Positions 1 through 64,000 of a stretch of 64,000 bases of DNA are shown here, piece after piece. Source of the stretch: Marinoscillum sp. MHG1-6 (GTDB taxonomy: Bacteria > Bacteroidota > Bacteroidia > Cytophagales > Cyclobacteriaceae); NCBI RefSeq assembly GCF_024714475.1, contig NZ_JAMZMI010000001.1:744001-808000 (forward strand), read 5' to 3'. Both the position numbers and the translations under genes were made by a program. Within the stretch, counting starts at the first letter, position 1. Each line of letters opens with the position of its first letter. The notes beneath the pieces were generated by a model. It did no database searches and was not told the DNA's origin. It was given only the letters and a program-made list of their open reading frames with translations.

Positions 1-581
1 TTTTCTTTCGCCTTCATGAAAAGATGAGATTCAGGATAGAGATCAATGAAAGTCTTAAATGCCTGCCAGTTTCCAGCTGCTGTGGCTTCATCATAAGCGA
101 TGCTATCGCGCATTCTTAGTGCAGCAGGAAACTGTTTAGAATCAGGATAGTAGGTCAAGAAAATATCCAGAGAAGAGACTGAAGCCGGCCGGGTGTATTT
201 ACGATATGCGAGCAATGCGATGTGAGATTTAAGGGTGTCTAAAGCATTTAGAGAAATTTCAGTTTTCCCCCAAACATCCATTTGATCGGAGTTGGCATTG
301 GGGGCCAATGTCAGAGCCTTGTTAATATTTACTCTTGCAGAGTCCAGGCTGAATTGACCTTGAGTCGTGTCAAGGAAATAATGAGATAGGAAATAATAAT
401 TGGCAAAATGACCGGAATCTTTTTCAATCGATTTTTCGATTTGCTGTTTTAAATCTTCAAAATCAGCTTTTAATAACTCCTTCTCGACCTTTTTTAGGTT
501 TTGTCCATTTGAGAAGAAGCACACCCCAAAAAATAGGGTAATTAGTAGGTATAGCTTATTGGTTGATTGTCGCTGTTTCAT
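1..581 (-). CDS. Exported TPR-like protein, 3' end outside window
   Basis: An open frame runs from an ATG at 579-581 off the left edge, giving at least 193 residues without a stop. The N-terminus is a signal peptide: a basic stretch, then a hydrophobic run LYLLITLFFGVCFF, then SNGQ, a likely cleavage site. After it come helical segments typical of divergent tetratricopeptide repeats, such as FANYYFLSHYFLDTTQGQF followed by SARVNINKALTLAP, so it probably sits in the periplasm or outer envelope. The second half (DSIAYDEATAAGNWQAFKTF) also looks repeat-like. The C-terminal domain that would name the protein is missing, so function is unknown. It is divergent from, or unrelated to, the small RNA candidate that follows. 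Confidence 0.7.
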   Translation of the reverse strand, partial: MKQRQSTNKLYLLITLFFGVCFFSNGQNLKKVEKELLKADFEDLKQQIEKSIEKDSGHFANYYFLSHYFLDTTQGQFSLDSARVNINKALTLAPNANSDQMDVWGKTEISLNALDTLKSHIALLAYRKYTRPASVSSLDIFLTYYPDSKQFPAALRMRDSIAYDEATAAGNWQAFKTFIDLYPESHLFMKAKE

Positions 582-715
582 CGCTGGATGGCAAAATAAG
601 CAAATCCGGAAACAATAAATGCCTGTTGATGTTTGGATCAGTACTCTTAAATTCCCATTCAGATTAAAAAATTCCTGCTTGAAGGGATTCATTAATACAC
701 TGACTGATACTGTCA

Positions 716-723
716 TATCTTTG
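716..723 (+). promoter_or_regulatory. Putative -7 box TATCTTTG
   Basis: TATCTTTG matches the Bacteroidota -7 consensus TAnnTTTG at every fixed position. No clear TTG -33 element lies 17-23 bases upstream. It would start a transcript near 728-730 that ends at the terminator at 823-851, with no coding frame between. Confidence 0.4.
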
Positions 724-729
724 AGTCAT

Positions 730-851
730 AGACATAGAAGATAGTAGAACATTAGGCGGTGAATAGACTCGGCTCCTGCCGGGTCAAAAGGTTCGATTCC
801 AACCAGTAATGGATCGAATTTTAAAAAGGGGTAAGAGGTTACCCCTTTTTT
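730..851 (+). ncRNA. Candidate small structured RNA (unidentified)
   Basis: About 120 bases lie between a TAnnTTTG box and a strong intrinsic terminator, with no plausible coding frame. They hold an 8-bp hairpin, GACTCGGC-TCCT-GCCGGGTC, at about 757-776. This is followed by GGTTCGATTCCAACC, which resembles a tRNA T-arm but does not fold as a normal 5-bp T-stem. No acceptor or D-arm fits, so it is not an intact tRNA. It does not match what I can recall of tmRNA, SRP RNA or RNase P RNA. It could be a species-level sRNA, a diverged 6S-like RNA, or a leftover of a tRNA-targeted integration. The left boundary is inferred from the promoter. Confidence 0.4.
823..851. terminator. Strong bidirectional intrinsic terminator
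   Basis: A 12-bp perfect stem, AAAAAGGGGTAA (823-834) with TTACCCCTTTTT (839-850), closes a GAGG tetraloop and ends in a T run. The A run on the other side makes it work in both directions. On the plus strand it ends the small RNA candidate. On the minus strand it would end the doubtful short gene at 864-1052. Confidence 0.85.
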
Positions 852-863
852 ATTTGTTCTTTT

Positions 864-1052
864 TCATGTAACTGCTGCCACCCATGGATCAAGCAATATT
901 TCTGTGGGTCGATTGTTCTTTTCATATAGCCACATTGTGAGGTGAGAATTTCCTCCATATCTCCTCCCGGAGATCACTGAGAAAGCAGAGACAGAGTTGT
1001 CAAAAGTCTTTTGGTGATTTAAAGCCTTCATTATTTGAATAAAAAATGGCAT
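864..1052 (-). CDS. Doubtful short protein (62 aa)
   Basis: An open frame of 62 codons starts at ATG 1050-1052 (three more codons upstream if TTG is used) and ends just before the bidirectional terminator at 823-851. The product, starting MPFFIQIMKALNHQ, has no signal peptide, membrane segment or motif that I recognise. Its position in front of a terminator is the only supporting evidence. The composition is not strongly protein-like, and the frame could be a remnant of a longer gene or chance. Confidence 0.2.
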   Translation of the reverse strand: MPFFIQIMKALNHQKTFDNSVSAFSVISGRRYGGNSHLTMWLYEKNNRPTEILLDPWVAAVT

Positions 1053-1255
1053 TTTGTCCAAATAAAGGAGAATTAGAGATTTACAATAAGATTAGTTCCT
1101 CTGTGTCCTTTGTTTTCTCGGTGGTAAAAAGGGCTTATTGTATTTTTTCAATACACCCCACAGGTTTTCGAATTGATCCCCACCCCTCACCTGATTCCCT
1201 TCTATACGAAATAAAATGCAACTTATTTGACTGAATGGGGGTCTAATGAATACAT
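1053..1255. other. Intergenic stretch with no recognised feature
   Basis: AT-rich sequence between the doubtful gene and the lipoprotein gene at 1256. A 62-codon plus-strand frame at 1046-1234 has no supporting signal and was not accepted. No perfect TAnnTTTG box was found directly upstream of 1256. Confidence 0.5.
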
Positions 1256-2017
1256 ATGAAGCATTTGGCCCGATTTGACTTTATCGCCTTGGTCTTGTTG
1301 TTATTGCCATTATACTCATGCCTGGATACAGGTGTGGACAGTAAAGAAGTTGAAGGTGATTATCAGATTGCAATTCTCAATCCCGCTGAAAAACCGGATG
1401 AGCTTGCGATTGATAACTATCGGATCGTAGCTATTTCTCCTCTAAATACCGATACATGGCAGGTTATAGTAGATTATTCGGGAGGTTGTAAAGATCATTT
1501 ATTCCTTATTTGGTGGAGTGGAGAGGTTTCTACTGACGGATTAGCTGAGCTTTACCTGATTCATGATGGACAGGAGGACCAATGTGATGCTTTGGTGAGA
1601 GATACCATAGACATCCAATTGGATATGATTTTTTCAGAAAGTGCGACAGGAGCTCCGATCCCTTCCACGGTAATCAATTTATCTGAGCAACAAGAGATAG
1701 AAATAAATCCTGATATCTCTGACCTGGAGGCATTGGGTTGTTCAATTTCGGTTGAATTGGTTCCGATCCTATGCGGTACAGGGGTTTGGGAGGATGTCTG
1801 GATGATTCCCGTGGATACCACATCGATATTTTCTAAAGTCATTTTTCAACCGGTTAGATCAGAGGTCAACCGATCTTATAGTCTGACGGCGGCACAGGCT
1901 GAAGTTGACATACTTTACGGGTATGAGTTCCAAAAAATGGATAATGCGATTACCTGTGTGGTGACCTCGGAACGTGAGGTTGTACCTGTTTCAGTCAAAT
2001 GTCTTGAGCAATTTTAG
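1256..2017 (+). CDS. Secreted lipoprotein of unknown function
   Basis: A 253-residue protein with a lipoprotein signal peptide: a hydrophobic core LVLLLLPLYS is followed by Cys22, the likely lipidated residue. An acidic stretch (DTGVDSKEVEGD) follows, which suggests export toward the outer membrane. The mature part carries a motif I associate with several Bacteroidota lipoproteins, DYSGGCKDH followed by HDGQEDQCDALV, in which paired Cys and His residues may form a disulfide or bind a metal. Further cysteines lie at the C-terminal side (GCSISVELVPILCG and ITCVVTS). No catalytic family is recognised. The stop codon overlaps that of the convergent DUF4403 gene by four bases (TTAG). Confidence 0.75.
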   Translation: MKHLARFDFIALVLLLLPLYSCLDTGVDSKEVEGDYQIAILNPAEKPDELAIDNYRIVAISPLNTDTWQVIVDYSGGCKDHLFLIWWSGEVSTDGLAELYLIHDGQEDQCDALVRDTIDIQLDMIFSESATGAPIPSTVINLSEQQEIEINPDISDLEALGCSISVELVPILCGTGVWEDVWMIPVDTTSIFSKVIFQPVRSEVNRSYSLTAAQAEVDILYGYEFQKMDNAITCVVTSEREVVPVSVKCLEQF

Positions 2018-3422
2018 TCGGCTCGCTTTTTTTGTATGATGTCTTTCTTGAGCAGGAGGTCTCCACTTCCCTCGACATAAAATATCCATTGTAAGGTATC
2101 CTGTTGAATGTTCTGTCCATAAGAGGTAATTTCACTGAAATCAAAGCTTGTTGAGAGCTTGTCTCCTACATTTGATTTTGCAATCCCTTCATTGGCGAGG
2201 TGGTCCACCTTCGTCAAAAAATCTGATGCATCTATGAAGATTTTGTTGACGATAAACGCCTCTATGAAGCTATGAGTAATCCAATCTGCCGCGGAGGTCA
2301 TTTTATCTTCAGAAACAACCTCGAAGGAGAACCGATCAAGGGTGAGCTTGCCAGTTTTTGTTAAGACGGGCCTTCCCGTCATAATAATGGTGCCATTAAG
2401 GTCTCCGGTGGCGTCTACGGACACTTTCATTTTACCCTTTTCCCCAATTACAGCAATATTTTTTCCGTTGCGTGGTATTGTTCATACTCGAAGGTTTTTC
2501 CCAAATACTGCTCCTTAAGAATATCCTCCACGAAGGTGAAGGGCATTTTGGCTTCCAAATAAGCCATAATTGCCGAACGATCGCTGATCGTTGATCCACG
2601 TTGTGGTAATTCTTCAATGGGCCATGTGACTTCATTTGTGGTCGTGATATGCACTGTGGATTTGTACTCGACATGAACGGATAAGGTATCATTCTCCATA
2701 GGCAGGAGTTCCGCATTAAGAGCTTTTGGCCTACTGTAAAGCCACAGAAGTTTCGGGTTATGAGCAATCCTAATGGGGTTTTGGATGTCCAACCAAATCT
2801 TGTTCATCGCTTTTTTGAAGTCAATGGATTCATTGACCGAAGAGCATAATTGACTGAGGATTTTTTCCTCATTTTGTGCCAATGCCTTCTCCATGGTCTG
2901 GGTAAGATCAATATTAATTCCGAATAGGTTGAAGCTTGGTTCCTGATCCCAAATCAAGGTCATATCCTGACAATGCAGACTAAAATCCCAGGATTCATCT
3001 AAACTCGCAGTGCTAATTGTTTCTATGTGACCGGTGAAGGATATCGGGCTGTCCTGATTGCTGAAGGTGATGCCCATCATTTTCTTTTTGAGGGCTACTT
3101 CTACCGATAAGGGGAGGGAAGCATGGGCCTGACCGTCGCGAAGGGAGAGTTTAAGGTCTCCCTTTTTCACTACTTTCAGAAAAAGTTTGTCTCCATTGTT
3201 GTTGGTAGGGATAACATCATCAACGAGCGTTTTTTTCATTATGTCATTGACTCCTGCCTCCAATTGATCAATTGGAAAGTGAATATTAAAGGATAAATGA
3301 GATAGCGGAACGTCTATAGGTTGCGTTTCATTTAACCTCCTGGACCGCTCTCCACAGCTGGTCAAAATACAGATGAGCGCAATCAGTCCTCCTAGCGCTG
3401 ATAGATGATTGGGATTTTTCAT
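2014..3422 (-). pseudogene. DUF4403 family lipoprotein, frameshifted
   Basis: Two adjacent minus-strand frames together make one DUF4403-type lipoprotein of about 470 residues. The N-terminal part (3422 down to 2448) starts at ATG 3420-3422 with lipobox Cys23 in ICILTSC. It ends at a stop just after a run of six A (2459-2464 on the plus strand). One extra A restores a continuous reading, ...TEKNIAVIGEKGKMKVSV, into the downstream part, which ends ...LLLKKDIIQKKRAD at 2014. The join falls where DUF4403 proteins keep a GDLNGT-like motif. The cause may be a real deletion, a homopolymer sequencing error, or slippage on the A run. DUF4403 proteins are envelope proteins of unknown role. A TTG start 15 bases upstream is less likely. 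Confidence 0.75.
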
Positions 3423-3434
3423 AGTGCAGAAATT

Positions 3435-3442
3435 CAAAACTA
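3435..3442 (-). promoter_or_regulatory. -7 box TAGTTTTG for the DUF4403 gene
   Basis: On the minus strand TAGTTTTG matches TAnnTTTG fully and ends 12 bases before ATG 3422. This gives a very short leader of about 6-9 bases and supports 3422 rather than the upstream TTG as the start. A clear TTG -33 element is not visible. Confidence 0.45.
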
Positions 3443-3651
3443 ATCAGGCTTGCTTAGATGGGAATAATAAACTGAGTACATTAAGACTAGTTTCAATTAA
3501 AAGCACTTTTTTGATAAAAATGTGGTTGTATAGCCTACTAAGGGTTAGGTCTTTGAATTAAGGTTTAACCTGCGAAAAGTCAGTTTTAATTGTAGTGCTT
3601 CTTCTTTACTTTAGCGAAAAATTACTTGGTTAAAACCTAAACAATGGACCT

Positions 3652-4026
3652 ATGGGAGAAAAGACAAGATATTCAGATGAGGAATTGAAGGAATTCGAAC
3701 AACTGATCAATCAAAAGCTTGAAAAAGCTCGCATTGAACTAAATACATTGAGACAAGGTCTAACCAGAAGCAGTGAGGATAGCGGAGCAACATTTAGTTC
3801 TGTGAAAACGCTTGAGGATGGTGCAGATACTGCAGAAAAGGAACAATTGAGTCAATTGGCCGGTAGACAGCAAAAATTTATTAACAACCTTGAGAATGCT
3901 TTAATTAGAATCAAAAATGGAACTTACGGCATTTGTGTTGATACAGGAAAGCTCATCAGTAAGGAAAGATTAAAAGCGGTACCCCATACCATGCATTCAA
4001 TAGAGGCCAAATTGAATAAGTCCTAA
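3652..4026 (+). CDS. DksA/TraR-family protein lacking zinc-finger cysteines
   Basis: A 124-residue protein with the layout of TraR/DksA regulators. A long acidic coiled coil (about residues 10-90) ends with ENALIRIKNGTYGIC. A C-terminal globular motif, TGKLISKERLKAVPHTMHS, follows. DksA-type proteins bind RNA polymerase through its secondary channel and modify transcription initiation, in many bacteria together with ppGpp. The classical C4 zinc site is reduced to a single Cys (GIC); the other three positions are Thr, Ser and Ala. This degenerate form is, as I recall, common in Bacteroidota. The scpB frame begins four bases after the stop, so the two may be cotranscribed. Exact partner and role are inferred from family membership. 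Confidence 0.8.
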   Translation: MGEKTRYSDEELKEFEQLINQKLEKARIELNTLRQGLTRSSEDSGATFSSVKTLEDGADTAEKEQLSQLAGRQQKFINNLENALIRIKNGTYGICVDTGKLISKERLKAVPHTMHSIEAKLNKS

Positions 4027-4030
4027 TTAT

Positions 4031-4591
4031 TTGGATTATCTGGTCAACCATATTGAGGCGTTGATATTTTGTTCGCCCAAGCCCATTACCGACAAGGATA
4101 TTGTGGCCTGCCTTAAAGAAATGTTCGAGGCAGATGTACCAGTTGAGGATGTTAATGGGGCCATCGACCGTTTAGAGCAAAAATATTCGGGAGATGAATT
4201 TTCCTTTGGTTTGGTGAAAAGCGGTGGTGGGTACCAATTTTTGACCAAGCCAGCTTATCAAACGAGCATTAGCATACTGCTAAAGCAGCAATCCAAAAAG
4301 CGACTGTCCAACTCTGCATTAGAAACCCTTGCTATTATCGCTTACAAGCAACCGGTCACAAAGACTGAGATTGAAATGATTCGTGGGGTAAACTGTGATT
4401 ATGCGGTTCAAAAGCTATTGGAAAAGGAGTTGGTAGAGATCAAAGGAAAATCGGAGGCAGTAGGGCGACCGCTGTTGTACGGGACTAACCAAAAGTTCAT
4501 GGATTACTTTGGTATCAATGATATCAAGGAACTGCCCACACCAAAAGATTTTGTTCACGAAGAAAACACCATCGGTAACCAGGAGGAGTAA
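4031..4591 (+). CDS. scpB: Segregation and condensation protein B
   Basis: A 186-residue protein matching ScpB, the winged-helix kleisin-associated subunit of the SMC-ScpA-ScpB condensin that compacts and separates replicated chromosomes. The N-terminus (YLVNHIEALIFCSPKPIT) and the core RLSNSALETLAIIAYKQPVT followed by IEMIRGVNCDYAVQKLLEK are family signatures, as is the GRPLLYGT segment. The upstream in-frame stop at 4013-4015 leaves TTG at 4031 as the best start, since no ATG or GTG lies between. TTG starts are rarer, so translation may be coupled to the preceding DksA-like gene. The stop TAA overlaps the next ATG (TAATG). Confidence 0.92.
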   Translation: MDYLVNHIEALIFCSPKPITDKDIVACLKEMFEADVPVEDVNGAIDRLEQKYSGDEFSFGLVKSGGGYQFLTKPAYQTSISILLKQQSKKRLSNSALETLAIIAYKQPVTKTEIEMIRGVNCDYAVQKLLEKELVEIKGKSEAVGRPLLYGTNQKFMDYFGINDIKELPTPKDFVHEENTIGNQEE

Positions 4592-5352
4592 TGAAAGGAG
4601 GGAAGAAGCCCTTGAATAAAAAGGAAGACAATACCGGTTCTGCCGAAGTGTTGCGACTTAATAAATACATCGCCAATTCAGGCGTTTGTTCACGAAGAGA
4701 AGCAGACCAGCTAATTGCAGAGGGTAAAATCAAGGTAAATGGTAAAGTCATTACCGAGCTTGGGTTCAAAGTAAATGCTACTGACAAAGTTGTTTTTCAG
4801 GGTAAGCAACTAAACCCGGAAACGCTTCAGTATGTATTGCTAAACAAGCCTACGGATTTTATTACCACCATGTCAGACCCACAAGGGAGAAAGACAGTGA
4901 TGCAACTAGTGAAGAATGCTTGTGATGAGCGCATCTTTCCTGTTGGGAGATTGGATAGAAAAACCACAGGTCTCCTGCTTTTTACTAATGATGGTGAGCT
5001 GGCAAAGAAACTGACCCATCCTTCTCATCAGATCAAGAAAATTTACCAGGTCACGCTCAACAAGCCGATTACCAATAATGATTTTGATGCTATACTCGCG
5101 GGGGTGCCACTGGAGGATGGTCTGGCAAATGTGCGGGAACTTGCCATCATTGACGAGGATAATACCAGTCTCGGGATTGAAATTCATATTGGGAAGAATA
5201 GAATTGTGCGTAGAATATTTGAACACTTCGGTTACGACGTTGTCAAGCTTGACCGTGTGATGTTTGGTCCGCTCACGAAAAAGAACCTGCCACGAGGCAA
5301 ATGGAGGCATTTGTCCGATAAAGAAATAGGCCAGCTAAAACGTCTCTCCTAG
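4591..5352 (+). CDS. rluB: RsuA/RluB-family pseudouridine synthase
   Basis: A 253-residue rRNA pseudouridine synthase. After a short basic N-terminus there is an S4 RNA-binding domain (about residues 20-80, LRLNKYIANSGVCSRREADQ). The catalytic domain has the motif FPVGRLDRKTTGLLLFTNDG, whose Asp is the nucleophile of the family, and the later segment GKNRIVRRIFEHFGYDVVKL. The length and lack of a long tail fit RluB/RsuA enzymes acting on 23S or 16S rRNA; the exact target uridine cannot be told from sequence. The ATG overlaps the scpB stop, and an AGGAGG-like ribosome binding site lies inside the end of scpB. The stop overlaps that of the convergent gene (CTAG). Confidence 0.9.
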   Translation: MKGGKKPLNKKEDNTGSAEVLRLNKYIANSGVCSRREADQLIAEGKIKVNGKVITELGFKVNATDKVVFQGKQLNPETLQYVLLNKPTDFITTMSDPQGRKTVMQLVKNACDERIFPVGRLDRKTTGLLLFTNDGELAKKLTHPSHQIKKIYQVTLNKPITNNDFDAILAGVPLEDGLANVRELAIIDEDNTSLGIEIHIGKNRIVRRIFEHFGYDVVKLDRVMFGPLTKKNLPRGKWRHLSDKEIGQLKRLS

Positions 5353-7577
5353 TCCAGGGAGCTGCTCAGTATATCCAGGTCACTATTCAAAATTAGATGT
5401 AAAGCGCTTGCAGGATCAGTGTTGAGTACCTTATTCTTCACATAAGCTCCTTTGGTTCCAAAGATATTAATACAGTTATCGCTCACTTTGTAGATAATGT
5501 TTCCGGATAGGGAAGCATTATTTGTAACCGTTTTCAGGCCAATGATGTCTCCATTTGTATCAAGTTTCAGTGCGTAAATTCCGCTTTGATTGGGGCCTGC
5601 AGTAATGGTTCGATCATCCAAATCTCTGATTTCGTTGAAGTCTCCGATAATTATTCTTGTATTGTCAGCAATGACAACGGATACAATGTCTCCCTTATAG
5701 CTCGTTTTCTTTTGCCATTGAAGCTCTCCCAGAAGATTATAAGAAGCCGTAGTTATATCAGATTCCTGGGAGATAGATTCAGAAAATTCATGTCCTTTGA
5801 AAGTAACAAACAAGGTATGACTGGTTTCAATGAAGCTCATCGTTCGAGGATATTGATCAATCGCCAGATTCTTCGTGAGTACCTGATCACCTTTTTCATC
5901 CAACATAATTAATTGGTTGCTGGTTTTGAGTCCGTCATTAGAAGAGGCATTTAGGATCAGGGCTACTCCTCCGGGCACAAACTCCAGAGCAGCGAGTCTG
6001 GTATGAGAATCAAATTCCCCTGAACTTTCATTTTTGAGGAGGTATTCATTGTACCATGCCATACGCTTATTGGGAGTCAGAGCACAAACAAAGGCTTGCG
6101 TCTTATTTTCTTTTTCATTCCTGAAGATGCCCCCAATTACATATGCACCATCGAAAGTCCGAAGCTGATGTGTAGTGATTGGGGCTGCAGAAACCAAACC
6201 ATCTTCAACAGGATTAGCTGCACTTAATTGGAAAGATTTGCCTCGATAGACTATGGTTTCAGATGTGAGGTCTGAAGAAAGTTGCTCATATAATTCATTC
6301 TTAATTTTTGTTCCAACTCCTCTGGCATCATTAGCGTTTTGACGTCGCTCTGCTTTCACAAACGCACTGATACCATCAGCGCCATTGTATTGCTCGTCAA
6401 CAAATCGTTGGTACTTCTTGTATCCAGTTGTATCATTTCTTTCTGCAGCCTGTACCAATGTTCTGTCTGCCAAAATGATTTTGTTTAGGGTTTGTCCATA
6501 CAAATACAGTTTTCTATCGCGATCTTCATCCGTGCCTGCAGAATCAAGGCTGGCAGAAAGCAGTTTTTGTCTGATCAGGTCATGCTGCTTTTCCTTATAA
6601 ATTAGTAGCGGCTCTACTAGCGAGTTTAGATCATATCTGCGAAGGTTAAACAGCACCTCCTTAGCCACTATTAATGTCTGAAACTCATCCTTCCTAAAAT
6701 CGGAGGGGGCATTTGCTAATTCCTTTTTTAGTCTGATATCTTCAGTAATCAAACTCTTTCTTAAGGCACCGATTTCAGTATTGATCCTTTCCCTTGTTTC
6801 ATTTACCCATTTGGCATAGTCCCATACTTCAATGTCGTTTTTAAGAAAGTTGATTTCAGATTGTAGTCCGTCAAGTCGATAGGTTTGAATTTCACTGATC
6901 TGAATTTTCTGATCATAACCAATATCAAACGTATCTTCGGCTGCCTTGTATGTTTTCCAGTGCTCCAAAAAGGATAAATACTCCCGGCTTAATTTTTCAA
7001 ATTGTAGGTTAACATTTTCGTCGTATAGCAGATAGAGCTCCTTGAATGTTGGGTACTCACCTAAAATCTGCAAATAGATTTTATGAGCAAGATCATAATG
7101 GTGAAAACTCAGTTGAAATTCTTCCTGAATAAATTTAGCTGCTCTCAGGTAACTGGATAACTCAGTTTGAGAGCTTTTGATGAAAGCCGTCACGGTGTCA
7201 AAGGAAACTTCAAGCTTACCTTTTTCATTGTAACGACCGAAATTGAAGTAGCATTCTTCATTTCTTTTAACTTCCTTTTCATCAACCAGAAGCTCTGCAC
7301 GTTTCAAAGAAGCCATGGCCAACTCAGCATTTCCGTATTTGAATTTAGCATTCATCAATGGGTCGGCTGACTCATACCTTTTTTTGTACAAAACACCGAG
7401 CTGAAAGGCGATACTAGGGTTTTCAGGTTCAATTTTCTTCCATTGACTGAGTTCAGAAACAGAGTTTCCAACCGGAAGGGTCAATATCCTGTTTAGATCA
7501 ACTTCGTATTTGACTTTTTGCCCATAAGAACAAGTTGCGATAGCCAGGAGCGTAAAATATATTGTTAATCTTTTCAT
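5349..7577 (-). CDS. Secreted TPR/coiled-coil protein, third gene of CHAT operon
   Basis: A 742-residue exported protein of unknown function. A signal peptide (YFTLLAIATCSYGQ, cut before or near Gln20) is followed by an all-helical region to about residue 430. That region has TPR-like pairs (PSIAFQLGVLYKKRYE, FGNAELAMASLKRA-type helices) and charged coiled coil (IRLKKELANAPSDFRKD). The last 300 residues are beta-rich with repeating segments such as YVIGGIFRN, VALILNASS, HTLFVTFKG and TRIIIGDFNE. These look like blades of a propeller-type repeat. The gene lies 13 bases after the PD40/OmpA gene in the same direction, so it is very probably cotranscribed with it and the CHAT gene. Its stop overlaps the rluB stop by four bases. 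Confidence 0.75.
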   Translation of the reverse strand: MKRLTIYFTLLAIATCSYGQKVKYEVDLNRILTLPVGNSVSELSQWKKIEPENPSIAFQLGVLYKKRYESADPLMNAKFKYGNAELAMASLKRAELLVDEKEVKRNEECYFNFGRYNEKGKLEVSFDTVTAFIKSSQTELSSYLRAAKFIQEEFQLSFHHYDLAHKIYLQILGEYPTFKELYLLYDENVNLQFEKLSREYLSFLEHWKTYKAAEDTFDIGYDQKIQISEIQTYRLDGLQSEINFLKNDIEVWDYAKWVNETRERINTEIGALRKSLITEDIRLKKELANAPSDFRKDEFQTLIVAKEVLFNLRRYDLNSLVEPLLIYKEKQHDLIRQKLLSASLDSAGTDEDRDRKLYLYGQTLNKIILADRTLVQAAERNDTTGYKKYQRFVDEQYNGADGISAFVKAERRQNANDARGVGTKIKNELYEQLSSDLTSETIVYRGKSFQLSAANPVEDGLVSAAPITTHQLRTFDGAYVIGGIFRNEKENKTQAFVCALTPNKRMAWYNEYLLKNESSGEFDSHTRLAALEFVPGGVALILNASSNDGLKTSNQLIMLDEKGDQVLTKNLAIDQYPRTMSFIETSHTLFVTFKGHEFSESISQESDITTASYNLLGELQWQKKTSYKGDIVSVVIADNTRIIIGDFNEIRDLDDRTITAGPNQSGIYALKLDTNGDIIGLKTVTNNASLSGNIIYKVSDNCINIFGTKGAYVKNKVLNTDPASALHLILNSDLDILSSSLD

Positions 7578-7590
7578 GGTATAGGCAGGC

Positions 7591-9726
7591 TTAGATGGCT
7601 AATATTTTCAGAACGACTCTTCTGTTTTTCGCCCTGTTTTCTTCGGAGTCATTCGGAAAAATGGGTTGGCTTTCGCCATACCCTCGAGAGACGAATCGGT
7701 CATCGGAAATTTTATTCTCTTTAAGGTACCTTGCCACGCTCTGAGCCCTTCGATCAGATAATGAGGCATTGTATTCAGCCGACCCTATATCGTCGGTGTA
7801 GGCAGCAATTTCTACCTTCAGACCGTCATTGTGTTTCATGAGTTCGACTACCCGTTCGAGTTCGACAAATGAGATTTCATTTAGCTGATCCGAATTGGAT
7901 TCAAAAAGGATATCCTTCAATGTCAAGTTAGTGCCAGTTAGAAGTGGTTGGAGCTTCATGTCAATGTCCGGCATAACCGCTTCCCCATCTTCAGAGGCGA
8001 AGATGGCTATAATGTTCTCAGTACTGTTAGGATCAATAATCTGTTCCTGACCTTCGGGAACAACGTCTATGACGGCAGTCTTGAAGGCATATCCCTGATC
8101 GCTAGTGGCTTCAATTTCATACCGATCTCCTACCCGAAGAGCGACCGTTTCATTGCCATTCACCTCGATGACTTCATCGCGATTTCTATTACGGATCCTT
8201 ACTCTGGAGCGCACTTTACTGTTATTGACCAGGTCTGCAACATTTAGCTTTACTCTTCTCTTATGAGGAACCATATCAATGTCCCTAATAAAATCCGGGT
8301 ATACGACCAGCCCTGAAACGTCTAACATGAATTGCTTGGCGTCAAAGTTTGGCTTATCTATGGTGACCTCATATTTTTTCCCAAGAGGGAGATCCAGGGT
8401 AATGCGTCCGGACTCAGTGTTTTCAATGTCAATCATGGGCGCTGATCCATTTAATTCTTTAACCTTAATATTGGCCATCACAGGTTCAAAAAGATCACTA
8501 TCATAAATGTTCAGGTTAAGCTTAGCGCTTTTGTAGAGGGTAATATCCTGATCTATTTCTTTATACTCGTCTTCTTCACTTAAGTCATAGAAGAAGGACT
8601 TTGAAGTATATCCCTCAGTTTTGATCTCCAGATTATAATTACTACCCACTGCCAGGACAACAGTGTATCTGCCGTCTTCCGGATTATTCCTTATTCTCAT
8701 CAGCTCTCCGGAGGTATATGCATCCGAGACAATCAGCTCGGTGCCCACTCCCTCGCCAGTCTCACCATCTTTGATGTAACCCTGAATGATCACATTTTTA
8801 AATTGCCGGTACTTGTGCGGGATTTCTACTGAATAGATGTCCTTCGAGTCGTAGACATAATATAGTATGTCTCCCTGGGCCGTGATACTCGAGAATTGAT
8901 CGGAGCTGGGTGTGTTCACATATTCCATAGATACAGGTGCGGTCCAGTCTCCGACATCATTTAATCTGGATTGGTACAGGTCATAGTCACCAAATCCGCC
9001 CGGACGATTCGAAGCGAAAATGAGGGTGCGATTATCGGCCATGATTCTGGGTGCTTTCTCACAATCAACATTGATAGGGTATGGAAGCGGTTCGGGTTCT
9101 CCCCAGGTTCCGTTCTTTTGCTTTCTCGAGACGTAAATGCTAAAGCATGCCTTGTTTGCCCATTCTTTAGCCAACTCATCATTTGAGGGTCCAACATAAT
9201 TTTGCCTTACGAAATACATCGTGTTTCCATCAGATGATATTGACGGGAAGCCTTCATATCCCCTGGAATTAATAGGGGCGCCAATATTTTTTGGAGCGGA
9301 CCATCCATCCTTTGTTCTCTCAGAATAATAAATATCCTCGCTACCTAGCCCATCAAGAAACGAAGCGAAGAAATAGAGGGTGTTGCCATCAAAAGAGATA
9401 CTTGGGCCGGCGATAAGGTCCGATGAGTCTCCATAATTGTTAATGGCGTCAATGGAAACCGGATCAGTCCAGGTTCCATTCACCAGTTTAGAGTCGTACA
9501 ATTCATATCGCCCGGTTTTATTTGATTCGATAATCATGGTTTTTCCGTCAGCCGAAATAGAAGGAGCATATTCGATGGCAGGAGAGTTCAACTCTTCGAT
9601 CGGTTTAGCGGTGGACTTGAAGTACCTGATAGTATCGGCAAACGTGCGCAAGGTGTCGGGAACCTGTGCAAGGGCACCCATGCCGGTTAACAATAGAAAT
9701 GATAATAATAGAAGCGGTCTTGTCAT
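7591..9726 (-). CDS. PD40 beta-propeller / OmpA-family envelope protein
   Basis: A 711-residue protein. A signal peptide (LLLLSFLLLTGMGALAQ) is followed by PD40/TolB-like repeats at about residues 50-330: APSISADGKTMIIES, GPSISFDGNTLYFFA, FPSISSDGNTMYFVR and APRIMADNRTLIFAS. Next are carboxypeptidase-regulatory-like beta domains (about 335-590). The C-terminal OmpA peptidoglycan-binding domain (about 600-711) is marked by DILFESNSDQLNEIS, AAYTDDIGSAEYNASLSDRR and SRGYGESQPI. The NRRV residues near the end fit diaminopimelate binding. It should be anchored to peptidoglycan with its propeller in the periplasm. It lies between the CHAT and TPR genes with gaps of 11 and 13 bases. Architecture resembles the PorE-like protein at 17734, but without its N-terminal TPR and lipobox. 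Confidence 0.85.
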   Translation of the reverse strand: MTRPLLLLSFLLLTGMGALAQVPDTLRTFADTIRYFKSTAKPIEELNSPAIEYAPSISADGKTMIIESNKTGRYELYDSKLVNGTWTDPVSIDAINNYGDSSDLIAGPSISFDGNTLYFFASFLDGLGSEDIYYSERTKDGWSAPKNIGAPINSRGYEGFPSISSDGNTMYFVRQNYVGPSNDELAKEWANKACFSIYVSRKQKNGTWGEPEPLPYPINVDCEKAPRIMADNRTLIFASNRPGGFGDYDLYQSRLNDVGDWTAPVSMEYVNTPSSDQFSSITAQGDILYYVYDSKDIYSVEIPHKYRQFKNVIIQGYIKDGETGEGVGTELIVSDAYTSGELMRIRNNPEDGRYTVVLAVGSNYNLEIKTEGYTSKSFFYDLSEEDEYKEIDQDITLYKSAKLNLNIYDSDLFEPVMANIKVKELNGSAPMIDIENTESGRITLDLPLGKKYEVTIDKPNFDAKQFMLDVSGLVVYPDFIRDIDMVPHKRRVKLNVADLVNNSKVRSRVRIRNRNRDEVIEVNGNETVALRVGDRYEIEATSDQGYAFKTAVIDVVPEGQEQIIDPNSTENIIAIFASEDGEAVMPDIDMKLQPLLTGTNLTLKDILFESNSDQLNEISFVELERVVELMKHNDGLKVEIAAYTDDIGSAEYNASLSDRRAQSVARYLKENKISDDRFVSRGYGESQPIFPNDSEENRAKNRRVVLKILAI

Positions 9727-9737
9727 TATTTAAAATA

Positions 9738-12700
9738 TTATTTACCCAGGATCACAAAGGCACCCCAGTAATAAGGCTCTTTAAATTCATTTTTTACTTC
9801 AAGTATGGCATTGTTAAAGGCATCTAACCTTGACTGTCCCTTAAACCAGTTTTTGTAAAATTGAGTCATTAGTAATTGCGTGGTAGCATCATTAACTTTC
9901 CACAGACTCATAATTAAATTACTTGCTCCAGCGACAATGAAGGCCCTTTGAAGCCCATAGACCCCTTCACCATTTTTCACCTCTCCAAGGCCGGTCTCAC
10001 AGGCGGACATAATCACCAGATCGGTATTATCAAGGTTGAGGTTCATTGCTTCATAGGCGGTTAGAATTCCATCTTCTTTTCCTTCGAAGCTCTCATTTCT
10101 TATAGTATTTTCAGCCCCGGCTAGCAATAGCCCTGATCGCATCAATGGATTGTAGCGAGTACTTCTGCTGTCGAGGCCAGCGTCATCATTGTTGGATTGA
10201 ATGTCTGATAAGAAAAAGCCATGAGTTGCGACGTGTAATATTTTGGGACTTTGGAGCTGTTTGATCTGGTCTTCACTGGCCAATGCCTGTAAGTATTTTT
10301 GATAGGTCCACTGGTTACCGGCTAGAATGGATTCTATGTTATTGATTTCCTCAAGGGTTCCGGGTAGTTCGGAAACATTTTCTCCAAAACTATATCGCGT
10401 CTCTTCATCCGTAATCAAAGAAGCTGTTTTGGCTTGTTCGGCAGCAGTCAGGTTGTACTTTGGATAGCCAAAAAGAAGTGCCATGTTGTTACTATTTTCC
10501 GCTCCCGTGGGCTCTGCTAGCTCACGGGTATTACTCAATAGCCTGATCTTATACTTATCCAACACATATTCCTTTTGATCAGGATCGTAAAGTGTAGTAA
10601 TGTTCACCTTGTTGAAAACGCCGTCAGCGGATAGGTAAATTTCGCTGGTGTTTTTGCCGATCGAACGGGCCACCATTTCCCAATAGGCAGCATATGATTT
10701 TGTATCCTGAACTTTATAGATCACCGAATTTTTATACAACTTAAAATTCTTGCCTTCAAGATCAACCCCATTAGCATTCACCATGATTTGAGGAGTACTT
10801 CCGATTGCACCGTTCAGTATTAATGAAACATACAGAACAGAATCAACTTTCATTTTTTTCTTGATCCGAATAATTTCTATCGCGCTCTCATCATCAAGCA
10901 GTCGAGCCTGAACATCTTGCCATTCCACGACGGCCTGCTCGAATTCCGCTGCAAATACTGAAGATTTCATGGAGAGCTCCTTTTCCTTATCATTGGCCAC
11001 TCTTTCCATTTGACTGATGTCAATACCGGCTTTGACTAATTCTTCCCTGGACATTGAATAAGCCTTGACGATGTTTTCTTTTAGAGCAATCCAGCCGTTA
11101 AAAAGGTCGACTAATTCCTGATTACCACTGCTATTGATTCTATTTCGCACCTTATTTGATGCGTTCAATAGAAGTGCTTTAGTTGCTAATTGAAGGTTGT
11201 AAAGACTTCCGATCATTTGGCTTCGATCCTGAGGGGTACCCTTTTCGAGCAAAATGAACTCTACAGCGTAATCCATATAAGATTCGAGCACGGGGCGAAT
11301 TTTACCATAAAACGCACTTTTCTCACTTTCACTTAGGGCAGGAAAATATTTTTTGATCTGCTGCAGGTAATTCTCTATGATGGATGTAAATGGGGCTTTG
11401 GCGGCTTCAAAATTTCCCGTACGATGATAAATATGGGCCAGACCGTAAAGCGAATAGACATAATCCGGATGATTTTCTCCAAGGATGTTTTTTCGGATGC
11501 GCAATACTCGTTGAAAATTCAGCGTGGCCTCTTCGTATTTTTCCAGCTCTTGTTCCAGTACCGCAAGATTGTACAGGGTAGAGGCATACGATGGATGTTC
11601 TTGTCCAAACACTTTTTCGTCAATAGCCAACGCCTTTAGGTAAAGAGATTCGGCCTGAGCGTATTCATTATTTTGCTCATATATGGCGGCCAGGTTATGT
11701 AAAGTTTTAGAATATAGTGGATGCTCGGTTCCCAAAATTTGTTGATCTATGACCAAAACCTCCTCCAGTAATTTCTTGGCTTCTGTTGGATTGTCTTCCA
11801 TTTGATAAGTAGTGGCCAGATTTTCTAAGGTGGTCGCGTAATCCAGTGTTTGCTTACCTAAGTGCTTTTCATAAATAGTCAATGCCTGCCTGAAAAGTGG
11901 TTTGGCTGATGCTGTATTACCCATTTTTTGGTAGAGTAAAGCCAGAGCGTCAAGTGATGAGGTATAAAACAAATGTTCAGTACCTACAGTAGCACCATAG
12001 ATTTCGCGGGCTTTTCGGAGGTACTTTTCTGCGGTGAGGTAGTCAGCCATTTGTTTTTTTGCATTTCCCAGGTTCATGTAGGTGAATGCCAATGAAGGGT
12101 CATGAGCTCCAGAGCTATTTTCTTTTATAGAGAGAATTTTTTCCAGGATCTCAAGGGCGGCGGTATACCTCGCTGTATTTTGATAAAGTATGGCGAGATT
12201 TTCATAGGTAATCAAATAGTCAGGATTGTTCTCACCGAAAGCATTTCTTTTGATGTTCAAAGCTTGCTTCAAATAGGATTCTGCTTGGTAGTAATTACCC
12301 TTTAGTTGGAGCAAGGAACTATAATTGGTCATGATTTTGGCAGTTTCCGGATGAGATTCACCATAGGTTGTCTTAAATAGGGGTAAGACTTCCAGGTAAA
12401 GATTCTCAGCATAACTGAAATCACCCAATTGTGATACAATCGTTGCCAGTGAGGCTTTGACCGAGGCGGTCTGTATTGCGTTGCTTCCGAAACGGGTGAT
12501 TGATTGCTCAAGTGATTTGGAGGCTAGCTGTCTGGAAGTTTTATATTTACCCTGACGTGCCAGTATTTTCGATTTAAGATTGTTCAGGGCATAAGTTCTA
12601 CTTTGATAATCACGTGATTCTACTAATGTGATGGCTTCGTCTACATAGCTGTTAGCAGATTCAAAGTTTCCGTTCGCCAGATTAATGCTACTCAGGCTCT

Positions 12701-13775
12701 CCAGTATGTTGGTATAAGTCAGGTCCTGATCGAGCGAGTAAACTTCATAGATTTCCATCGCTTCGAGCAAGGCTTTCTCAGCGCCTGAATTGTTACCGTC
12801 TCTGATCAATAAGTTGGCGTAATTAGCAAGGGTTGAGGCATATGAGGCCGGGGCTTCATTTTTCTTTGCTTTCTTTTGATCCAGCAGTTCTGTTACCAGA
12901 GACCTTGCCTGGTTAAATTTCCCGGTCTTTTGAAGAGCAATCGTGAGGTTGTTGAGTGCTATCGTATATTCTTCAGAGTTTTGGGCATTCATTTGCGAGA
13001 AGTTGTCGACTGCCAGCTGATATTTTATAGCAGACTGCTCATACCTACCTAATTCATCCAGTACATCCCCCACCTTGATGAGAATGCTGCCATATTCCAG
13101 GTTCGGTGTATTGTAGTTGTAATAGTCTTCAATGATTTGAAAATAGCCCAGTGCACCGGCAAACCGAGATCGGTCCAGAAGCAAGGAAGCACAGTTATAA
13201 GCGATCAGATAATAATCGGCTCCAACTTCTTCGAGATTGTCCAGTACATTCAATGCTGTTTCAAAAAGCTCAAGTGCCTCATCATCCTTTTTGAGTTGGA
13301 AGAGCACTACGGCCAGGTTTCCCTGTGCGATGGCTACCTCATAGGTGTCTAAGGAATAAAATGATTTTGTAATCACCAGGGAGGCTCTAATCAGTGGCTC
13401 GGCGGCTCCGTATTCGCTTCTTGCCATTCTAATTACCGCCAGATTGTGTAATGCATTGGCATAGTTGATATTAGTATTGAGGTTGAGGGTTTGAAGGAGA
13501 TCTACTTCGTGTTTGGCATAATCCAGTGCATCATCGGGCTGATCCAGATCGTAATAAATGATGGAAAGTTGCCTTAGAATGGCTCCTAGGTTCTTGTCAT
13601 CTGCAGGCACGGCTGCTTTGTACAGTTCCAGCGAGCGGTTTGCCTCGACTAAGGCCTGTTCAGAATCATAGTTATTATAAAGGTCAACAGCATTCTGATA
13701 GGCCACAGCCCAGTCTTGTGATACGGCGGTAAAGGTGACTATGCTAAATAGCAAGCCACAAACTAGTCTCTTCAA
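9738..13775 (-). CDS. Exported TPR-CHAT protease-like protein (1345 aa)
   Basis: A signal peptide (LVCGLLFSIVTFTAVSQ) leads into about 800 residues of kinesin-light-chain-type TPRs. Many are close copies of a 42-residue unit such as YAQAESLYLKALAIDEKVFG. A helical linker with a charged coiled coil follows (about 850-980), then a C-terminal CHAT caspase-fold peptidase domain (about 1040-1345). The expected catalytic pair is present: His about 1185 in KILHVATHGFFL and Cys about 1259 in LVIMSACETGLGEV. The family signature YGLQRAFIVAGASNLIMSLW is also there. CHAT domains are cysteine proteases related to separase and caspases and usually act on protein partners captured by the TPRs. Here the signal peptide puts it outside the cytoplasm. 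It is the first gene of a three-gene minus-strand operon. Confidence 0.9.
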   Translation of the reverse strand: MKRLVCGLLFSIVTFTAVSQDWAVAYQNAVDLYNNYDSEQALVEANRSLELYKAAVPADDKNLGAILRQLSIIYYDLDQPDDALDYAKHEVDLLQTLNLNTNINYANALHNLAVIRMARSEYGAAEPLIRASLVITKSFYSLDTYEVAIAQGNLAVVLFQLKKDDEALELFETALNVLDNLEEVGADYYLIAYNCASLLLDRSRFAGALGYFQIIEDYYNYNTPNLEYGSILIKVGDVLDELGRYEQSAIKYQLAVDNFSQMNAQNSEEYTIALNNLTIALQKTGKFNQARSLVTELLDQKKAKKNEAPASYASTLANYANLLIRDGNNSGAEKALLEAMEIYEVYSLDQDLTYTNILESLSSINLANGNFESANSYVDEAITLVESRDYQSRTYALNNLKSKILARQGKYKTSRQLASKSLEQSITRFGSNAIQTASVKASLATIVSQLGDFSYAENLYLEVLPLFKTTYGESHPETAKIMTNYSSLLQLKGNYYQAESYLKQALNIKRNAFGENNPDYLITYENLAILYQNTARYTAALEILEKILSIKENSSGAHDPSLAFTYMNLGNAKKQMADYLTAEKYLRKAREIYGATVGTEHLFYTSSLDALALLYQKMGNTASAKPLFRQALTIYEKHLGKQTLDYATTLENLATTYQMEDNPTEAKKLLEEVLVIDQQILGTEHPLYSKTLHNLAAIYEQNNEYAQAESLYLKALAIDEKVFGQEHPSYASTLYNLAVLEQELEKYEEATLNFQRVLRIRKNILGENHPDYVYSLYGLAHIYHRTGNFEAAKAPFTSIIENYLQQIKKYFPALSESEKSAFYGKIRPVLESYMDYAVEFILLEKGTPQDRSQMIGSLYNLQLATKALLLNASNKVRNRINSSGNQELVDLFNGWIALKENIVKAYSMSREELVKAGIDISQMERVANDKEKELSMKSSVFAAEFEQAVVEWQDVQARLLDDESAIEIIRIKKKMKVDSVLYVSLILNGAIGSTPQIMVNANGVDLEGKNFKLYKNSVIYKVQDTKSYAAYWEMVARSIGKNTSEIYLSADGVFNKVNITTLYDPDQKEYVLDKYKIRLLSNTRELAEPTGAENSNNMALLFGYPKYNLTAAEQAKTASLITDEETRYSFGENVSELPGTLEEINNIESILAGNQWTYQKYLQALASEDQIKQLQSPKILHVATHGFFLSDIQSNNDDAGLDSRSTRYNPLMRSGLLLAGAENTIRNESFEGKEDGILTAYEAMNLNLDNTDLVIMSACETGLGEVKNGEGVYGLQRAFIVAGASNLIMSLWKVNDATTQLLMTQFYKNWFKGQSRLDAFNNAILEVKNEFKEPYYWGAFVILGK

Positions 13776-13950
13776 TTGGTTGGTGAGTTGAGTTTGATTT
13801 TCAATTTAAGAAAAGAATGGCGCTGACTGCAAACAAGGAAGGGTCAAATTGACAGCTAATTTGGGAAAATACCTGCTAAAGGGTAGATTTTAGCTGCAAG
13901 TTCGAGTGATTGACAATAATTTCATAGATAATGCCTGAACGACGACCATT
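13776..13950. other. Upstream region of the CHAT operon
   Basis: About 175 bases hold no gene. On the minus strand TTTG, 21 bases and TAAATTGA could be a weak promoter for the CHAT operon, but the -7 match is only partial. No terminator or repeat is apparent until the palindrome at 13951. Confidence 0.3.
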
Positions 13951-13974
13951 AAATAGTATGCATGCATACTATTT
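13951..13974. repeat. 24-bp perfect palindrome
   Basis: The bases AAATAGTATGCATGCATACTATTT read identically on both strands over 24 positions without a mismatch. As RNA or extruded DNA it forms a stem of 10 bp around a CATG turn. It lies between the CHAT operon start and the tRNA-Phe relics. A short T run on the plus side is too weak for a convincing terminator; an operator or cruciform site is also possible. Confidence 0.7.
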
Positions 13975-14052
13975 TTGAGAAAAATGATATATTAGTGATT
14001 AGAAATGATGGCGGGATGAATTGTGGCTTTTTGAGGCTTTTGAAAAGTAGAG

Positions 14053-14268
14053 GCGTGCTACCCACCGACTCATGGATTTTGAAAATGTGTGGATTGGGCG
14101 TAAAAAAAGCCACTCCAAAAGAAGTGGCTTTAAAAGGTGGTGCTGAGTGGATTCGATCGGAGTGGCGTCCCACCCACCGACTCACGGATTTTGAAAATGT
14201 GTGGATTGGGCGTAAAAAAAGCCACTCCAAAAGAAGTGGCTTTAAAAGGTGGTGCTGAGTGGATTCGA
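14053..14268 (-). repeat. Two decayed copies of the tRNA-Phe 3' half plus terminator
   Basis: A 96-bp unit at 14061-14156 recurs at 14173-14268 (offset 112) with one obvious base change. Each unit starts with bases matching the antisense of the tRNA-Phe anticodon/variable region (CCACCGACTCACGGATTTT). It continues through GAAAATGTGTGGATTGGGCG and the hairpin terminator, and ends with the tRNA 3' end (GGTGCTGAGTGGATTCGA). The last part of the second unit is the true tRNA-Phe. Thus two degraded tRNA-Phe 3' halves, each with its own terminator copy (14102-14131 is the extra one), lie downstream of the working gene. Their 5' halves are missing or replaced. Confidence 0.85.
14214..14243 (-). terminator. 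Intrinsic terminator of tRNA-Phe
   Basis: On the minus strand AAAGCCACT pairs with AGTGGCTTT around an 8-base loop and runs into seven T. It starts seven bases after the tRNA 3' end. An identical copy at 14102-14131 belongs to the duplicated relic. Confidence 0.85.
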
Positions 14269-14322
14269 ACCACCGACTCACGGATTTTCAGTCCGATGCT
14301 CTACCAACTGAGCTACAGCACC
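14250..14322 (-). tRNA. tRNA-Phe (anticodon GAA)
   Basis: The minus strand gives a 73-base cloverleaf. The acceptor strand GGTGCTG pairs with CAGCACC and is followed by discriminator A. The D-arm is GCTCAGTTGGTAGAGC, the anticodon loop CTGAAAA carries GAA, and the T-arm is GGTGGTTCGAATCCACT. Positions 27 and 43 are both U, a mismatch at the base of the anticodon stem. CCA is not fully encoded; the genome continues CCTTTT after the discriminator. A promoter with both elements lies directly upstream and a terminator directly downstream. Confidence 0.95.
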
Positions 14323-14337
14323 GTGGTTAAGAGGGGG

Positions 14338-14367
14338 CAAAAGTAGAGAATTCTATGAGACCCGCAA
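14338..14367 (-). promoter_or_regulatory. Promoter of tRNA-Phe: TTG-N19-TACTTTTG
   Basis: Reading the minus strand, TTG (14365-14367) is followed after 19 bases by TACTTTTG (14338-14345). That fits the Bacteroidota -33/-7 pattern and spacing. Transcription would start about 10 bases before the tRNA. Confidence 0.75.
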
Positions 14368-14370
14368 AAA

Positions 14371-14378
14371 TATTTTTG
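14371..14378 (+). promoter_or_regulatory. -7 box TATTTTTG for the Fe-S operon
   Basis: TATTTTTG is a full TAnnTTTG match. Transcription would start about 14383, leaving a leader of some 26 bases before ATG 14410. It lies back to back with the tRNA-Phe promoter. No TTG at -33 was seen. Confidence 0.5.
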
Positions 14379-14409
14379 GATAAAATATTCATTGATTAAA
14401 CAACATGCT

Positions 14410-15735
14410 ATGAACCTTATTCCTCAGCTCATTTTTGTTCTGATTTTAGGGGTCTTTACCTTCCTGATATATCGAAGGGTAGCCCGTATCAAGGCAAATA
14501 TACTTTTGGGCAGAAGTGCGGACTATAGTGATCAATCTACAGCAAGATGGAAAACGATGGGACTGGTAGCCTTTGGTCAGAAAAAGATGTTTAAACGATG
14601 GGTGCCGGCAACGCTGCATTTTATGATCTACGCAGGCTTCATTCTCATCAATTTGGAGGTGCTGGAAATAATTCTGGATGGACTGCTAGGTACGCACCGG
14701 CTGTTTGCAGCATTTATGGGAGGGTTTTACACATTCCTTATCTCATTTTTTGAAATATTGGCAGTGCTGGTATTGGTGAGCTGTGTGGTCTTTTTGATTA
14801 GAAGGAATATCTTGAAGTTGGATCGCTTTCACAAAATTGAGATGAAGGGTTGGCCGGCTTTAGACGCTAACCTGATCCTGATCATTGAGATCGCCCTGAT
14901 GGTCGCCATTCTAAAAATGAATGCTGCGGATCAGGTACTACAATCAAGAGGAGTGCCCCATTATACTCAGACCGGATCATTTCTTATCAGTTCGATGCTG
15001 GTACCATTCTTTCAAAGCTATTCGGATAATATGCTCCTGGTGGCCGAGCGGGCCGCCTGGTGGCTTCATATTGTTGGAATTTTTGCATTTGCTCTTTACG
15101 TGACTTATTCCAAGCATTTGCACATTTTCATGGCCTTCCCGAATACCTATTACAGCAGGTTGGAGCCTAAAGGGAAAATGGATAACATGCCAGAGATTAC
15201 CAATGAGGTGAAAATGATGCTTGGGGTACCTGTAGAGGGTGATCCTGCTCCACCGGCTGAAGGGATGAAGTTTGGAGCCAAAGATGTAAATGACCTCACC
15301 TGGAAGAATCTGATGGATGCTTATGCCTGTACGGAGTGCGGACGGTGTACTTCGGAGTGTCCGGCAAATATTACCGGCAAATCTCTTTCCCCCCGGAAGA
15401 TAATGATGGACACGAGGGATCGCGCGGAAGAAGTTGGAGCAAATGCCGGAAGTACTGATGATGGCAAATCATTACTGGGAGATTATATCACCAAAGAAGA
15501 GATCAACGCCTGCACAACATGTAATGCCTGCGTGGAAGCCTGTCCGGTAAATATTAGTCCGGTTGAAATCATACTACAATTAAGGAGGTACGTGGCCATG
15601 GAGGAGTCGGGTGCACCTGCTAGCTGGAATTCGATGTTTTCCAACGTGGAGACGAATTTTGCACCCTGGAAATTTGCTCCCACCGATCGCTTTAAATGGG
15701 CGGATGAAATGTTGGATAAAAACTCAGGTGAATGA
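14410..15735 (+). CDS. Membrane Fe-S oxidoreductase subunit (4Fe-4S, HdrC/DUF3483-like)
   Basis: A 441-residue protein. The first 240 residues contain about five membrane helices (NLIPQLIFVLILGVFTFLIY, ILAVLVLVSCVVFLI and others) with histidines that could ligate haem b as in NarI/HdrE-like proteins. The C-terminal cytoplasmic domain has two 4Fe-4S motifs, CTECGRCTSECP and CTTCNACVEACP. Such proteins pass electrons between a quinone pool and a CCG-domain partner, here encoded at 16319. I chose ATG 14410 (MNLIPQL) over a TTG six codons upstream, because it puts the first membrane helix right at the N-terminus. The stop overlaps the next ATG (ATGA). The substrate of this complex in Bacteroidota is not established. 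Confidence 0.85.
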   Translation: MNLIPQLIFVLILGVFTFLIYRRVARIKANILLGRSADYSDQSTARWKTMGLVAFGQKKMFKRWVPATLHFMIYAGFILINLEVLEIILDGLLGTHRLFAAFMGGFYTFLISFFEILAVLVLVSCVVFLIRRNILKLDRFHKIEMKGWPALDANLILIIEIALMVAILKMNAADQVLQSRGVPHYTQTGSFLISSMLVPFFQSYSDNMLLVAERAAWWLHIVGIFAFALYVTYSKHLHIFMAFPNTYYSRLEPKGKMDNMPEITNEVKMMLGVPVEGDPAPPAEGMKFGAKDVNDLTWKNLMDAYACTECGRCTSECPANITGKSLSPRKIMMDTRDRAEEVGANAGSTDDGKSLLGDYITKEEINACTTCNACVEACPVNISPVEIILQLRRYVAMEESGAPASWNSMFSNVETNFAPWKFAPTDRFKWADEMLDKNSGE

Positions 15736-16322
15736 AAAAGACCATTTGGATTATAACGACTTATCTTTTTGTAACCACCCTCCAGGCTCAGGGAGACTTT
15801 ACTACCCGTCTGTCTATGGCGGCCCTGGAACTTACTAACGATCGCGTAACCTACGATCCATCCTATTTTTCAATCTCGTACCCGAACGGGGATGTGCCTG
15901 AAGGCAAGGGTGTATGTACGGATGTGATCATACGAGCTTATCGTAAACTAGGTATTGACTTACAGCAGGAGGTGCATGAGGACATGAAGGTCAACTTCCA
16001 CCTTTATCCAAAAATATGGGGCTTATCGGGCACTGATACCAATATTGACCATCGCAGGGTGCCTAACCTGATGAAGTTTTTTGAAAGAAGGGGAAAATCC
16101 TTGCCGATGACGGATGATCCAAATGATTATAGGCCGGGTGATCTGGTTTGCTGGAATCTTGGAGGTTCCATCACCCACATTGGGATTGTGGTAGACAAAA
16201 AATCATCGGATCAGGAGCGCTATCTGATAGTGCACAACATAGGGAACGGGCAGGAGCTATCGGACTGCCTGTTCAGTTACCAAATAATAGGACATTACGC
16301 TTACCAAAATGATTTGCAATGA
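15732..16322 (+). CDS. DUF1287 protein, NlpC/P60-like amidase fold
   Basis: A 196-residue exported protein. A signal peptide (TIWIITTYLFVTTLQAQ) is followed by a DUF1287 domain. It carries GKGVCTDVIIRAYRKLGIDL (probable catalytic Cys) and the downstream segments IDHRRVPNLMKFFERRG, YRPGDLVCWNLGG and ITHIGIVVDK with a conserved His. The Cys-His arrangement resembles NlpC/P60 cell-wall amidases, so a periplasmic hydrolase acting on peptidoglycan or a related bond is inferred. The gene overlaps its neighbours by ATGA on both sides, which wedges it between the membrane Fe-S subunit and the CCG subunit. All three should be made from one mRNA. Confidence 0.85.
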   Translation: MKKTIWIITTYLFVTTLQAQGDFTTRLSMAALELTNDRVTYDPSYFSISYPNGDVPEGKGVCTDVIIRAYRKLGIDLQQEVHEDMKVNFHLYPKIWGLSGTDTNIDHRRVPNLMKFFERRGKSLPMTDDPNDYRPGDLVCWNLGGSITHIGIVVDKKSSDQERYLIVHNIGNGQELSDCLFSYQIIGHYAYQNDLQ

Positions 16323-17113
16323 CTGATGAATTAAAAATACCAACTATGGCTGAGCTGACAGCTGCCGGGGAAGTTCCGGAAGTCTTGTTTTGGGTTGGTT
16401 GTGCAGGGTCATTCGATGACCGGTACAAGGCCGTCACCAAAGCCTTTGTGAAAATTCTTAATCATGTAGGGGTGAAATTTGCTGTTTTGGGTCCGGAGGA
16501 GACCTGCACCGGGGATCCTGCTCGTCGGGCTGGCAATGAATTCTTATTTCAGATGCAGGCAATGGCCAATATCCAGGTGCTGGATGGTTATGGTATCAAA
16601 AAGATTGTAACAGCCTGCCCACATTGTTTCAATACTATAAAAAATGAATACCCGGAACTTGGCGGGAATTATGAAGTGGTGCATCACTCACAGTTTTTGC
16701 AGCAGCTAATTGACGATGGTAAGGTTGTGCTGAAGAATGGAGGTGAATTCAAGGGTAAGAAAATCACGTTTCATGACTCATGTTACCTGGGCCGGTCTAA
16801 CGGGGTTTATGAAGCTCCAAGATCTGTATTGCAAGCTCTGGATGCGGAGTTGGTGGAGATGAAACGCTGCAAGACCAAGGGATTGTGTTGTGGTGCAGGA
16901 GGAGGACAGATGTTCAAAGATGCAGAACCCGGAAACAAGGAAATCAATATTGAAAGAACTGAAGAGGCATTAGCAACCGGTGCATCGACTATTGCAGTCG
17001 GATGTCCTTTTTGCATGACCATGATGTCTGATGGTGTGAAAAATAAGGAGCAGGAATCTGTGGTAAAAGTTAAAGACCTAGCGGAACTCATTGCTGAAGC
17101 AAAAGGTTTGTGA
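16319..17113 (+). CDS. CCG-domain oxidoreductase subunit (HdrB/GlpC/LutA-like)
   Basis: A 264-residue protein with two cysteine-rich CCG domains. The first contains VGCAGSFDDR, GPEETCTGDPARRAGNE and TACPHCFNTIKNEY. The second contains HDSCYLGRSNGVYE, KGLCCGAGGGQMF and VGCPFCMTMMSDG. Such domains hold a non-cubane 4Fe-4S cluster or zinc and work in heterodisulfide-reductase-like, glycerol-3-phosphate and lactate oxidation systems. Together with the membrane Fe-S protein at 14410 it makes a two-part redox module. The donor and acceptor cannot be inferred from the window. It is soluble and cytoplasmic. The start overlaps the DUF1287 stop (ATGA), so translation is coupled. Confidence 0.87.
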   Translation: MTDELKIPTMAELTAAGEVPEVLFWVGCAGSFDDRYKAVTKAFVKILNHVGVKFAVLGPEETCTGDPARRAGNEFLFQMQAMANIQVLDGYGIKKIVTACPHCFNTIKNEYPELGGNYEVVHHSQFLQQLIDDGKVVLKNGGEFKGKKITFHDSCYLGRSNGVYEAPRSVLQALDAELVEMKRCKTKGLCCGAGGGQMFKDAEPGNKEINIERTEEALATGASTIAVGCPFCMTMMSDGVKNKEQESVVKVKDLAELIAEAKGL

Positions 17114-17156
17114 TTAAGAATGACATAAGCCATCTAAAGTGCTCAGAATTAAGGAC

Positions 17157-17164
17157 TAAATTTG
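17157..17164 (+). promoter_or_regulatory. -7 box TAAATTTG with almost no leader
   Basis: TAAATTTG fits TAnnTTTG and ends only four bases before ATG 17169. The transcript should therefore begin at or next to the start codon. No TTG at -33. Confidence 0.5.
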
Positions 17165-17168
17165 TATC

Positions 17169-17657
17169 ATGATTACACAGACGCTCGAACAGATGTCGGA
17201 TAATGCCCGACTATGGGTATACCAGTCGACCAGACCATTTATACCTGAAGAAAAAGTGCAGATAGAAATGCAGCTTCAAAGATTTGTTAATCAGTGGGCC
17301 GCACATGGACAGGACCTTGATGCTACGTTCGTTATAGCCTATGATCAATTTATTGTGATTGCCGTAGATGAGTCCAGACACGGCGCAAGTGGATGTAGCA
17401 TCGATTCTTCTGTAGGTTTAATCCGAAGTATGGAGCAGGAATTTGGTCTGAGTCTTTTGGACCGAACTCAAATTGCAGTAGAGTCCAATGAACGGATACA
17501 GATGTTTCCTTTTAATGCCATCAAGGAAAATGTCCAGTCCGGCGTGATCGGACAAGAATCAGTTGTTTTCAATAATTCTGTACAAAGTCTCGGAGATTGG
17601 AAGCAAAACTGGAAACAAAAGGCGAAGGACAGCTGGATGAAGCGTTTTTTCTCCTGA
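17169..17657 (+). CDS. Conserved Bacteroidota protein of unknown function
   Basis: A 162-residue soluble protein without a signal peptide. Its segments DNARLWVYQSTRPF, RFVNQWAAHGQDLDATFVIA, FIVIAVDES and ASGCSIDSSVGLIRSMEQEF match a small protein family I recall from across Bacteroidota. Databases often label it 'ABC transporter ATPase', although it has no Walker A or signature motif, so that name is not supported here. The conserved GCSIDSS contains a Cys-Asp pair that could be functional. The gene has its own promoter and stands alone between the CCG gene and the PorE-like gene. The function is unknown. Confidence 0.75.
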   Translation: MITQTLEQMSDNARLWVYQSTRPFIPEEKVQIEMQLQRFVNQWAAHGQDLDATFVIAYDQFIVIAVDESRHGASGCSIDSSVGLIRSMEQEFGLSLLDRTQIAVESNERIQMFPFNAIKENVQSGVIGQESVVFNNSVQSLGDWKQNWKQKAKDSWMKRFFS

Positions 17658-17733
17658 TATTCTCTTTTTTTCCATCTTGCCAATAATCATTTATGTTTAT
17701 CTTCCGTTTTAGATAAAACATGAGTTTCCATCC

Positions 17734-19749
17734 ATGAGATACCCCATTTTTCTTGTCTCTTTGCTACTGCTGGTTCAGTCTTGCGTATTGAAACAGGCTC
17801 AAAAAAGTTTCGACAAAGGGGAGTTTGACAGAGCAATTGCTTTGTACGAAAAAAAGCTAACTGAGGAGGATCCGGTAATCAATTTCCAGATAGCCGAGGC
17901 CTATCGAAAATCCAATCGGCTGAAAGTAGCGGGACCCTATTACTCAGCGGCCATGAAGGCGCATTCTTCTGAAGAGTCTCTCCCTTACTATTATGCGAAA
18001 TCCCTGAAGGCAAACCAACTCTATGATGAGGCTCAGGAGGTACTGGAAAATTATGTCACTCGTGCTGTAGCGGACAGACGTTTTAGGGAATTGGCACAGT
18101 ATGAACTGGATAACTTAAGTGACCTACAGGTCATCGAGGAAACACCAAACTATTTTAGAATCAAAAATCTGGAGGAACTTAATACCCCCAGGGCCGAATA
18201 TTCACCGGTTTATAAAAATGGGCTTCTCTACTTTACTTCTAATCGTCTGAGTCAAAAAATCTACCTGGTGACAGGGACTCCATTTACGGATATTTTTAGC
18301 GTGAAGACAAGGGGGGCAAATGTGAATATGCAGACGTTGCAGCTTTTGGATCCAATGATTAACAATGAGGATACGAACGAAGGATCAGTGGCAATTTCCC
18401 CAGATGGCAATTCTATCATCTTCGCCAAAGGAAATACTGGTAAGGCTACGGGGAACACTGAGGTTAACCTGTATTTTACCAGGTTTAGGAACGGCCAATG
18501 GTTGGAACCACGACCTTTGAGCATCAACGATCCTGATGCGTGGGACTCTACGCCGGCGCTTACGCCGGATGGCAATACGCTTTACTTTTCATCTACGCGT
18601 GAAGGAGGTTTTGGAGGAGCGGATATTTATTCTGCTCAGCTAAATCGAAGAGGTCGCTGGGTAGATGTAAAGAACCTGGGGCCACAAATCAATACTTCGG
18701 GGGAAGAGGTATTTCCTTTTGTAGGAGGAGATGGTAAGCTCTATTTTTCTTCCGATGGCCATGCAGGTTTTGGAAACCTGGATCTATTTGTGGCATCGAG
18801 AGAAAGAGGGAAGGTAAAAGTTCAAAATCTTGGGGAACCGATGAACTCCGAATCCGATGATTTTGGCCTGTACCAATTCGACCTGACACGTGGGTTTTTT
18901 ACTTCTAATCGCCCTGGTGGAAAAGGGGACGATGACATCTATACCTTTGTTAATGATGACCCTGACCTGAAAATTGTCAATTATTACCTCGAAGGAGTGA
19001 CCGTGACGACAGACAATGGAGGCAAAGAGATCATTTTGCCTAACACGAAAGTGGCCCTTGTTTCAGAAAACGGAGAAGTCGTAGAAGAATCCTTTACCGG
19101 TGAAGATGGAGTGTTTAAGTTCAGGGTTTATGCCGAGGAAAATTATGATTTAATAGGAGAGAAGACGGACTATTTCACTACCCGTCAACCATTCTCCACG
19201 ATGGGAAAATCTGTAGACAGAACAACGCTTACAGATTTCATCACCAATGTGAATTTCGAATCAAAGATTATGATGGAGCGCATCGTCATTGAAAAACCGA
19301 TTGTGCTTAACAACATATATTATGATCTGGACAAGGCTAATATTCGTCCTGATGCTGCTATTGTGCTTGATAGTCTGGTTGAGATCATGAATGACAACCC
19401 TGAGATTTATGTGGAATTGGGCTCTCATACGGATGCACGGGCTGATGATGATTACAACATGGATCTGTCCTTCAGAAGGGCCCGCTCGGCAGTACAGTAT
19501 ATGATTCGGAATGGTGTTACACCTGAACGGATCACCGCGAAGGGCTACGGTGAAACCAAGCTGATCATTCAAAATGCTCGAAACGAAGATGAGCACCAGG
19601 TAAATCGCCGTACGGAGTTTAAGGTTTTACGTTACAACCCTCGACGGGAACCGGAATATGATCAGGAAGAAGGGTTTGTCCCAATTGAAGAAGGTACTGT
19701 GATCCAGGACGATGGTGAATCCGATGAATATGATCGTTTTTTTGATTGA
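17734..19749 (+). CDS. porE: PorE-like TPR-PD40-CRD-OmpA lipoprotein
   Basis: A 671-residue lipoprotein with Cys17 in the lipobox (LLLLVQSC). The domain order is as follows. A TPR region (about 20-130) begins AQKSFDKGEFDRAIALYEKK. A PD40/WD40-type propeller (about 150-400) has EGSVAISPDGNSIIFAKG and TPALTPDGNTLYFSSTREGG. A carboxypeptidase-regulatory-like domain (about 425-500) comes next. An OmpA peptidoglycan-binding domain (about 545-650) has YYDLDKANIRPDAA, LGSHTDARADDDYN and KGYGETKL. Length and order match PorE of Porphyromonas gingivalis, a peptidoglycan-bound lipoprotein needed for type IX secretion. An acidic tail follows. Two T9SS cargo proteins lie elsewhere in this window. Other proteins share this architecture, so the symbol is provisional. 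Confidence 0.75.
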   Translation: MRYPIFLVSLLLLVQSCVLKQAQKSFDKGEFDRAIALYEKKLTEEDPVINFQIAEAYRKSNRLKVAGPYYSAAMKAHSSEESLPYYYAKSLKANQLYDEAQEVLENYVTRAVADRRFRELAQYELDNLSDLQVIEETPNYFRIKNLEELNTPRAEYSPVYKNGLLYFTSNRLSQKIYLVTGTPFTDIFSVKTRGANVNMQTLQLLDPMINNEDTNEGSVAISPDGNSIIFAKGNTGKATGNTEVNLYFTRFRNGQWLEPRPLSINDPDAWDSTPALTPDGNTLYFSSTREGGFGGADIYSAQLNRRGRWVDVKNLGPQINTSGEEVFPFVGGDGKLYFSSDGHAGFGNLDLFVASRERGKVKVQNLGEPMNSESDDFGLYQFDLTRGFFTSNRPGGKGDDDIYTFVNDDPDLKIVNYYLEGVTVTTDNGGKEIILPNTKVALVSENGEVVEESFTGEDGVFKFRVYAEENYDLIGEKTDYFTTRQPFSTMGKSVDRTTLTDFITNVNFESKIMMERIVIEKPIVLNNIYYDLDKANIRPDAAIVLDSLVEIMNDNPEIYVELGSHTDARADDDYNMDLSFRRARSAVQYMIRNGVTPERITAKGYGETKLIIQNARNEDEHQVNRRTEFKVLRYNPRREPEYDQEEGFVPIEEGTVIQDDGESDEYDRFFD

Positions 19750-19799
19750 AGGATTGCTTCTAAATCTACACTTTCACGTCCTAAAGACTTCCGATTCAT

Positions 19800-19807
19800 T
19801 AGTTTTG
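19800..19807 (+). promoter_or_regulatory. -7 box TAGTTTTG of purM, nearly leaderless
   Basis: TAGTTTTG fits TAnnTTTG and ends five bases before ATG 19813. The predicted start point therefore falls on or beside the start codon. No convincing -33 TTG. Confidence 0.5.
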
Positions 19808-19812
19808 CGCCC

Positions 19813-20979
19813 ATGAGTGATCGATATGCACAACGTGGCGTTTCAGCAACCAAGGATGAGGTACATGCTGCCATCAAAAACATAGACAAGGGACTATTCC
19901 CTCAGGCCTTTTGCAAGATCGTTCCGGACTTGCTTACCAAGGACGAAAACTACTGCAATATCATGCATGCGGATGGTGCCGGTACCAAATCCTCATTGGC
20001 CTACATGTACTGGAAAGAAACCGGAGACCTGTCCGTGTGGAGAGGGATCGCTCAGGATGCCGTGATCATGAACACGGATGACCTGCTTTGTGTGGGTTGT
20101 ACAGAAAATATTTTACTCTCATCGACGATTGGGAGAAACAAAAACCTGATTCCCGGAGAGGTGATCGCAGCCATAATTAATGGTACTGAAGAAGTGCTCC
20201 AAATGTTGCGTGATCAGGGGATAGATATCATCTCCACTGGCGGTGAAACGGCTGATGTTGGTGATCTGGTGAGAACCGTAATTGTGGACAGTACGGTTAC
20301 AGCCAGAATGAAAAGATCAGATGTCATTAGCAATGATGGTATTCGTCCGGGAGATGTTATAGTCGGTTTATCATCTTATGGAGAAGCTACCTATGAGTCC
20401 GAATACAATGGCGGTATGGGTAGTAATGGGTTGACCTCAGCCCGACACGATGTATTTGACAAGGAGTATAGAGAAAAATATCCTGAGGCTTATGACCCCG
20501 GGGTTAACGAGGAACTGATTTTTTCGGGGACAAAAAAGTTAACTGATTCTGTGGAGGGCAGTCCGCTTGATGCCGGTAAGCTGGTACTAAGTCCTACCAG
20601 AACTTATGCGCCGGTTGTTAAAAAGCTACTAGAAGAACTGACTGGTCAAATCCATGGAATGGTACATTGTAGTGGAGGTGCCCAGACTAAGGTGCTTCAC
20701 TTTATCAAAGACCTCAAGGTGATTAAGAACAATCTTTTCGACATTCCACCACTCTTTAAATTAATACATGCTGAAAGTGGTACAGACTGGAAGGAGATGT
20801 ACCAGGTTTTCAATATGGGTCATCGGTATGAGGTGTATCTTCCTGAGGCTTTTGCTCAGACGGTGATTGATATTTCTGAGTCGTTTGGTATTGATGCTAA
20901 AGTTGTGGGAAGGGTAGAAGCTGCTGAAAGAAAAGAAGTCGAGATCGTTGCACCATCCGGAACTTACAACTATTTCTAA
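19813..20979 (+). CDS. purM: Phosphoribosylformylglycinamidine cyclo-ligase (AIR synthase)
   Basis: A 388-residue enzyme of purine synthesis that closes the imidazole ring of FGAM to give AIR using ATP. Family signatures are visible: RYAQRGVSATKDEVH at the N-terminus, MHADGAGTKSSLAY, VIMNTDDLLCVG, ISTGGETADVGDLVRT, GDVIVGLSSYG and the glycine-rich GMVHCSGGAQTKVLHF near the C-terminus. The length, about 40 residues above the Escherichia coli enzyme, fits the longer Bacteroidota form. A GNAT gene starts three bases after the stop and a membrane protein follows, so the three may share an mRNA. Confidence 0.92.
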   Translation: MSDRYAQRGVSATKDEVHAAIKNIDKGLFPQAFCKIVPDLLTKDENYCNIMHADGAGTKSSLAYMYWKETGDLSVWRGIAQDAVIMNTDDLLCVGCTENILLSSTIGRNKNLIPGEVIAAIINGTEEVLQMLRDQGIDIISTGGETADVGDLVRTVIVDSTVTARMKRSDVISNDGIRPGDVIVGLSSYGEATYESEYNGGMGSNGLTSARHDVFDKEYREKYPEAYDPGVNEELIFSGTKKLTDSVEGSPLDAGKLVLSPTRTYAPVVKKLLEELTGQIHGMVHCSGGAQTKVLHFIKDLKVIKNNLFDIPPLFKLIHAESGTDWKEMYQVFNMGHRYEVYLPEAFAQTVIDISESFGIDAKVVGRVEAAERKEVEIVAPSGTYNYF

Positions 20980-20982
20980 AGC

Positions 20983-21570
20983 ATGCTACCCATAGAAATC
21001 CTGGAGAATGGAGTGGTGAGACTCACTCCGCTTCAATCCGGAGATTGGAACAAGCTACTCAAATACAGCCGTAATAAGAACCTGTGGACAGGGTTTCCCT
21101 GGGACCTTTGGGAGGATAGTTTATTCGAAAAATGGATGGAGGACCGCGTAATGATGAGCCAGGAGGGGAAATGGTATCCTTTTCTGGTGAATTACAAAAA
21201 GATAAATGAACCAATCGGGCTCAGTTGCTATCTCAATGTGGATGAGCCTAATCTTGTTTTGGAGATCGGTGGAACCTGGTATGGAGCCCCATTCCACGGC
21301 ACTGAGGTTAACCCTAATTGTAAACTCCTGCTAATGACCTACGCCTTTGAAAGACTGGGTTATGAGCGTGTCGAGTATAAAACGGATGTGCTTAACACCC
21401 GTTCGCGAAGGGCTATTGAGAAGCTTGGAGCTAAGCTGGACGGTATAATGCGCAGCAACCGTATCGTTCAGAATGGTCGTCGCAGGGATACCGTTTATTA
21501 TAGCATATTAAAAGATGAATGGCCTGATGTGAAGCAAGGCCTGAAGGAACGAATTGCCAATTATTCATGA
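20983..21570 (+). CDS. GNAT-family N-acetyltransferase (RimJ/RimL-like)
   Basis: A 195-residue cytoplasmic protein with the RimJ/RimL-type GNAT layout. An early VVRLTPLQSGDWNKLLKYS strand-helix is followed by a central acceptor region. The acetyl-CoA-binding end is NPNCKLLLMTYAFERLGYER and then NTRSRRAIEKLGAKLDG. The IEKLGAK motif and the RDTVYYSILKDEWP ending are typical. Substrates in this subfamily range from ribosomal protein N-termini to small amines, so the acceptor is not predictable. It starts three bases after purM and its stop overlaps the next start (ATGA). Confidence 0.8.
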   Translation: MLPIEILENGVVRLTPLQSGDWNKLLKYSRNKNLWTGFPWDLWEDSLFEKWMEDRVMMSQEGKWYPFLVNYKKINEPIGLSCYLNVDEPNLVLEIGGTWYGAPFHGTEVNPNCKLLLMTYAFERLGYERVEYKTDVLNTRSRRAIEKLGAKLDGIMRSNRIVQNGRRRDTVYYSILKDEWPDVKQGLKERIANYS

Positions 21571-22004
21571 TTGTTTCCAAACCAAAACGTAACACGGCTT
21601 TTGCGCTAGCTGTCTTTCTTATTGTCATTTTTGCCGTGTTCTTTATGTTGTTGGATAGTCTTTTGAGCTCTGCAGACTATTTTATTATCAAATTGATTCT
21701 TACTCCAATTGTGCTGGTCATTGGTCTTTTGGTGATGGGAAAATTCCTGAGCAGTCTTAAAAGAGTGAGCCTCGGAGATGGCAAAATAGAAGTGTTATTT
21801 CTGGTTACCCGGATGAGAACTGTCATACCGGTTAAGGAGGTGATGGGCTGGCGTGAGGAGGTAGTCAATACCAAAAATGGTGATTTTAGAGAGGTGAAAA
21901 TTCTCTATGACAAGAAGAAGATCCTTAAACTCTCAAACCGGGAAAATACCGAGTACGATAAGGTGGTAAAATACCTTAAACAAAAAGTGAAGATTAAGAA
22001 TTAG
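21567..22004 (+). CDS. Small two-helix membrane protein
   Basis: A 145-residue protein with two membrane helices near the N-terminus (ALAVFLIVIFAVFFMLL and ILTPIVLVIGLLVMGK). A soluble part of alternating beta strands follows (LGDGKIEVLFLVTR, VIPVKEVMGWREEVV, VKILYDKKKILKLS). This resembles a bacterial pleckstrin-homology-like domain, where a membrane hairpin carries a small beta domain in the cytoplasm. No catalytic motif is visible. It overlaps the GNAT gene by ATGA. The function is unknown. Confidence 0.7.
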   Translation: MIVSKPKRNTAFALAVFLIVIFAVFFMLLDSLLSSADYFIIKLILTPIVLVIGLLVMGKFLSSLKRVSLGDGKIEVLFLVTRMRTVIPVKEVMGWREEVVNTKNGDFREVKILYDKKKILKLSNRENTEYDKVVKYLKQKVKIKN

Positions 22005-22048
22005 CTCAATAGGTTAATCTGGCTGCTGCATTCCACAGTATTTTGGGC

Positions 22049-22081
22049 AAAAAAATGTGCACACGTCAGAGACGTGCGCAC
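22049..22081 (-). terminator. Intrinsic terminator after the MuiA-like gene
   Basis: An 11-bp stem with one mismatch, GTGCACACGTC and GACGTGCGCAC, around an AGA loop is followed on the minus strand by seven T. It lies 26 bases beyond the stop of the MuiA-like gene and could also help end plus-strand transcripts. Confidence 0.65.
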
Positions 22082-22107
22082 TACATTCAACACCTCACAC
22101 ACAAGCC

Positions 22108-24009
22108 TTATTCCAGAACAACTTTTTCGTATTTAGGGTATTTGACCTCGTAACTCAAATTGAGTTTGGTCTGTTGCTGTGGTTTCAGTTCGAGCTCCCA
22201 GGTTAATTCTCCATTATGATCGTTGATCTTTCCTTTTGATAGTTCGGTTGGAGTGACCGTGATATCACTGATGGCAGCTATAGGAATCTGATCGAACAAT
22301 GTGAGTTTGATGCCTTGAGACTTTTTGTTTCTTACCATGATTTCAAAACCCCTGCTCTCTACCTTGTTACTGCCGATGGTTCTACGTTTGGAGAAGTCAT
22401 CTACTTTCGTTCTGCCTATCACGATGCTTTTATCACGGCCAAGTGAGATATTTAATGTGTCATCTAGTGATCTGGCATCGAGAATCGATCTACCGACATA
22501 AGTATCTTCAAAGTACAGGTTGGCCTCGCCCTCCAATAGGTTGTACTGGTTCCAGTTCACAATACGGGCGATGAGGAAAGCATCTTTGTCCAGCTTAGGA
22601 ACCGCGAAATATTCATATTGAGTCTCTATTTCGTAGTTGTTGAGATCTACGGTCAGCTTCTCGCCGTTTGATTTGATAGAATAGGGCTCATCGACCTCAA
22701 ATTCCACGGTTGTTTGATTTTCGATGGTCGTGGTTGCAACCATATCAGCAACTGGTTCATACGCCTCATATTCATACTCTTGCGCCTGAGCCATGCTCCT
22801 TGCACCACGAATTCTCATAGATGGGGTTTTAGACTGTTCACCGTAACCAACTACCACTACCTCATCGAGAGATTGCACATCTGGATGAAGGGTGGTGCTG
22901 ATATTGTTTGAGTTAATAGGGAGACTCTGGCTTAGATATCCCACAAAGGAAATTTGTAGGGAAGAAGCATTATTTGGTAAAGTGATAGAATAATTTCCAT
23001 TGAGGTCGGTGACGGCGCCGACTGTAGTCCCCTTCACATGAACAGTTGCACCAGGCAGCGGCTGGCCGGTTTCGTCTGTTACCCGACCATAGACTGTTCC
23101 TACTCTTCCTGACATTACTCCATAGGTGTTGCGATTGATCATAGCATTTCTGGCGTAATTCAGATACCATGGACGAAGTTGAGGAGCGACTCCTGTTTGG
23201 TTCGGGTTACCATTGGATAATTTGAGTTTCACGTTATCCCAATTCACCCCGGTATTTTGATAAACATCAGCTTTGTAAGTAAGCTCCAGTGGCTTTTCAA
23301 CATTGACCACCCTCACATCATATTTAGGATACCATCCGGTGTTGGCTACCAGGTAGGTGATTTTGAATTCTCCGCTGGTCCTCTGTTTAGACTCTATCCT
23401 GATTTCTATTTCTCCGGTAGGTAGATGGTCTTTATTCCTGGTGTCAGCGATTTCCTGAGAGATTTGCGTTCTACCTTCCTGAAGTTCCCTGATTTTGATG
23501 CGGGTGTCAATCTCTTCTTTTTTGATGGCGCTAAGCTCCCTGTCATAAAAGTCTATGGCCTGTTTTAACTGAATCACGGATACACCGGATGACTCTCCGC
23601 TGAGTTTCTTGTTTTCATTGAGTAAGCTTTGTTTTTCTTTCAGGATTTCCAGTCGGGAATTGTGGTTGGAAATTTCGTAATCGATTGACTCTATGGTAGC
23701 ATTTAGCTTTTCAATACGTTCATCCATCTTGAGCTGATTGAGATAACTGAGCTTATGATTGACAGAGAGTACCGTAAAGTTTCCATTGGCTTTGACCTGG
23801 ATGCTTTTCTCATCAATGTGGGGAGAAAGTCCGGACATTTTTAGTGTGGACTTACCCGGGTAGATCTCAGCCTTTCCATTCCTGGAAACCAACCCACCTT
23901 GAAGGTATACAGTTACCTCTTTTATGGAGGTGTTAAGATCGCGCTCCGTAAAAGTTTGTGAAAAAACCTGTTGAGCGAAAAGTAAGGCAAAAAGTGTGAG
24001 GTATTTCAT
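22108..24009 (-). CDS. MuiA/DUF4139 protein with inserted SusC-type regulatory domain
   Basis: A 633-residue exported protein. A signal peptide (LTLFALLFAQQVFSQ) is followed by the DUF4140 N-terminal domain (about 25-95, KEVTVYLQGGLVSRNG) and a coiled coil (about 95-190). The DUF4139 beta domain (about 200-295 and 400-633) has TYLVANTGWYPKYDVRV and LDARSLDDTLNISLGRDK. Residues 305-390 insert a carboxypeptidase-regulatory-like domain (GRVTDETGQPLPGATVHVKG, LQISFVGYLSQ) ending in DEVVVVGYG, the hallmark of SusC-like TonB receptors. MuiA-type proteins are envelope proteins of unclear role named for suppressing mucoidy. The gene is a single unit with a terminator behind it. Confidence 0.85.
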   Translation of the reverse strand: MKYLTLFALLFAQQVFSQTFTERDLNTSIKEVTVYLQGGLVSRNGKAEIYPGKSTLKMSGLSPHIDEKSIQVKANGNFTVLSVNHKLSYLNQLKMDERIEKLNATIESIDYEISNHNSRLEILKEKQSLLNENKKLSGESSGVSVIQLKQAIDFYDRELSAIKKEEIDTRIKIRELQEGRTQISQEIADTRNKDHLPTGEIEIRIESKQRTSGEFKITYLVANTGWYPKYDVRVVNVEKPLELTYKADVYQNTGVNWDNVKLKLSNGNPNQTGVAPQLRPWYLNYARNAMINRNTYGVMSGRVGTVYGRVTDETGQPLPGATVHVKGTTVGAVTDLNGNYSITLPNNASSLQISFVGYLSQSLPINSNNISTTLHPDVQSLDEVVVVGYGEQSKTPSMRIRGARSMAQAQEYEYEAYEPVADMVATTTIENQTTVEFEVDEPYSIKSNGEKLTVDLNNYEIETQYEYFAVPKLDKDAFLIARIVNWNQYNLLEGEANLYFEDTYVGRSILDARSLDDTLNISLGRDKSIVIGRTKVDDFSKRRTIGSNKVESRGFEIMVRNKKSQGIKLTLFDQIPIAAISDITVTPTELSKGKINDHNGELTWELELKPQQQTKLNLSYEVKYPKYEKVVLE

Positions 24010-24116
24010 GTCGTTTTTTATTGATGAGATGCAAGTCCGACATGAATTCCATAATAGGGAGAGAAATATTTTTTACCAGATAAACTGCTGCTGAAATATA
24101 TTCGACTGATTAGGTA

Positions 24117-24148
24117 TCAAAAATAAGGCCTGATCACTGGATCAGGCC
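24117..24148 (-). terminator. Intrinsic terminator of the 2-oxoacid oxidoreductase operon
   Basis: A 9-bp perfect stem, GGCCTGATC and GATCAGGCC, around ACTG is followed on the minus strand by TTATTTTTG. It lies about 50 bases past the stop of the beta subunit gene. Confidence 0.65.
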
Positions 24149-24199
24149 ATTATTGGGGAACTTTCATGAAAACTCAAAATAATAAAAGAGGTCTGTGTA

Positions 24200-25237
24200 T
24201 TATGCTTTGACCTCCCAGAAATGCTCACCACTGAGCAAAGCATCCAGCTTTGTTTTTTTCCTGGTTTGAGCCTCTTTGATTTGTTCTTCCATCATACTTT
24301 CATAAGTATATCTCTCCGTCTGGTAGAACACCCCAAAAGGGCGAGGTAGCCCCGAAAGCTCATCACCATAATCAAAGAAGTTTGCTAGGATGCTCGCCTT
24401 GATCTTATCCGTAGGATCATGTACCCAGCAATCGTCTGCGGCAAATTTTTCCCCTATTTCCACTACTTCCGGTTTGAAACCATCCAGTCGGATACCCTTG
24501 GATAGGTTTTCTCCAAAGAGTAATGGTTGGTTGGGTTCCATGTAGATGGCATTATCATCTTTGCTACCCTTGTCGGTAAAACGTTCAAATGCTTTGTCAT
24601 TGAACACATTACAGTTTTGATAGATCTCTATAAAACTTGATCCGTTATGTTGATGCGCAGCAGTTATGGTATCTCTTAAATGTTGGGGATTTCGATCAAC
24701 CGTTCTGGCTACATAAGTTCCTTGTGCACCCAATGCCAGCATGATTGGGTTGAAAGGATGATCTACCGAACCATAAGGAGTAGATTTTGTGATCTTTCCT
24801 CTTGGGGAAGTAGGAGAATACTGGCCTTTGGTCAAACCGTAAATTTCATTGTTGAACAAAAGGATATTCACATTAAAATTTCTTCTGAGTAAGTGGATCA
24901 GATGATTTCCTCCTATCGACAATGAGTCTCCATCTCCTGTAATGATCCAGACATCCAGATCCGGTCTTGCCGCTTTAAGCCCACTGGCAATGGCCGCAGC
25001 GCGTCCGTGAATGCTATGCATGCCATAGGTATTCATATAGTAGGGATACCTCGAAGAACATCCGATACCGGAAATGAAAACAATGTTTTCTTTTGGGATT
25101 CCCAATGTTGGAAGAACCGTTTGCACCTGTTTCAGGATGGAGTAATCACCGCAGCCAGGGCACCATCGGATTTCCTGATCGGTCATGAAATCTTTTGAAG
25201 TCAGGGCTCCATTCGTTTTTGTTTCCTTAGTGTCCAT
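24200..25237 (-). CDS. korB: 2-oxoacid:ferredoxin oxidoreductase beta subunit
   Basis: A 345-residue thiamine-diphosphate-binding beta subunit. The features seen are WCPGCGDYSILKQVQ and GIGCSSRYPYYMN near the N-terminus and IHGRAAAIASGLKAARPDL. The TPP/Mg motif GDGDSLSIGGNHLIHLLRRN is followed by FNNEIYGLTKGQYSPTSPRG. With the alpha subunit it decarboxylates a 2-oxoacid to an acyl-CoA and reduces ferredoxin. The two-subunit layout fits the 2-oxoglutarate (Kor) enzymes of aerobic Bacteroidota, but pyruvate or branched-chain acids cannot be excluded. The conserved Cys residues suggest one 4Fe-4S cluster. It overlaps the end of the upstream alpha gene by 11 bases. Confidence 0.9.
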   Translation of the reverse strand: MDTKETKTNGALTSKDFMTDQEIRWCPGCGDYSILKQVQTVLPTLGIPKENIVFISGIGCSSRYPYYMNTYGMHSIHGRAAAIASGLKAARPDLDVWIITGDGDSLSIGGNHLIHLLRRNFNVNILLFNNEIYGLTKGQYSPTSPRGKITKSTPYGSVDHPFNPIMLALGAQGTYVARTVDRNPQHLRDTITAAHQHNGSSFIEIYQNCNVFNDKAFERFTDKGSKDDNAIYMEPNQPLLFGENLSKGIRLDGFKPEVVEIGEKFAADDCWVHDPTDKIKASILANFFDYGDELSGLPRPFGVFYQTERYTYESMMEEQIKEAQTRKKTKLDALLSGEHFWEVKA

Positions 25238-27092
25238 GTTCCAATTCGTTTAAGATGCATTCTTTTATTTCTGTAACCTGAAAAGGCAGTCCTTTCATTT
25301 TGTTTAATGGGATGATGTTGCAATCGAAATGCTGTCGCAGGATCGCTGACAGCTGCCCATTGTTGATTTCCGGGACAATGATCTTGTCGAAGTTGCTAAT
25401 GATCTGTCCTAGGTTAGCCGGGAAAGGATTGAGATATCTCAGGTGGATATGAGCTACGTTCATGCCCTGCCATTTGAGGTCTCTTATCGCTGTTTCGATA
25501 GCTCCAAACGTTGAGCCCCAACCGATCACCAGAATATCGCAGTTTTCATCACCCGAATCGAATAATTGACTTGGGATATAATCGGCGATCGTGGTGATTT
25601 TGTCTGCTCGCAACTCAACCATACGTTGGTGATTGGCCGGATCGTACGAAACATTTCCGGTCTCTACTTCTTTTTCTAAACCACCGATGCGGTGTTCAAA
25701 TCCTTTAGTACCTGGAACCACCCATGGTCTGACGAGCTTCATGTCTCGTCTATAAGGCAGGAATTGACCATTTTCATCTTTGTCCTGTTCGGTAGCTTGA
25801 CGTAGTTCTATTGGCTTCAGGTCCTTCGATTGAGGGAATGCCCAGGGCTCGGCCCCATTGGCGATGTACCCATCCGATAGGAGTAGCACAGGAGTCATGT
25901 GCTCAACCGCAATTCGGCATGCTTCATAAGCCGTTTCAAAGCAATCTCCGGGCGAGGAGGTTGCGAGTACTACCATCGGCGCCTCCCCGTTTCGACCATA
26001 CATAGCCTGAAACAGGTCTGCTTGCTCTGTTTTGGTAGGGAGCCCGGTAGAGGGGCCACCTCGTTGAACATTAATACATACAAGCGGTATCTCCAGAATG
26101 GTTGCCAGTCCCAGCGCTTCCCCTTTAAGGGCGATACCTGGTCCAGAGGAAGCCGTCACCCCTAATGCCCCTCCGAAGGATGCACCAATCGCCGCACAAA
26201 CTGCTGCGATCTCATCTTCGGCCTGGAAGGTCTTTACTCCCATGTCCTTATGCTGAGAGAGCTCATGCAGGATGTCAGAAGCGGGGGTAATGGGATAGCT
26301 GGCATAGAACAGATTCAGGTCACTTAGATGTGTAGCTGCTATTAATCCCAGCGATAGCCCTTTATTTCCGTTCATGTTTCGGTATTTACCAGGAGGAAGG
26401 CTGGCAGACTTGATCTTAAACCTTGTCGTGAAAGTTTCACTGGTATCTCCGTAATGGTAGCCGGTTTTTAATGCTTTAATATTGGCATCTACTACCTCCG
26501 GGTGTTTTGCAAATTTCTTACCTATGAATTTAACCGTGTTGTCCACGCTTTGATTGAACATCCAATAGATGAAACCCAGCACGAACATGTTTTTACATCG
26601 ATCTACCTCTTTCACGGAAAGGCCGGAATCTTTCAAGGCTTCTCGCGTCAATTTCGTGATATCCATGGCGTGTACCTCAAAGCCGTCCAGGCTATGATCG
26701 GTCAGCGGGTTTTCACCATCGAGGTATTTAGCGAGTTTGAGGTTTTTGGAGTCAAAGCCACTCGAGTTGGCAATAATAATCCCACCTCTTTTAAGGTTGT
26801 CAATATTGACTTTGAGGGCAGCGGCATTCATCACAACCAGCACATCATATTGATCTCCCGGGGTAAATACTTCTACCGATCCGAACTGCAATTGAAAGCC
26901 GGACACGCCGGAAAGCGTACCCTGTGGTGCTCGTATTTCAGCAGGAAAGTTGGGGAATGTGGTGATGTCGTTACCGAATAGCTCAACAGTTTCAGTGAAC
27001 TGCCCGCCAGTAAATTGAATGCCGTCACCGGAATCTCCGGCAAATAGGACGACTACTTCGCTTTTGGATTCTTCAACAGCGGTTTTCATCAT
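25227..27092 (-). CDS. korA: 2-oxoacid:ferredoxin oxidoreductase alpha subunit (gamma-alpha fusion)
   Basis: A 621-residue fused subunit. Residues about 15-200 are the gamma domain (VVLFAGDSGDGIQFTGG, FPNFPAEIRAPQGT). The alpha domain follows, with the pyrimidine-binding segment YASYPITPASDILHEL, the GASFGGALGVTASSGPG motif and VQRGGPSTGLPTKTEQADL. The C-terminal part (CDILVIGWGSTFGAIETAI) is the alpha domain III that contacts CoA. This fused form is usual for KorA. It is translated together with korB. Two ATGs lie next to each other (MMK), so the true start may be one codon later. About 245 bases upstream are gene-free and no perfect promoter was found there. Confidence 0.9.
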   Translation of the reverse strand: MMKTAVEESKSEVVVLFAGDSGDGIQFTGGQFTETVELFGNDITTFPNFPAEIRAPQGTLSGVSGFQLQFGSVEVFTPGDQYDVLVVMNAAALKVNIDNLKRGGIIIANSSGFDSKNLKLAKYLDGENPLTDHSLDGFEVHAMDITKLTREALKDSGLSVKEVDRCKNMFVLGFIYWMFNQSVDNTVKFIGKKFAKHPEVVDANIKALKTGYHYGDTSETFTTRFKIKSASLPPGKYRNMNGNKGLSLGLIAATHLSDLNLFYASYPITPASDILHELSQHKDMGVKTFQAEDEIAAVCAAIGASFGGALGVTASSGPGIALKGEALGLATILEIPLVCINVQRGGPSTGLPTKTEQADLFQAMYGRNGEAPMVVLATSSPGDCFETAYEACRIAVEHMTPVLLLSDGYIANGAEPWAFPQSKDLKPIELRQATEQDKDENGQFLPYRRDMKLVRPWVVPGTKGFEHRIGGLEKEVETGNVSYDPANHQRMVELRADKITTIADYIPSQLFDSGDENCDILVIGWGSTFGAIETAIRDLKWQGMNVAHIHLRYLNPFPANLGQIISNFDKIIVPEINNGQLSAILRQHFDCNIIPLNKMKGLPFQVTEIKECILNELEHGH

Positions 27093-27338
27093 TTTTGGGG
27101 TGTTTTTACAAGTAATAATTTACTGAATAAAAACGGGCACCTGAAATGATTCGTTCGCTTTTCTTAGATGATCCTTGTCATTATTTTGATTCCCTAAAAG
27201 CATAATTTAAAATATGAAGACAGCTCCGCAGGATTTAATTAAGTTTTTAAAAACAGTCAATCTATTTTGGGATCTGCCAAATGAATAGATATGGTAGCGA
27301 TTAAGAGTTTTTTAACCCAGTTTTGAGTTTGAATATCT

Positions 27339-27911
27339 ATGAGGCAAGCCAGGTTAAAAGACAAGTCGAATGTGATCCGAATCATTTCTAAAACCTTTGA
27401 TACCAATCCGAGTGTGAATGTGGTCATTGGAAAGGAAGGTGATCGGGAGAGAAAGCTGCAAAGATTAGCAGCTTACACGTTTGTAAAAGCCTTGAATCGA
27501 AATGGAGCTTATTTATCAGATAATCGTAAAGGAGCTGCCCTGTTTTACCGGTCGGATCAAGGTGGGTTCTTCTGGAATGAACAATGGCTGGAAGTCCAGT
27601 TCGCACTGACTCTTTCGGTAAAAGGAGTTTTGAATGCACTAAAAAGAGAGGGTTATCTTAAAAAGCATCGTTATGCTGGTCTACATTATTACTTCTGGTT
27701 TTTGGGTGTTGAAGCGGGCGGAGGAGGTGCCGGTTTTGAGTTGAAAGAGGTGGTCTTTGGAAAGGCAAAGGAAGATGGTCTTCCCGTCCTGCTAGAGACT
27801 TCGGTTTGGAGAAATGTGGTGGCCTACCAGCGTTATGGTTTTGAGATTTACCACGAATGGAAAGACGAAGAAAATGGGATTACGGTTTGGTTTATGAAGC
27901 GGGATAAATAG
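27339..27911 (+). CDS. GNAT-like acetyltransferase
   Basis: A 190-residue protein resembling the GNAT group that includes puromycin N-acetyltransferase-like proteins. An N-terminal RQARLKDKSNVIRIISKTFD segment precedes a helical substrate region. Then come the central strand GLHYYFWFLGVEAGGGGAGF, where Q/R-x-x-G-x-G would normally bind acetyl-CoA, and the end LETSVWRNVVAYQRYGFEIY. The Gly-rich loop is present although the usual Arg/Gln is not obvious, so activity is uncertain. The last codons overlap one copy of a 14-bp direct repeat that also occurs 602 bases further on, beyond the toxin-antitoxin pair. The stop lies seven bases before the convergent yoeB stop. Confidence 0.7.
   Translation: MRQARLKDKSNVIRIISKTFDTNPSVNVVIGKEGDRERKLQRLAAYTFVKALNRNGAYLSDNRKGAALFYRSDQGGFFWNEQWLEVQFALTLSVKGVLNALKREGYLKKHRYAGLHYYFWFLGVEAGGGGAGFELKEVVFGKAKEDGLPVLLETSVWRNVVAYQRYGFEIYHEWKDEENGITVWFMKRDK
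27891..27904 (+). repeat. Left 14-bp direct repeat flanking the toxin-antitoxin pair
   Basis: TTTATGAAGCGGGA lies at the 3' end of the GNAT-like gene. The identical sequence in the same orientation is at 28507-28520. The 602 bases between the copies hold just the yefM-yoeB module. Confidence 0.7.
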
Positions 27912-27918
27912 TTCCGAT

Positions 27919-28179
27919 CTAGTCGTAGTGATATTTGCAGGCATAGATCAGGATTTCCTCACCTGATACCCGATAAACCAGACGATGTTCACGGTCTATT
28001 CGTCGTGACCAAAAGCCCGATAATTCATATTTCAATGGTTCGGGTTTGCCTTTACCTTCAAATGGACTGTGAGAAATGTCCTTGATCAGTTCGTTGATCT
28101 TTTTCAATATCTTTCGATCTTCCGAAAGCCATGAGGTATAATCCTCCCAGGCATTTTTTGAGAAAATAACCTTCATCAA
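27919..28179 (-). CDS. yoeB: YoeB/Txe-family toxin, ribosome-dependent mRNA endonuclease
   Basis: An 86-residue basic protein with the full YoeB layout. It starts MMKVIFSKNAWEDYTSWLSE, then has a helical ILKKINELIKDI segment, GKGKPEPLKYELSGFWSRRI, and the C-terminal catalytic strand region DREHRLVYRV to CKYHYD. The Glu of KYELSG, the Arg residues of EHRLVYRV and the terminal His-Tyr match the RNase active site of the family. When free, YoeB binds the 30S ribosome and cuts mRNA in the A site. The start overlaps the antitoxin stop by four bases, the normal antitoxin-first order. Convergent to the GNAT-like gene. Confidence 0.93.
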   Translation of the reverse strand: MMKVIFSKNAWEDYTSWLSEDRKILKKINELIKDISHSPFEGKGKPEPLKYELSGFWSRRIDREHRLVYRVSGEEILIYACKYHYD

Positions 28180-28430
28180 TCCTCGATCAACCCATTTTCA
28201 ACAGTGTTGCCGTCTTTCATTTGTCTGATGGATTCGAACAGGTGATCTGCATTCTTTTTGGAGCCGAGCAAGTGAACGGTCTCCATGAGGGAGTTGTATT
28301 CGTCAAGAGAGATCATAACGGTACCATTCCCGGACCCTCTTTTGACGATGAGCGTTTCCTGATTTTGCTCGACATCATCCAGGTATTTTTTGAGATTGGT
28401 TCGGAACTCGGTAAAATTGGCTGCTATCAT
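28176..28430 (-). CDS. yefM: YefM/Phd-family antitoxin
   Basis: An 84-residue antitoxin. The N-terminal Phd/YefM DNA-binding domain is recognisable from IAANFTEFRTNLKKYLDDVE, then TLIVKRGSGNGTVMISLDEY, which contains the usual strand before the dimer interface. The acidic C-terminal tail (MKDGNTVENGLIED) wraps the toxin in this family. YefM neutralises YoeB and, alone or in complex, represses its own promoter. A perfect TAnnTTTG box lies only 18 bases upstream, set between two direct repeats that are good operator candidates (28441-28460). Confidence 0.9.
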   Translation of the reverse strand: MIAANFTEFRTNLKKYLDDVEQNQETLIVKRGSGNGTVMISLDEYNSLMETVHLLGSKKNADHLFESIRQMKDGNTVENGLIED

Positions 28431-28440
28431 AATTTTCCAT

Positions 28441-28460
28441 ATAAGTACAAATATAAGTAC
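28441..28460 (-). promoter_or_regulatory. yefM-yoeB promoter with paired ATAAGTAC repeats
   Basis: ATAAGTAC occurs at 28441-28448 and again at 28453-28460 (12-base period). On the minus strand the -7 box TATATTTG (28448-28455) sits across them, so a protein bound to the repeats would cover the promoter. This matches the autorepression expected of YefM/YefM-YoeB. The operator role is inferred. Confidence 0.6.
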
Positions 28461-28506
28461 GTATAGGGTTACTTAAATGTTTTCTATTTAAAGTTTTGAA
28501 TTTTGC

Positions 28507-28520
28507 TTTATGAAGCGGGA
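28507..28520 (+). repeat. Right 14-bp direct repeat flanking the toxin-antitoxin pair
   Basis: Exact copy of TTTATGAAGCGGGA at 27891-27904. It overlaps the stop codon and last codons of the acetoacetyl-CoA synthetase gene on the minus strand. Confidence 0.7.
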
Positions 28521-30448
28521 GTCTGAATAAATTCTTCCAATGTTTCCGGGTTGGCCAGGGCCTCTTTATTAGTGATAGCCTCTCCATGAATAAGTCTTGT
28601 AACTGCCAACTCCACTTTTTTACCGCTGATGGTTCTTGGGATCTCTGAAACCTGGTGAATTTCTGCGGGCACATGTCTTGGGGTCCTTTTTTCCCGTAAG
28701 GTTGATTTGATTTTTTGTTCTAAGTCAGGAGACAGTTTGTAGCCTTCATTGAGCACCACAAACAGCACTATGATAGTATCATCACCAACCCTTTTTCCAA
28801 TGACGATGGAATCCTTGATTTGGGGCAGCGACTCTACCGGTTCATAAATTTCGGCAGTGCCAATACGTATTCCACCAGCGTTCAACGTGGCATCAGAACG
28901 CCCATATACGATGCAGCCTCCTTCTGGAGTAATTTTCACATAGTCTCCATGGCGCCATACACCGGGATATTGATCAAAGTAGGCCTTTCGATATTTTTCA
29001 CCCTGAGGGTCATTCCAGAATTGGATGGGCCTTGAGGGAAAAGGAGCCGAACAAACCAACTCACCCACTTCATCGGTTATTGGCTGGCCCTCATCATTAT
29101 AAGTTTCGACTTTCATTCCCAAACCACGGCACTGTAACTCATTCTTAAATACCGGTCCAATAGGGTTTCCTAGCATAAAACATGAAATGATGTCTGTGCC
29201 TCCGGATATGGAAGCAAGTTGAACATCCGGTTTGATGTCCTGATAAACAAAGTCAAAATGATGATCTGTGAGAGGTGATCCAGTGGAGAGGATGGTCTTC
29301 AGACTGGAAAGGTCAAAATCTTTTTGAGGAACCAATCCGGACGACTCACAGGCCGACAGGAATTTCGGAGAAGTGCCAAAAATGTTGACCTTCTCTTTCT
29401 CAATGGCTCTAAATAGCACACCTAAATCGGGGTAGGAAGGACTTCCATCAAAAAGGTAAATGGTGGCTCCGATGTACAGAGAAGACACCAGCCAGTTCCA
29501 CATCATCCACCCACAAGTGGTGTAATAAGTAATGATGTCTTCCGGTTTCAGGTCTGTGTGCAGGCTGAGTTCCTTGAAATGCTGCAGCAGGGATCCTCCC
29601 GCTCCATGGACAATGCATTTAGGCTTTCCGGTAGTACCCGAAGAGTACATGATGTAGAGCGGGTGATCAAAAGGAAGTTGCTCGAACCTTAATTCATCCG
29701 GTTGTTCGGAGATAAAATCTTCCCATCGGGTCATTTTTTTTGAGGGGTCCATAGGATAATCCCCGAGTGGCTCAATGACCACGATTTTTTCAAGGCTGGA
29801 TATTGACTTGCCCAGCTTTATCAGCGTGTCATTCAAGTGGATTGGCTTGCCGTTGTACTGATATCCATTGATTGCAATGAGCACTTTTGGTTCGATTTGA
29901 CCAAATCGGTCGAGAACGCCTTCAAAACCAAAGTCAGGGGAACACGAAGACCAGATTGCCCCAATAGAAGAGGTGGCCAGCATGCCAATAATTGCCTCGG
30001 GTCGGTTGGTAATAAATGCGGCTATGCGATCACCTTTTTTGATTCCCAGTTTTCTTAGCGCATGTGCAAGACCTGCGACCCTATGCTGTAATTCCTGGTA
30101 GGTAAAAGTGGATCTGCCACCATCTTCATTTTGATATGTGATCGCTATTTTCTCGCCTTTATGTCTCAACAGGTTTTCTGCGAAATTGAGCCTGGTTCCC
30201 TCAAACCATCGTGCAGTAGGGATGTCTGATCCAACCAATACTTTTCCGTAGCTAGATGAGTGAATAACCCCTGCATATTGCCATATGCTTTGCCAAAAGC
30301 TTGAAAGGTCATTAACCGACCAATTATACAGAGAAGAGTATTCGTTGAAATCCAGGTAAAACTTCTCCTTTAGAAACCGCATGTAAGCGGTCAGATTGGA
30401 CTGCTCGATACGCTTTTTTGAGGGGCTCCAAAGGGGTGTTTTTTTCAT
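28508..30448 (-). CDS. aacS: Acetoacetyl-CoA synthetase
   Basis: A 646-residue acyl-adenylate-forming enzyme. The N-terminus (PLWSPSKKRIEQSNLTAYM) and the SSSYGKVLVGSDIPTARWFE region are typical of AacS and set it apart from acetyl-CoA synthetase. The AMP-binding P-loop is YIMYSSGTTGKPKCIVHG. Downstream motifs are TILSTGSPL, GGTDIISCF, WRHGDYV and GRSDATLNAGGIRIGTAEIY. It activates acetoacetate to acetoacetyl-CoA with ATP. As the last gene of the phenylalanine/tyrosine breakdown operon it would capture the acetoacetate released by fumarylacetoacetase. It starts four bases after the flavin reductase gene. One copy of a 14-bp repeat overlaps its 3' end. Confidence 0.92.
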   Translation of the reverse strand: MKKTPLWSPSKKRIEQSNLTAYMRFLKEKFYLDFNEYSSLYNWSVNDLSSFWQSIWQYAGVIHSSSYGKVLVGSDIPTARWFEGTRLNFAENLLRHKGEKIAITYQNEDGGRSTFTYQELQHRVAGLAHALRKLGIKKGDRIAAFITNRPEAIIGMLATSSIGAIWSSCSPDFGFEGVLDRFGQIEPKVLIAINGYQYNGKPIHLNDTLIKLGKSISSLEKIVVIEPLGDYPMDPSKKMTRWEDFISEQPDELRFEQLPFDHPLYIMYSSGTTGKPKCIVHGAGGSLLQHFKELSLHTDLKPEDIITYYTTCGWMMWNWLVSSLYIGATIYLFDGSPSYPDLGVLFRAIEKEKVNIFGTSPKFLSACESSGLVPQKDFDLSSLKTILSTGSPLTDHHFDFVYQDIKPDVQLASISGGTDIISCFMLGNPIGPVFKNELQCRGLGMKVETYNDEGQPITDEVGELVCSAPFPSRPIQFWNDPQGEKYRKAYFDQYPGVWRHGDYVKITPEGGCIVYGRSDATLNAGGIRIGTAEIYEPVESLPQIKDSIVIGKRVGDDTIIVLFVVLNEGYKLSPDLEQKIKSTLREKRTPRHVPAEIHQVSEIPRTISGKKVELAVTRLIHGEAITNKEALANPETLEEFIQTPAS

Positions 30449-30452
30449 TATG

Positions 30453-31397
30453 TTAGCGTGAGTTCAACAAGGGAATGCTCATCAAAGCATGTATCGCAAA
30501 ATGCAGGTCCCCATTTTCAAGTGCCAGTTTGGCTGCATGTTCGATTTTCTCCTCCCGATTTTCTCTGGATTGAGTGACCACATAGATGTAATCACTGATA
30601 TATTCCTGATTGGGTTCCATCGTTGTGGCATTATTAAAAAATGCTTCTATCTCATCATTTGTGGGGAGCTTTGCCAGACCGCCCAATCTTCCCAGGTTAT
30701 TGCCTGTTAGAATCTTTGAATTTCTAATATGCTCCGGGAGCAAATCAATTCCTACCCCTAGTCCATTGGGTTTCGCAAGTTCGAACATGGCGTTTCCGAT
30801 GGCCCGGGTGTAATAGCTCCCCCCATTGCGACCAACCAGATCGATTCGATCAGGTGGGATGGTTCCATTTTGATAAATGGCCTCTCTCACATGAATAAGT
30901 ACTACTTTGCAGATAACCAGATTGCCAGACCCTTTGTCGCCACCCAATGAAATGATTCGATCCGCCTTACATTCCATTTGAAATGGTGATTGCCAGACTC
31001 TTTTTGGTGCTACCATTTCAGAATCAATAGGAGTTAGTCCACTTTTCTCGAACTCGTTGATATCACTCGGATAAAGTGTTGAAGCAAGGTTGATTTGTTC
31101 AACGATGGAATAAGGGACGGCCTGAACCACACATTCCGGCACCTCCTTGAGATTATTGAGGGTGTCCTTTACTGATCCATCTTTTCCGCTATTTGCTGGA
31201 GAAAATGCCACATAAGGTGGATTAGCTCCAAACGCATTAAAAAAGGAGAATGGCGACAAGTTGGGGATGCCATCTTTTGAGACAGTGGAAACCAGTGCTA
31301 TGGGACGTGGTGCCACTCCACTAAGCAGGAGTTGATGAACTGTTTTTGTGTCAGCTTGATCGGGGTTGATGGTCAGGTATGGGGATCTTTCAGGCAT
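30453..31397 (-). CDS. Flavin reductase-like (FMN-binding split barrel) protein
   Basis: A 314-residue protein whose first 200 residues match the flavin-reductase-like FMN-binding domain: LLSGVAPRPIALVSTVSKDG, LSPFSFFNAFGANPPYVAFS and DTLNNLKEVPECVV. The C-terminal 100 residues (from about NAMFELAKPNGLGVGIDLLP) are an extension ending in helices. Proteins of this type bind FMN and often serve oxygenases or carry out small redox steps. It lies inside the phenylalanine/tyrosine catabolic operon, between the FAA hydrolase and AacS genes with gaps of 10 and 4 bases. No step in the known pathway calls for it. It has no signal peptide, so it is cytoplasmic. Confidence 0.82.
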   Translation of the reverse strand: MPERSPYLTINPDQADTKTVHQLLLSGVAPRPIALVSTVSKDGIPNLSPFSFFNAFGANPPYVAFSPANSGKDGSVKDTLNNLKEVPECVVQAVPYSIVEQINLASTLYPSDINEFEKSGLTPIDSEMVAPKRVWQSPFQMECKADRIISLGGDKGSGNLVICKVVLIHVREAIYQNGTIPPDRIDLVGRNGGSYYTRAIGNAMFELAKPNGLGVGIDLLPEHIRNSKILTGNNLGRLGGLAKLPTNDEIEAFFNNATTMEPNQEYISDYIYVVTQSRENREEKIEHAAKLALENGDLHFAIHALMSIPLLNSR

Positions 31398-31407
31398 CGA
31401 GGAAAGT

Positions 31408-32421
31408 TTATGTTGTCTTTTTCTTTTCTAATATCGAATAGTTCTTTTTGGACTTTCTGATACGATTGGTCAAACTACCCAATCCCTCAATCTTCAACTC
31501 GATTTCATCCCCCTGTTCCAGCCAGATAGGCTCGAACGGTTCACCACTTTCTTTGGCTTGTAATGCCCATGTTCCGTTCAATTCCAGGTAACATCCGGTA
31601 CCCACAGTACCGGAGCCTATGACATCTCCGGGAAAAATCTCTGTTCCATAAGAACATCTTTCAATGATCTCGGCAAAAGTCCAGTTCATGTCCTTCATGT
31701 TACCTAAAGATACGGGTTGTCGGTTATGAAAAGCCTCCATTTTGAGATTATAACTGTTCCCAAATGCGGTCTCCACCTTAAGATCCACCAGTTCATCGGG
31801 GGTCACCAGCCAGGGACCAATAGTAGTCGCAAAGTCTTTTCCCTTGGCCGGGCCCAGGTTCAATTTCATTTCCTCCATTTGCAATCTACGGGCAGACAGA
31901 TCATTCATGATGGTAAATCCGGCAATGTATTCGTCTGCTTTGGAAGAGGGGATGTTCTTGCCTCGTTTTCCTATCACGACGGCCACTTCAAGCTCAAAGT
32001 CCAGTTTAAACAGGTGATCATTTTCCACAGTTATGTCTCCAGGGCCGTAGATGGCGTTGTGATTTGTGAAGTAGAAGATCGGAAATTGATCAAATTCGGG
32101 GATCATATCCACCCCTCGATTTCTTCGTGCCGTGGCCACATGCTGCCTGAAGGCATAGGCATCACGACATGAAGTAGGATTGGGAACGGGCGCCAACAGG
32201 TGTGGATCCGGTATGGATGTCCCGATCTTTCCCTTGACAATGGCCGCCTCCACTTTTTTGGCGATATCCATACCTGATTCCTCCATCATAAGCAGTTCCA
32301 GCATCGTTGCAGGAAGTTCCAACCCGATTTGTGCTGCATGATGCATCAGGTCATAAACTTGCCCATTGATCAATAGGCCGCTTCTGTGTTTATTTTCGAT
32401 TTGGTAGGATACGAATTTCAC
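31408..32421 (-). CDS. fahA: Fumarylacetoacetate hydrolase family protein
   Basis: A 337-residue FAH-fold hydrolase. The metal-binding and catalytic signatures are visible: DAYAFRQHVATARRNRGVDM, PIFYFTNHNAIYGPGD, LDFELEVAVVIGKRGKNIP (acidic metal ligands), GFTIMNDLSARRLQMEEM and GPAKGKDFATTIGPWLVTPD. It splits fumarylacetoacetate to fumarate and acetoacetate, the last step of tyrosine breakdown, which its position after the homogentisate dioxygenase and aminotransferase genes supports. The FAH fold also serves other acylpyruvate hydrolases, so the substrate relies on context. Its start overlaps the end of the upstream aminotransferase frame by four bases. Confidence 0.88.
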   Translation of the reverse strand: MKFVSYQIENKHRSGLLINGQVYDLMHHAAQIGLELPATMLELLMMEESGMDIAKKVEAAIVKGKIGTSIPDPHLLAPVPNPTSCRDAYAFRQHVATARRNRGVDMIPEFDQFPIFYFTNHNAIYGPGDITVENDHLFKLDFELEVAVVIGKRGKNIPSSKADEYIAGFTIMNDLSARRLQMEEMKLNLGPAKGKDFATTIGPWLVTPDELVDLKVETAFGNSYNLKMEAFHNRQPVSLGNMKDMNWTFAEIIERCSYGTEIFPGDVIGSGTVGTGCYLELNGTWALQAKESGEPFEPIWLEQGDEIELKIEGLGSLTNRIRKSKKNYSILEKKKTT

Positions 32422-33539
32422 GCTACTGGATGTTTGAGCTTGTCAATTAATTTCTGATATTCTTTGGTAATGACCTCAACAGCGAACTCTGTTTCTTCTA
32501 TTGTGCCGGAGTTGATACGAATACCCTGCGGAATGCCGAAAGTATCTACATGCCTTACAATCAACCCTCTGTTGAGACAACCTGAAGCAAATTCCTCGGC
32601 AAACTTCTCCGTTGGCATCAGCATGAGAATAAAATTGGTATGAGAGCGTACATATTCAATTCCCAGATCATCGAAACACTTGTAAAGGATGTTAAGTGAT
32701 TGCTTGTTGAGCTCGATGGTCTGTTTCAAAAAAGCCTCATCATCTAAAGCAGCAATCGCTGCTGCCTGGGCAAGGTTATTGGGTTCGAAAGGTAATTTAA
32801 CCTTATACAAAGCCTCAATCACGTGATCCGGCCCAACAGCAAATCCGACCCTCAAACCAGCGAGTCCATATACTTTGGAAAAAGTGCGGGTGACGACCAT
32901 GTTTGGATAGTCATAGGCCACTCCATTGGGATAACTCTCATTTTCTGAAGCATAAGCCGTGTAAGCCTCGTCAAGCACCACCATGATATGATTCGGGACC
33001 TGATCCATAAATGATTCAAAGGTTTTGCGATCGATCATCGTTCCCGTTGGGTTGTTTGGGTTTGCGATGTAGATCATCATGGTTTTTTCATTGATCGCTT
33101 TAAGGATACCATCGAGGTTGAAACCATGGTTATTCATTGGCACCTGAATAAGCTTTCGTCCCATTTTACGGATAGAAACGTACATGCCGATGAAGGTTCC
33201 TTCCGAAGTGATGATCTCGTCGTCTTCCGTGGTAAAAGCGCTGACGATATAAGCCAGTAAGGAATCAGTCCCATGGCCACAGATAATATGATTTGGTTGT
33301 ATACCATATTTTTTTGCTATGGCCTGAACCAAATTATAGGAGGACGGATCTGTATACCTGTGAAGACCGGTAAGTGATGAATTGATTGCCTTCATGGCCA
33401 TTGGACTTGGACCTAGAGGGTTTTCAGCGGAAGCTAATTTTACTATTCGGGTGAGGTTTTTTTCTCGAGCCAGCTGCTCAATGGATAGGCCGGCCTTGTA
33501 GGGCTTTAATTGTTGTATAAATGGAGGTATTTTGATCAT
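32418..33539 (-). CDS. HisC-like aminotransferase, probable tyrosine transaminase
   Basis: A 373-residue fold-type I PLP enzyme of the histidinol-phosphate/aromatic aminotransferase group. Motifs are KLASAENPLGPSPMAMKAIN, GHGTDSLLAYIVSAFTTEDD, IYIANPNNPTGTMID, VVLDEAYTAYA and the PLP-lysine segment TRTFSKVYGLAGLRVGFAVG. HisC-type enzymes often take aromatic amino acids. Here the gene lies between homogentisate dioxygenase and fumarylacetoacetase with four-base overlaps on each side, and no histidine genes are near. It most likely turns tyrosine into 4-hydroxyphenylpyruvate, filling the step between the hydroxylase and HPPD. That assignment rests on context; no gene symbol is given because hisC would mislead. 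Confidence 0.83.
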   Translation of the reverse strand: MIKIPPFIQQLKPYKAGLSIEQLAREKNLTRIVKLASAENPLGPSPMAMKAINSSLTGLHRYTDPSSYNLVQAIAKKYGIQPNHIICGHGTDSLLAYIVSAFTTEDDEIITSEGTFIGMYVSIRKMGRKLIQVPMNNHGFNLDGILKAINEKTMMIYIANPNNPTGTMIDRKTFESFMDQVPNHIMVVLDEAYTAYASENESYPNGVAYDYPNMVVTRTFSKVYGLAGLRVGFAVGPDHVIEALYKVKLPFEPNNLAQAAAIAALDDEAFLKQTIELNKQSLNILYKCFDDLGIEYVRSHTNFILMLMPTEKFAEEFASGCLNRGLIVRHVDTFGIPQGIRINSGTIEETEFAVEVITKEYQKLIDKLKHPVA

Positions 33540-34690
33540 AGCCAGGATTTCGCGTAATCTTTATCAATCGTTTTTTTCACTGCCAATGTTGGCTGTAGTG
33601 CCTCATAGGTGTCGATCATGACAGCATACTCCTCTGTTTTCCTTGCCCCAATGGAAGCCTCCGTTTTTCCCGGTTGGGGTCCGTGAGGCATGCCACCCGG
33701 ATGCAGCGTGATCGACCCTTCCTCCACACCTTTTCTTGACATAAAGTCGCCTTCGACGTAGTATAACACCTCATCGCTGTCAATGTTTGAATGAAAATAG
33801 GGTGCGGGCACAGCGGATTCATGAAAATCAAAAAGGCGCGGCACGAAATTGCAAACCACGAATGATCTGGTTTTATAAAGCAGATGAACCGGAGGAGGCA
33901 GGTGAATGCGGCCTACTTTGGGGTGATAATCCTTGATATTGAAGGTAAATGGGTAAAGGAATCCATCCCATCCTATCGCACCGAAGGGATGATGCGGTAC
34001 GATGTGTTCAAAGAACCGATCCTTCATCTTCACTACGATTCGAAAGTCTCCTGTACCTGTTTTGGGTTCTGTATATTCAGGAGGACGAAAATCACGCTCG
34101 CTATAAGGCGCATGTTCGGTCATTTGACCATATTCATTCTTATAATGATTGGGAATTTCAAATGCGGTGTCTGACTCGATAATTAACAATTTATTGTTTT
34201 TGAAATCATCGAATTTCAATTGATAGGTGGTAGCTCGAGGTACCACAATCTGGTCTCCTGGCCCAAAGGTATTTTTACCATATTGACTATAAAAGGCGCC
34301 TGTGCCATGATGTATAAACAAGTACTCGGCTCCACCACCATTTCGGTAAAAGTCATTGGTGTCTTCGGTGACCCTGGCACAAGAGATTTTACACGTATGA
34401 TTTTTCAGGAAAGTCTCACGGGCCGTAATGAAGTTGCCTTTTTTCTCGCTCTTATCGGTATAACAGTGATAATATAGCGCAGGAGCTTCTGGCCAGTCGT
34501 CCTCACGATGTCCGAGTTCCTTCACGGATTTTACCGCAGTCGGGAGAAAATGGTGATAGATCGTAGAATAAATTCCCGAAAAGCCTTTACTGGATACGAG
34601 CTCCTCACGATAGAGCGTCTTCCCATCCGGCTGATAGAAGGTCGTATGTTTTACCCTTGGAATCTCACCTACTTTATGATAAAATGGCAT
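33536..34690 (-). CDS. hmgA: Homogentisate 1,2-dioxygenase
   Basis: A 384-residue cupin-type iron dioxygenase that opens the ring of homogentisate to maleylacetoacetate. The sequence starts MPFYHKVGEIPRVKHTTF and has the family features NDFYRNGGGAEYLFIHHGTG, VVKMKDRFFEHIVPHHPFGA and GWDGFLYPFTFNI. The C-terminal active-site region is PAPYFHSNIDSDEVLYYVEG and then LHPGGMPHGPQPG, with His and Glu residues expected to bind iron. The length fits the shorter bacterial form. It lies directly after HPPD (17 bases), and its stop overlaps the aminotransferase start. Confidence 0.93.
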   Translation of the reverse strand: MPFYHKVGEIPRVKHTTFYQPDGKTLYREELVSSKGFSGIYSTIYHHFLPTAVKSVKELGHREDDWPEAPALYYHCYTDKSEKKGNFITARETFLKNHTCKISCARVTEDTNDFYRNGGGAEYLFIHHGTGAFYSQYGKNTFGPGDQIVVPRATTYQLKFDDFKNNKLLIIESDTAFEIPNHYKNEYGQMTEHAPYSERDFRPPEYTEPKTGTGDFRIVVKMKDRFFEHIVPHHPFGAIGWDGFLYPFTFNIKDYHPKVGRIHLPPPVHLLYKTRSFVVCNFVPRLFDFHESAVPAPYFHSNIDSDEVLYYVEGDFMSRKGVEEGSITLHPGGMPHGPQPGKTEASIGARKTEEYAVMIDTYEALQPTLAVKKTIDKDYAKSWL

Positions 34691-34707
34691 AGTCTCTCAG
34701 TTTGGGT

Positions 34708-35844
34708 TTAACATGGTGGCATCACTGCCTCCGGTTCTTTGTCCAGATTGCCCCGTAGTTTTTGGTCGAGTTCTATCGATTCAAATAGCGCCTGGAAGTT
34801 TCCTTTTCCAAAACCTTCGGCACCCTCTCGTTGTATAAATTCGAAGAAAAATGTAGGACGATCACCGATTGGTTTGGTGAAGAGTTGGAGCAAATATCCT
34901 GTAGACTCTTTATCACATAGTATTTTCAGCCGTTGCAGATCGCCAATATCCTCGGCTATCTGGATGTCTTCCCGTTCTCGGAGCATATCATAATAGGTGT
35001 CCGGCACATCCAGAAACTCTAATCCGTTTTTACGAAGTGCTTCCACGGTTTTGACAATATCGGTGGTTTGCAGAGCGATGTGCTGGACTCCGGAACCATG
35101 ATATTGCTCAATGTATTCCTCAATCTGTGACTTTTTTTCAGCCGCATAAGGTTCATTGATCGGGTTTTTAATCACCGAATCAGAAGAGCGAACAACCTTA
35201 GATAAAAGGGCCGAGTATTTCGTGCCGATGTCTCCTGGCTTGAAATCCACAAACGTCTCAAAGCTCATGGCTTTGTTAAAGTAGTCTGCCCACAGGTTCA
35301 TCTCATTTTCACGAACATTGCCCACGATATGATCAATTCCGATAATGCCGGTTTCTTCAGCTTCTATGTTGATATGTTGCCGAGGTTCACAATAACCAGG
35401 CATGAAGATGTAGTTGTAATGATCCCGATTGACGTAAACCAATTCTGTATCATCATAAAGTCTGATGGCAGCCTCCGTGACATAGCCATGCTTGTCTTCA
35501 ATGGCTTCAGGTTTTCTTACCATTACCGCGCCATGCTGTGTGGCGTATTTGAATGCGGCCTCCACGTTGTCCACCTCAACTGCCCACCGCTTAACCCCAT
35601 CGCCATGTGTATTGATGAAGCTGAGCACCTCAAAGCAGGAGGGTTGAACGGCCGAGGTGATGACAATTTTTAAATTGTTATTTTGAAGGTAGTAGGAGAC
35701 CCGATCACGTGTCCCTGTTTCCGGGCCAATGTAGCCTGTGATCTTCATGCCCATGGCTTTGGCATACCAATAGGCAGTCATTTTGGCTGACCCAACATAG
35801 AACTCAACAAAATCATAGCCTCTGATACCAAGTACATTTGACAT
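34708..35844 (-). CDS. hppD: 4-hydroxyphenylpyruvate dioxygenase
   Basis: A 378-residue two-domain vicinal-oxygen-chelate dioxygenase that converts 4-hydroxyphenylpyruvate to homogentisate. The N-terminal domain (RGYDFVEFYVGSAKMTAYWY) is followed by GIDHIVGNVRENEMNLWADY, which supplies the first iron His. The catalytic domain has GSGVQHIALQTTDIVKTVEA with the second His, and the C-terminal LLQLFTKPIGDRPTFFFEFI and QREGAEGFGKGNFQALFESI with the iron Glu and the gating helix. It lies 27 bases after the phenylalanine hydroxylase gene and ahead of hmgA, matching the reaction order. Confidence 0.94.
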   Translation of the reverse strand: MSNVLGIRGYDFVEFYVGSAKMTAYWYAKAMGMKITGYIGPETGTRDRVSYYLQNNNLKIVITSAVQPSCFEVLSFINTHGDGVKRWAVEVDNVEAAFKYATQHGAVMVRKPEAIEDKHGYVTEAAIRLYDDTELVYVNRDHYNYIFMPGYCEPRQHINIEAEETGIIGIDHIVGNVRENEMNLWADYFNKAMSFETFVDFKPGDIGTKYSALLSKVVRSSDSVIKNPINEPYAAEKKSQIEEYIEQYHGSGVQHIALQTTDIVKTVEALRKNGLEFLDVPDTYYDMLREREDIQIAEDIGDLQRLKILCDKESTGYLLQLFTKPIGDRPTFFFEFIQREGAEGFGKGNFQALFESIELDQKLRGNLDKEPEAVMPPC

Positions 35845-35871
35845 AATTCTTCATTTTAGGGTTAACGATGT

Positions 35872-37632
35872 TCATTTTTCTTGTAGCTGGGTTGGATGTA
35901 TAATGGCAACACCACTCTCAATGAGGTGTTTCTTTTGGGGTAATTTCTTTTTCAATTGATCTAAATAGGTTTCTACTTCCTCACGGAACATGAGGTCATT
36001 TTCACTGGCTTCCAAAAGCTCCAGAGGCAGCAACCAATCCTTGGGATGATCTTTTTTCAGCTTGTTAAGCACCTCATCCAGGTGGATGGATTTATGGTGC
36101 CCTTCCCGATAGTCACGCACCTGCTGATACAAGTGCTCTAATTCAATAGTTTTGTGTGACTTAGCGGCATGGATGGTCGTCTCTTCAGGTACATGGGCAT
36201 CCATTTCAAAGCTGTTGAGATCTGCAGGACCATTGAAAGCGGAGACTACTTTTTTACCAACAGCCATGTGAAAGACGCCCTGATCCGGGTGGAAAAGAAC
36301 TTCATCCTGATATTTCACTGTGCAGTTTCTAAAGCTGATAAGCATGATTTTTCCCTGCAGGTTTCGCATGCCCGTGATTACCTCACCGGACAAAGAAATT
36401 CCTCCTTCAAATTCCAGGTGCGCAGTATGCCCTTCATAAATATCATAGACCTTCAGGTCACGAGGACTCATATCTTCAATGGCCAGGTTGATCCCTTTGA
36501 GTTTGCCCATCGGCGAACAAAACCCGGCTTTATATTTATCCGGACTATGACCAATCAATTCTTTTTCACGATAAGCGAGCGATGTAGGTCCTGCGGTAGA
36601 AAAATAAATGGGCTTGCCCTCATGCTCAATAGTGCGCGTAAAGACACCTGAAATTTGCAATCCTGTACTCAGCTCTATAGAACCTAAGGAAGCCGAACCG
36701 ATCAGCTTTTCGATACCCTCAACACCTCCGGTTCGGATCACCAGGGTATTGGTAAATTCTTCGAGAACTTGACTTAAATGCGCAAAATCAGGAGTAACAA
36801 AGAGCTGGGGTTGTGGCTTGGTGATATCATAATCCTGATAGGCCGCTTCAATGGTCAAGGGCATTTTTTTCACCTTGTCAGTGAGGCACCAGGTACTCTC
36901 ACCGATGGAGGAGAGCAATCCGGCACCGTAAATCCTTGGATTTTCCAGGGTACCAATAAGGCCATATTCCACAGTCCACCAGTGCAATCTTCTAAGAAGG
37001 GTCATTTCGCTGGGTTCACCCATATTGGCAGACAAGTACGCTATTTTCTCTTCTGCCTGCTTAATCTCTTTTTTGGTAGTGCCAGTAGCTTCTTTGATAA
37101 TTGAAAGATGTCTAATGGCTTCATAGAGCTCGTAATCTTTTTTGTTAGAAATGGCCTTGGCCCCGATCTCACCAAAATGTCTTAAAAACTCGCTGTAGTC
37201 AGGATTGGCGATGATAGGTGCATGCCCGGCGGATTCATGAATGATATCAGGTGCAGGAGTATATTCTATATGTTCCATCTGTCTGATATCAGAGGCAATA
37301 ACCAGGACGTTGTAGGCCTGAAAGTCCATAAATGCTGCCGGTGGGATAAATCCATCTACCGCTATAGCCGCCCAGCCTATTTTTTTTAAGATGCGGTTCA
37401 TCCCATACATATTGGGGATGCGTTCCGTGGAGATTCCGGCAGCTTTTAATCCGTTTAGATAGGATTCATGAGCAACATCCTTGAGGTAATTCACATTTTT
37501 GCGCATGACGTAGCGCCAAACAGCCTGGTCGATGGCTGAATACTGGTCATAGTCCTGAGGTTTAATGAACTGTCGCAAGTGTGCGGGCAGTTTGTCTATA
37601 ACCGGGTTACCTATGTAAGACTTTGCAGTCAT
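35872..37632 (-). CDS. phhA: Aromatic amino acid (phenylalanine) hydroxylase, large form
   Basis: A 586-residue pterin-dependent hydroxylase, first gene of the operon. The catalytic domain covers about residues 20-330. It includes YSAIDQAVWRYVMRKN, the iron-binding DIIHESAGHAPIIANPDYSE (two His, about 136-141), RLHWWTVEYGLIG with the Glu ligand, and GAGLLSSIGE. A further 250 residues extend the protein beyond the usual 260-300 of proteobacterial PhhA. They are mostly beta strands (HLEFEGGISLSGEVITGMRN) then helices, and their role is unknown. The enzyme makes tyrosine from phenylalanine using tetrahydropterin and oxygen. No carbinolamine dehydratase gene is nearby. A clear promoter lies upstream. 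Confidence 0.9.
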   Translation of the reverse strand: MTAKSYIGNPVIDKLPAHLRQFIKPQDYDQYSAIDQAVWRYVMRKNVNYLKDVAHESYLNGLKAAGISTERIPNMYGMNRILKKIGWAAIAVDGFIPPAAFMDFQAYNVLVIASDIRQMEHIEYTPAPDIIHESAGHAPIIANPDYSEFLRHFGEIGAKAISNKKDYELYEAIRHLSIIKEATGTTKKEIKQAEEKIAYLSANMGEPSEMTLLRRLHWWTVEYGLIGTLENPRIYGAGLLSSIGESTWCLTDKVKKMPLTIEAAYQDYDITKPQPQLFVTPDFAHLSQVLEEFTNTLVIRTGGVEGIEKLIGSASLGSIELSTGLQISGVFTRTIEHEGKPIYFSTAGPTSLAYREKELIGHSPDKYKAGFCSPMGKLKGINLAIEDMSPRDLKVYDIYEGHTAHLEFEGGISLSGEVITGMRNLQGKIMLISFRNCTVKYQDEVLFHPDQGVFHMAVGKKVVSAFNGPADLNSFEMDAHVPEETTIHAAKSHKTIELEHLYQQVRDYREGHHKSIHLDEVLNKLKKDHPKDWLLPLELLEASENDLMFREEVETYLDQLKKKLPQKKHLIESGVAIIHPTQLQEK

Positions 37633-37652
37633 AAGGGGTGCATTAGGTACCT

Positions 37653-37683
37653 CAAATTTACCGAAAATGGCCTATTAAGCCAA
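37653..37683 (-). promoter_or_regulatory. Promoter of the phenylalanine/tyrosine operon: TTG-N20-TAAATTTG
   Basis: On the minus strand TTG (37681-37683) precedes TAAATTTG (37653-37660) by 20 bases, both in good agreement with the Bacteroidota consensus. The transcript would start near 37648, about 16 bases before the hydroxylase ATG. No other promoter was seen within the seven-gene run, so this probably drives all of it. Confidence 0.7.
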
Positions 37684-37829
37684 TTTTGGACATTTTGTGT
37701 GCTTCAAATTACATGAATGGAATCATGTATTATTTTAAACGTAATAGCCCGATGATTTGGTTGGAGGGATGGAGGAGGGGATAAATCCATCCGTAATTTC
37801 TCCGGGTCATGAATTATTAGCTAAAAGGG

Positions 37830-38267
37830 CTATTGTCGCGTGTAAACCTCAATATTTGTACAGCCATCATATTCGTCCTTGCCTAGATTAATATTTAACT
37901 CATCTTCATTGACGGAGTACTCCCAAGTAATCGTAATGGTATAATTATCTTGACTCACCGTAATGGTAAGCTGATTTCCTTTTGTTGAATAAGTACCAGA
38001 AAGTGTTTCACTTACTCCATTCCAGGTATCTATAATTTCAAAGATGCCTCCGGGTTTGAAAACATATTGGGTACAGTAGTTTTCATCACAGGTTTCTTCC
38101 CATATGTAGTCATCCGCACTATTGTCGCAATCTACGTAGGTATCCATTGTCCAGGCCCACGTTCCAAGTAGCGATCCTCCGCTATTTTCTCCGTCTTCGT
38201 CACAACAGGTCAGGAAAAGGCAGAAACAAAGCAGAATACCTAAGAATTTGATGGACGAGGATTTCAT
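37830..38267 (-). CDS. Lipocalin-like lipoprotein
   Basis: A 145-residue lipoprotein with lipidated Cys21 (CFCLFLTCC) followed by an acidic DEDGENSGG stretch, typical of exported outer-membrane lipoproteins. The rest looks like a lipocalin-type small beta barrel: LLGTWAWTMDTYVDCD opens with the usual LxGxW. YVFKPGGIFEII, LSGTYSTKGNQLTITVSQ and WEYSVNEDELNINLG give successive strands. Six further cysteines (DCDNS, TCDENYC, GCTN) may form disulfides. Such proteins are abundant in Bacteroidota and mostly uncharacterised. It stands alone. Confidence 0.75.
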   Translation of the reverse strand: MKSSSIKFLGILLCFCLFLTCCDEDGENSGGSLLGTWAWTMDTYVDCDNSADDYIWEETCDENYCTQYVFKPGGIFEIIDTWNGVSETLSGTYSTKGNQLTITVSQDNYTITITWEYSVNEDELNINLGKDEYDGCTNIEVYTRQ

Positions 38268-38370
38268 GCGATTAGAATTTGGTGAATCTTATTAAAGATA
38301 GTCAATTAATAGGTTACCGTTTGATTTGATTTTTGGATAGAGTCATCAGATATGTTCTGAGGTAGTTGGT

Positions 38371-38712
38371 TTAGTAAAATGCATCTTCGATATGCTCCAG
38401 TTCAGACTCCTTGATGGCAATGATGTCGAAGCGGATATCCTTTTTCCAGTTGATTCCATGGATGTATTCTTCAGCTGCATTTATGATATGTTGCTGCTGG
38501 TTTTCGGTTACAAAAGTTTCAGGTTCACCGAAGGCATTGTTCTTTCGCAGTTTCACTTCAAAGAACACCAATAGTTGATTTTTCCATAGTCCAATGATGT
38601 CTATTTCACCCCTTCCATGGCGGTAGTTTCGTTCCAGTATCTCGAAACCCTTTTCTTCAAGATGAGAAACCGCGCGATCTTCACCATATTTGCCGAGGAG
38701 TTGATTTTTCAT
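38371..38712 (-). CDS. yraN: YraN/UPF0102 family nuclease-like protein
   Basis: A 113-residue protein of the UPF0102 family, which has a restriction-endonuclease-like fold similar to Holliday-junction resolvases. The sequence has GKYGEDRAVSHLEEKGFEIL, the HGRGEIDIIG strand with active-site Asp, LLVFFEVKLRKNN with the E-x-K motif, and the helix QQHIINAAEEYI. These are the residues expected for nuclease activity. The role is unproven; related proteins are proposed to act in recombination or DNA uptake. It is divergent from lipB. Confidence 0.87.
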   Translation of the reverse strand: MKNQLLGKYGEDRAVSHLEEKGFEILERNYRHGRGEIDIIGLWKNQLLVFFEVKLRKNNAFGEPETFVTENQQQHIINAAEEYIHGINWKKDIRFDIIAIKESELEHIEDAFY

Positions 38713-38820
38713 GGTTTAAAAATATTATTTGTGGAAGATCATTTGCCGGATAGTCGGTAGAAATGTGAAGAACTTCTCCTCTCTTTCACATGTTTCAAGC
38801 ATGATGTAATCGTTCATAAG

Positions 38821-39525
38821 ATGAACAAAAGGACTCAATTCATACATTTAGGAACTAAAGATTATCAGGAAACCTGGGATTATCAGGAAGAAGTCTTTGC
38901 TCAGGTTGTAGAAAAGAAAATTGCCAATCGAAAGCTGGAAGAGAAGGATCGCATGCCGACAGAAAACTTTTTGATCTTTTGCTATCATCCTCATGTTTAT
39001 ACTTTAGGTAAAAGCGGTAAACCGGAGCATTTGCTTTTAGACGAAGAAGGACTGATTCAGAAATCTGCTTCTTATTATGAGATCAACCGGGGAGGTGATA
39101 TTACTTATCATGGCCCGGGTCAGATTGTAGGCTATCCTATATTGGATTTGGACAATTTTTTTACGGATATTCATAAGTACCTGAGGTATTTGGAAGAAGC
39201 GGTCATACTGACTTTAGATGATTTTGGAATCGAGGGTGGTAGAATAGATGGGTTAACCGGAGTTTGGATCGATTGGGAGGATCCGGAAAAGGCACGAAAA
39301 ATATGCGCTTTGGGTGTGAAGGCCAGTCGTTGGGTAACCATGCACGGATTTGCGCTCAACGTGAATGTGGATCTGGACTACTTCAACAATATTGTCCCGT
39401 GTGGCATTGATGACAAAGCGGTTACTTCTATGCAGAAGGAGTTGGGTCATGAACTGCCATTGAAGGATGTAGAAGAACGATTAAAACTGCATTTGAGTGA
39501 ATTATTTGAAATGGAGCTGATATGA
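38821..39525 (+). CDS. lipB: Octanoyltransferase
   Basis: A 234-residue LipB that moves octanoyl from acyl carrier protein onto lipoyl domains. Seen are FCYHPHVYTLGKSGKPEHLL, the signature NRGGDITYHGPGQIVGYPIL, GVWIDWEDPEKARKICALGV with the conserved Lys region, MHGFALNVNVDLDYF and IVPCGIDDKAVTS. In the last, Cys at about residue 194 is the acyl-carrying nucleophile. The length and motif order are normal. It begins a four-gene plus-strand run with an unknown protein, an exonuclease and RNase R; its stop overlaps the next ATG (ATGA). Confidence 0.95.
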   Translation: MNKRTQFIHLGTKDYQETWDYQEEVFAQVVEKKIANRKLEEKDRMPTENFLIFCYHPHVYTLGKSGKPEHLLLDEEGLIQKSASYYEINRGGDITYHGPGQIVGYPILDLDNFFTDIHKYLRYLEEAVILTLDDFGIEGGRIDGLTGVWIDWEDPEKARKICALGVKASRWVTMHGFALNVNVDLDYFNNIVPCGIDDKAVTSMQKELGHELPLKDVEERLKLHLSELFEMELI

Positions 39526-39911
39526 GAAAGGACATCAATTTCCCAAAGATCGAGGACGTCTTGGTGGCGATTGTGAAGGATGATGAAGGCTGGAAAGTAT
39601 ACTTGCTAAACCGAGGTGATAATAAACTCGAAACAGTGATGGTTACTTCAAAGGGCTATGGAAAGAAGGAGGGTAAAGACCAGAAAACCTCTACGCTTCG
39701 GCACATGATCCCTTACCTCGAGCCTGGCATGTACGCCCTCATTGAGCCTATTGATGATCAGGTTTTCCATTTGAACAATGAGTATTGGGTGAGTTTTTTC
39801 ATTGACGGACAGTTATTTGATAAAAAATATATTTTTGTTCCTGACAGTATAGTAACAGACAACCTCTCGTTTATTCCTGAACTGAAACTGGAGGGCGTAC
39901 TACATGAATGA
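39522..39911 (+). CDS. Conserved Bacteroidota protein of unknown function
   Basis: A 129-residue cytoplasmic protein. It looks like a compact beta domain: INFPKIEDVLVAIVKDD, GWKVYLLNRGDNKLETVMVT, SKGYGKKEGKDQKTSTLRHM, LEPGMYALIEPIDDQVFHLN and NEYWVSFFIDGQLFDKKYIF. I recall closely similar small proteins throughout Bacteroidota that databases label as a phenylalanyl-tRNA synthetase subunit. Nothing in this sequence resembles a synthetase, so I do not use that name. It overlaps lipB by four bases and the exonuclease gene by eight, so the three are translated together. Confidence 0.72.
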   Translation: MRKDINFPKIEDVLVAIVKDDEGWKVYLLNRGDNKLETVMVTSKGYGKKEGKDQKTSTLRHMIPYLEPGMYALIEPIDDQVFHLNNEYWVSFFIDGQLFDKKYIFVPDSIVTDNLSFIPELKLEGVLHE

Positions 39912-40638
39912 TATGGATCACCGTCTCAGTAACCTCTTGATCGTTGACATAGAGACCGTAGCACAGGATGAACATTTTTCCGGACTTCCGGAGGACCTTC
40001 AAAAACATTGGGAGTATAAATCTGGTTTCCTTAGAAATGGGGATGAATTATCTGCAGAGGAGCTTTTTGAGGCACGAGCAGGTATTTATGCAGAGTTCGG
40101 AAAGGTGATCGTGGTAGCTTTCGGGATTTATCATCAGATGGAAAATGGGGAGTTGGCCATAAGGGTCAAATCCTTTGCATCAAATGATGAAAAGGAGCTA
40201 TTGACGACGATTAAGGAATTTTTGGAGAAAAAATTTGATCCTGAGACCGTTCGACTTTGTGCGCACAATGGAAAGGAATTTGATTTTCCTTATTTGAGTA
40301 GAAGGATGTTGCTGAATGGATTGAAATTGCCATACGTGCTTGACAATTCGGGTAAAAAGCCATGGGAAGTAAATTTCCTCGACACCATGGAGATGTGGAA
40401 GTTTGGGGACCGCAAAAGTTATACTTCGCTAGATCTTTTGACTACCATTTTTGATATACCGTCCAGTAAGTCGGAATTGGATGGATCCAAGGTAAACTAT
40501 ACATATTACCATGAAACGGAAGGTTTAAAAAGAATTGAAAAATATTGTCAGGGAGATGTGATTGCCACCGCACAGCTTTATCTTAGGCTAAATTCCTTAC
40601 CGCTAGTAGATCCTAAAAACATAACAACAGTTACTTAA
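39904..40638 (+). CDS. PolB-like 3'-5' exonuclease (DEDDy)
   Basis: A 244-residue RNase H-fold exonuclease. Motif ExoI is LLIVDIETVAQDEHF with Asp and Glu. ExoII is LCAHNGKEFDFPYLSRRML with Asp. ExoIII is YCQGDVIATAQLYLRL, where Tyr and Asp spaced Y-x3-D mark the DEDDy type. These residues bind the two metal ions. The family resembles the proofreading domain of B-family polymerases and occurs as a stand-alone protein. Its substrate is not known. The placement before rnr and overlapping the upstream gene suggests a nucleic-acid turnover operon. Confidence 0.85.
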   Translation: MNDMDHRLSNLLIVDIETVAQDEHFSGLPEDLQKHWEYKSGFLRNGDELSAEELFEARAGIYAEFGKVIVVAFGIYHQMENGELAIRVKSFASNDEKELLTTIKEFLEKKFDPETVRLCAHNGKEFDFPYLSRRMLLNGLKLPYVLDNSGKKPWEVNFLDTMEMWKFGDRKSYTSLDLLTTIFDIPSSKSELDGSKVNYTYYHETEGLKRIEKYCQGDVIATAQLYLRLNSLPLVDPKNITTVT

Positions 40639-40644
40639 CTCTTC

Positions 40645-42819
40645 ATGAGTAAAAAAAGAAAGAAAAAAGGATTAAAGAAGTCACCGAATACGTCTAAAAT
40701 CAAAGAACTCAAAAGCGATCTACGAGAGACTTTTGCATTCAACCTGGGTCAGAGCTTCACTTACCGTCAGCTCATCAAAAAACTCAACCTTAGGGACAAG
40801 GCATCGAAGGAATCATTGAAGGATCTGCTTTTTAGCCTCGAGCGTAACGATCAGATTTCAAGAACCTCAGACGGTCGATTTACCAGTACGATGGAAGCTG
40901 AAACCTTTGAGGGAGTGGTGGATCATGTGAACCCTCGCTTCGCATATATCGTGGTTCCCGGTCAGGAACAGGATATCTATGTAAAGTCTAATGATCTCAA
41001 ATTTGCGATTGATGGGGATACCGTTAAGGTACAGGTGACTACCCCTGCAAGCCACGGATTTAAGCCCGAAGGCAGGGTGACGGAAATCGTGAAACGCGCT
41101 AGAGAAGAATTTGTCGGAAGGATAGAGATTTCACCTAAGTTCTCTTTTGTTGTACCCGACAATCGAAATGTTCATTTTGACATATTTGTGTACCCCGAAA
41201 AAATAGGGGGTGCCAAAGTCAATGACAAGGTCGTGGTGAAGATTGACAATTGGCACGACGCTAAGAATAGAAGCCCGTTAGGGCATGTGACCGCAGTGCT
41301 GGGACAGGCAGGAGAAAATGAAGCTGAGATACACTCAATCATGGCCGAATTTGGTTTGCCCTTCAAATTCCCGGAACATGTTGAGCAGGCAGCTGCAGCG
41401 ATACCAACCGAAATTACCGAAAAAGACCTTGAGAAAAGAAGGGACTTCCGGTCTGTGACTACTTTCACAGTCGACCCTGAGGACGCAAAGGATTTCGATG
41501 ATGCGTTATCAATTGAACATTTGGATAATGGAGACTTTGAAATAGGGGTACACATCGCTGACGTATCTCATTATGTGAAAGAAAAGTCAATACTTGAAGC
41601 AGAGGCGCTGCAACGAGCTACATCGGTCTATTTAGTTGATCGTACTATTCCGATGCTCCCAGAGAAGTTGTCAAATGGACTTTGTTCCCTTAGACCCAAT
41701 GAAGAAAAACTGACTTTCGCTGCGGTGTTCAAGGTGGACAAGGAAGGTAAAGTGAAAGGAAAATGGTTCGGGCGTAGCATCATTCTTTCTGATCGTCGCT
41801 TTACCTACGAAGAGGCACAAGAACGCATTGAAACAGGTGAAGGGGATCATGCGGAAGACCTACAAATCCTGAATGATTTGGCGAAGAAATTTAGAGGTAA
41901 GCGTTTCAAACAGGGTGCGGTGAACTTCGAGACGACAGAAGTCAAATTCAAATTGGATGAAAAGGGAAAACCATTGGAGGTAGTTCCGAAAATCCGAAAG
42001 GATGCCCACAAAATGATTGAAGAGTGGATGCTTCTTGCCAATCGAGAAGTGGCTACACATATCTTTAAATGGGGCAAGCAAGCCACCAAGGAAACACCGA
42101 ATACCTTCGTATATCGTACTCACGATGATCCGGACCCGGAGAAGTTGGATAACTTCTCGAAGTTTGCCGCCCGGTTTGGACATAAGATGAAACTGGATGG
42201 TAATGTGTCCGGCAGTCTTAATAAACTCATGGAAGACATCGAAGGCAAACCGGAACAAAATGTGCTGGAATCTCTAGCCATTCGTGCGATGGCGAAAGCA
42301 AAATATACCACTCAGCCACTTGGACATTTTGGGTTGGCGTTCGACCATTATACTCATTTTACCTCTCCGATTAGACGTTACCCGGATGTAATGGTTCATA
42401 GGCTGTTATGGCATTATCTGGAAGGTGGTAAATCTCCTGAAGTGGACGAATATGAGAAAAAATGTATTCACTCATCCGAGCGTGAGAAAAATGCCGCCGA
42501 TGCGGAACGCGCCTCAATCAAGTACAAGCAGGTTGAATTTATGCAAAGCATGCTTGGACAGGACTTTGACGGGATTGTCAGCGGGGTCACAGAGTGGGGT
42601 ATTTACGTAGAGATCATCGAGACCAAATGCGAAGGGATGATCCGCATGGCTGACATGGATGATGACTTCTATGAATTTGACGAGAAAAATTTCCGTGTGA
42701 TTGGGAGGCGCAATAAACGCATCATAACGCTTGGGGATAAGTTGACGGTCAAGGTGGTCAAAACAGACATTGACCGCAGAACGATCGATTTGTTTTTGGT
42801 GGATGAGAAGGAAGCCTAA
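40645..42819 (+). CDS. rnr: Ribonuclease R
   Basis: A 724-residue 3'-5' exoribonuclease that degrades structured RNA. A basic N-terminus (KKRKKKGLKKSPNTSK) and winged-helix-like segment lead to cold-shock/OB domains (about 80-220). The RNB catalytic domain follows, with TFTVDPEDAKDFDDALSIEH carrying the four Asp that bind magnesium, VGVHIADVSHYV-type sequence and RPNEEKLTFAAVF. A C-terminal S1 domain contains GIVSGVTEWGIYVEIIETKC. The HYTHFTSPIRRYPDVMVHR signature is present. It is the last gene of the lipB run, six bases after the exonuclease gene. A REP-like repeat follows the stop. Confidence 0.94.
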   Translation: MSKKRKKKGLKKSPNTSKIKELKSDLRETFAFNLGQSFTYRQLIKKLNLRDKASKESLKDLLFSLERNDQISRTSDGRFTSTMEAETFEGVVDHVNPRFAYIVVPGQEQDIYVKSNDLKFAIDGDTVKVQVTTPASHGFKPEGRVTEIVKRAREEFVGRIEISPKFSFVVPDNRNVHFDIFVYPEKIGGAKVNDKVVVKIDNWHDAKNRSPLGHVTAVLGQAGENEAEIHSIMAEFGLPFKFPEHVEQAAAAIPTEITEKDLEKRRDFRSVTTFTVDPEDAKDFDDALSIEHLDNGDFEIGVHIADVSHYVKEKSILEAEALQRATSVYLVDRTIPMLPEKLSNGLCSLRPNEEKLTFAAVFKVDKEGKVKGKWFGRSIILSDRRFTYEEAQERIETGEGDHAEDLQILNDLAKKFRGKRFKQGAVNFETTEVKFKLDEKGKPLEVVPKIRKDAHKMIEEWMLLANREVATHIFKWGKQATKETPNTFVYRTHDDPDPEKLDNFSKFAARFGHKMKLDGNVSGSLNKLMEDIEGKPEQNVLESLAIRAMAKAKYTTQPLGHFGLAFDHYTHFTSPIRRYPDVMVHRLLWHYLEGGKSPEVDEYEKKCIHSSEREKNAADAERASIKYKQVEFMQSMLGQDFDGIVSGVTEWGIYVEIIETKCEGMIRMADMDDDFYEFDEKNFRVIGRRNKRIITLGDKLTVKVVKTDIDRRTIDLFLVDEKEA

Positions 42820-42875
42820 AGAATTTCTTCCAGGGAGGGTTGAACCTCACTCTAAGTCCTACGATTAGGATGAAC

Positions 42876-42960
42876 GATTGCTTCACTTCGTTCGCAATGA
42901 AACTTGATATTGAACGGTCATTGCGAATGAACGATTTGGAATTAAGTTGATAAAGCAATC
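42876..42960. repeat. REP-like imperfect inverted repeat
   Basis: An 85-bp element between the convergent rnr and kbl genes. TTCGTTCGCAATGA is mirrored by TCATTGCGAATGAA (one mismatch in 14), and the outer ends GATTGCTT and AAAGCAATC also pair. The unit 'cattgcgaacgaagtgaagcaatc' is, as I recall, a widespread type of intergenic repeat in several bacterial genomes. It may have come from a small palindromic mobile sequence and may act as a terminator or mRNA stabiliser for both genes. No other copy was noticed in this window. Confidence 0.65.
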
Positions 42961-42997
42961 TGTCGCTTGCAGGATTTTGTTATTAAATCCCCTTGTC

Positions 42998-44185
42998 TCA
43001 AATCACCCCCAATTCTTTTCCAACTTCCGAGAAAGCAGCAATCGCTTTGTCGAGATGTGATTTGTCATGAACCGCTGAGACCTGTACCCTGATTCTGGCC
43101 TGCCCTTTAGGAACTACTGGAAAATAGAAGCCAATCACATAGATGCCTTTATCCAATAGCCTCGAAGCCATTTCTTGGGACTTTTTCGCTTCATAAAGCA
43201 TAATAGGCACAATTGGGTGCTCTCCGGGTTTGATATCAAAGCCTGCTTTGGTCATTTCCTGACGAAAATATTTTGTGTTCGCCTCGAGCTTATCTCTTAA
43301 TTCAGTGGTTTCACTTAGCATGTCAATGACTGCTATTGAAGCGCCAACGATAGAAGGCGCCAGGGTATTCGAAAACAGGTAAGGTCTTGAGCGTTGTCTT
43401 AGTATCTCAATAATCTCCTTTTTACCGGAAGTAAAGCCTCCGGATGCCCCTCCCAAAGCTTTCCCGAGTGTGCCTGTAATGATGTCCACACGATCAGCAC
43501 AATTCCGATATTCGGGTACGCCTCGACCGGTTTTACCAATAAAGCCCATCGCGTGGCATTCATCAGTCATCACTAACGCATCATATTTCTCAGCCAGATC
43601 ACATATTTTATCCATTTGAGCAATGGTTCCATCCATTGAGAACACCCCATCCGTAACAATGATTTTACACTTTGCATCCTTGGCTTCGATCAGTTGAGCT
43701 TCTAAATCTGCCATATCATTATTTTGATAACGATACCGCTGGGCTTTACATAGCCGTACACCGTCTATGATAGAGGCGTGATTGAGCGAATCGGATATGA
43801 TTGCGTCATCCGGTCCAAAAAGTGGTTCGAAAACTCCACCATTCGCATCAAAAGCAGCAGCATAAAGAATGGTGTCCTCTGTCCCCAGAAACGCGGAGAT
43901 TCTTTGTTCCAGCTCCTTATGAATATCCTGCGTTCCACAGATGAATCTTACTGAGGACATCCCATATCCGTGCGTATCAATGGCTTTTTTAGCAGCTTCG
44001 ATCACTTTGGGATGGGAGGAAAGCCCCAGGTAGTTATTCGCACAGAAGTTAATGACCTGCGAACCATCCTGAAGGGATATGTCAGCTTCCTGTGGTGAGG
44101 CAATCACACGTTCTTGTTTATATAATCCGGCGGACTTGATATCCTCAAGTTCTTTTTGGAGTTTTAATTTTAAAGAGGTGTACAT
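42998..44185 (-). CDS. kbl: Glycine C-acetyltransferase (2-amino-3-ketobutyrate CoA ligase)
   Basis: A 395-residue PLP enzyme of the alpha-oxoamine synthase family. Signatures are [73 protein letters not shown] and the PLP-lysine motif [15 protein letters not shown]. It converts 2-amino-3-oxobutyrate and CoA to glycine and acetyl-CoA, the second step of threonine breakdown. The threonine dehydrogenase gene is divergently placed 202 bases away, which supports this function over other family members such as 8-amino-7-oxononanoate synthase. A -7-like TACATTCG lies upstream. Confidence 0.93.
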
Positions 44186-44220
44186 GATGCTGTTGTTTTC
44201 TTATGGCTCATCAATGCTTA

Positions 44221-44228
44221 CGAATGTA
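44221..44228 (-). promoter_or_regulatory. Possible -7 element TACATTCG of kbl
   Basis: On the minus strand TACATTCG differs from TAnnTTTG by one base. The surrounding ATTACATTCGTA also occurs in front of the pectate lyase gene. It lies 36 bases before the kbl ATG. Confidence 0.35.
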
Positions 44229-44387
44229 ATAGATGCGGTGTTGATTTCCGCTTACTAGTTGACCGATGAACAATAGGACATTTTTAGCGGTTGAAGAAGC
44301 AAGTGAAGGTGAGCATTATTTGATGAGCGGCACCAGTTTAATCAATTCGAAAATTGAACTTTGCCTTGAGTAAAACAAGGATTCGCC

Positions 44388-45338
44388 ATGGACAAAATTT
44401 TGATCATTGGTGCTTGCGGGCAACTTGGGACAGAATTGACATTGAAACTCAGAGCAATGAAGGGGAGGGATAGTGTCGTGGCCACTGACCTTCAGAATGA
44501 ACCCCCAAAAATTGTTGGGGACGGCCCCTATGAACCTCTCAATATTCTTGATTCGGATCGATTTCATGAAATTTTGTCTACCCATGACATCAAAGAGGTC
44601 TATCATCTTGCTGCGATCTTATCAGCAAAGGGCGAGGACAATCCGAAATTTGCCTGGAAGCTAAACATGGAAAGCCTGCTTACCGTATTGGAGGCCGGTA
44701 GGAATAAGGTGAAAAAGATCTACTGGCCGAGTTCTATCGCTGTCTTTGGTAAGGACACTCCCAAGGAAAATGTTCCTCAAAAAACGATTATGAACCCTGA
44801 TACCGTCTATGGCATTAGTAAACTGGCAGGTGAACGGTGGTGTGAATATTATTTTCAGAAATATGGAGTCGATGTAAGGAGTCTACGTTACCCCGGATTG
44901 ATTGGCTATAAAGCCATGCCCGGTGGAGGAACTACTGACTACGCAGTTCATGTTTTTCATAAAGCTATCGCGAGAGAAAGCTACGAGTGCTTTATTGAGG
45001 AAGGTACCGTGCTTCCAATGATGTACATGGAGGATGCGGTACGGGCGACCATCGAGCTGATGGAGGCACCTATTGATCAGGTTAAGGTCAGAAGCTCTTA
45101 TAACCTGGCCGCCATGAGTTTTTCACCGATGTCCATCACCACAGAAATTCGAAAGCATTACCCGGATTTTAAAATCACGTTCGTACCTGATTACCGACAA
45201 AAAATTGCGAATAGCTGGCCTGCAAGTATTGATGACTCAGAAGCCAGAGCCGATTGGGGTTGGAGGCATGAATATGGATTGCCTGAATTAGTGGAAACGA
45301 TGATTGGTCACCTGAAGGACACCATTGTAGTAAGCTAA
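44388..45338 (+). CDS. tdh: SDR-type L-threonine 3-dehydrogenase
   Basis: A 316-residue extended short-chain dehydrogenase. The NAD-binding motif is ILIIGACGQLGTELTLKLRA (GxxGxxG) at the N-terminus. VYHLAAILSAKGEDNPKFAW, WPSSIAVFGKDTPKENVPQ and the catalytic YGISKLAGERWCEYYFQKYG (Tyr-x3-Lys, about residue 142) follow. The segment LRYPGLIGYKAMPGGGTTDY is characteristic of SDR-type threonine dehydrogenases, unlike the zinc alcohol-dehydrogenase-type Tdh of Escherichia coli. It oxidises threonine to 2-amino-3-oxobutyrate, the substrate of the divergently encoded Kbl. Confidence 0.88.
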   Translation: MDKILIIGACGQLGTELTLKLRAMKGRDSVVATDLQNEPPKIVGDGPYEPLNILDSDRFHEILSTHDIKEVYHLAAILSAKGEDNPKFAWKLNMESLLTVLEAGRNKVKKIYWPSSIAVFGKDTPKENVPQKTIMNPDTVYGISKLAGERWCEYYFQKYGVDVRSLRYPGLIGYKAMPGGGTTDYAVHVFHKAIARESYECFIEEGTVLPMMYMEDAVRATIELMEAPIDQVKVRSSYNLAAMSFSPMSITTEIRKHYPDFKITFVPDYRQKIANSWPASIDDSEARADWGWRHEYGLPELVETMIGHLKDTIVVS

Positions 45339-45353
45339 ATGGTTGACTTTAAA

Positions 45354-45794
45354 TCAATGCTCATCCGGATCTTCAACAAGAATGCGATGAGGCTGACCTG
45401 TTTCGTGAACGCGGAAGACTACCATTTTTGCTCCTTCGTCCAAAGCCGTAAAGCCATGAACTCTTTTTAGAGGGATTTTCCCGGCGTAGCCCGCTTTGAC
45501 AATCATTTTATTATCCCCTTCAAGAAAGACCTCACCTGATCCCTCAAGGATATAGGCGTATTCAACTCCCGGATGATAATGAACAGGTAAAGCCATGTGT
45601 TTAGGAACTTCGACGTAGCTGACAATCACCTCAATCCCTTCGGCCATTTCAAGAGAATCCTGTAGCAGGTTCAATAATTTCAGTTGCTCAATTGGTACAT
45701 TGGTTGAGGTGGACTGCTCCGAAGTCGTTTCTGTCTTACTAGTGCAAGACAAAAGGAATAATATTGAGATAAAGGCAAGAAATGAGGTTTTCAT
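45354..45794 (-). CDS. Cupin-domain lipoprotein
   Basis: A 146-residue lipoprotein: lipidated Cys17 in ILFLLSC, then a Ser/Thr-rich spacer (TSKTETTSEQSTSTNVP). A single cupin barrel (about 55-135) has the metal-binding HYHPGVEYAYILEGSGEVFL (His-x-His and Glu) and the second motif VHGFTALDEGAKMVVFRVHE. Exported single-cupin lipoproteins of this sort are common in Bacteroidota; the ligand or reaction is unknown. Convergent to the threonine dehydrogenase gene with a 15-base gap. Confidence 0.8.
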   Translation of the reverse strand: MKTSFLAFISILFLLSCTSKTETTSEQSTSTNVPIEQLKLLNLLQDSLEMAEGIEVIVSYVEVPKHMALPVHYHPGVEYAYILEGSGEVFLEGDNKMIVKAGYAGKIPLKRVHGFTALDEGAKMVVFRVHETGQPHRILVEDPDEH

Positions 45795-45900
45795 GATTGC
45801 TAAGTGTTAGGCAAGGTTGACCCAAATTGCGTACTTAAATTAAAGGGTTTAGGCGGTTAAAACAATCTTCTTAGGAAGCGGAATAGTCATTCCATAAAAT

Positions 45901-45926
45901 TTAAGAGGCCACAAGTGGCCTCTTAA
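45901..45926 (-). terminator. Intrinsic terminator after the pectate lyase gene
   Basis: TTAAGAGGCCAC and GTGGCCTCTTAA pair around a tiny AA turn (in practice a 10-bp stem with a CAAG-type loop). On the minus strand it is followed by an A/T-rich TTTTAT stretch. Confidence 0.65.
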
Positions 45927-45943
45927 AATCATTACATCAATGT

Positions 45944-48358
45944 TTATTTTTTCAAAATCATTTTTTGAATAGAGCCTGATGAGGTCATAATTTTTACCAG
46001 GTAGCTTCCTCTGTTAAGAAAGTCAACATCAATAAGATTAACACCTTCATATCTGCAAATCAAACGTCCGGTAAGGCTATATATCTCAATATTGTCGATC
46101 CTATCAGTCACCTGAATATTTAAGAATGATTCCACGGGATTTGGATAGATGATGAGTTCCATTGATGATGGTTTGGTGCCTGTAATGGTGCCTGTGGTAT
46201 CAGCTGAATTCCCTCCATCGATAGTTTCTCCTGTAGTATCACCTTCTGTTCCACCCCCACTTCCTTCTGTTTCTGAGCTTTCTCCACTCGTTGAGCTGCT
46301 ATAAGTAATACTGATAAGATAGAGGTTAGCGACATCCACCTTGGTGATTTGGTGACTTCCGCTTGCAAGCGTCAAGGTAAGTATCCCATTGGTTATCGGT
46401 TGACTGACGCCATCAATTTTTATGTTTCCGGAAAATCCTTCATTAAAGACAAGGGTGAGCTCGCCTTCTTCGGTAGTGGTGAAATCCACTGTGGTGCTAG
46501 ACTCAATTTTAAGGCATTGGGTTAAAGTAAGGTTTCCATAGGTTACTGTTCCTTTGGCATCAGAAAGATTTCCTGTAATGCTAAAATATTCACTGGAAAG
46601 ACCGGAAATGGTAAAATTATGGACGATGTCACCAGTGATTTCACTACCACTACCTCCACCAGAACTCCCTCCGGATTCTCCGCCGTCAGAAGCACCCGGA
46701 TCTCCACCACTGCTATTACCTGTTCCATCCCCATCTCCTTGAATAGAAACCAAACTTGTTTGATAGCTGGACAATGCGTTTTTTAATGCACTGTTCACAT
46801 CGTATGAAGCATCGTCCACGGCGTTATTAAAGGTCCAGTCAAAGTCTCCTCCCCGGACACGCCCTGAATAGAAAATCACCTCGTCACGAGCTTGCTCAGG
46901 GCTATCAGCAGTATAGCTGTACATAATACTGCCATTTGTGTCGAAGTTGTTGTAGGTATTACTGCCATACGCTGAGGTGATGGAACTAGAGAGTGTCTCA
47001 TTGCGCGTTGAAGTGACATAGGCATCAAACTCAACTGTGGCGTTGGGGTAGTCGGTGTCACCGTATGCCACGAATCGGCGCTGACCGGTCATAAAGTTGT
47101 TATAGGCTTTAATGGTTCCTCCATCTTCTTTCGAGAAGGTGGGCATGTCGGTGTAATCATTGGCTCCTGTACCTTCGTCATAAACATCCGAGCCTTGCAT
47201 TGACGTTAACATCGGATATCTGCAATTTCTAAAATAGTTGCCTTCTACAAATACAGATGATCCTTCTGTTGAGCCGATTCCATATTTGGCGTTACCATCA
47301 TAATAGTTGTTATAGACATGAGCGGAGTAAAAGCGCACTCTTGGGTGTCTGGAATCTGAGTGATCGTACCAATTGTGATGATAGGTTATATATAGACCTG
47401 AGGTAGTCCCCTCGCTTAGCCCTAAAAGATTAGATTTTCCTGTGTCCCAGAAGTGGTTGTATGAAAACGTAACGTAAGTAGATTTTTTACAATCCAACGC
47501 ACCATCCCCTTTGGCCTGGTCCGCATCACCACCTGCGTCACCATAGAAAAAATCGTTGTGATGAACCCAGATATAGTCATTGTTTTGCTGGAGTCCTATG
47601 TTGTCGCCTTCCCCACTGTTACAGTTCATGGTGGCAAGATTGCGTACTTCGATATTCGTTGCATTTTTGATTCTGATGCCCCAGCCATCGGCTACAGCAT
47701 CATCACCAATGCCCTCAAGGGTTATGTAACTTGAAGGGTTGTTTCCATTTTCAACCACTACATCTCCATTGAGCATGTAGGAGAGATCAGTGATCTGTCC
47801 AACTAATCGTATAATTAGGGGTCGATTGTCCTTCCCTTTCTTAAATCCATCCAGAATGGTTTGTAATCCGATACAGGGGTTGGTCGTAGCACCGGTAACA
47901 TCCATAGAAATGATATTTTTGGTGTTTTCAGTAATGTAAAGTACAACAGCTCCACTTTTAGGAGTGCCATCGGCTTTGTAAGCGCCAGGAACGCGACCAT
48001 TACTAAAGGAAAAGCCGGTTCGGTCATGAGCCGTTACCGTAAGGTTATCAGTTTCAGTTGGACTGCCCTCAATACCAGAAGTAACAGCGGCCACCTTGAT
48101 GGTATATCTTCCGGCTTTTAGTCCGGGGATATCGGCTCGAAAATAAGAGCCATAGCTGCGAATAAGCTGATCATCGATTTGCTTATCGGTGACCCCTTCT
48201 CCGCTATAATATACATTGTAGGTATCAGCATTTTCTATCGGCACCCACTTGACGAAGGCGGATTCAATCCACCCCTGAGCCTCGGTAAAAGCAATCGATT
48301 GCGCATAAGAAGGAAAAAAAATGCAGACAAGAAGTAGAATACATAAAGAATGTTTCAT
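45944..48358 (-). CDS. Secreted pectate lyase (PL1) with T9SS sorting domain
   Basis: An 804-residue exported enzyme. A signal peptide (LCILLLVCIFFPSYAQ) is followed by a fibronectin-III-like domain (about 22-105) and a right-handed beta-helix pectate lyase domain (about 110-555). The latter has the PL1 signature DHSDSRHPRVRF (337-340 RHPR) and calcium-site acidic residues in GDADQAKGDGALDCKK. A Gly/Ser-rich linker (about 555-585) leads to a beta-sandwich, CBM-like domain (about 585-690). A second low-complexity linker precedes the C-terminal sorting domain (MELIIYPNPVESFLNIQVTD to KMILKK) that directs type IX secretion. It cuts demethylated homogalacturonan by beta-elimination, complementing the pectin methylesterase at 49769. 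Confidence 0.92.
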   Translation of the reverse strand: MKHSLCILLLVCIFFPSYAQSIAFTEAQGWIESAFVKWVPIENADTYNVYYSGEGVTDKQIDDQLIRSYGSYFRADIPGLKAGRYTIKVAAVTSGIEGSPTETDNLTVTAHDRTGFSFSNGRVPGAYKADGTPKSGAVVLYITENTKNIISMDVTGATTNPCIGLQTILDGFKKGKDNRPLIIRLVGQITDLSYMLNGDVVVENGNNPSSYITLEGIGDDAVADGWGIRIKNATNIEVRNLATMNCNSGEGDNIGLQQNNDYIWVHHNDFFYGDAGGDADQAKGDGALDCKKSTYVTFSYNHFWDTGKSNLLGLSEGTTSGLYITYHHNWYDHSDSRHPRVRFYSAHVYNNYYDGNAKYGIGSTEGSSVFVEGNYFRNCRYPMLTSMQGSDVYDEGTGANDYTDMPTFSKEDGGTIKAYNNFMTGQRRFVAYGDTDYPNATVEFDAYVTSTRNETLSSSITSAYGSNTYNNFDTNGSIMYSYTADSPEQARDEVIFYSGRVRGGDFDWTFNNAVDDASYDVNSALKNALSSYQTSLVSIQGDGDGTGNSSGGDPGASDGGESGGSSGGGSGSEITGDIVHNFTISGLSSEYFSITGNLSDAKGTVTYGNLTLTQCLKIESSTTVDFTTTEEGELTLVFNEGFSGNIKIDGVSQPITNGILTLTLASGSHQITKVDVANLYLISITYSSSTSGESSETEGSGGGTEGDTTGETIDGGNSADTTGTITGTKPSSMELIIYPNPVESFLNIQVTDRIDNIEIYSLTGRLICRYEGVNLIDVDFLNRGSYLVKIMTSSGSIQKMILKK

Positions 48359-48402
48359 GTGAAGTTTGGCGAAGGGTTATAATAGATGTCATTTAAATTC
48401 TA

Positions 48403-48410
48403 CGAATGTA
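48403..48410 (-). promoter_or_regulatory. Possible -7 element TACATTCG of the pectate lyase gene
   Basis: On the minus strand TACATTCG lies 45 bases before the ATG, in the same 11-base context (TTACATTCGTA) as upstream of kbl. It has one mismatch to TAnnTTTG. Confidence 0.35.
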
Positions 48411-48543
48411 ATTCTTTAGAACGATAAAATCATCAGTCAGTTGGTTGAATTTTAGGCAGTTAGATCAGCTGCGTTTTGACATCACGACCAGCGAGAGGTA
48501 GGGTCTTTGATCATTATCCCGTTTTAGTTAAAAGAATAATAGA

Positions 48544-49692
48544 ATGGGGAAAACGCATTATTTATCGCTTGCATACCTGATCCTGAGTTTATGTTCCTGT
48601 GAAGAACTCGGATCATTAAATTTGGAGGATAACTCAATGGAGTTGGGTATAGACTCAGATACCACACAGTTAGATGGATGGCAACTTTCACTGTCAATGT
48701 TCGACTATGAAGGGCAGCAGGTACCAGCCTACATCACCAAGGATAATACTTCCGGAAATGTGGTTACCAATGAGGGTGCTATGCTTGGCAGGGTGCTTTT
48801 TTATGATAAGAATCTGTCTTCTGACCGAACGATCGCATGTGCTTCATGCCATGAACAATCCAAAGGGTTTGGGGATGATCAGGTGCAAAGTCAAGGAGTG
48901 AATGGACTGACCGGGCGTCACTCCATGCGGCTGATTAATTCAAGGTTTAGCAATGAAGTCAAATTCTTCTGGGATGAACGGGCAGCATCTTTGGAGGATC
49001 AAACCACCAAACCCATCCAGGATCATTCGGAAATGGGATTTAGTGGTACTAATGGCGACCCCGGTTTTGGGGACCTGATTGAGCGGTTGGATTCTGTGGA
49101 ATTCTATGGGGCATTATTTACCCAGGCTTTTGGTGATACTGAGATCACTGAAGAAAAGATTCAGGATGCATTGGCTCAATTTATTCGAAGCATTCAGTCT
49201 TTCGACAGCAAATATGATCAGGGGATGGAACGGGTAGATGATGAGAGGATGGCCTTTCCAAATTACAGTCCATTGGAAAATGATGGCAAGCGCCTATTCA
49301 TGATGCCACCTCCCCAGGGAGGGGCAGGTTGTGCTGGATGTCACCGACCACCTGAATTTGATATTGATCCATTGACAGGAAACAATGGCATCATCACATC
49401 GCTTACAAAGGATCAGGATATCACAAATACTCGGGCGCCATCGCTTCGGGGGTTATTTGATGATACAGGCAAATTACTTGGTCCGCTAATGCACGATGGC
49501 AGCAAGAAATCGCTGGAGGAGGTTGTCGCTCATTATAATAATATTCCGCAGGGCGTTGAGGGTATTGATCGTCGTTTGGATGGTCAGCAACTGAACCTGA
49601 CAGATGAAGAAGTCACAGCGCTGGTGGCTTTTATAAAAACCTTATCGGGCTCAAAAGTACTTACAGATGAAAGGTGGTCTGATCCTTTCTAA
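48544..49692 (+). CDS. Di-haem cytochrome c peroxidase lipoprotein
   Basis: A 382-residue MauG/CCP-type protein. The N-terminus is a lipoprotein signal (LILSLCSC, probably Cys19) with an acidic spacer. Two c-type haem sites are present: CASCHEQ (about residue 98) and CAGCHRP (about 262). Flanking CCP signatures are LGRVLFYDKNLSSDRTIACA, KGFGDDQVQSQGVNGLTGRH, FWDERAASLEDQTTKPIQDH and APSLRGLFDDTGKLLGPLMH, the last with a candidate axial Met. The protein reduces hydrogen peroxide with electrons from a small cytochrome, or could oxidise another substrate. It is transcribed opposite to the pectin enzyme genes on both sides and has its own terminator. Confidence 0.9.
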   Translation: MGKTHYLSLAYLILSLCSCEELGSLNLEDNSMELGIDSDTTQLDGWQLSLSMFDYEGQQVPAYITKDNTSGNVVTNEGAMLGRVLFYDKNLSSDRTIACASCHEQSKGFGDDQVQSQGVNGLTGRHSMRLINSRFSNEVKFFWDERAASLEDQTTKPIQDHSEMGFSGTNGDPGFGDLIERLDSVEFYGALFTQAFGDTEITEEKIQDALAQFIRSIQSFDSKYDQGMERVDDERMAFPNYSPLENDGKRLFMMPPPQGGAGCAGCHRPPEFDIDPLTGNNGIITSLTKDQDITNTRAPSLRGLFDDTGKLLGPLMHDGSKKSLEEVVAHYNNIPQGVEGIDRRLDGQQLNLTDEEVTALVAFIKTLSGSKVLTDERWSDPF

Positions 49693-49713
49693 ACTGTAGG
49701 GTTGGTTGAATGT

Positions 49714-49746
49714 AAAAACCCTGAAAGCATGCTTTCAGGGTTTTTT
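49714..49746. terminator. Bidirectional intrinsic terminator
   Basis: AAAAACCCTGAAAG and CTTTCAGGGTTTTT form a 14-bp perfect stem around CATG, flanked by A5 and T6. It serves the cytochrome c peroxidase gene on the plus strand and the pectin methylesterase gene on the minus strand. Confidence 0.88.
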
Positions 49747-49768
49747 ATGGAATCGGATATAGTAAAAT

Positions 49769-52700
49769 TTACCTAACTATCAATCTTAGAGATTTGGTCT
49801 CCGAAGCAGATTTCATCTGAATAATGTACAGTCCGGCATCAAGCTTTCGTGCATCGATGTTCAAATCGTAATTACCGGCTTTCATTGGTTCACTCAGAAG
49901 TTTCTGAACAATTGCTCCATTGAGACTCAGTAAACAGATGTTAATATTGCCATCCTGCCTGACTGAATAAGATAATGTCGCATTGGTTGCTACCGGGTTC
50001 GGATAGATTATTAAGTCATCGTTAATAAGATCATTTCCCAGTGTCTCATCAGCAACAGAGACGGAGATCATATATTCCATAGTACTGCCGGATTCTGAGG
50101 TCACGGTTATGGTAATATTTGCTGGTAAACTTGTGTATTCGCTGGTTGAAACCGTGGCATAATTGCTTGAAGCCTTGGCGGTGATGTTTAGGTCGGTTGT
50201 ACCAAATGGCACTTCGACACTATAGTTGGAGGTGGTTGGGTCAAAAGCAGGACTTAGGGTCCCCTCTGCTACAGCTAAGGAGGTAAGGGTGCTGTCTTTG
50301 TCGATTAAATCCTGAAATGGATCCCAGCCGTCATCGCCTTTGGTAAAATTAAATAACGTGATGTCCGTTCCATCCGTAAGTTTTGGTTCGCTGAGCACCG
50401 TGGACCAATCAGCCCTGTTGGATGAATTATCAATGCCGGACTCCTCATTGGTACCATACTCGTACATGTACGGAGATGTGCCACCAAGTGAATTATTCCA
50501 ACCGGCCGGTGAAATCAGGGACAACCCTTCGGAACCGGTGTAATCGGATGTTTCAACGTTCGTTTTATAGAAAACAACTTCACTGGTGTTGGCTTGCCAT
50601 GGACGACCAAAATACCCGGGCTTGGCTCTGAATGTAGATGCTGTCTCAATACCAGGCTCGGTAGAAGTTACATTACATTCGTACATGAGGAATCCTCTTC
50701 CTCCTCCCTGCTGTGCAGCGGTAAGATAGGATGCATCTCCACTCACATCTGATACGTTCATGACAAGATCAGACTTGTAGAATGCGGCAGTCATCCCACC
50801 AAAAATATAATCTACGGCTCCCATATAAGCTCCTCTGTAGATGGCTACTCTTGAACCAATTCCACCGAAGAATGAATCCTGACGACCCACAACACGGCAA
50901 TTGTATAAAACTACTCTATCGACATTATTGCCAATTGATAGAGCGGCGGCTCTTTCCACGAAGGAACGATTCTGAACTGCAGTATTGCCATAGTCTGTTG
51001 GCCTTGTGCCTTTGCCATCAGATTTTTCAACCACCACATCCTGAGATTCTTTCAGCGAAATGTATTGATTGAAGGAGTTCTCAAAGATGATATTATCTGC
51101 TTCAAAGCCACTTGCAAAAACAACTACCGTAGCGTTCCAGTATGAACCATTAGTCGTTCCGGAACCCGTATTATCATAGTTGGTATAACCATTTTCATTA
51201 TTTACAGCTAATACATCAGCATGCCATTTCTGGTCTGTCCCCATGCTGTAATAATTGTAACCATGGCCATAGTATGAAGTGATTCTTACTGCACCATCTG
51301 TGATATCAACCCCCTTGTTTAGCAGTCCTATTGTCGGATTGGAGGCAGCATTCTTCAATGTCACATTTGGCATGTCAATCACAAGCATTTCTTCATAATT
51401 ACCTGCATCGATCCATACCGTGACCCGCTCATCGTTAGGGCGATCCATTGATCGAATAGCGTCAAGAGCAGCATTGATTGTTTCATAATCCTTGCCGTCA
51501 CCAACAGTGATATCTGCGACAAGAGCAACCACATCATTGATGACAATATCAGTAATATATGAGGTGCTGGCGGCTGTTCCAAAGACCACCTCAACGTAAC
51601 CTGCCTCGGCTCCTTCGTATATAAAATCTGTTGATTCGATAAGTGATGTTGAACCTGAGCTGGTAACAATTGTATCCCCACCACCGATGCTGAATGCAGC
51701 AGAGTAGTAGTAGTACATAGTTATTTTATCCCCAGCTTCTACGGGGATATTGATGGTTGCTCCGGGTTTGGCGGTTAGGTGAGATTTCGCTGGCTCACTA
51801 CCAATGTTTCCTGTAAACAATAAGCCTTTGTGCGAACTGAGTCCATTCAATTTTGGATCATCAAATGTCCATTTTTTTACAGGGACGAAAGGAATTGTCT
51901 TTGAAACATTGGCCCCATTTACTGTTAGATTGGAGGTAAGCGCCTGCTCGACCGGGTAGTCATCCAATCCCGAGTTGGTCACCGTATATGTTCCATCTCT
52001 TAGTGTAATTCCACTGAGGGAGCTGAAATTATAGACATAGCCATCTTCATGGAGGTTGGTGAATGTCAGATTAAGAACTCCCAACTGAGCTTCCGACAAA
52101 CCTTCAGCAGTAATGGTTACATCATAGGTCGTTTTTGATGAAAAGGCCACATCGGCTGTGCCATCAGCCGTTATGGTGATGGTATTTGACGGAATTTCGA
52201 AATCATTAACTCCTTCTGCCGAAATGGTATACTGAACGTTGGGCTCCAACTGAACGCTGTAAGTGGACAAATCTGTATTAATGACTGGTTCAGGAACAAA
52301 TATTTTCTCAGCCGCAGGATCAGGTGTATAAATCAAAGTGAGATTGGAAATGGCACCTCCTAAACCTGTGATATTTCCCGTCACCGTATTAAGGGCAATT
52401 TGCTTCACAGCCAAATCATGAGTGGTAGTGCTGGAAGTTACCTCCAATGTGGCTCCAGTTTCTATCACGAAACCATTCGCATTTATAAGGCTTAAATCAT
52501 AAGAATAACCAGCCGGAAGGCTCACAGTATAAGCTCCAGCATTCACAACCGTCGACGTTGAATTTCCATCCTGATTGGTAAACTCGATGGAGTATCCTAC
52601 GGGAATTCCAGAGGCGTTTGTTTCATCAACTGTCCCACTTATGGTTACATAGGTGGCATCTTTGCGATAAATTCTCATGAAGCTAGGCTTGGCCACAGCA

Positions 52701-54412
52701 TCATAGATATAATATGATCCGGCATACTTGGCTACAAAATTGACCTCTGTTACCGTGCTAATAGGAACGCTTGCTATATCATCCTGTAGCGCCGCACTAT
52801 CTGCAAACTGAAAATGCAGTTCCCCATCTGCATTTTCTGCATACATCCAAAGTTCCAATTCATCGTCTTTATTTAATTCGACAGTGAAACGTCTGTCAGG
52901 CGCCGGATTCTTATTGATATATAATCTACCCGCGAATTCTCCTTTGGTGTTTGCATCATATCTGGTCAAACTGGTGTTGGTTGTTCTCAGTCGGTCATTG
53001 GTGCCTCCAGTCCACGTGAAGACTCCTGATGTGAATGTAGTAGGCATCACATTGCCAGCTGTACCGGGTGTAATCGCTCCATCATACCACGCATTAATAG
53101 TTGCCGAATCCAACCAGTTTTTAAACTTGGTGGACCCAGTGTCAGGAACTACTTCTGCTCCAAAATCCCAGACATCAACAATACTGCCATCTATAATTTC
53201 AATTGCATATGAGCCCGGATTTGAATTTCCTGCATTCACCATCGTCAGTGTCAAAATGTTTCCATCAATAGCTGCTGACTCCACGTCTCCCGAAACCACG
53301 GGAGTGAAAGAGGAAAGTGCAGCTCCGCCAAGATCAATCCTTATAGAAGCTTCTTCCAGAGTTAATGATGTCACGTGACCTTTGGACACCGTAACGGTGG
53401 GATCGCTGTCTTCATCGGCCCCTGCGGTAAAGTTGATGTCCGTTCCATTGATATTCACAGAACCAGATTTCTGCTCCCATGGCACTACATCAAACGGCAC
53501 CGGGGAAACTTCAAGATATGGAATATAACTGGTGCTTGTATTCGCTGTAAGCACTACAGTTCCTGTATCCCCTAAATACAGAAACTCAACCCAGGGTCCC
53601 CCATCTGTCCCTTGCGGATAAGTAATATCCGTTTTGTTACTGAGCGATGCAATGTCAAAGGTTCCCGTAGAACTGGAAGCTGATATTGAACTTGCATCAG
53701 CATTTGAATACTGATCTCCGGCAATCCGGATGTAGCTGTTTCCAGCTACTTGAAGTGTGATTGTATTACCAGTCTTGAAGGTAATTCCATGTTGGGAACC
53801 ATTTAAAGAAAGTCCATTGCAACATCCCGCATCAAGAATGATTAATCCCGATTCTACGTGGTTGCCAGCACCTGATGCATAGATACTTTCATCCCTTAGA
53901 TCAAAATAGTACGGGACATTATAGTCAGGCATCGCCGGATCTTTTCCAGCCTGTGCCGGAATCACTTCTATTTTCGGCAAATAAATATCACTACCCCCAC
54001 CATCACTGTTGAGTACTGCAGTAAAAGTTAGCGTGTTACCGGGGCCTGAATAAACGAAGTCATAAGTGTCTGAGAGGTCATTGACAACTTGCGTAGCCTG
54101 AGTTCCCAAATCTCCATCGGTGAAAGCTGTTCCCTTCAAATCAAGAGAAGAGTATTGTGAACCGATAAATCGAACGAGACAACTGCCGCTAACCTGAATC
54201 GATATAGTTTGATTTACCTTTAAATTGAGTCCGTAGGTGGTGCCATGATGTGAATAAGCCCCACTCAAAGTGAGTTTACCGTCCTCACTGACCTGGTTAC
54301 TGATAATGGTTCCGTCCCTAAAATCATAGCTGACCGAATCAGTGTAATCTGCTTTGACCAGATGCGCTGCTAACAACAGGCATAAGCCAAATAGTTGGAT
54401 AATTTTTTTCAT
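49769..54412 (-). CDS. Giant secreted pectin methylesterase (CE8) with T9SS sorting domain
   Basis: A 1547-residue multidomain protein. After a signal peptide (LFGLCLLLAAHLVKA) come two similar beta domains (about 25-155 and 165-300; SYDFRDGTII and YYFDLRDESIYA, with NQTISIQVSG and GNTITLQVAG). Further beta-sandwich and CNA-B/carboxypeptidase-regulatory-like modules follow (about 300-860), then a third copy of the first type (about 860-965, KKWTFDDPKLNG). The CE8 beta-helix spans about 960-1330, with TVGDGKDYETINAALDAI, GRQDSFFGG, YRGAYMGAVDYIFGG (catalytic Asp residues) and GYFGRPWQ (Arg). A cadherin-like domain (LSPAFDPTTSNYSVEVPFG) and a sorting domain (LIIYPNPVATNATLSYSVRQ) end it. It removes methyl groups from pectin. 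Confidence 0.9.
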   Translation of the reverse strand: MKKIIQLFGLCLLLAAHLVKADYTDSVSYDFRDGTIISNQVSEDGKLTLSGAYSHHGTTYGLNLKVNQTISIQVSGSCLVRFIGSQYSSLDLKGTAFTDGDLGTQATQVVNDLSDTYDFVYSGPGNTLTFTAVLNSDGGGSDIYLPKIEVIPAQAGKDPAMPDYNVPYYFDLRDESIYASGAGNHVESGLIILDAGCCNGLSLNGSQHGITFKTGNTITLQVAGNSYIRIAGDQYSNADASSISASSSTGTFDIASLSNKTDITYPQGTDGGPWVEFLYLGDTGTVVLTANTSTSYIPYLEVSPVPFDVVPWEQKSGSVNINGTDINFTAGADEDSDPTVTVSKGHVTSLTLEEASIRIDLGGAALSSFTPVVSGDVESAAIDGNILTLTMVNAGNSNPGSYAIEIIDGSIVDVWDFGAEVVPDTGSTKFKNWLDSATINAWYDGAITPGTAGNVMPTTFTSGVFTWTGGTNDRLRTTNTSLTRYDANTKGEFAGRLYINKNPAPDRRFTVELNKDDELELWMYAENADGELHFQFADSAALQDDIASVPISTVTEVNFVAKYAGSYYIYDAVAKPSFMRIYRKDATYVTISGTVDETNASGIPVGYSIEFTNQDGNSTSTVVNAGAYTVSLPAGYSYDLSLINANGFVIETGATLEVTSSTTTHDLAVKQIALNTVTGNITGLGGAISNLTLIYTPDPAAEKIFVPEPVINTDLSTYSVQLEPNVQYTISAEGVNDFEIPSNTITITADGTADVAFSSKTTYDVTITAEGLSEAQLGVLNLTFTNLHEDGYVYNFSSLSGITLRDGTYTVTNSGLDDYPVEQALTSNLTVNGANVSKTIPFVPVKKWTFDDPKLNGLSSHKGLLFTGNIGSEPAKSHLTAKPGATINIPVEAGDKITMYYYYSAAFSIGGGDTIVTSSGSTSLIESTDFIYEGAEAGYVEVVFGTAASTSYITDIVINDVVALVADITVGDGKDYETINAALDAIRSMDRPNDERVTVWIDAGNYEEMLVIDMPNVTLKNAASNPTIGLLNKGVDITDGAVRITSYYGHGYNYYSMGTDQKWHADVLAVNNENGYTNYDNTGSGTTNGSYWNATVVVFASGFEADNIIFENSFNQYISLKESQDVVVEKSDGKGTRPTDYGNTAVQNRSFVERAAALSIGNNVDRVVLYNCRVVGRQDSFFGGIGSRVAIYRGAYMGAVDYIFGGMTAAFYKSDLVMNVSDVSGDASYLTAAQQGGGRGFLMYECNVTSTEPGIETASTFRAKPGYFGRPWQANTSEVVFYKTNVETSDYTGSEGLSLISPAGWNNSLGGTSPYMYEYGTNEESGIDNSSNRADWSTVLSEPKLTDGTDITLFNFTKGDDGWDPFQDLIDKDSTLTSLAVAEGTLSPAFDPTTSNYSVEVPFGTTDLNITAKASSNYATVSTSEYTSLPANITITVTSESGSTMEYMISVSVADETLGNDLINDDLIIYPNPVATNATLSYSVRQDGNINICLLSLNGAIVQKLLSEPMKAGNYDLNIDARKLDAGLYIIQMKSASETKSLRLIVR

Positions 54413-54873
54413 AGTATAATAGATGTTTGATGTTGATTATTGGAAATGCTAATAAGCAGATGGTTAGCGTCGGTTAGGCGCTGAAATGGCTGCGCGATTT
54501 CCAATGAAATTGCTCTTGAATCATTATGAGGAATGATTCAGGGAGGGGCCCGGTGATGGAGTCCTGTATAAACCAAGTAGTTGACCTCTTTACATAAAAA
54601 GGCCGTGAGTAGACTGGAAAGCCTGCCATTTTGGGTTGTTCTCTGCATTTGGCGATGGGTTAAACAACAATTAATGCACCTCAGAACCAACTAAGGAATC
54701 ACAAATAAAGTCAAAACAATTTGCTAAAAGCAAACGATTGCGCAAATAATATTGAAAAAATAAAAATCTTAAATACCGCTGAATTGATGATTTCATAAAA
54801 TGATGGATCTTTTTCAACAAGCATCTCATTTCCTTTCTCAGCCTCAAACACTAGACTAATTATTCGGTTTTCC
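54413..54873. other. Gene-free region between divergent genes
   Basis: About 460 bases separate the pectin methylesterase start from the prenyl synthase. It is A/T-rich toward the right end. The minus strand has several near matches to the -7 box (TATTATTTG, TTATTTG) but no perfect TAnnTTTG. No RNA gene, hairpin terminator or open frame was recognised. The long spacer upstream of a catabolic gene is where a regulator site would be expected. Confidence 0.4.
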
Positions 54874-54891
54874 TTAAGATTGCGATCTTAA
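54874..54891. promoter_or_regulatory. Inverted repeat TTAAGAT-TGCG-ATCTTAA before the prenyl synthase gene
   Basis: Two perfect 7-bp arms around TGCG end nine bases before ATG 54901. The place fits an operator or a small leader hairpin near the ribosome binding region. The role is inferred from position alone. Confidence 0.45.
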
Positions 54892-54900
54892 ACTATTCGA

Positions 54901-55875
54901 ATGAAATCCATCCCAGAGCTTCAGGAGCTGATCAGGCAAGAAATTGACCAATTACATTTTGGGGAACGACCTAAGGATCTATACGATCCGATTAGCTATA
55001 TCATGTCTCTGGGAGGAAAACGAATGAGGCCTTTGCTGGTTTTGATGGCGTATCAATTGAAACATAAGGATGTTGAAGCAGTCATTTCACCTGCTGTGGC
55101 AGTGGAAGTGTTTCACAACTTCACCTTGATGCATGATGACATCATGGATGAAGCACCCTTAAGAAGAGGTAAGCCAACGGTGCATGAGAAGTGGAATAGA
55201 AATGTGGCTATCCTAAGCGGTGATACCATGCTGGTGAAGGCGTATGATTTGCTATTGAACATACCTAATGAAGTGTTACCAGAGGCGTTGAGATTATTCA
55301 ATCGCTGCGCCGTAGAGGTTTGTGAAGGGCAGCAAATAGATATGGATTTTGAAACTCAGGATACTGTACAAGTAGAGGAGTACCTGAACATGATCCGTTT
55401 GAAAACGGCAGTTTTGTTAGGGTTCAGTTTGGAGTTGGGCGCACTGCTCGCTGGATTTGAAGAAGCTGACCGGAAGAGGATTTGTGATTTTGGCGTAAGC
55501 ATGGGTCTGGGATTTCAGCTAATGGATGACCTGCTGGATGTATATGGAGACCAGTCGAAGTTTGGGAAACAAGTAGGAGGTGATATCGTTTCGAACAAAA
55601 AGACATATTTATTGATCAGGGCGCTGGAACAGGCAAATGGTATTCAGAAGCAGGAGTTAGAGAGCTGGCTTGGTAAGGAGGATTATGTCGTAGCAGAAAA
55701 AGTTGATGCTGTCAGGTCGATATATGATCAGTTAGATATCAAAGGACAAACCACCGAAAAAATGAATCAATACTTTGATCAGGCCTTCCGGATTCTGGAT
55801 GGACTTGATGCTGAGCCGGACGGTAAATCACAATTAAAGACTTTTGCCTCATCACTTATTAACAGAGAATCCTAA
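54901..55875 (+). CDS. Polyprenyl (isoprenyl diphosphate) synthase
   Basis: A 324-residue all-helical trans-isoprenyl diphosphate synthase. The first Asp-rich motif is TLMHDDIMDEAPLRRGKPTV and the second is FQLMDDLLDVYGD; both bind magnesium and diphosphate. SLGGKRMRPLLVLMAY and GGDIVSNKKTYLL are further family marks. It extends an allylic diphosphate with isopentenyl diphosphate. The chain length, for a quinone tail or for geranylgeranyl products, cannot be fixed by eye. Its stop overlaps the rhomboid start (TAATG). Confidence 0.9.
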   Translation: MKSIPELQELIRQEIDQLHFGERPKDLYDPISYIMSLGGKRMRPLLVLMAYQLKHKDVEAVISPAVAVEVFHNFTLMHDDIMDEAPLRRGKPTVHEKWNRNVAILSGDTMLVKAYDLLLNIPNEVLPEALRLFNRCAVEVCEGQQIDMDFETQDTVQVEEYLNMIRLKTAVLLGFSLELGALLAGFEEADRKRICDFGVSMGLGFQLMDDLLDVYGDQSKFGKQVGGDIVSNKKTYLLIRALEQANGIQKQELESWLGKEDYVVAEKVDAVRSIYDQLDIKGQTTEKMNQYFDQAFRILDGLDAEPDGKSQLKTFASSLINRES

Positions 55876-56498
55876 TGTCAGTAACCCTCATCATCATTAT
55901 TGTTACTGTAGCTATCAGTTTAGCCGCTTTCAACAATGCCAACATTTTTCAAAAGGGGTTAATGAACCCCTACATGGTCTTTCATAAGCACCAGTTTTTC
56001 AGGTTAGTTACATCCGGATTTCTTCATGGCAGCTATATTCATCTCGGTTTCAACATGTTTACCTTCTATTTTTTCGGAATGGTAGTCGAACAGGTTTTTG
56101 GGCAGCTTTTGGGAGATTCCGGAACGATCGTTTATGTCATCTTTTACCTTTCAGCGATCATTATATCAGATCTTCCAGTGGCTTATAAAAAGAGAGATGA
56201 TCCCATGTACAATAGTCTGGGAGCTTCAGGTGCCGTCTCTGCGATGGTCTTTGCCAGCATACTCTATTTTCCTCTTAATGACATCTGTCTTTATGCGATA
56301 TTATGTATCCCGGGCTTTTTGTTGGGAGCACTTTACGTGATCTATTCTTATTATCAGGGTAAGAATATGAGCGATAATATCAATCACGAGGCTCACCTTT
56401 ATGGAGCGATCTATGGGTTAATTTTTGCCCTGATCGTATATCCCGAGGCCGGCGGCTCCTTTATTGAGCAGATACTTTCTTACCGTCCCTTTGGATAA
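55875..56498 (+). CDS. Rhomboid-family intramembrane serine protease
   Basis: A 207-residue membrane protein with about six helices. The active-site Ser lies in YNSLGASGAVSAMVFAS (GASG) and the His in NHEAHLYGAIYGL. HGSYIHLGFNMFTFYFFGMV carries the conserved His and Asn of the oxyanion region. Rhomboids cut transmembrane segments of other proteins within the membrane. The substrate is unknown. It is translationally coupled to the prenyl synthase gene, which may only reflect shared transcription. A bidirectional terminator follows. Confidence 0.9.
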   Translation: MSVTLIIIIVTVAISLAAFNNANIFQKGLMNPYMVFHKHQFFRLVTSGFLHGSYIHLGFNMFTFYFFGMVVEQVFGQLLGDSGTIVYVIFYLSAIIISDLPVAYKKRDDPMYNSLGASGAVSAMVFASILYFPLNDICLYAILCIPGFLLGALYVIYSYYQGKNMSDNINHEAHLYGAIYGLIFALIVYPEAGGSFIEQILSYRPFG

Positions 56499-56508
56499 GT
56501 TCAGACAT

Positions 56509-56545
56509 TAAAAAAGCCATCCTAATTCCTCAGGATGGCTCTTTT
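56509..56545. terminator. Bidirectional intrinsic terminator
   Basis: AGCCATCCT and AGGATGGCT form a 9-bp stem around AATTCCTC, with A5 to the left and CTTTT to the right. It separates the convergent rhomboid and FKBP genes. Confidence 0.8.
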
Positions 56546-56564
56546 GAACTGATTATTATTTTTG

Positions 56565-57260
56565 TTATTTCTGAACAGAAAGTAGTTCTACTTCAAAAAT
56601 CAATACTGCGTTTGGTGGAATATCCGCACCCGCACCTCTTGGACCATAACCAAGATCTGAAGGAATTGTCAATTCTGCTTTACCACCCGCTTTCATAAGT
56701 TGAAGGCCTTCAGTCCATCCCGGGATCACTCTGTTAAGTGGGAATGTTGCAGGTTCACCTCTTTCTACTGAGCTATCGAAAACAGTTCCATCCATTAGCT
56801 TTCCTGTGTAGTGCACGGTTACCTGATCTGTGCCAGCCGGGCTTTCACCGGTACCTTCTTTGATGATTCGGTATTGAAGGCCTGAAGCAGTTGTCAGCAC
56901 ATCTTCTCTTTCAGCATTTTGTGCAAGAAATGCATCACCTTCAGCTTTGTATTCAGCGTTTCTAGCTTCCTGCTTTTCTTTTTCCTTAGCATCAAATGCC
57001 TGGAAAGCAGCGTTCATTTGTTCTTCAGTAAGCTTAAGTTCACCCTCCTCGGCCATTGCATCTTTCATTCCCTGAGCAAGAACGTCCGCATTAATGCCTT
57101 CTACTTTTCGTTTTTTGATGTCCTTACCAATTTGCACTCCGTAGCTGTAACTCACACTGTCAGCAAGGGTAGAAAGTTTGGTTGATCCTCCTCCTGACTG
57201 GGCACAACTTGCGATCATTGCAGACGCAGCCAGCACAAGAACGAAATTTAAATTTTTCAT
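56565..57260 (-). CDS. FKBP-type peptidyl-prolyl isomerase lipoprotein
   Basis: A 231-residue lipoprotein when started at ATG 57258-57260 (MKNLNFVLVLAASAMIASC, lipidated Cys19). An in-frame ATG 16 codons upstream would bury the signal peptide, so it is rejected. The N-terminal helical dimerisation domain (about 30-125: SVSYSYGVQIGKDIKKRKVE, EEQMNAAFQAFDAKEKEKQE) and the C-terminal FKBP domain match the FkpA/Mip type. Key FKBP segments are VTVHYTGKLMDGTVFDSSVE, VIPGWTEGLQLMKAGGKAEL and YGPRGAGADIPPNAVLIFEV. It speeds proline isomerisation and chaperones folding of exported proteins at the outer membrane or periplasm. Confidence 0.92.
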   Translation of the reverse strand: MKNLNFVLVLAASAMIASCAQSGGGSTKLSTLADSVSYSYGVQIGKDIKKRKVEGINADVLAQGMKDAMAEEGELKLTEEQMNAAFQAFDAKEKEKQEARNAEYKAEGDAFLAQNAEREDVLTTASGLQYRIIKEGTGESPAGTDQVTVHYTGKLMDGTVFDSSVERGEPATFPLNRVIPGWTEGLQLMKAGGKAELTIPSDLGYGPRGAGADIPPNAVLIFEVELLSVQK

Positions 57261-57356
57261 AATGTTTTTCGGTTTAACAATCACTTGGTGTTTAGTCACC
57301 ATTTCCATTTTGACAGTTTGACCGTCAAGAATGCCTTTGTTTTTTACAATTTCCTG

Positions 57357-57364
57357 CGAAGGTA
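57357..57364 (-). promoter_or_regulatory. Possible promoter of the FKBP gene: TTG-N22-TACCTTCG
   Basis: On the minus strand TACCTTCG has one mismatch to TAnnTTTG and is preceded by TTG at a distance of 22 bases. It lies about 95 bases before the chosen ATG. Confidence 0.4.
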
Positions 57365-57470
57365 ACTTAATAATTTCACCCTGTCACAACCGTGCTTCGT
57401 TTATCCCAAATTGTTTCTGTGGTGATTGAAAATCTATATTAATTTGTGGTTGCAAAACTGAAAGACAGAA

Positions 57471-59144
57471 ATGGAAACGGAGAAAAAGACTTCACTCAAT
57501 TTTATCGAGCAGATTATTGAGGATGACCTGAGCAAAGGGAAGCATGAATCGATACAGACAAGGTTCCCACCAGAGCCGAACGGATACCTGCATATTGGTC
57601 ATGCCAAATCCATCTGTCTTAATTTCGGTCTGGCCGAAGAGTACAATGGAAAATGTAATCTGCGCTTTGATGATACCAACCCTGAGAAAGAGGATGTTGA
57701 GTATGTTGACTCCATCCGGAAAGATGTCGAATGGTTGGGTTTTAAGTGGGATGGTGAATACTTTGCTTCTGATTATTTTGAGCAGCTCTATACCTTCGCT
57801 TGCCAGCTGATCGAGAAAGGCAAAGCCTATGTGGATGACCTGACGCAGGATCAATTCAATAAGATCAAGGGTACACCTACAATTCCCGGGAAACATAGTT
57901 TATACAGAGACCGAACGGCCGCAGAAAATCTAAAGCTCTTTCAGGATATGCGGGCAGGTAAATATGCGAATGGGGAGAAAGTATTGCGGGCAAAGATTGA
58001 TATGTCTTCGCCGAATATGCACATGCGCGACCCTGTTCTGTACCGAATCAAGCATGTCGATCATCACAGAACAGGTGGCGAGTGGTGTATTTACCCGTCT
58101 TATGATTTTGCTCATGGGCAGTCTGATAGCATCGAACAGGTAACACATTCCCTTTGTACGCTTGAGTTTGAAGTACACCGTCCGCTATATGAATGGTTGA
58201 TCAGGGAGCTGGAAATATTCCCTACCCGACAAATTGAGTTTGCGAGATTGAACCTGAGCTATACGGTCGTGAGTAAAAGAAAATTACTCGAGTTGGTTGA
58301 AGGAAAATATGTGTCGGGATGGGATGACCCACGTATGCCAACGATCTCCGGTATTCGCAGACGTGGTTTTACACCACAATCGGTAAGAAATTTTGCTGAG
58401 CGCATTGGAGTTGCCCGTAGAGATGGGATCATTGACGTGGCGTTATTGGAACATGCGGTAAGAGACGATTTGAATAAGAAGGCCAACCGGGTAATGGGAA
58501 TTCTCGATCCTGTGAAGTTGATCATCACCAACTGGCCCGAAGATAAAGAAGAGACCCTGAAGGCGATAAATAATCCTGAGGATGAGTCTGCCGGCACAAG
58601 AGATATGCCTTTTTCACGAGAAGTTTATATCGATAGAGCGGACTTCAAAGAAGATCCTCCGAGCCCAAGGAAATGGTTCCGATTGGGTCCTGACCGCGAG
58701 GTACGATTGAAGTACGCGTATATCATCAAATGTACTGGTTTCAAAAAAGGTGATGATGGTGAAATAGAAGAGATCTACGCTGAGTACGACCCACTAACCA
58801 AGAGTGGCGAGGATACATCCGGTAAAAAGGTCAAAGGAACTTTAGGATGGGTGAGTGCCAAACATGCGATCAATGCTGAGATCAGATTATATGATCGTCT
58901 GTTCATGACAGAAAATCTCAATGACATCGATGATGATTTCAAGAATTACCTCAACCCAAATTCACTTAATATCAACAGCCGTGCTATGCTGGAGGGCTCA
59001 CTGAAATCTGCGAATGTTGGTGATCAGGTTCAATTTGAACGTGTTGGATATTTCCGTGTAGATGAGGACTCTACCACGGATCATCTGGTTTTCAATCAGA
59101 CGATCACGCTTAGAGATGACTGGCAAAAAAAGGGGGGTAATTAA
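57471..59144 (+). CDS. glnS: Glutaminyl-tRNA synthetase
   Basis: A 557-residue class I synthetase. The HIGH motif is at residues 41-44 within FPPEPNGYLHIGHAKSICLN, and the KMSKS-equivalent is YTVVSKRKLLELVEG near residue 266. DDTNPEKEDVEYVDSI and YPSYDFAHGQSDSIEQVTHS are hallmarks of GlnRS rather than GluRS. The C-terminal anticodon-binding beta barrels (IDRADFKEDPPSPRKWFRLG onward) are complete. The length matches other bacterial GlnRS. It charges tRNA-Gln directly. The stop overlaps the stop of the convergent lipoprotein gene (TTAA). Confidence 0.95.
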   Translation: METEKKTSLNFIEQIIEDDLSKGKHESIQTRFPPEPNGYLHIGHAKSICLNFGLAEEYNGKCNLRFDDTNPEKEDVEYVDSIRKDVEWLGFKWDGEYFASDYFEQLYTFACQLIEKGKAYVDDLTQDQFNKIKGTPTIPGKHSLYRDRTAAENLKLFQDMRAGKYANGEKVLRAKIDMSSPNMHMRDPVLYRIKHVDHHRTGGEWCIYPSYDFAHGQSDSIEQVTHSLCTLEFEVHRPLYEWLIRELEIFPTRQIEFARLNLSYTVVSKRKLLELVEGKYVSGWDDPRMPTISGIRRRGFTPQSVRNFAERIGVARRDGIIDVALLEHAVRDDLNKKANRVMGILDPVKLIITNWPEDKEETLKAINNPEDESAGTRDMPFSREVYIDRADFKEDPPSPRKWFRLGPDREVRLKYAYIIKCTGFKKGDDGEIEEIYAEYDPLTKSGEDTSGKKVKGTLGWVSAKHAINAEIRLYDRLFMTENLNDIDDDFKNYLNPNSLNINSRAMLEGSLKSANVGDQVQFERVGYFRVDEDSTTDHLVFNQTITLRDDWQKKGGN

Positions 59145-60274
59145 AACCCCCTGTAATAACTTACGATCTTACTGATCACCTGATCATAGAGCGGAGCAGT
59201 AAACTCCTCGAACATGATCTGTGGTGATGGAGGACCTACTTCGGTACGGTTTACAATAACCAAATCCTCTTCGCTAAGAGCACGCTTGTCTCCTTCAAAA
59301 GTTCCCCAGGAGGTTCTCCAGGTGTATTGACTTGGCATTTTTTCCTGGGTGATAATTTTATTAGCCTGGTTATCTAATATTTTGAAGTCCAGCAATCCAC
59401 CACCGGTTATGGCAATTTCAGTCACTTTCATCTTAGCTTCTACTGTTCCGATCACATCTTTTCCGTCAACCTTCCCTACGACAACACTATCTCTTCTGAT
59501 CTCTCTGATGGTGTTTTCTCTAAAGACATTACCAAGGCTGAATTCGTCAAATTCCATGTGAATAATGTGATCCACAAACTGCAAATTTTGAGCATTGGCT
59601 TCTTCGGCTGTGTAGAACCTCACATATTCATTGATCGGCTTGTGGTGTAAGTATTCATTGATCTTATTGACAAAGAATTCGTGCTTGATTTCCAGAAATC
59701 TGGAAGGACTTGGAATTGGATCCACCAATACTTTTAAGGTTGCGAAAAACAGTGATTCGTCCAGTTTATCGTCGATGTCCTTGTAGCGAGGCACCATATT
59801 TTTGACCACCTTGAAGTGCTCATGTGCTTCAAGGGCCTTGAGTCTATTTTCCTTTTGTGCCATGGCCTGCATCCCGAGATTGTATCGCTCGTCCGCAGCC
59901 TTCATTTGCGCATTGGAGAGCTCGTTATCATATCTCTGTGGATTCGGAATAATATCAAGACACGCCGGACATCTTCTGATGGCATCGTACATATTATTGA
60001 TCGCACGATAGTTATTGGCCATGATCTCCCACTTCATCGGGTCAGAAGAAGCAGAGGCCCGGTTGATTTCATCCAGGTGAGTATCCAAAGCCAGGTTATA
60101 GCCCTTTTTCAAAGTGGCTGTAGCCTTTTTGCTATCATCATTCGATTTCAATCTTTTAATGGCTTGGGTAACAGCCAGATCATAGTATCCTTTTTCCAGT
60201 GCCTTCTTGCCTGTAACACATCCGGCCATCACAATAACCAGTGCTAAAAAGGAGATGGTAAGTATTCTTTTCAT
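59141..60274 (-). CDS. Large lipoprotein of unknown function with TPR-like helices
   Basis: A 377-residue lipoprotein with Cys19 in VIVMAGC. Residues about 22-190 are helical: KALEKGYYDLAVTQAIKRLK, ATLKKGYNLALDTHLDEINR and DERYNLGMQAMAQKENRLKA form TPR-like pairs. A CPAC motif (IRRCPACLDIIP) may form a disulfide or bind metal. The C-terminal part (about 200-377) is a beta/alpha domain with VDHIIHMEFDEFSLGNVFRE and AKMKVTEIAITGGGLLDFKI. No known family comes to mind. The TPR-like beginning suggests an envelope-complex subunit. Convergent to glnS with overlapping stops. Confidence 0.72.
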   Translation of the reverse strand: MKRILTISFLALVIVMAGCVTGKKALEKGYYDLAVTQAIKRLKSNDDSKKATATLKKGYNLALDTHLDEINRASASSDPMKWEIMANNYRAINNMYDAIRRCPACLDIIPNPQRYDNELSNAQMKAADERYNLGMQAMAQKENRLKALEAHEHFKVVKNMVPRYKDIDDKLDESLFFATLKVLVDPIPSPSRFLEIKHEFFVNKINEYLHHKPINEYVRFYTAEEANAQNLQFVDHIIHMEFDEFSLGNVFRENTIREIRRDSVVVGKVDGKDVIGTVEAKMKVTEIAITGGGLLDFKILDNQANKIITQEKMPSQYTWRTSWGTFEGDKRALSEEDLVIVNRTEVGPPSPQIMFEEFTAPLYDQVISKIVSYYRGF

Positions 60275-60423
60275 AGTGCTTCTATTTGGTTGTTAAAGTT
60301 ACCCTGACCAGAAATAATGCCAATTAATAAAATCTTTCTGATAAGGCAACCCGGTGTTCAAGGTGAAACGCAAATTAATTAAATAAAAATTGGTTAAATT
60401 CATTCGAACAAATTCACAACACC

Positions 60424-60690
60424 ATGCCTATTTTGTCAAAAGATTTTGTCCCTGAAAAAACAAAGGGCGGAATGTTCAAATCTGGTAAAATTCAGAATTT
60501 CGATGAGGTGCTATCCACCCTTAATGCCTGGATCAATCAAAACAATATTAAGGTGATCAATGTGGAGACGGTAGTGCTCCCAAATATTCACGACAGTGAG
60601 GAGGAGGGGAGTCACGATACGGAATTGTGGACAGGAGGAGAATCCAGTTCACAGTGGTATCAACTACTGAGGGTTTGGTATGAAGAATGA
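60424..60690 (+). CDS. Small conserved-looking protein of unknown function
   Basis: An 88-residue cytoplasmic protein. The first half (FDEVLSTLNAWINQNNIKVI) is a helix-strand and the next segment NVETVVLPNIHDSEEEGSHD is a strand followed by an acidic loop. It ends in WTGGESSSQWYQLLRVWYEE, rich in Trp and Tyr. The pattern 'INVETVVLPN' followed by a C-terminal aromatic strand suggests a small alpha/beta domain. No family is recognised. It has good codon-like composition and a clear gap on both sides. It probably has its own transcript; no perfect promoter was found. Confidence 0.55.
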   Translation: MPILSKDFVPEKTKGGMFKSGKIQNFDEVLSTLNAWINQNNIKVINVETVVLPNIHDSEEEGSHDTELWTGGESSSQWYQLLRVWYEE

Positions 60691-60729
60691 TCAGGGATTA
60701 ATGATGCCGGGCGATATAGCTGCGCACAT

Positions 60730-60737
60730 TACTTTTG
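60730..60737 (+). promoter_or_regulatory. -7 box TACTTTTG of the GDSL esterase/symporter pair
   Basis: TACTTTTG is a full TAnnTTTG match 28 bases before ATG 60766. A -33 TTG was not found. The two coupled genes that follow should share it. Confidence 0.5.
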
Positions 60738-60765
60738 CTTCCTGCATTTAGGAATGAAATAAATA

Positions 60766-61359
60766 ATGGAGCAATCTTCAGTATCAGATAATCAGCAACC
60801 GGTTTTAATGTTTTTTGGTGATAGTATCACCGACGGCTACATGTTGGAGCGCACCGATGCGTTTCCCTATTTGATTGAGCAAAAGCTCAGGCAATTGGGT
60901 TATGACTTTCGTGTGATCAATGAAGGGGTTAGCGGAGACGAAACTGGTGATGGTCTGGATCGGGCCGATGAGGCCCTGAGGGTAAAGCCTGATATTTTCA
61001 TGTTGGAGTTGGGTGCCAATGATGGTCTACGCGAATTGGATCTGGAAATTTGCAAGGCCAATCTTCAAAAGATCATTAATAAGGTTAAGGACCGAAACCC
61101 TGATGTCATTCTTATTTTGGCCGGAATGGAGATGCCACTTGAGATGCCGGAAAATTATCGTATTAGATTTCGGTCACTTTATAAAGAATTAGTAAAAGAC
61201 AATAAAACGTATTTTATCCCCTTTATCTTAGAAGGAGTGGGCGGCGTACCTGAGCTTAACTTTGAAGATGGCATTCATCCCACAGCAGATGGCCATGTGG
61301 TCATTGCAGACCATGTCTGGTCTTTCCTCAGACCAATTATTGAAAAATTCAAGCCTTAA
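60766..61359 (+). CDS. GDSL/SGNH-family esterase (TesA-like)
   Basis: A 197-residue SGNH hydrolase. Block I is VLMFFGDSITDGYMLERTDA with nucleophile Ser20. Block II Gly lies in VINEGVSGDETGDGLDRADE, and block III is MLELGANDGLRELDL (Asn). Block V is FEDGIHPTADGHVVIADHVW with catalytic Asp and His. This matches the TesA/arylesterase group that hydrolyses acyl-CoA thioesters, lysophospholipids or aryl esters. TesA of Escherichia coli is periplasmic, but here no signal peptide precedes the catalytic domain, so it should be cytoplasmic. The stop overlaps the symporter ATG (TAATG). Confidence 0.88.
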   Translation: MEQSSVSDNQQPVLMFFGDSITDGYMLERTDAFPYLIEQKLRQLGYDFRVINEGVSGDETGDGLDRADEALRVKPDIFMLELGANDGLRELDLEICKANLQKIINKVKDRNPDVILILAGMEMPLEMPENYRIRFRSLYKELVKDNKTYFIPFILEGVGGVPELNFEDGIHPTADGHVVIADHVWSFLRPIIEKFKP

Positions 61360-62723
61360 TGGACAACCTGGAGTCGTTTTTTGTCGCTGCTGCCAACTTC
61401 GTTTGGGGGACTCCTCTGTTGATCCTGTTGCTCGGAGGTGGTACCTTCTTTATGGTTTATTCAAGGTTCCTCCCCTTCCGGTATCTTGGGCATGCGATTA
61501 ACGTGCTCCGTGGAAAATATGATGATAAGGATGATCCCGGTGAGATCAATCATTTTCAGGCGTTGTCAGGCGCCTTAGCGGCTACTATAGGCATGGGTAA
61601 TATCTCTGGTGTGGCTGTCGCCATTGCTACCGGAGGCCCGGGGGCAATTTTTTGGATGTGGGTGAGTGCCTTTTTTGGAATGGCAACGAAATTTTTCACT
61701 TGTACGCTGGCCGTGATGTATCGGGGAAAAGACAAAGCGGGGCAGGTTCAGGGAGGTCCAATGTACTTTATCAGTGAGGGATTGGGAAAGAAATGGATGC
61801 CCCTGGCCATTTTCTTTGCTGTGGTAGGTTCATTTGGAGCGACTCCTATATTTCAAACGCACCAGACCATTGATGCCATCAAAGATGTGGTATTGATCCC
61901 CATGGGACTCGAGACCGGATTTTATGCTGATCTGATTATGGGTATATTAATAGCTATTCTAATTGCACTGGTCATTTTCGGGGGAGTAACCAGAATCGGA
62001 AGTGTTGCTTCGCGCTTGGTTCCGTCTATGGTGGTGCTGTATGTAGGGAGTGTTATAGTAATTCTTTTAATGAACCTTTCAGAATTGTGGTCGTCACTTG
62101 TTCTGATCGTAACAGATGCCTTCACCGCGAAGGCAGCGATGGGGGGGATGGTAGGAGCATTGATCCTGACGGGGGCAAGGAGAGCGGCCTTTTCCAATGA
62201 AGCCGGAGTGGGTACGGCTCCACTCATGCATGGGGCAGCCAAAACCAAGGAACCGGTGAGAGAAGGGCTGGTGGCGATGTTAGGGCCGGCGATTGACACT
62301 TTGCTTATTTGCACGATGACCGGATTGGCAATTTTGGTGACGGATGCCTGGAAGTCTGGAGACCTGAATGGCATTACACTCACAGCCAAAGCATTTGAGA
62401 TAAGTTTGCCAGTGATCGGCCCCTATATCCTGTTGCTCTGTGTGGTGATTTTTGCCATCACTACCATTTTTGGTTTAGGGTATTATGGCAAGAAATGTTT
62501 TTCGTTTCTGGTTGGTCCGAGGATAGGTGAGTATTTTAATTTCTGGTACGTTGCATTGATCATTGTGGGAGCAGTTGCTACGCTTGATGCTATCGTGGCT
62601 TTTATCGACATGTCATACGGCCTCATGGCTTTCCCTACTATGATATCGGCGATTTTGCTTGCTCCCAAAGTCAGATTGGCAGCTAAGCAATACTTTCAGG
62701 GGGTTAATGGAGAAAAAACGTAG
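61359..62723 (+). CDS. Sodium:alanine symporter family (AGCS) transporter
   Basis: A 454-residue inner-membrane transporter with about ten or eleven hydrophobic helices. Family signatures include FLPFRYLGHAINVLRGKYDD, FQALSGALAATIGMGNISGV, AIATGGPGAIFWMWVSAFFG, GGPMYFISEGLGKKW and RRAAFSNEAGVGTAPLMHGA. AGCS proteins import alanine or glycine with sodium. It is translationally coupled to the GDSL esterase, although no shared pathway is obvious. Confidence 0.92.
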   Translation: MDNLESFFVAAANFVWGTPLLILLLGGGTFFMVYSRFLPFRYLGHAINVLRGKYDDKDDPGEINHFQALSGALAATIGMGNISGVAVAIATGGPGAIFWMWVSAFFGMATKFFTCTLAVMYRGKDKAGQVQGGPMYFISEGLGKKWMPLAIFFAVVGSFGATPIFQTHQTIDAIKDVVLIPMGLETGFYADLIMGILIAILIALVIFGGVTRIGSVASRLVPSMVVLYVGSVIVILLMNLSELWSSLVLIVTDAFTAKAAMGGMVGALILTGARRAAFSNEAGVGTAPLMHGAAKTKEPVREGLVAMLGPAIDTLLICTMTGLAILVTDAWKSGDLNGITLTAKAFEISLPVIGPYILLLCVVIFAITTIFGLGYYGKKCFSFLVGPRIGEYFNFWYVALIIVGAVATLDAIVAFIDMSYGLMAFPTMISAILLAPKVRLAAKQYFQGVNGEKT

Positions 62724-62778
62724 GATTAAGTGGATAATTTCCCTGTTCAACCAAGATATGTTTTTAATGGTCGAAATG

Positions 62779-62812
62779 TTTGGAGGGCTCGGGTCTCTTT
62801 GTCTTATATTTG
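62779..62812 (+). promoter_or_regulatory. trkA promoter: TTTG-N22-TATATTTG
   Basis: TATATTTG (62805-62812) is a full -7 match, preceded by TTTG (62779-62782) at 22 bases. The leader before ATG 62841 would be about 22 bases. Confidence 0.65.
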
Positions 62813-62840
62813 TCGCACCAACAAGGACTAGGCAGACAAA

Positions 62841-64000
62841 ATGAGAATAATCATAGCAGGTGCAGGAGACCTGGGATTTCATCTAGCCAAGCTTTTAGCT
62901 CAGGAAGGGCAAGACATCATCCTAATAGACCAGGATAGTGCAGTCCTCGAAAATGCTTCCAATAACCTGGATTGCAGTACGATCAAGGGAAGCTCTACCT
63001 CCGTTAGGACACTGGATGAGGCAGTTGTAGCTAAAGCTGAACTTCTAATAGCGGTAACCTCCAGTGAGGAGACCAACATTACTACCGCCATTATCGGCAA
63101 GAGTATGGGAGCCAAGCGAACGGTGGCTCGTATTTCCAACATCGAGTTTTTACAGCAGCGAGAAAAGCTGGGATTAAAACATCTTGGAATCGATGAGATC
63201 ATCTCACCAGAATCACTGGCGGCCAAGGAGATCAAGAGGCTAATCAAACAATCTGCTATGACGGATACGTTTGAGTTTGAGCAGGGTAAACTATCCTTGA
63301 TTGGAATTACAGTTGACGAAAACTCAGAGTTGAAGGATAAGACCCTGACAGAAACGGCCTACCTGAATCCGGACCATAACTTTACCACAATTGCCATATT
63401 AAGGGAGAATGAGACAATCATTCCTCATGGTGAAAATAAATTCAGTAAGGAAGACCATGCCTATTTCATTGCGGAGCCAAGCGGCATCGATCGGGTGATG
63501 TCACTGGCAGGCAAGGAGCGTTTCGAGATTAAAAATATTATGATCCTGGGCGGGAGTAAGATCGGGATCAATGCTGCACGTCAGCTGAGCAAAAAGTACA
63601 AGATCAAACTTATTGAGAAGGATAAGGAAAAATGCTTTACGCTCGCAGATGAATTACCTGATGTGATGGTGATCAATGGTGATGTACGGGATACCAACTT
63701 GCTTAAGGATGAGGGCCTTGACCGTATGGATGCGTTTATTGCGGTGACAGGAAATTCGGAAACGAATATCATCGCCTCACTGGTAGCGAAGAAAAATGGT
63801 GTTAGAAAGACCATCGCGGCAGTTGAGAATATAGACTACATCCATTTATCGCAGAGTATTGGGGTAGATACGATGATCAACAAGAAACTGATTGCGGCGA
63901 ACTTCATTTTCCGATACATTCGCAGAGGAGAAGTGCTGAGTTTGACCAGTTTGCACGGTGTGGACGCAGAAATTCTCGAATTTGAGGTTAAACCAAAGTC
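62841..64000 (+). CDS. trkA: Trk potassium uptake regulator TrkA, 3' end outside window
   Basis: At least 386 codons from ATG 62841 to the window edge with no stop. The layout is two tandem RCK units. The first Rossmann motif is MRIIIAGAGDLGFHLAKLLA, the following strand ends in DQD, and the RCK-C part is FEFEQGKLSLIGITVDENSE. The second Rossmann fold is IKNIMILGGSKIGINAARQL, then VMVINGDVRDTNLLKDEGLD and AVTGNSETNIIASLVAKKNG. TrkA binds NAD(H)/ATP and gates the TrkH/TrkG potassium channel at the inner membrane. The second RCK-C domain is only partly inside the window; trkH may follow outside it. Confidence 0.92.
   Translation, partial: MRIIIAGAGDLGFHLAKLLAQEGQDIILIDQDSAVLENASNNLDCSTIKGSSTSVRTLDEAVVAKAELLIAVTSSEETNITTAIIGKSMGAKRTVARISNIEFLQQREKLGLKHLGIDEIISPESLAAKEIKRLIKQSAMTDTFEFEQGKLSLIGITVDENSELKDKTLTETAYLNPDHNFTTIAILRENETIIPHGENKFSKEDHAYFIAEPSGIDRVMSLAGKERFEIKNIMILGGSKIGINAARQLSKKYKIKLIEKDKEKCFTLADELPDVMVINGDVRDTNLLKDEGLDRMDAFIAVTGNSETNIIASLVAKKNGVRKTIAAVENIDYIHLSQSIGVDTMINKKLIAANFIFRYIRRGEVLSLTSLHGVDAEILEFEVKPK

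Follow-up and report, generated by a model that had tools for sequence, protein, structure and literature searches.

A flavin-reductase-like protein (FLAV) encoded in the phenylalanine/tyrosine breakdown operon of the window (the whole 64-kb stretch of DNA analysed here) is a candidate for the step at which this pathway appears incomplete, and from its genomic context we give roughly even odds (about 0.5) that it acts on maleylacetoacetate before fumarylacetoacetase (FAH) does, either isomerizing or reducing it. In the textbook route of tyrosine breakdown this step falls to the glutathione-dependent maleylacetoacetate isomerase; we propose that this enzyme would be replaced here by an extended form of FLAV, encoded directly after FAH. 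With FMN and a conserved C-terminal domain, FLAV would convert maleylacetoacetate to a form that FAH can cleave, the product being most likely the trans isomer, formed by flavin- or cysteine-assisted cis-trans isomerization, and less likely succinylacetoacetate, in which the C=C bond would be reduced.

All seven genes of the original prediction were recovered by profile searches of the window, on the minus strand at 28508-37632 and in the order phhA-hppD-hmgA-hisC-like-fah-FLAV-aacS, and the presence together of HPPD, HmgA and FAH marks this as a homogentisate pathway operon. The aromatic amino acid hydroxylase gene phhA (35872-37632, 586 aa; NF010657, 832 bits, cut-off 346) is followed by hppD, for a 4-hydroxyphenylpyruvate dioxygenase (34708-35844, 378 aa; TIGR01263, 403 bits, cut-off 277), and by hmgA (33536-34690, 384 aa). 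The product of the latter is a homogentisate 1,2-dioxygenase of a short divergent clade, with 25.8 bits to PF04209 (cut-off 21) and only 52 bits to TIGR01015 (cut-off 511); it matches a protein annotated as HmgA on a Priestia plasmid at 47 %, and its relatives are present in 145 of the 296 genomes that we sampled from the phylum. The HisC-family aminotransferase (32418-33539, 373 aa; TIGR01141, 306 bits, cut-off 277) is the presumed tyrosine aminotransferase, and genes of HisC type are also found in the homogentisate loci of Priestia and of four genomes of family f12. The FAH-family hydrolase encoded by fah (31408-32421, 337 aa; PF01557, 173 bits) is of a non-classical kind, here called the window type, which was found in 61 of the 296 genomes. 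FLAV (30453-31397, 314 aa; PF01613, 60.2 bits, cut-off 27, residues 30-173) and the acetoacetate--CoA ligase AacS (28508-30448, 646 aa; TIGR01217, 874 bits, cut-off 521) complete the operon. Since the intergenic gaps are at most 27 bp and there are two 4-bp overlaps, a single transcript is plausible. The next gene upstream of phhA lies 197 bp away. A possible Bacteroidota-type promoter, TTG-N20-TAAATTTG (37653-37683, minus strand), lies 20 bp ahead of the start of phhA and is the sole N20 match to the Bacteroidota consensus in the 64-kb window, where 1.17 would be expected by chance. The scan was run with both N20 and N19 spacings; the N19 form has no match before phhA, its matches in the window lying only elsewhere, and a sigma-70-type scan of the window gave a number of sites not above that in shuffles.

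The absence of an isomerase gene from the operon, as originally predicted, is borne out, and the known kinds searched for are also absent from the whole 4.1 Mb assembly. At E<=1 there are no matches to TIGR01262 (the zeta-GST maleylacetoacetate isomerase), to the GST_N_3 domain or to MDMPI_N (PF11716, the mycothiol-type maleylpyruvate isomerase), the last of which matches six of 14 control genomes; the c5 family, described below, has no match in this genome either. A GST-type or MDMPI-type isomerase elsewhere in the genome is therefore rejected, and the search for a clear isomerase gene outside the operon, chosen beforehand as the result that would tell against the prediction, turned up none. 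In the phylum at large, FAH is present in 166 of the 296 genomes and TIGR01262 in none (at 1e-5).

The C-terminal extension of FLAV begins at about residue 209 (30453-30773, minus strand) and carries the conserved pattern GIGxDxLPxxIRxSxxLTGNNL...P. When 22 sequences were aligned, G216, P221, S227, P245 and A301 were invariant, and D218, L230, L235 and L238 were kept in at least 90 % of them. The extension had been described as unusual; it proves to be a conserved trait of FLAV's own family, and the idea that it is peculiar to the window's genome is rejected. Residues 7-210, the N-terminal two thirds, align with 3bpk (nitrilotriacetate monooxygenase component B), and the same part resembles 4z85 (2-nitrobenzoate nitroreductase), 1eje (an FMN-binding protein) and 2d5m (flavoredoxin); the solved relatives are named flavin reductases, flavoredoxin, a nitroreductase and a monooxygenase component, that is, redox proteins, which counts against our proposal. 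Unlike the solved PF01613 relatives found, FLAV has a conserved C-terminal part of about 100 residues outside the match and is linked to FAH rather than to a monooxygenase. FLAV would bind FMN in its split-barrel domain; a single-sequence structure model was poor (pLDDT 36). The extended proteins all group in a single clade with a support of 0.998 (47 of 47 sequences; midpoint root). The window's genome encodes a second of them (C18), near another FAA-hydrolase gene, which also counts against our proposal. Viral contigs yielded a single distant and uninformative match to FLAV.

Extended FLAV, called by an aligned span of >660 bases, is present in 108 of the 296 genomes; one genome, G034, was counted as short, its open frame being about 211-214 aa and the alignment crossing stops. 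FAH is found in all 108, as against 166 of 296 overall (Fisher 3e-38), and so is HmgA, in 92 through the window query and in 16 through PF04209. These 16 apparently HmgA-negative genomes carry a classical HmgA, and the occurrence of extended FLAV without the homogentisate pathway is thus rejected. In 42 of the 108 genomes, from nine families, FLAV follows FAH on the same strand at a distance of <=2.5 kb (<200 bp in 32 of them); within that distance it never precedes FAH. The FAH beside the linked FLAV is classical in 23 cases and of the window type in 19, so the linkage survives FAH exchange.

A second family, unnamed and here called c5, occurs in 43 genomes of the phylum sample, every one with a classical FAH. 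FAH follows c5 on the same strand within 4.5 kb in 35 of the 43 genomes (<400 bp in 30), and across a wide range of phyla c5 precedes FAH by no more than 300 bp at 58 of 80 loci; we found the family in Bacteroidota, Bacillota, Actinomycetota, Planctomycetota, Chloroflexota, Cyanobacteriota and archaea. The order hmgA-c5-fahA is present in all four actinomycete FAH loci opened, one of the hmgA genes being annotated as a cupin only. Annotated maiA is beside or near fahA in four of five Pseudomonadota plasmid FAH loci opened; since maiA, where present, takes a similar position near fahA, this counts for FLAV and c5 as stand-ins. No TIGR01262 match was over the cut-off in the 50 c5 genomes searched, with weaker GST matches in three. 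Against this pattern, a c5-like frame in Nonomuraea lies in a stretch that has no FAH.

There is no significant sequence match to c5 in Pfam, NCBIfam or PDB, and hhalign finds no relationship between it and E. coli DeoC or FLAV. The c5 structure model (pLDDT 95.1, pTM 0.92) gives Z scores of up to 16.9 in VIA, with the next family at 12.9. The first 45 of the 50 VIA matches listed are deoxyribose-phosphate aldolases (DERAs), DERA-derived designs and entries with no title beyond aldolase or structural genomics, with Z of 14.1-16.9 over 202-238 residues and rmsd of 2.9-3.9; families missing from that list were not treated as excluded, and Foldseek alone puts other barrels ahead of DERA. The predicted fold of c5 is thus a DERA-like class I aldolase barrel, and its invariant residues K191 and K223 (Alteribacillus protein numbering) sit, by strand placement, on predicted strands 6 and 7. 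In E. coli DERA the lysines on these strands are K167 (strand 6) and K201 (strand 7), with Schiff-base and second-lysine roles. What c5 shares with DERA is its predicted fold, and its two invariant lysines may correspond to those of DERA; unlike DERA it is located beside FAH, and the two have 9-17 % identity and no sequence-level match by hhalign.

Extended FLAV and c5 are largely mutually exclusive, an observation confounded by phylogeny. Among the 166 FAH-positive genomes, seven have both, 101 extended FLAV only, 36 c5 only and 22 neither (p 1e-14); the corresponding counts are 4, 63, 17 and 10 by genus (p 1e-8) and 1, 20, 11 and 5 by family (p 5e-5). The exclusion follows deep phylogeny: in the window's own class, 67 of 68 FAH-positive genomes have extended FLAV and none has c5. 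In all seven genomes of family f23 with both, FLAV adjoins FAH and c5 lies elsewhere; in the c5-only genomes of this family, FAH lies <=4.5 kb downstream of c5 in 12 of 12. Twenty-seven of the 29 FAH-positive genomes without any FLAV match have c5. A broader c5 profile, run without a positive control, found nothing in 23 genomes (the 22 with neither family and the window's own), and 19 fetched FAH loci (L131-L149), from genomes with neither extended FLAV nor c5, have no recurrent neighbour beyond within-genus synteny. A shorter flavin reductase is carried by 20 of the 22, but short FLAVs are spread over several clades, some of them common to genomes without FAH, so that this is no proof of a substitute and the case for short FLAV as a full one is weakened.

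The constant association of extended FLAV with FAH and HmgA, its linkage to FAH and its largely exclusive distribution with c5 make the involvement of the flavoprotein the best supported of the four options originally offered for the missing step. Where extended FLAV is absent, this role would fall to c5, whose gene immediately precedes that of FAH. It is possible, with the odds clearly against it, that these two unrelated families stand in for the glutathione-dependent isomerase across bacteria and archaea without that enzyme; FLAV in its extended form, present in the window and in 107 further genomes of the phylum sample, would then be a flavin-dependent non-redox cis-trans isomerase, and c5 would isomerize by way of a Schiff base on lysine (iminium/dienamine) or by an invariant cysteine.

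A serious if doubtful alternative is that FLAV is a redox helper, which re-reduces benzoquinone acetate, the oxidized form of homogentisate, or maintains the dioxygenases in the Fe(II) state, isomerization being spontaneous or aided by a small thiol, or FAH acting on maleylacetoacetate directly. Short members do adjoin hmgA, in four c5 genomes of families f21 and f50 (G022, G104, G112 and G290), where a redox role of the short branch fits, and in two f20 genomes without c5; on plasmids of Priestia and Lysinibacillus, others adjoin genes for different ring-cleaving dioxygenases. The operon of Bacillus thuringiensis, given in the passages of PMC6193087 that deal with it as hppD, fahA and hmgA only, resembles the window's in lacking a recognizable isomerase and differs in having three genes, with neither FLAV nor c5 reported in it there; its authors state that the isomerase gene was not directly identifiable. 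For this species and for the 22 FAH-positive genomes with neither family, a spontaneous step or direct use by FAH are still candidates, whereas the remaining option, an isomerase elsewhere, is unsupported. Against a helper role for extended FLAV, its single clade shows linkage to FAH in 42 genomes and mostly gives way to c5; alternation with an FAH-linked, aldolase-like barrel is not what one would expect of a protein that serves the dioxygenases. Furthermore, FLAV matches occur in 283 plasmid records, none of them reaching 80 % query coverage (at most 68 % in the 40 listed), though 119 plasmids carry FAH; the divergence of the extension makes this a weak test.

Part of the weight given to action on maleylacetoacetate before FAH belongs to a rather unlikely version of it, in which FLAV is an NAD(P)H-dependent reductase yielding succinylacetoacetate, which FAH would cleave to succinate and acetoacetate. 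FLAV comes from a redox family and is linked to FAH whichever FAH type is present. The pyomelanin review PMC9338888 also mentions a glutathione-dependent, non-enzymatic route that goes around a missing isomerase by way of succinylacetoacetate. However, c5 occupies the same niche as a predicted DERA-like barrel with no sign of a redox cofactor, and a redox-neutral isomerization would be the simpler function common to both families; the version also depends on FAH accepting succinylacetoacetate, as it probably does. A further alternative, that an unrecognized enzyme encoded elsewhere serves as the isomerase and FLAV is an unrelated passenger, is favoured by the 66 of 108 genomes that have no extended FLAV within 2.5 kb of FAH and by the 22 FAH-positive genomes with neither candidate, but is improbable in view of the 108/108 association with FAH and HmgA, the downstream position kept beside two FAH types and the absence of the GST and MDMPI families searched.

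The window's operon resembles the hmgABC operons of Pseudomonadota, which include a zeta-class GST (maiA/hmgC), in having HmgA, FAH, upstream enzymes and an extra gene beside fahA. It differs in that FLAV follows fah and the genome has no GST of the kinds searched, and in its inclusion of PhhA and acetoacetate-CoA ligase, its short divergent HmgA and its non-classical FAH. A glutathione-independent maleylacetoacetate isomerase activity has been described from a Bacillus strain (Crawford 1976, as cited in the review PMC9338888); this is the activity postulated here, no gene is named for it in the review's account, and it may differ since, according to the review, maleate was formed. FLAV or c5 may be this orphan activity, and a search of the open-access literature by title found no paper assigning either as an isomerase.

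None of the 296 sampled genomes has a recognizable isomerase although 166 have the next enzyme of the pathway. If FLAV or c5 perform the step, a gap in the annotated metabolism of several phyla would close, an activity described decades ago may gain a gene, and two thiol-independent chemistries of cis-trans isomerization would become testable.

The seven close-packed reverse-strand genes at 28508–37632 (phhA, hppD, hmgA, a hisC-like gene, fah, FLAV and aacS) encode the whole route from phenylalanine through tyrosine, 4-hydroxyphenylpyruvate, homogentisate, maleylacetoacetate and (fumarylacetoacetate) to fumarate plus acetoacetate and on to acetoacetyl-CoA. Gene calls and profile matches thus bear out the original prediction of a phenylalanine/tyrosine breakdown operon, and a maleylacetoacetate isomerase gene is indeed absent among the seven. 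The homogentisate 1,2-dioxygenase (HmgA) is a short divergent form and the fumarylacetoacetase (FAH) is non-classical, scoring 79 bits on TIGR01266, whose cut-off is 375; a search of the genome for classical FAH (1e-30) gave no match. The aminotransferase (32418–33539) belongs to the HisC family and presumably acts on tyrosine. Since homogentisate operons from unrelated lineages repeatedly include HisC-family genes (here, and in loci L151 and L140–L143), some genes annotated as histidinol-phosphate transaminases may be tyrosine aminotransferases. On the strand of aacS, and 77 bp downstream of it, begin the genes for a YoeB-like toxin and a Phd/YefM antitoxin, which overlap each other by 4 bp (27919–28430, reverse strand).

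The suggestion that an isomerase is encoded elsewhere in the genome found no support: in this 4.1 Mb assembly (25 contigs, completeness rating 100 %), the profiles TIGR01262 (the zeta-GST isomerase, MaiA), GST_N_3 and MDMPI_N found nothing at E≤1, with control genomes positive for each. TIGR01262 was likewise without a match at 1e-5 in all 296 genomes surveyed from the phylum, this one included, and the lack is therefore a trait of the phylum and not a peculiarity of the operon. Passages of PMC9338888 mention a glutathione-independent isomerase in a Bacillus strain (Crawford 1976; product maleate) and a non-enzymatic glutathione-dependent bypass that may exist where the isomerase is missing, and a passage of PMC6193087 describes the Bacillus thuringiensis isomerase gene as not directly identifiable. 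Searches of the open-access literature listed no report that names as an isomerase either of the two families considered below, both candidates for the maleylacetoacetate step.

The first of these is FLAV, the flavin-reductase-like protein (PF01613) encoded after fah, which occurs in an extended form with a conserved C-terminal domain and in a short form without it. The 296 genomes were searched at E≤1e-15 for FLAV, 1e-30 for HmgA and classical FAH, 1e-40 for window-type FAH and 1e-10 for the second family, c5. FLAV matches are present in 143 genomes (108 with the extended form, 35 with the short form only) and FAH of either type in 166. All 108 genomes with extended FLAV have both FAH and HmgA (the latter found with the window query in 92 and through PF04209 in 16); of the 35 short-only genomes, 29 have FAH. 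In 42 of the 108, from nine families, extended FLAV and FAH are no more than 2.5 kb apart (under 200 bp in 32); FLAV is then always the downstream gene and shares the strand of FAH, which is classical in 23 and of the window type in 19. The other 66 have extended FLAV elsewhere or on another contig. A second extended FLAV in this genome (contig C18; 8724–9698 of locus L051, forward strand) is divergent from a cluster holding another FAA-hydrolase-family gene and a short-chain dehydrogenase.

The second family, c5, of about 330 residues and with no significant match in Pfam, NCBIfam or PDB sequences, was detected by frame clustering through its recurrence beside FAH in genomes that have FAH and lack FLAV (15 of 20 loci). 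It is encoded by 27 of the 29 FAH-containing genomes without any FLAV match, the exceptions being G154 and G136; the latter is a fragmented draft, and its congeners have extended FLAV. All 43 genomes with c5 among the 296 have classical FAH, which follows c5 on the same strand within 4.5 kb in 35 (under 400 bp in 30); seven of the remaining eight also have extended FLAV.

Among the 166 FAH-containing genomes, 101 have extended FLAV without c5, 36 have c5 without extended FLAV, seven have both and 22 neither, an exclusion with p values of 1e-14 by genome, 1e-8 at genus level and 5e-5 at family level. Deep phylogeny is still contained in all three: in the class to which the window belongs, none of the 68 FAH-containing genomes has c5 and 67 have extended FLAV. 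The pattern within one family, f23, is better evidence: the 12 genomes with c5 only all have it no more than 4.5 kb upstream of FAH, the seven with both have FLAV adjoining FAH and c5 away from it, and two have FLAV only. One f23 genus (g70; five genomes, L131–L135) lacks both, with FAH surroundings otherwise kept and like those in c5 genomes.

A wider collection of 85k species contains at least 579 relatives of c5. Of the best 80, which were retained, 58 have FAH as the next gene downstream, at a distance of up to 300 bp, the other 22 including contig-end cuts, larger gaps and loci with failed frame picking; within the fetched stretches HmgA occurs in 19, HPPD in 18 and FLAV in none. Record titles among these 80 include Bacteroidetes, Chloroflexi, Planctomycetota, Verrucomicrobia, Acidobacteria, Paenibacillus, Alteribacillus, Neobacillus, Moorena, Euryarchaeota and Heimdallarchaeota. 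A search of plasmids gave nine c5 records. A Priestia plasmid has the order hppD-c5-fahA-hisC-hmgA, with c5 annotated 'hypothetical protein'; in Kovacikia c5-FAH adjoins HPPD and HmgA, a Streptomyces plasmid carries c5-fahA, and Nonomuraea has a c5-like frame with no FAH nearby. The hypothetical gene before fahA on plasmids of Tsukamurella, Streptomyces, Pseudonocardia and Rhodococcus (L267–L270) is a remote c5 (104–133 bits for actinomycetes, a range that includes the c5-fahA Streptomyces plasmid) and follows hmgA, annotated only as cupin in Rhodococcus. Passages of PMC11889516 on Rhodococcus globerulus report HmgA and HmgB proteins and do not mention c5. Of five Pseudomonadota plasmids opened, those of Acinetobacter, Sulfitobacter, Rhizobium and Paracoccus have maiA beside or near fahA and that of Variovorax does not; the fahA neighbours are otherwise annotated and gave no c5 match in a search that also missed most remote actinomycete c5. 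TIGR01262 exceeded its cut-off in none of 50 c5 genomes searched, three of which have weaker GST matches.

When an AlphaFold2 model of c5 (53 sequences; pLDDT 95.1, pTM 0.92) is compared with solved structures by VIA, rows 1–45 (Z 14.1–16.9) are deoxyribose-phosphate aldolases, designs derived from these, or entries whose titles say no more than aldolase or structural genomics, and the next family reaches 12.9; Foldseek alone puts other barrels first. Lys191 and Lys223 are invariant and belong to predicted strands 6 and 7, and the last strand carries an invariant GxCS; this placement is presumably like that of the catalytic lysines and GASS loop of Escherichia coli DERA, although hhalign found no sequence relation between c5 and that enzyme. 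c5 may follow a Schiff-base route, in which an iminium at the ketone adjoining the cis double bond would give a dienamine, leaving the bond free to turn with no thiol needed.

That FLAV acts at the maleylacetoacetate step, as isomerase or reductase, we regard as about an even chance (0.5). The 47 extended proteins form a single clade in an 87-member family tree (support 0.998, midpoint root), and 22 aligned sequences show strong conservation in the proximal part of the extension (GIGxDxLPxxIRxSxxLTGNNL..LP) and less in the distal helical part. The N-terminal part can be aligned to solved FMN-type proteins; Glu142 and Cys143 are conserved but are no specific mark, since the two nearest solved relatives also have Glu-Cys in the aligned stretches. 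As an unlikely part of that estimate, FLAV might reduce maleylacetoacetate and FAH then cleave the reduced product; family membership favours such a redox step, and the exchange between FLAV and c5 favours a redox-neutral one. Isomerisation by FLAV, which we advance tentatively as the other and larger part, could be assisted by FMN or by a cysteine.

The window FLAV falls in a clade of nine (support 0.954) with families f32 and f34, which share only the phylum with the window, and the best matches of its HmgA (57–62 %) and FAH (63–71 %) are likewise there. In two f34 loci the genes run hppD-hmgA-fah-FLAV-aacS, with a small additional frame inside one of them, and the genomes sampled from the window's own family carry classical FAH, unlike the window. 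That FLAV, HmgA and FAH are all closest to f32 and f34 and not to the window's own family suggests that the operon (28508–37632) was acquired horizontally.
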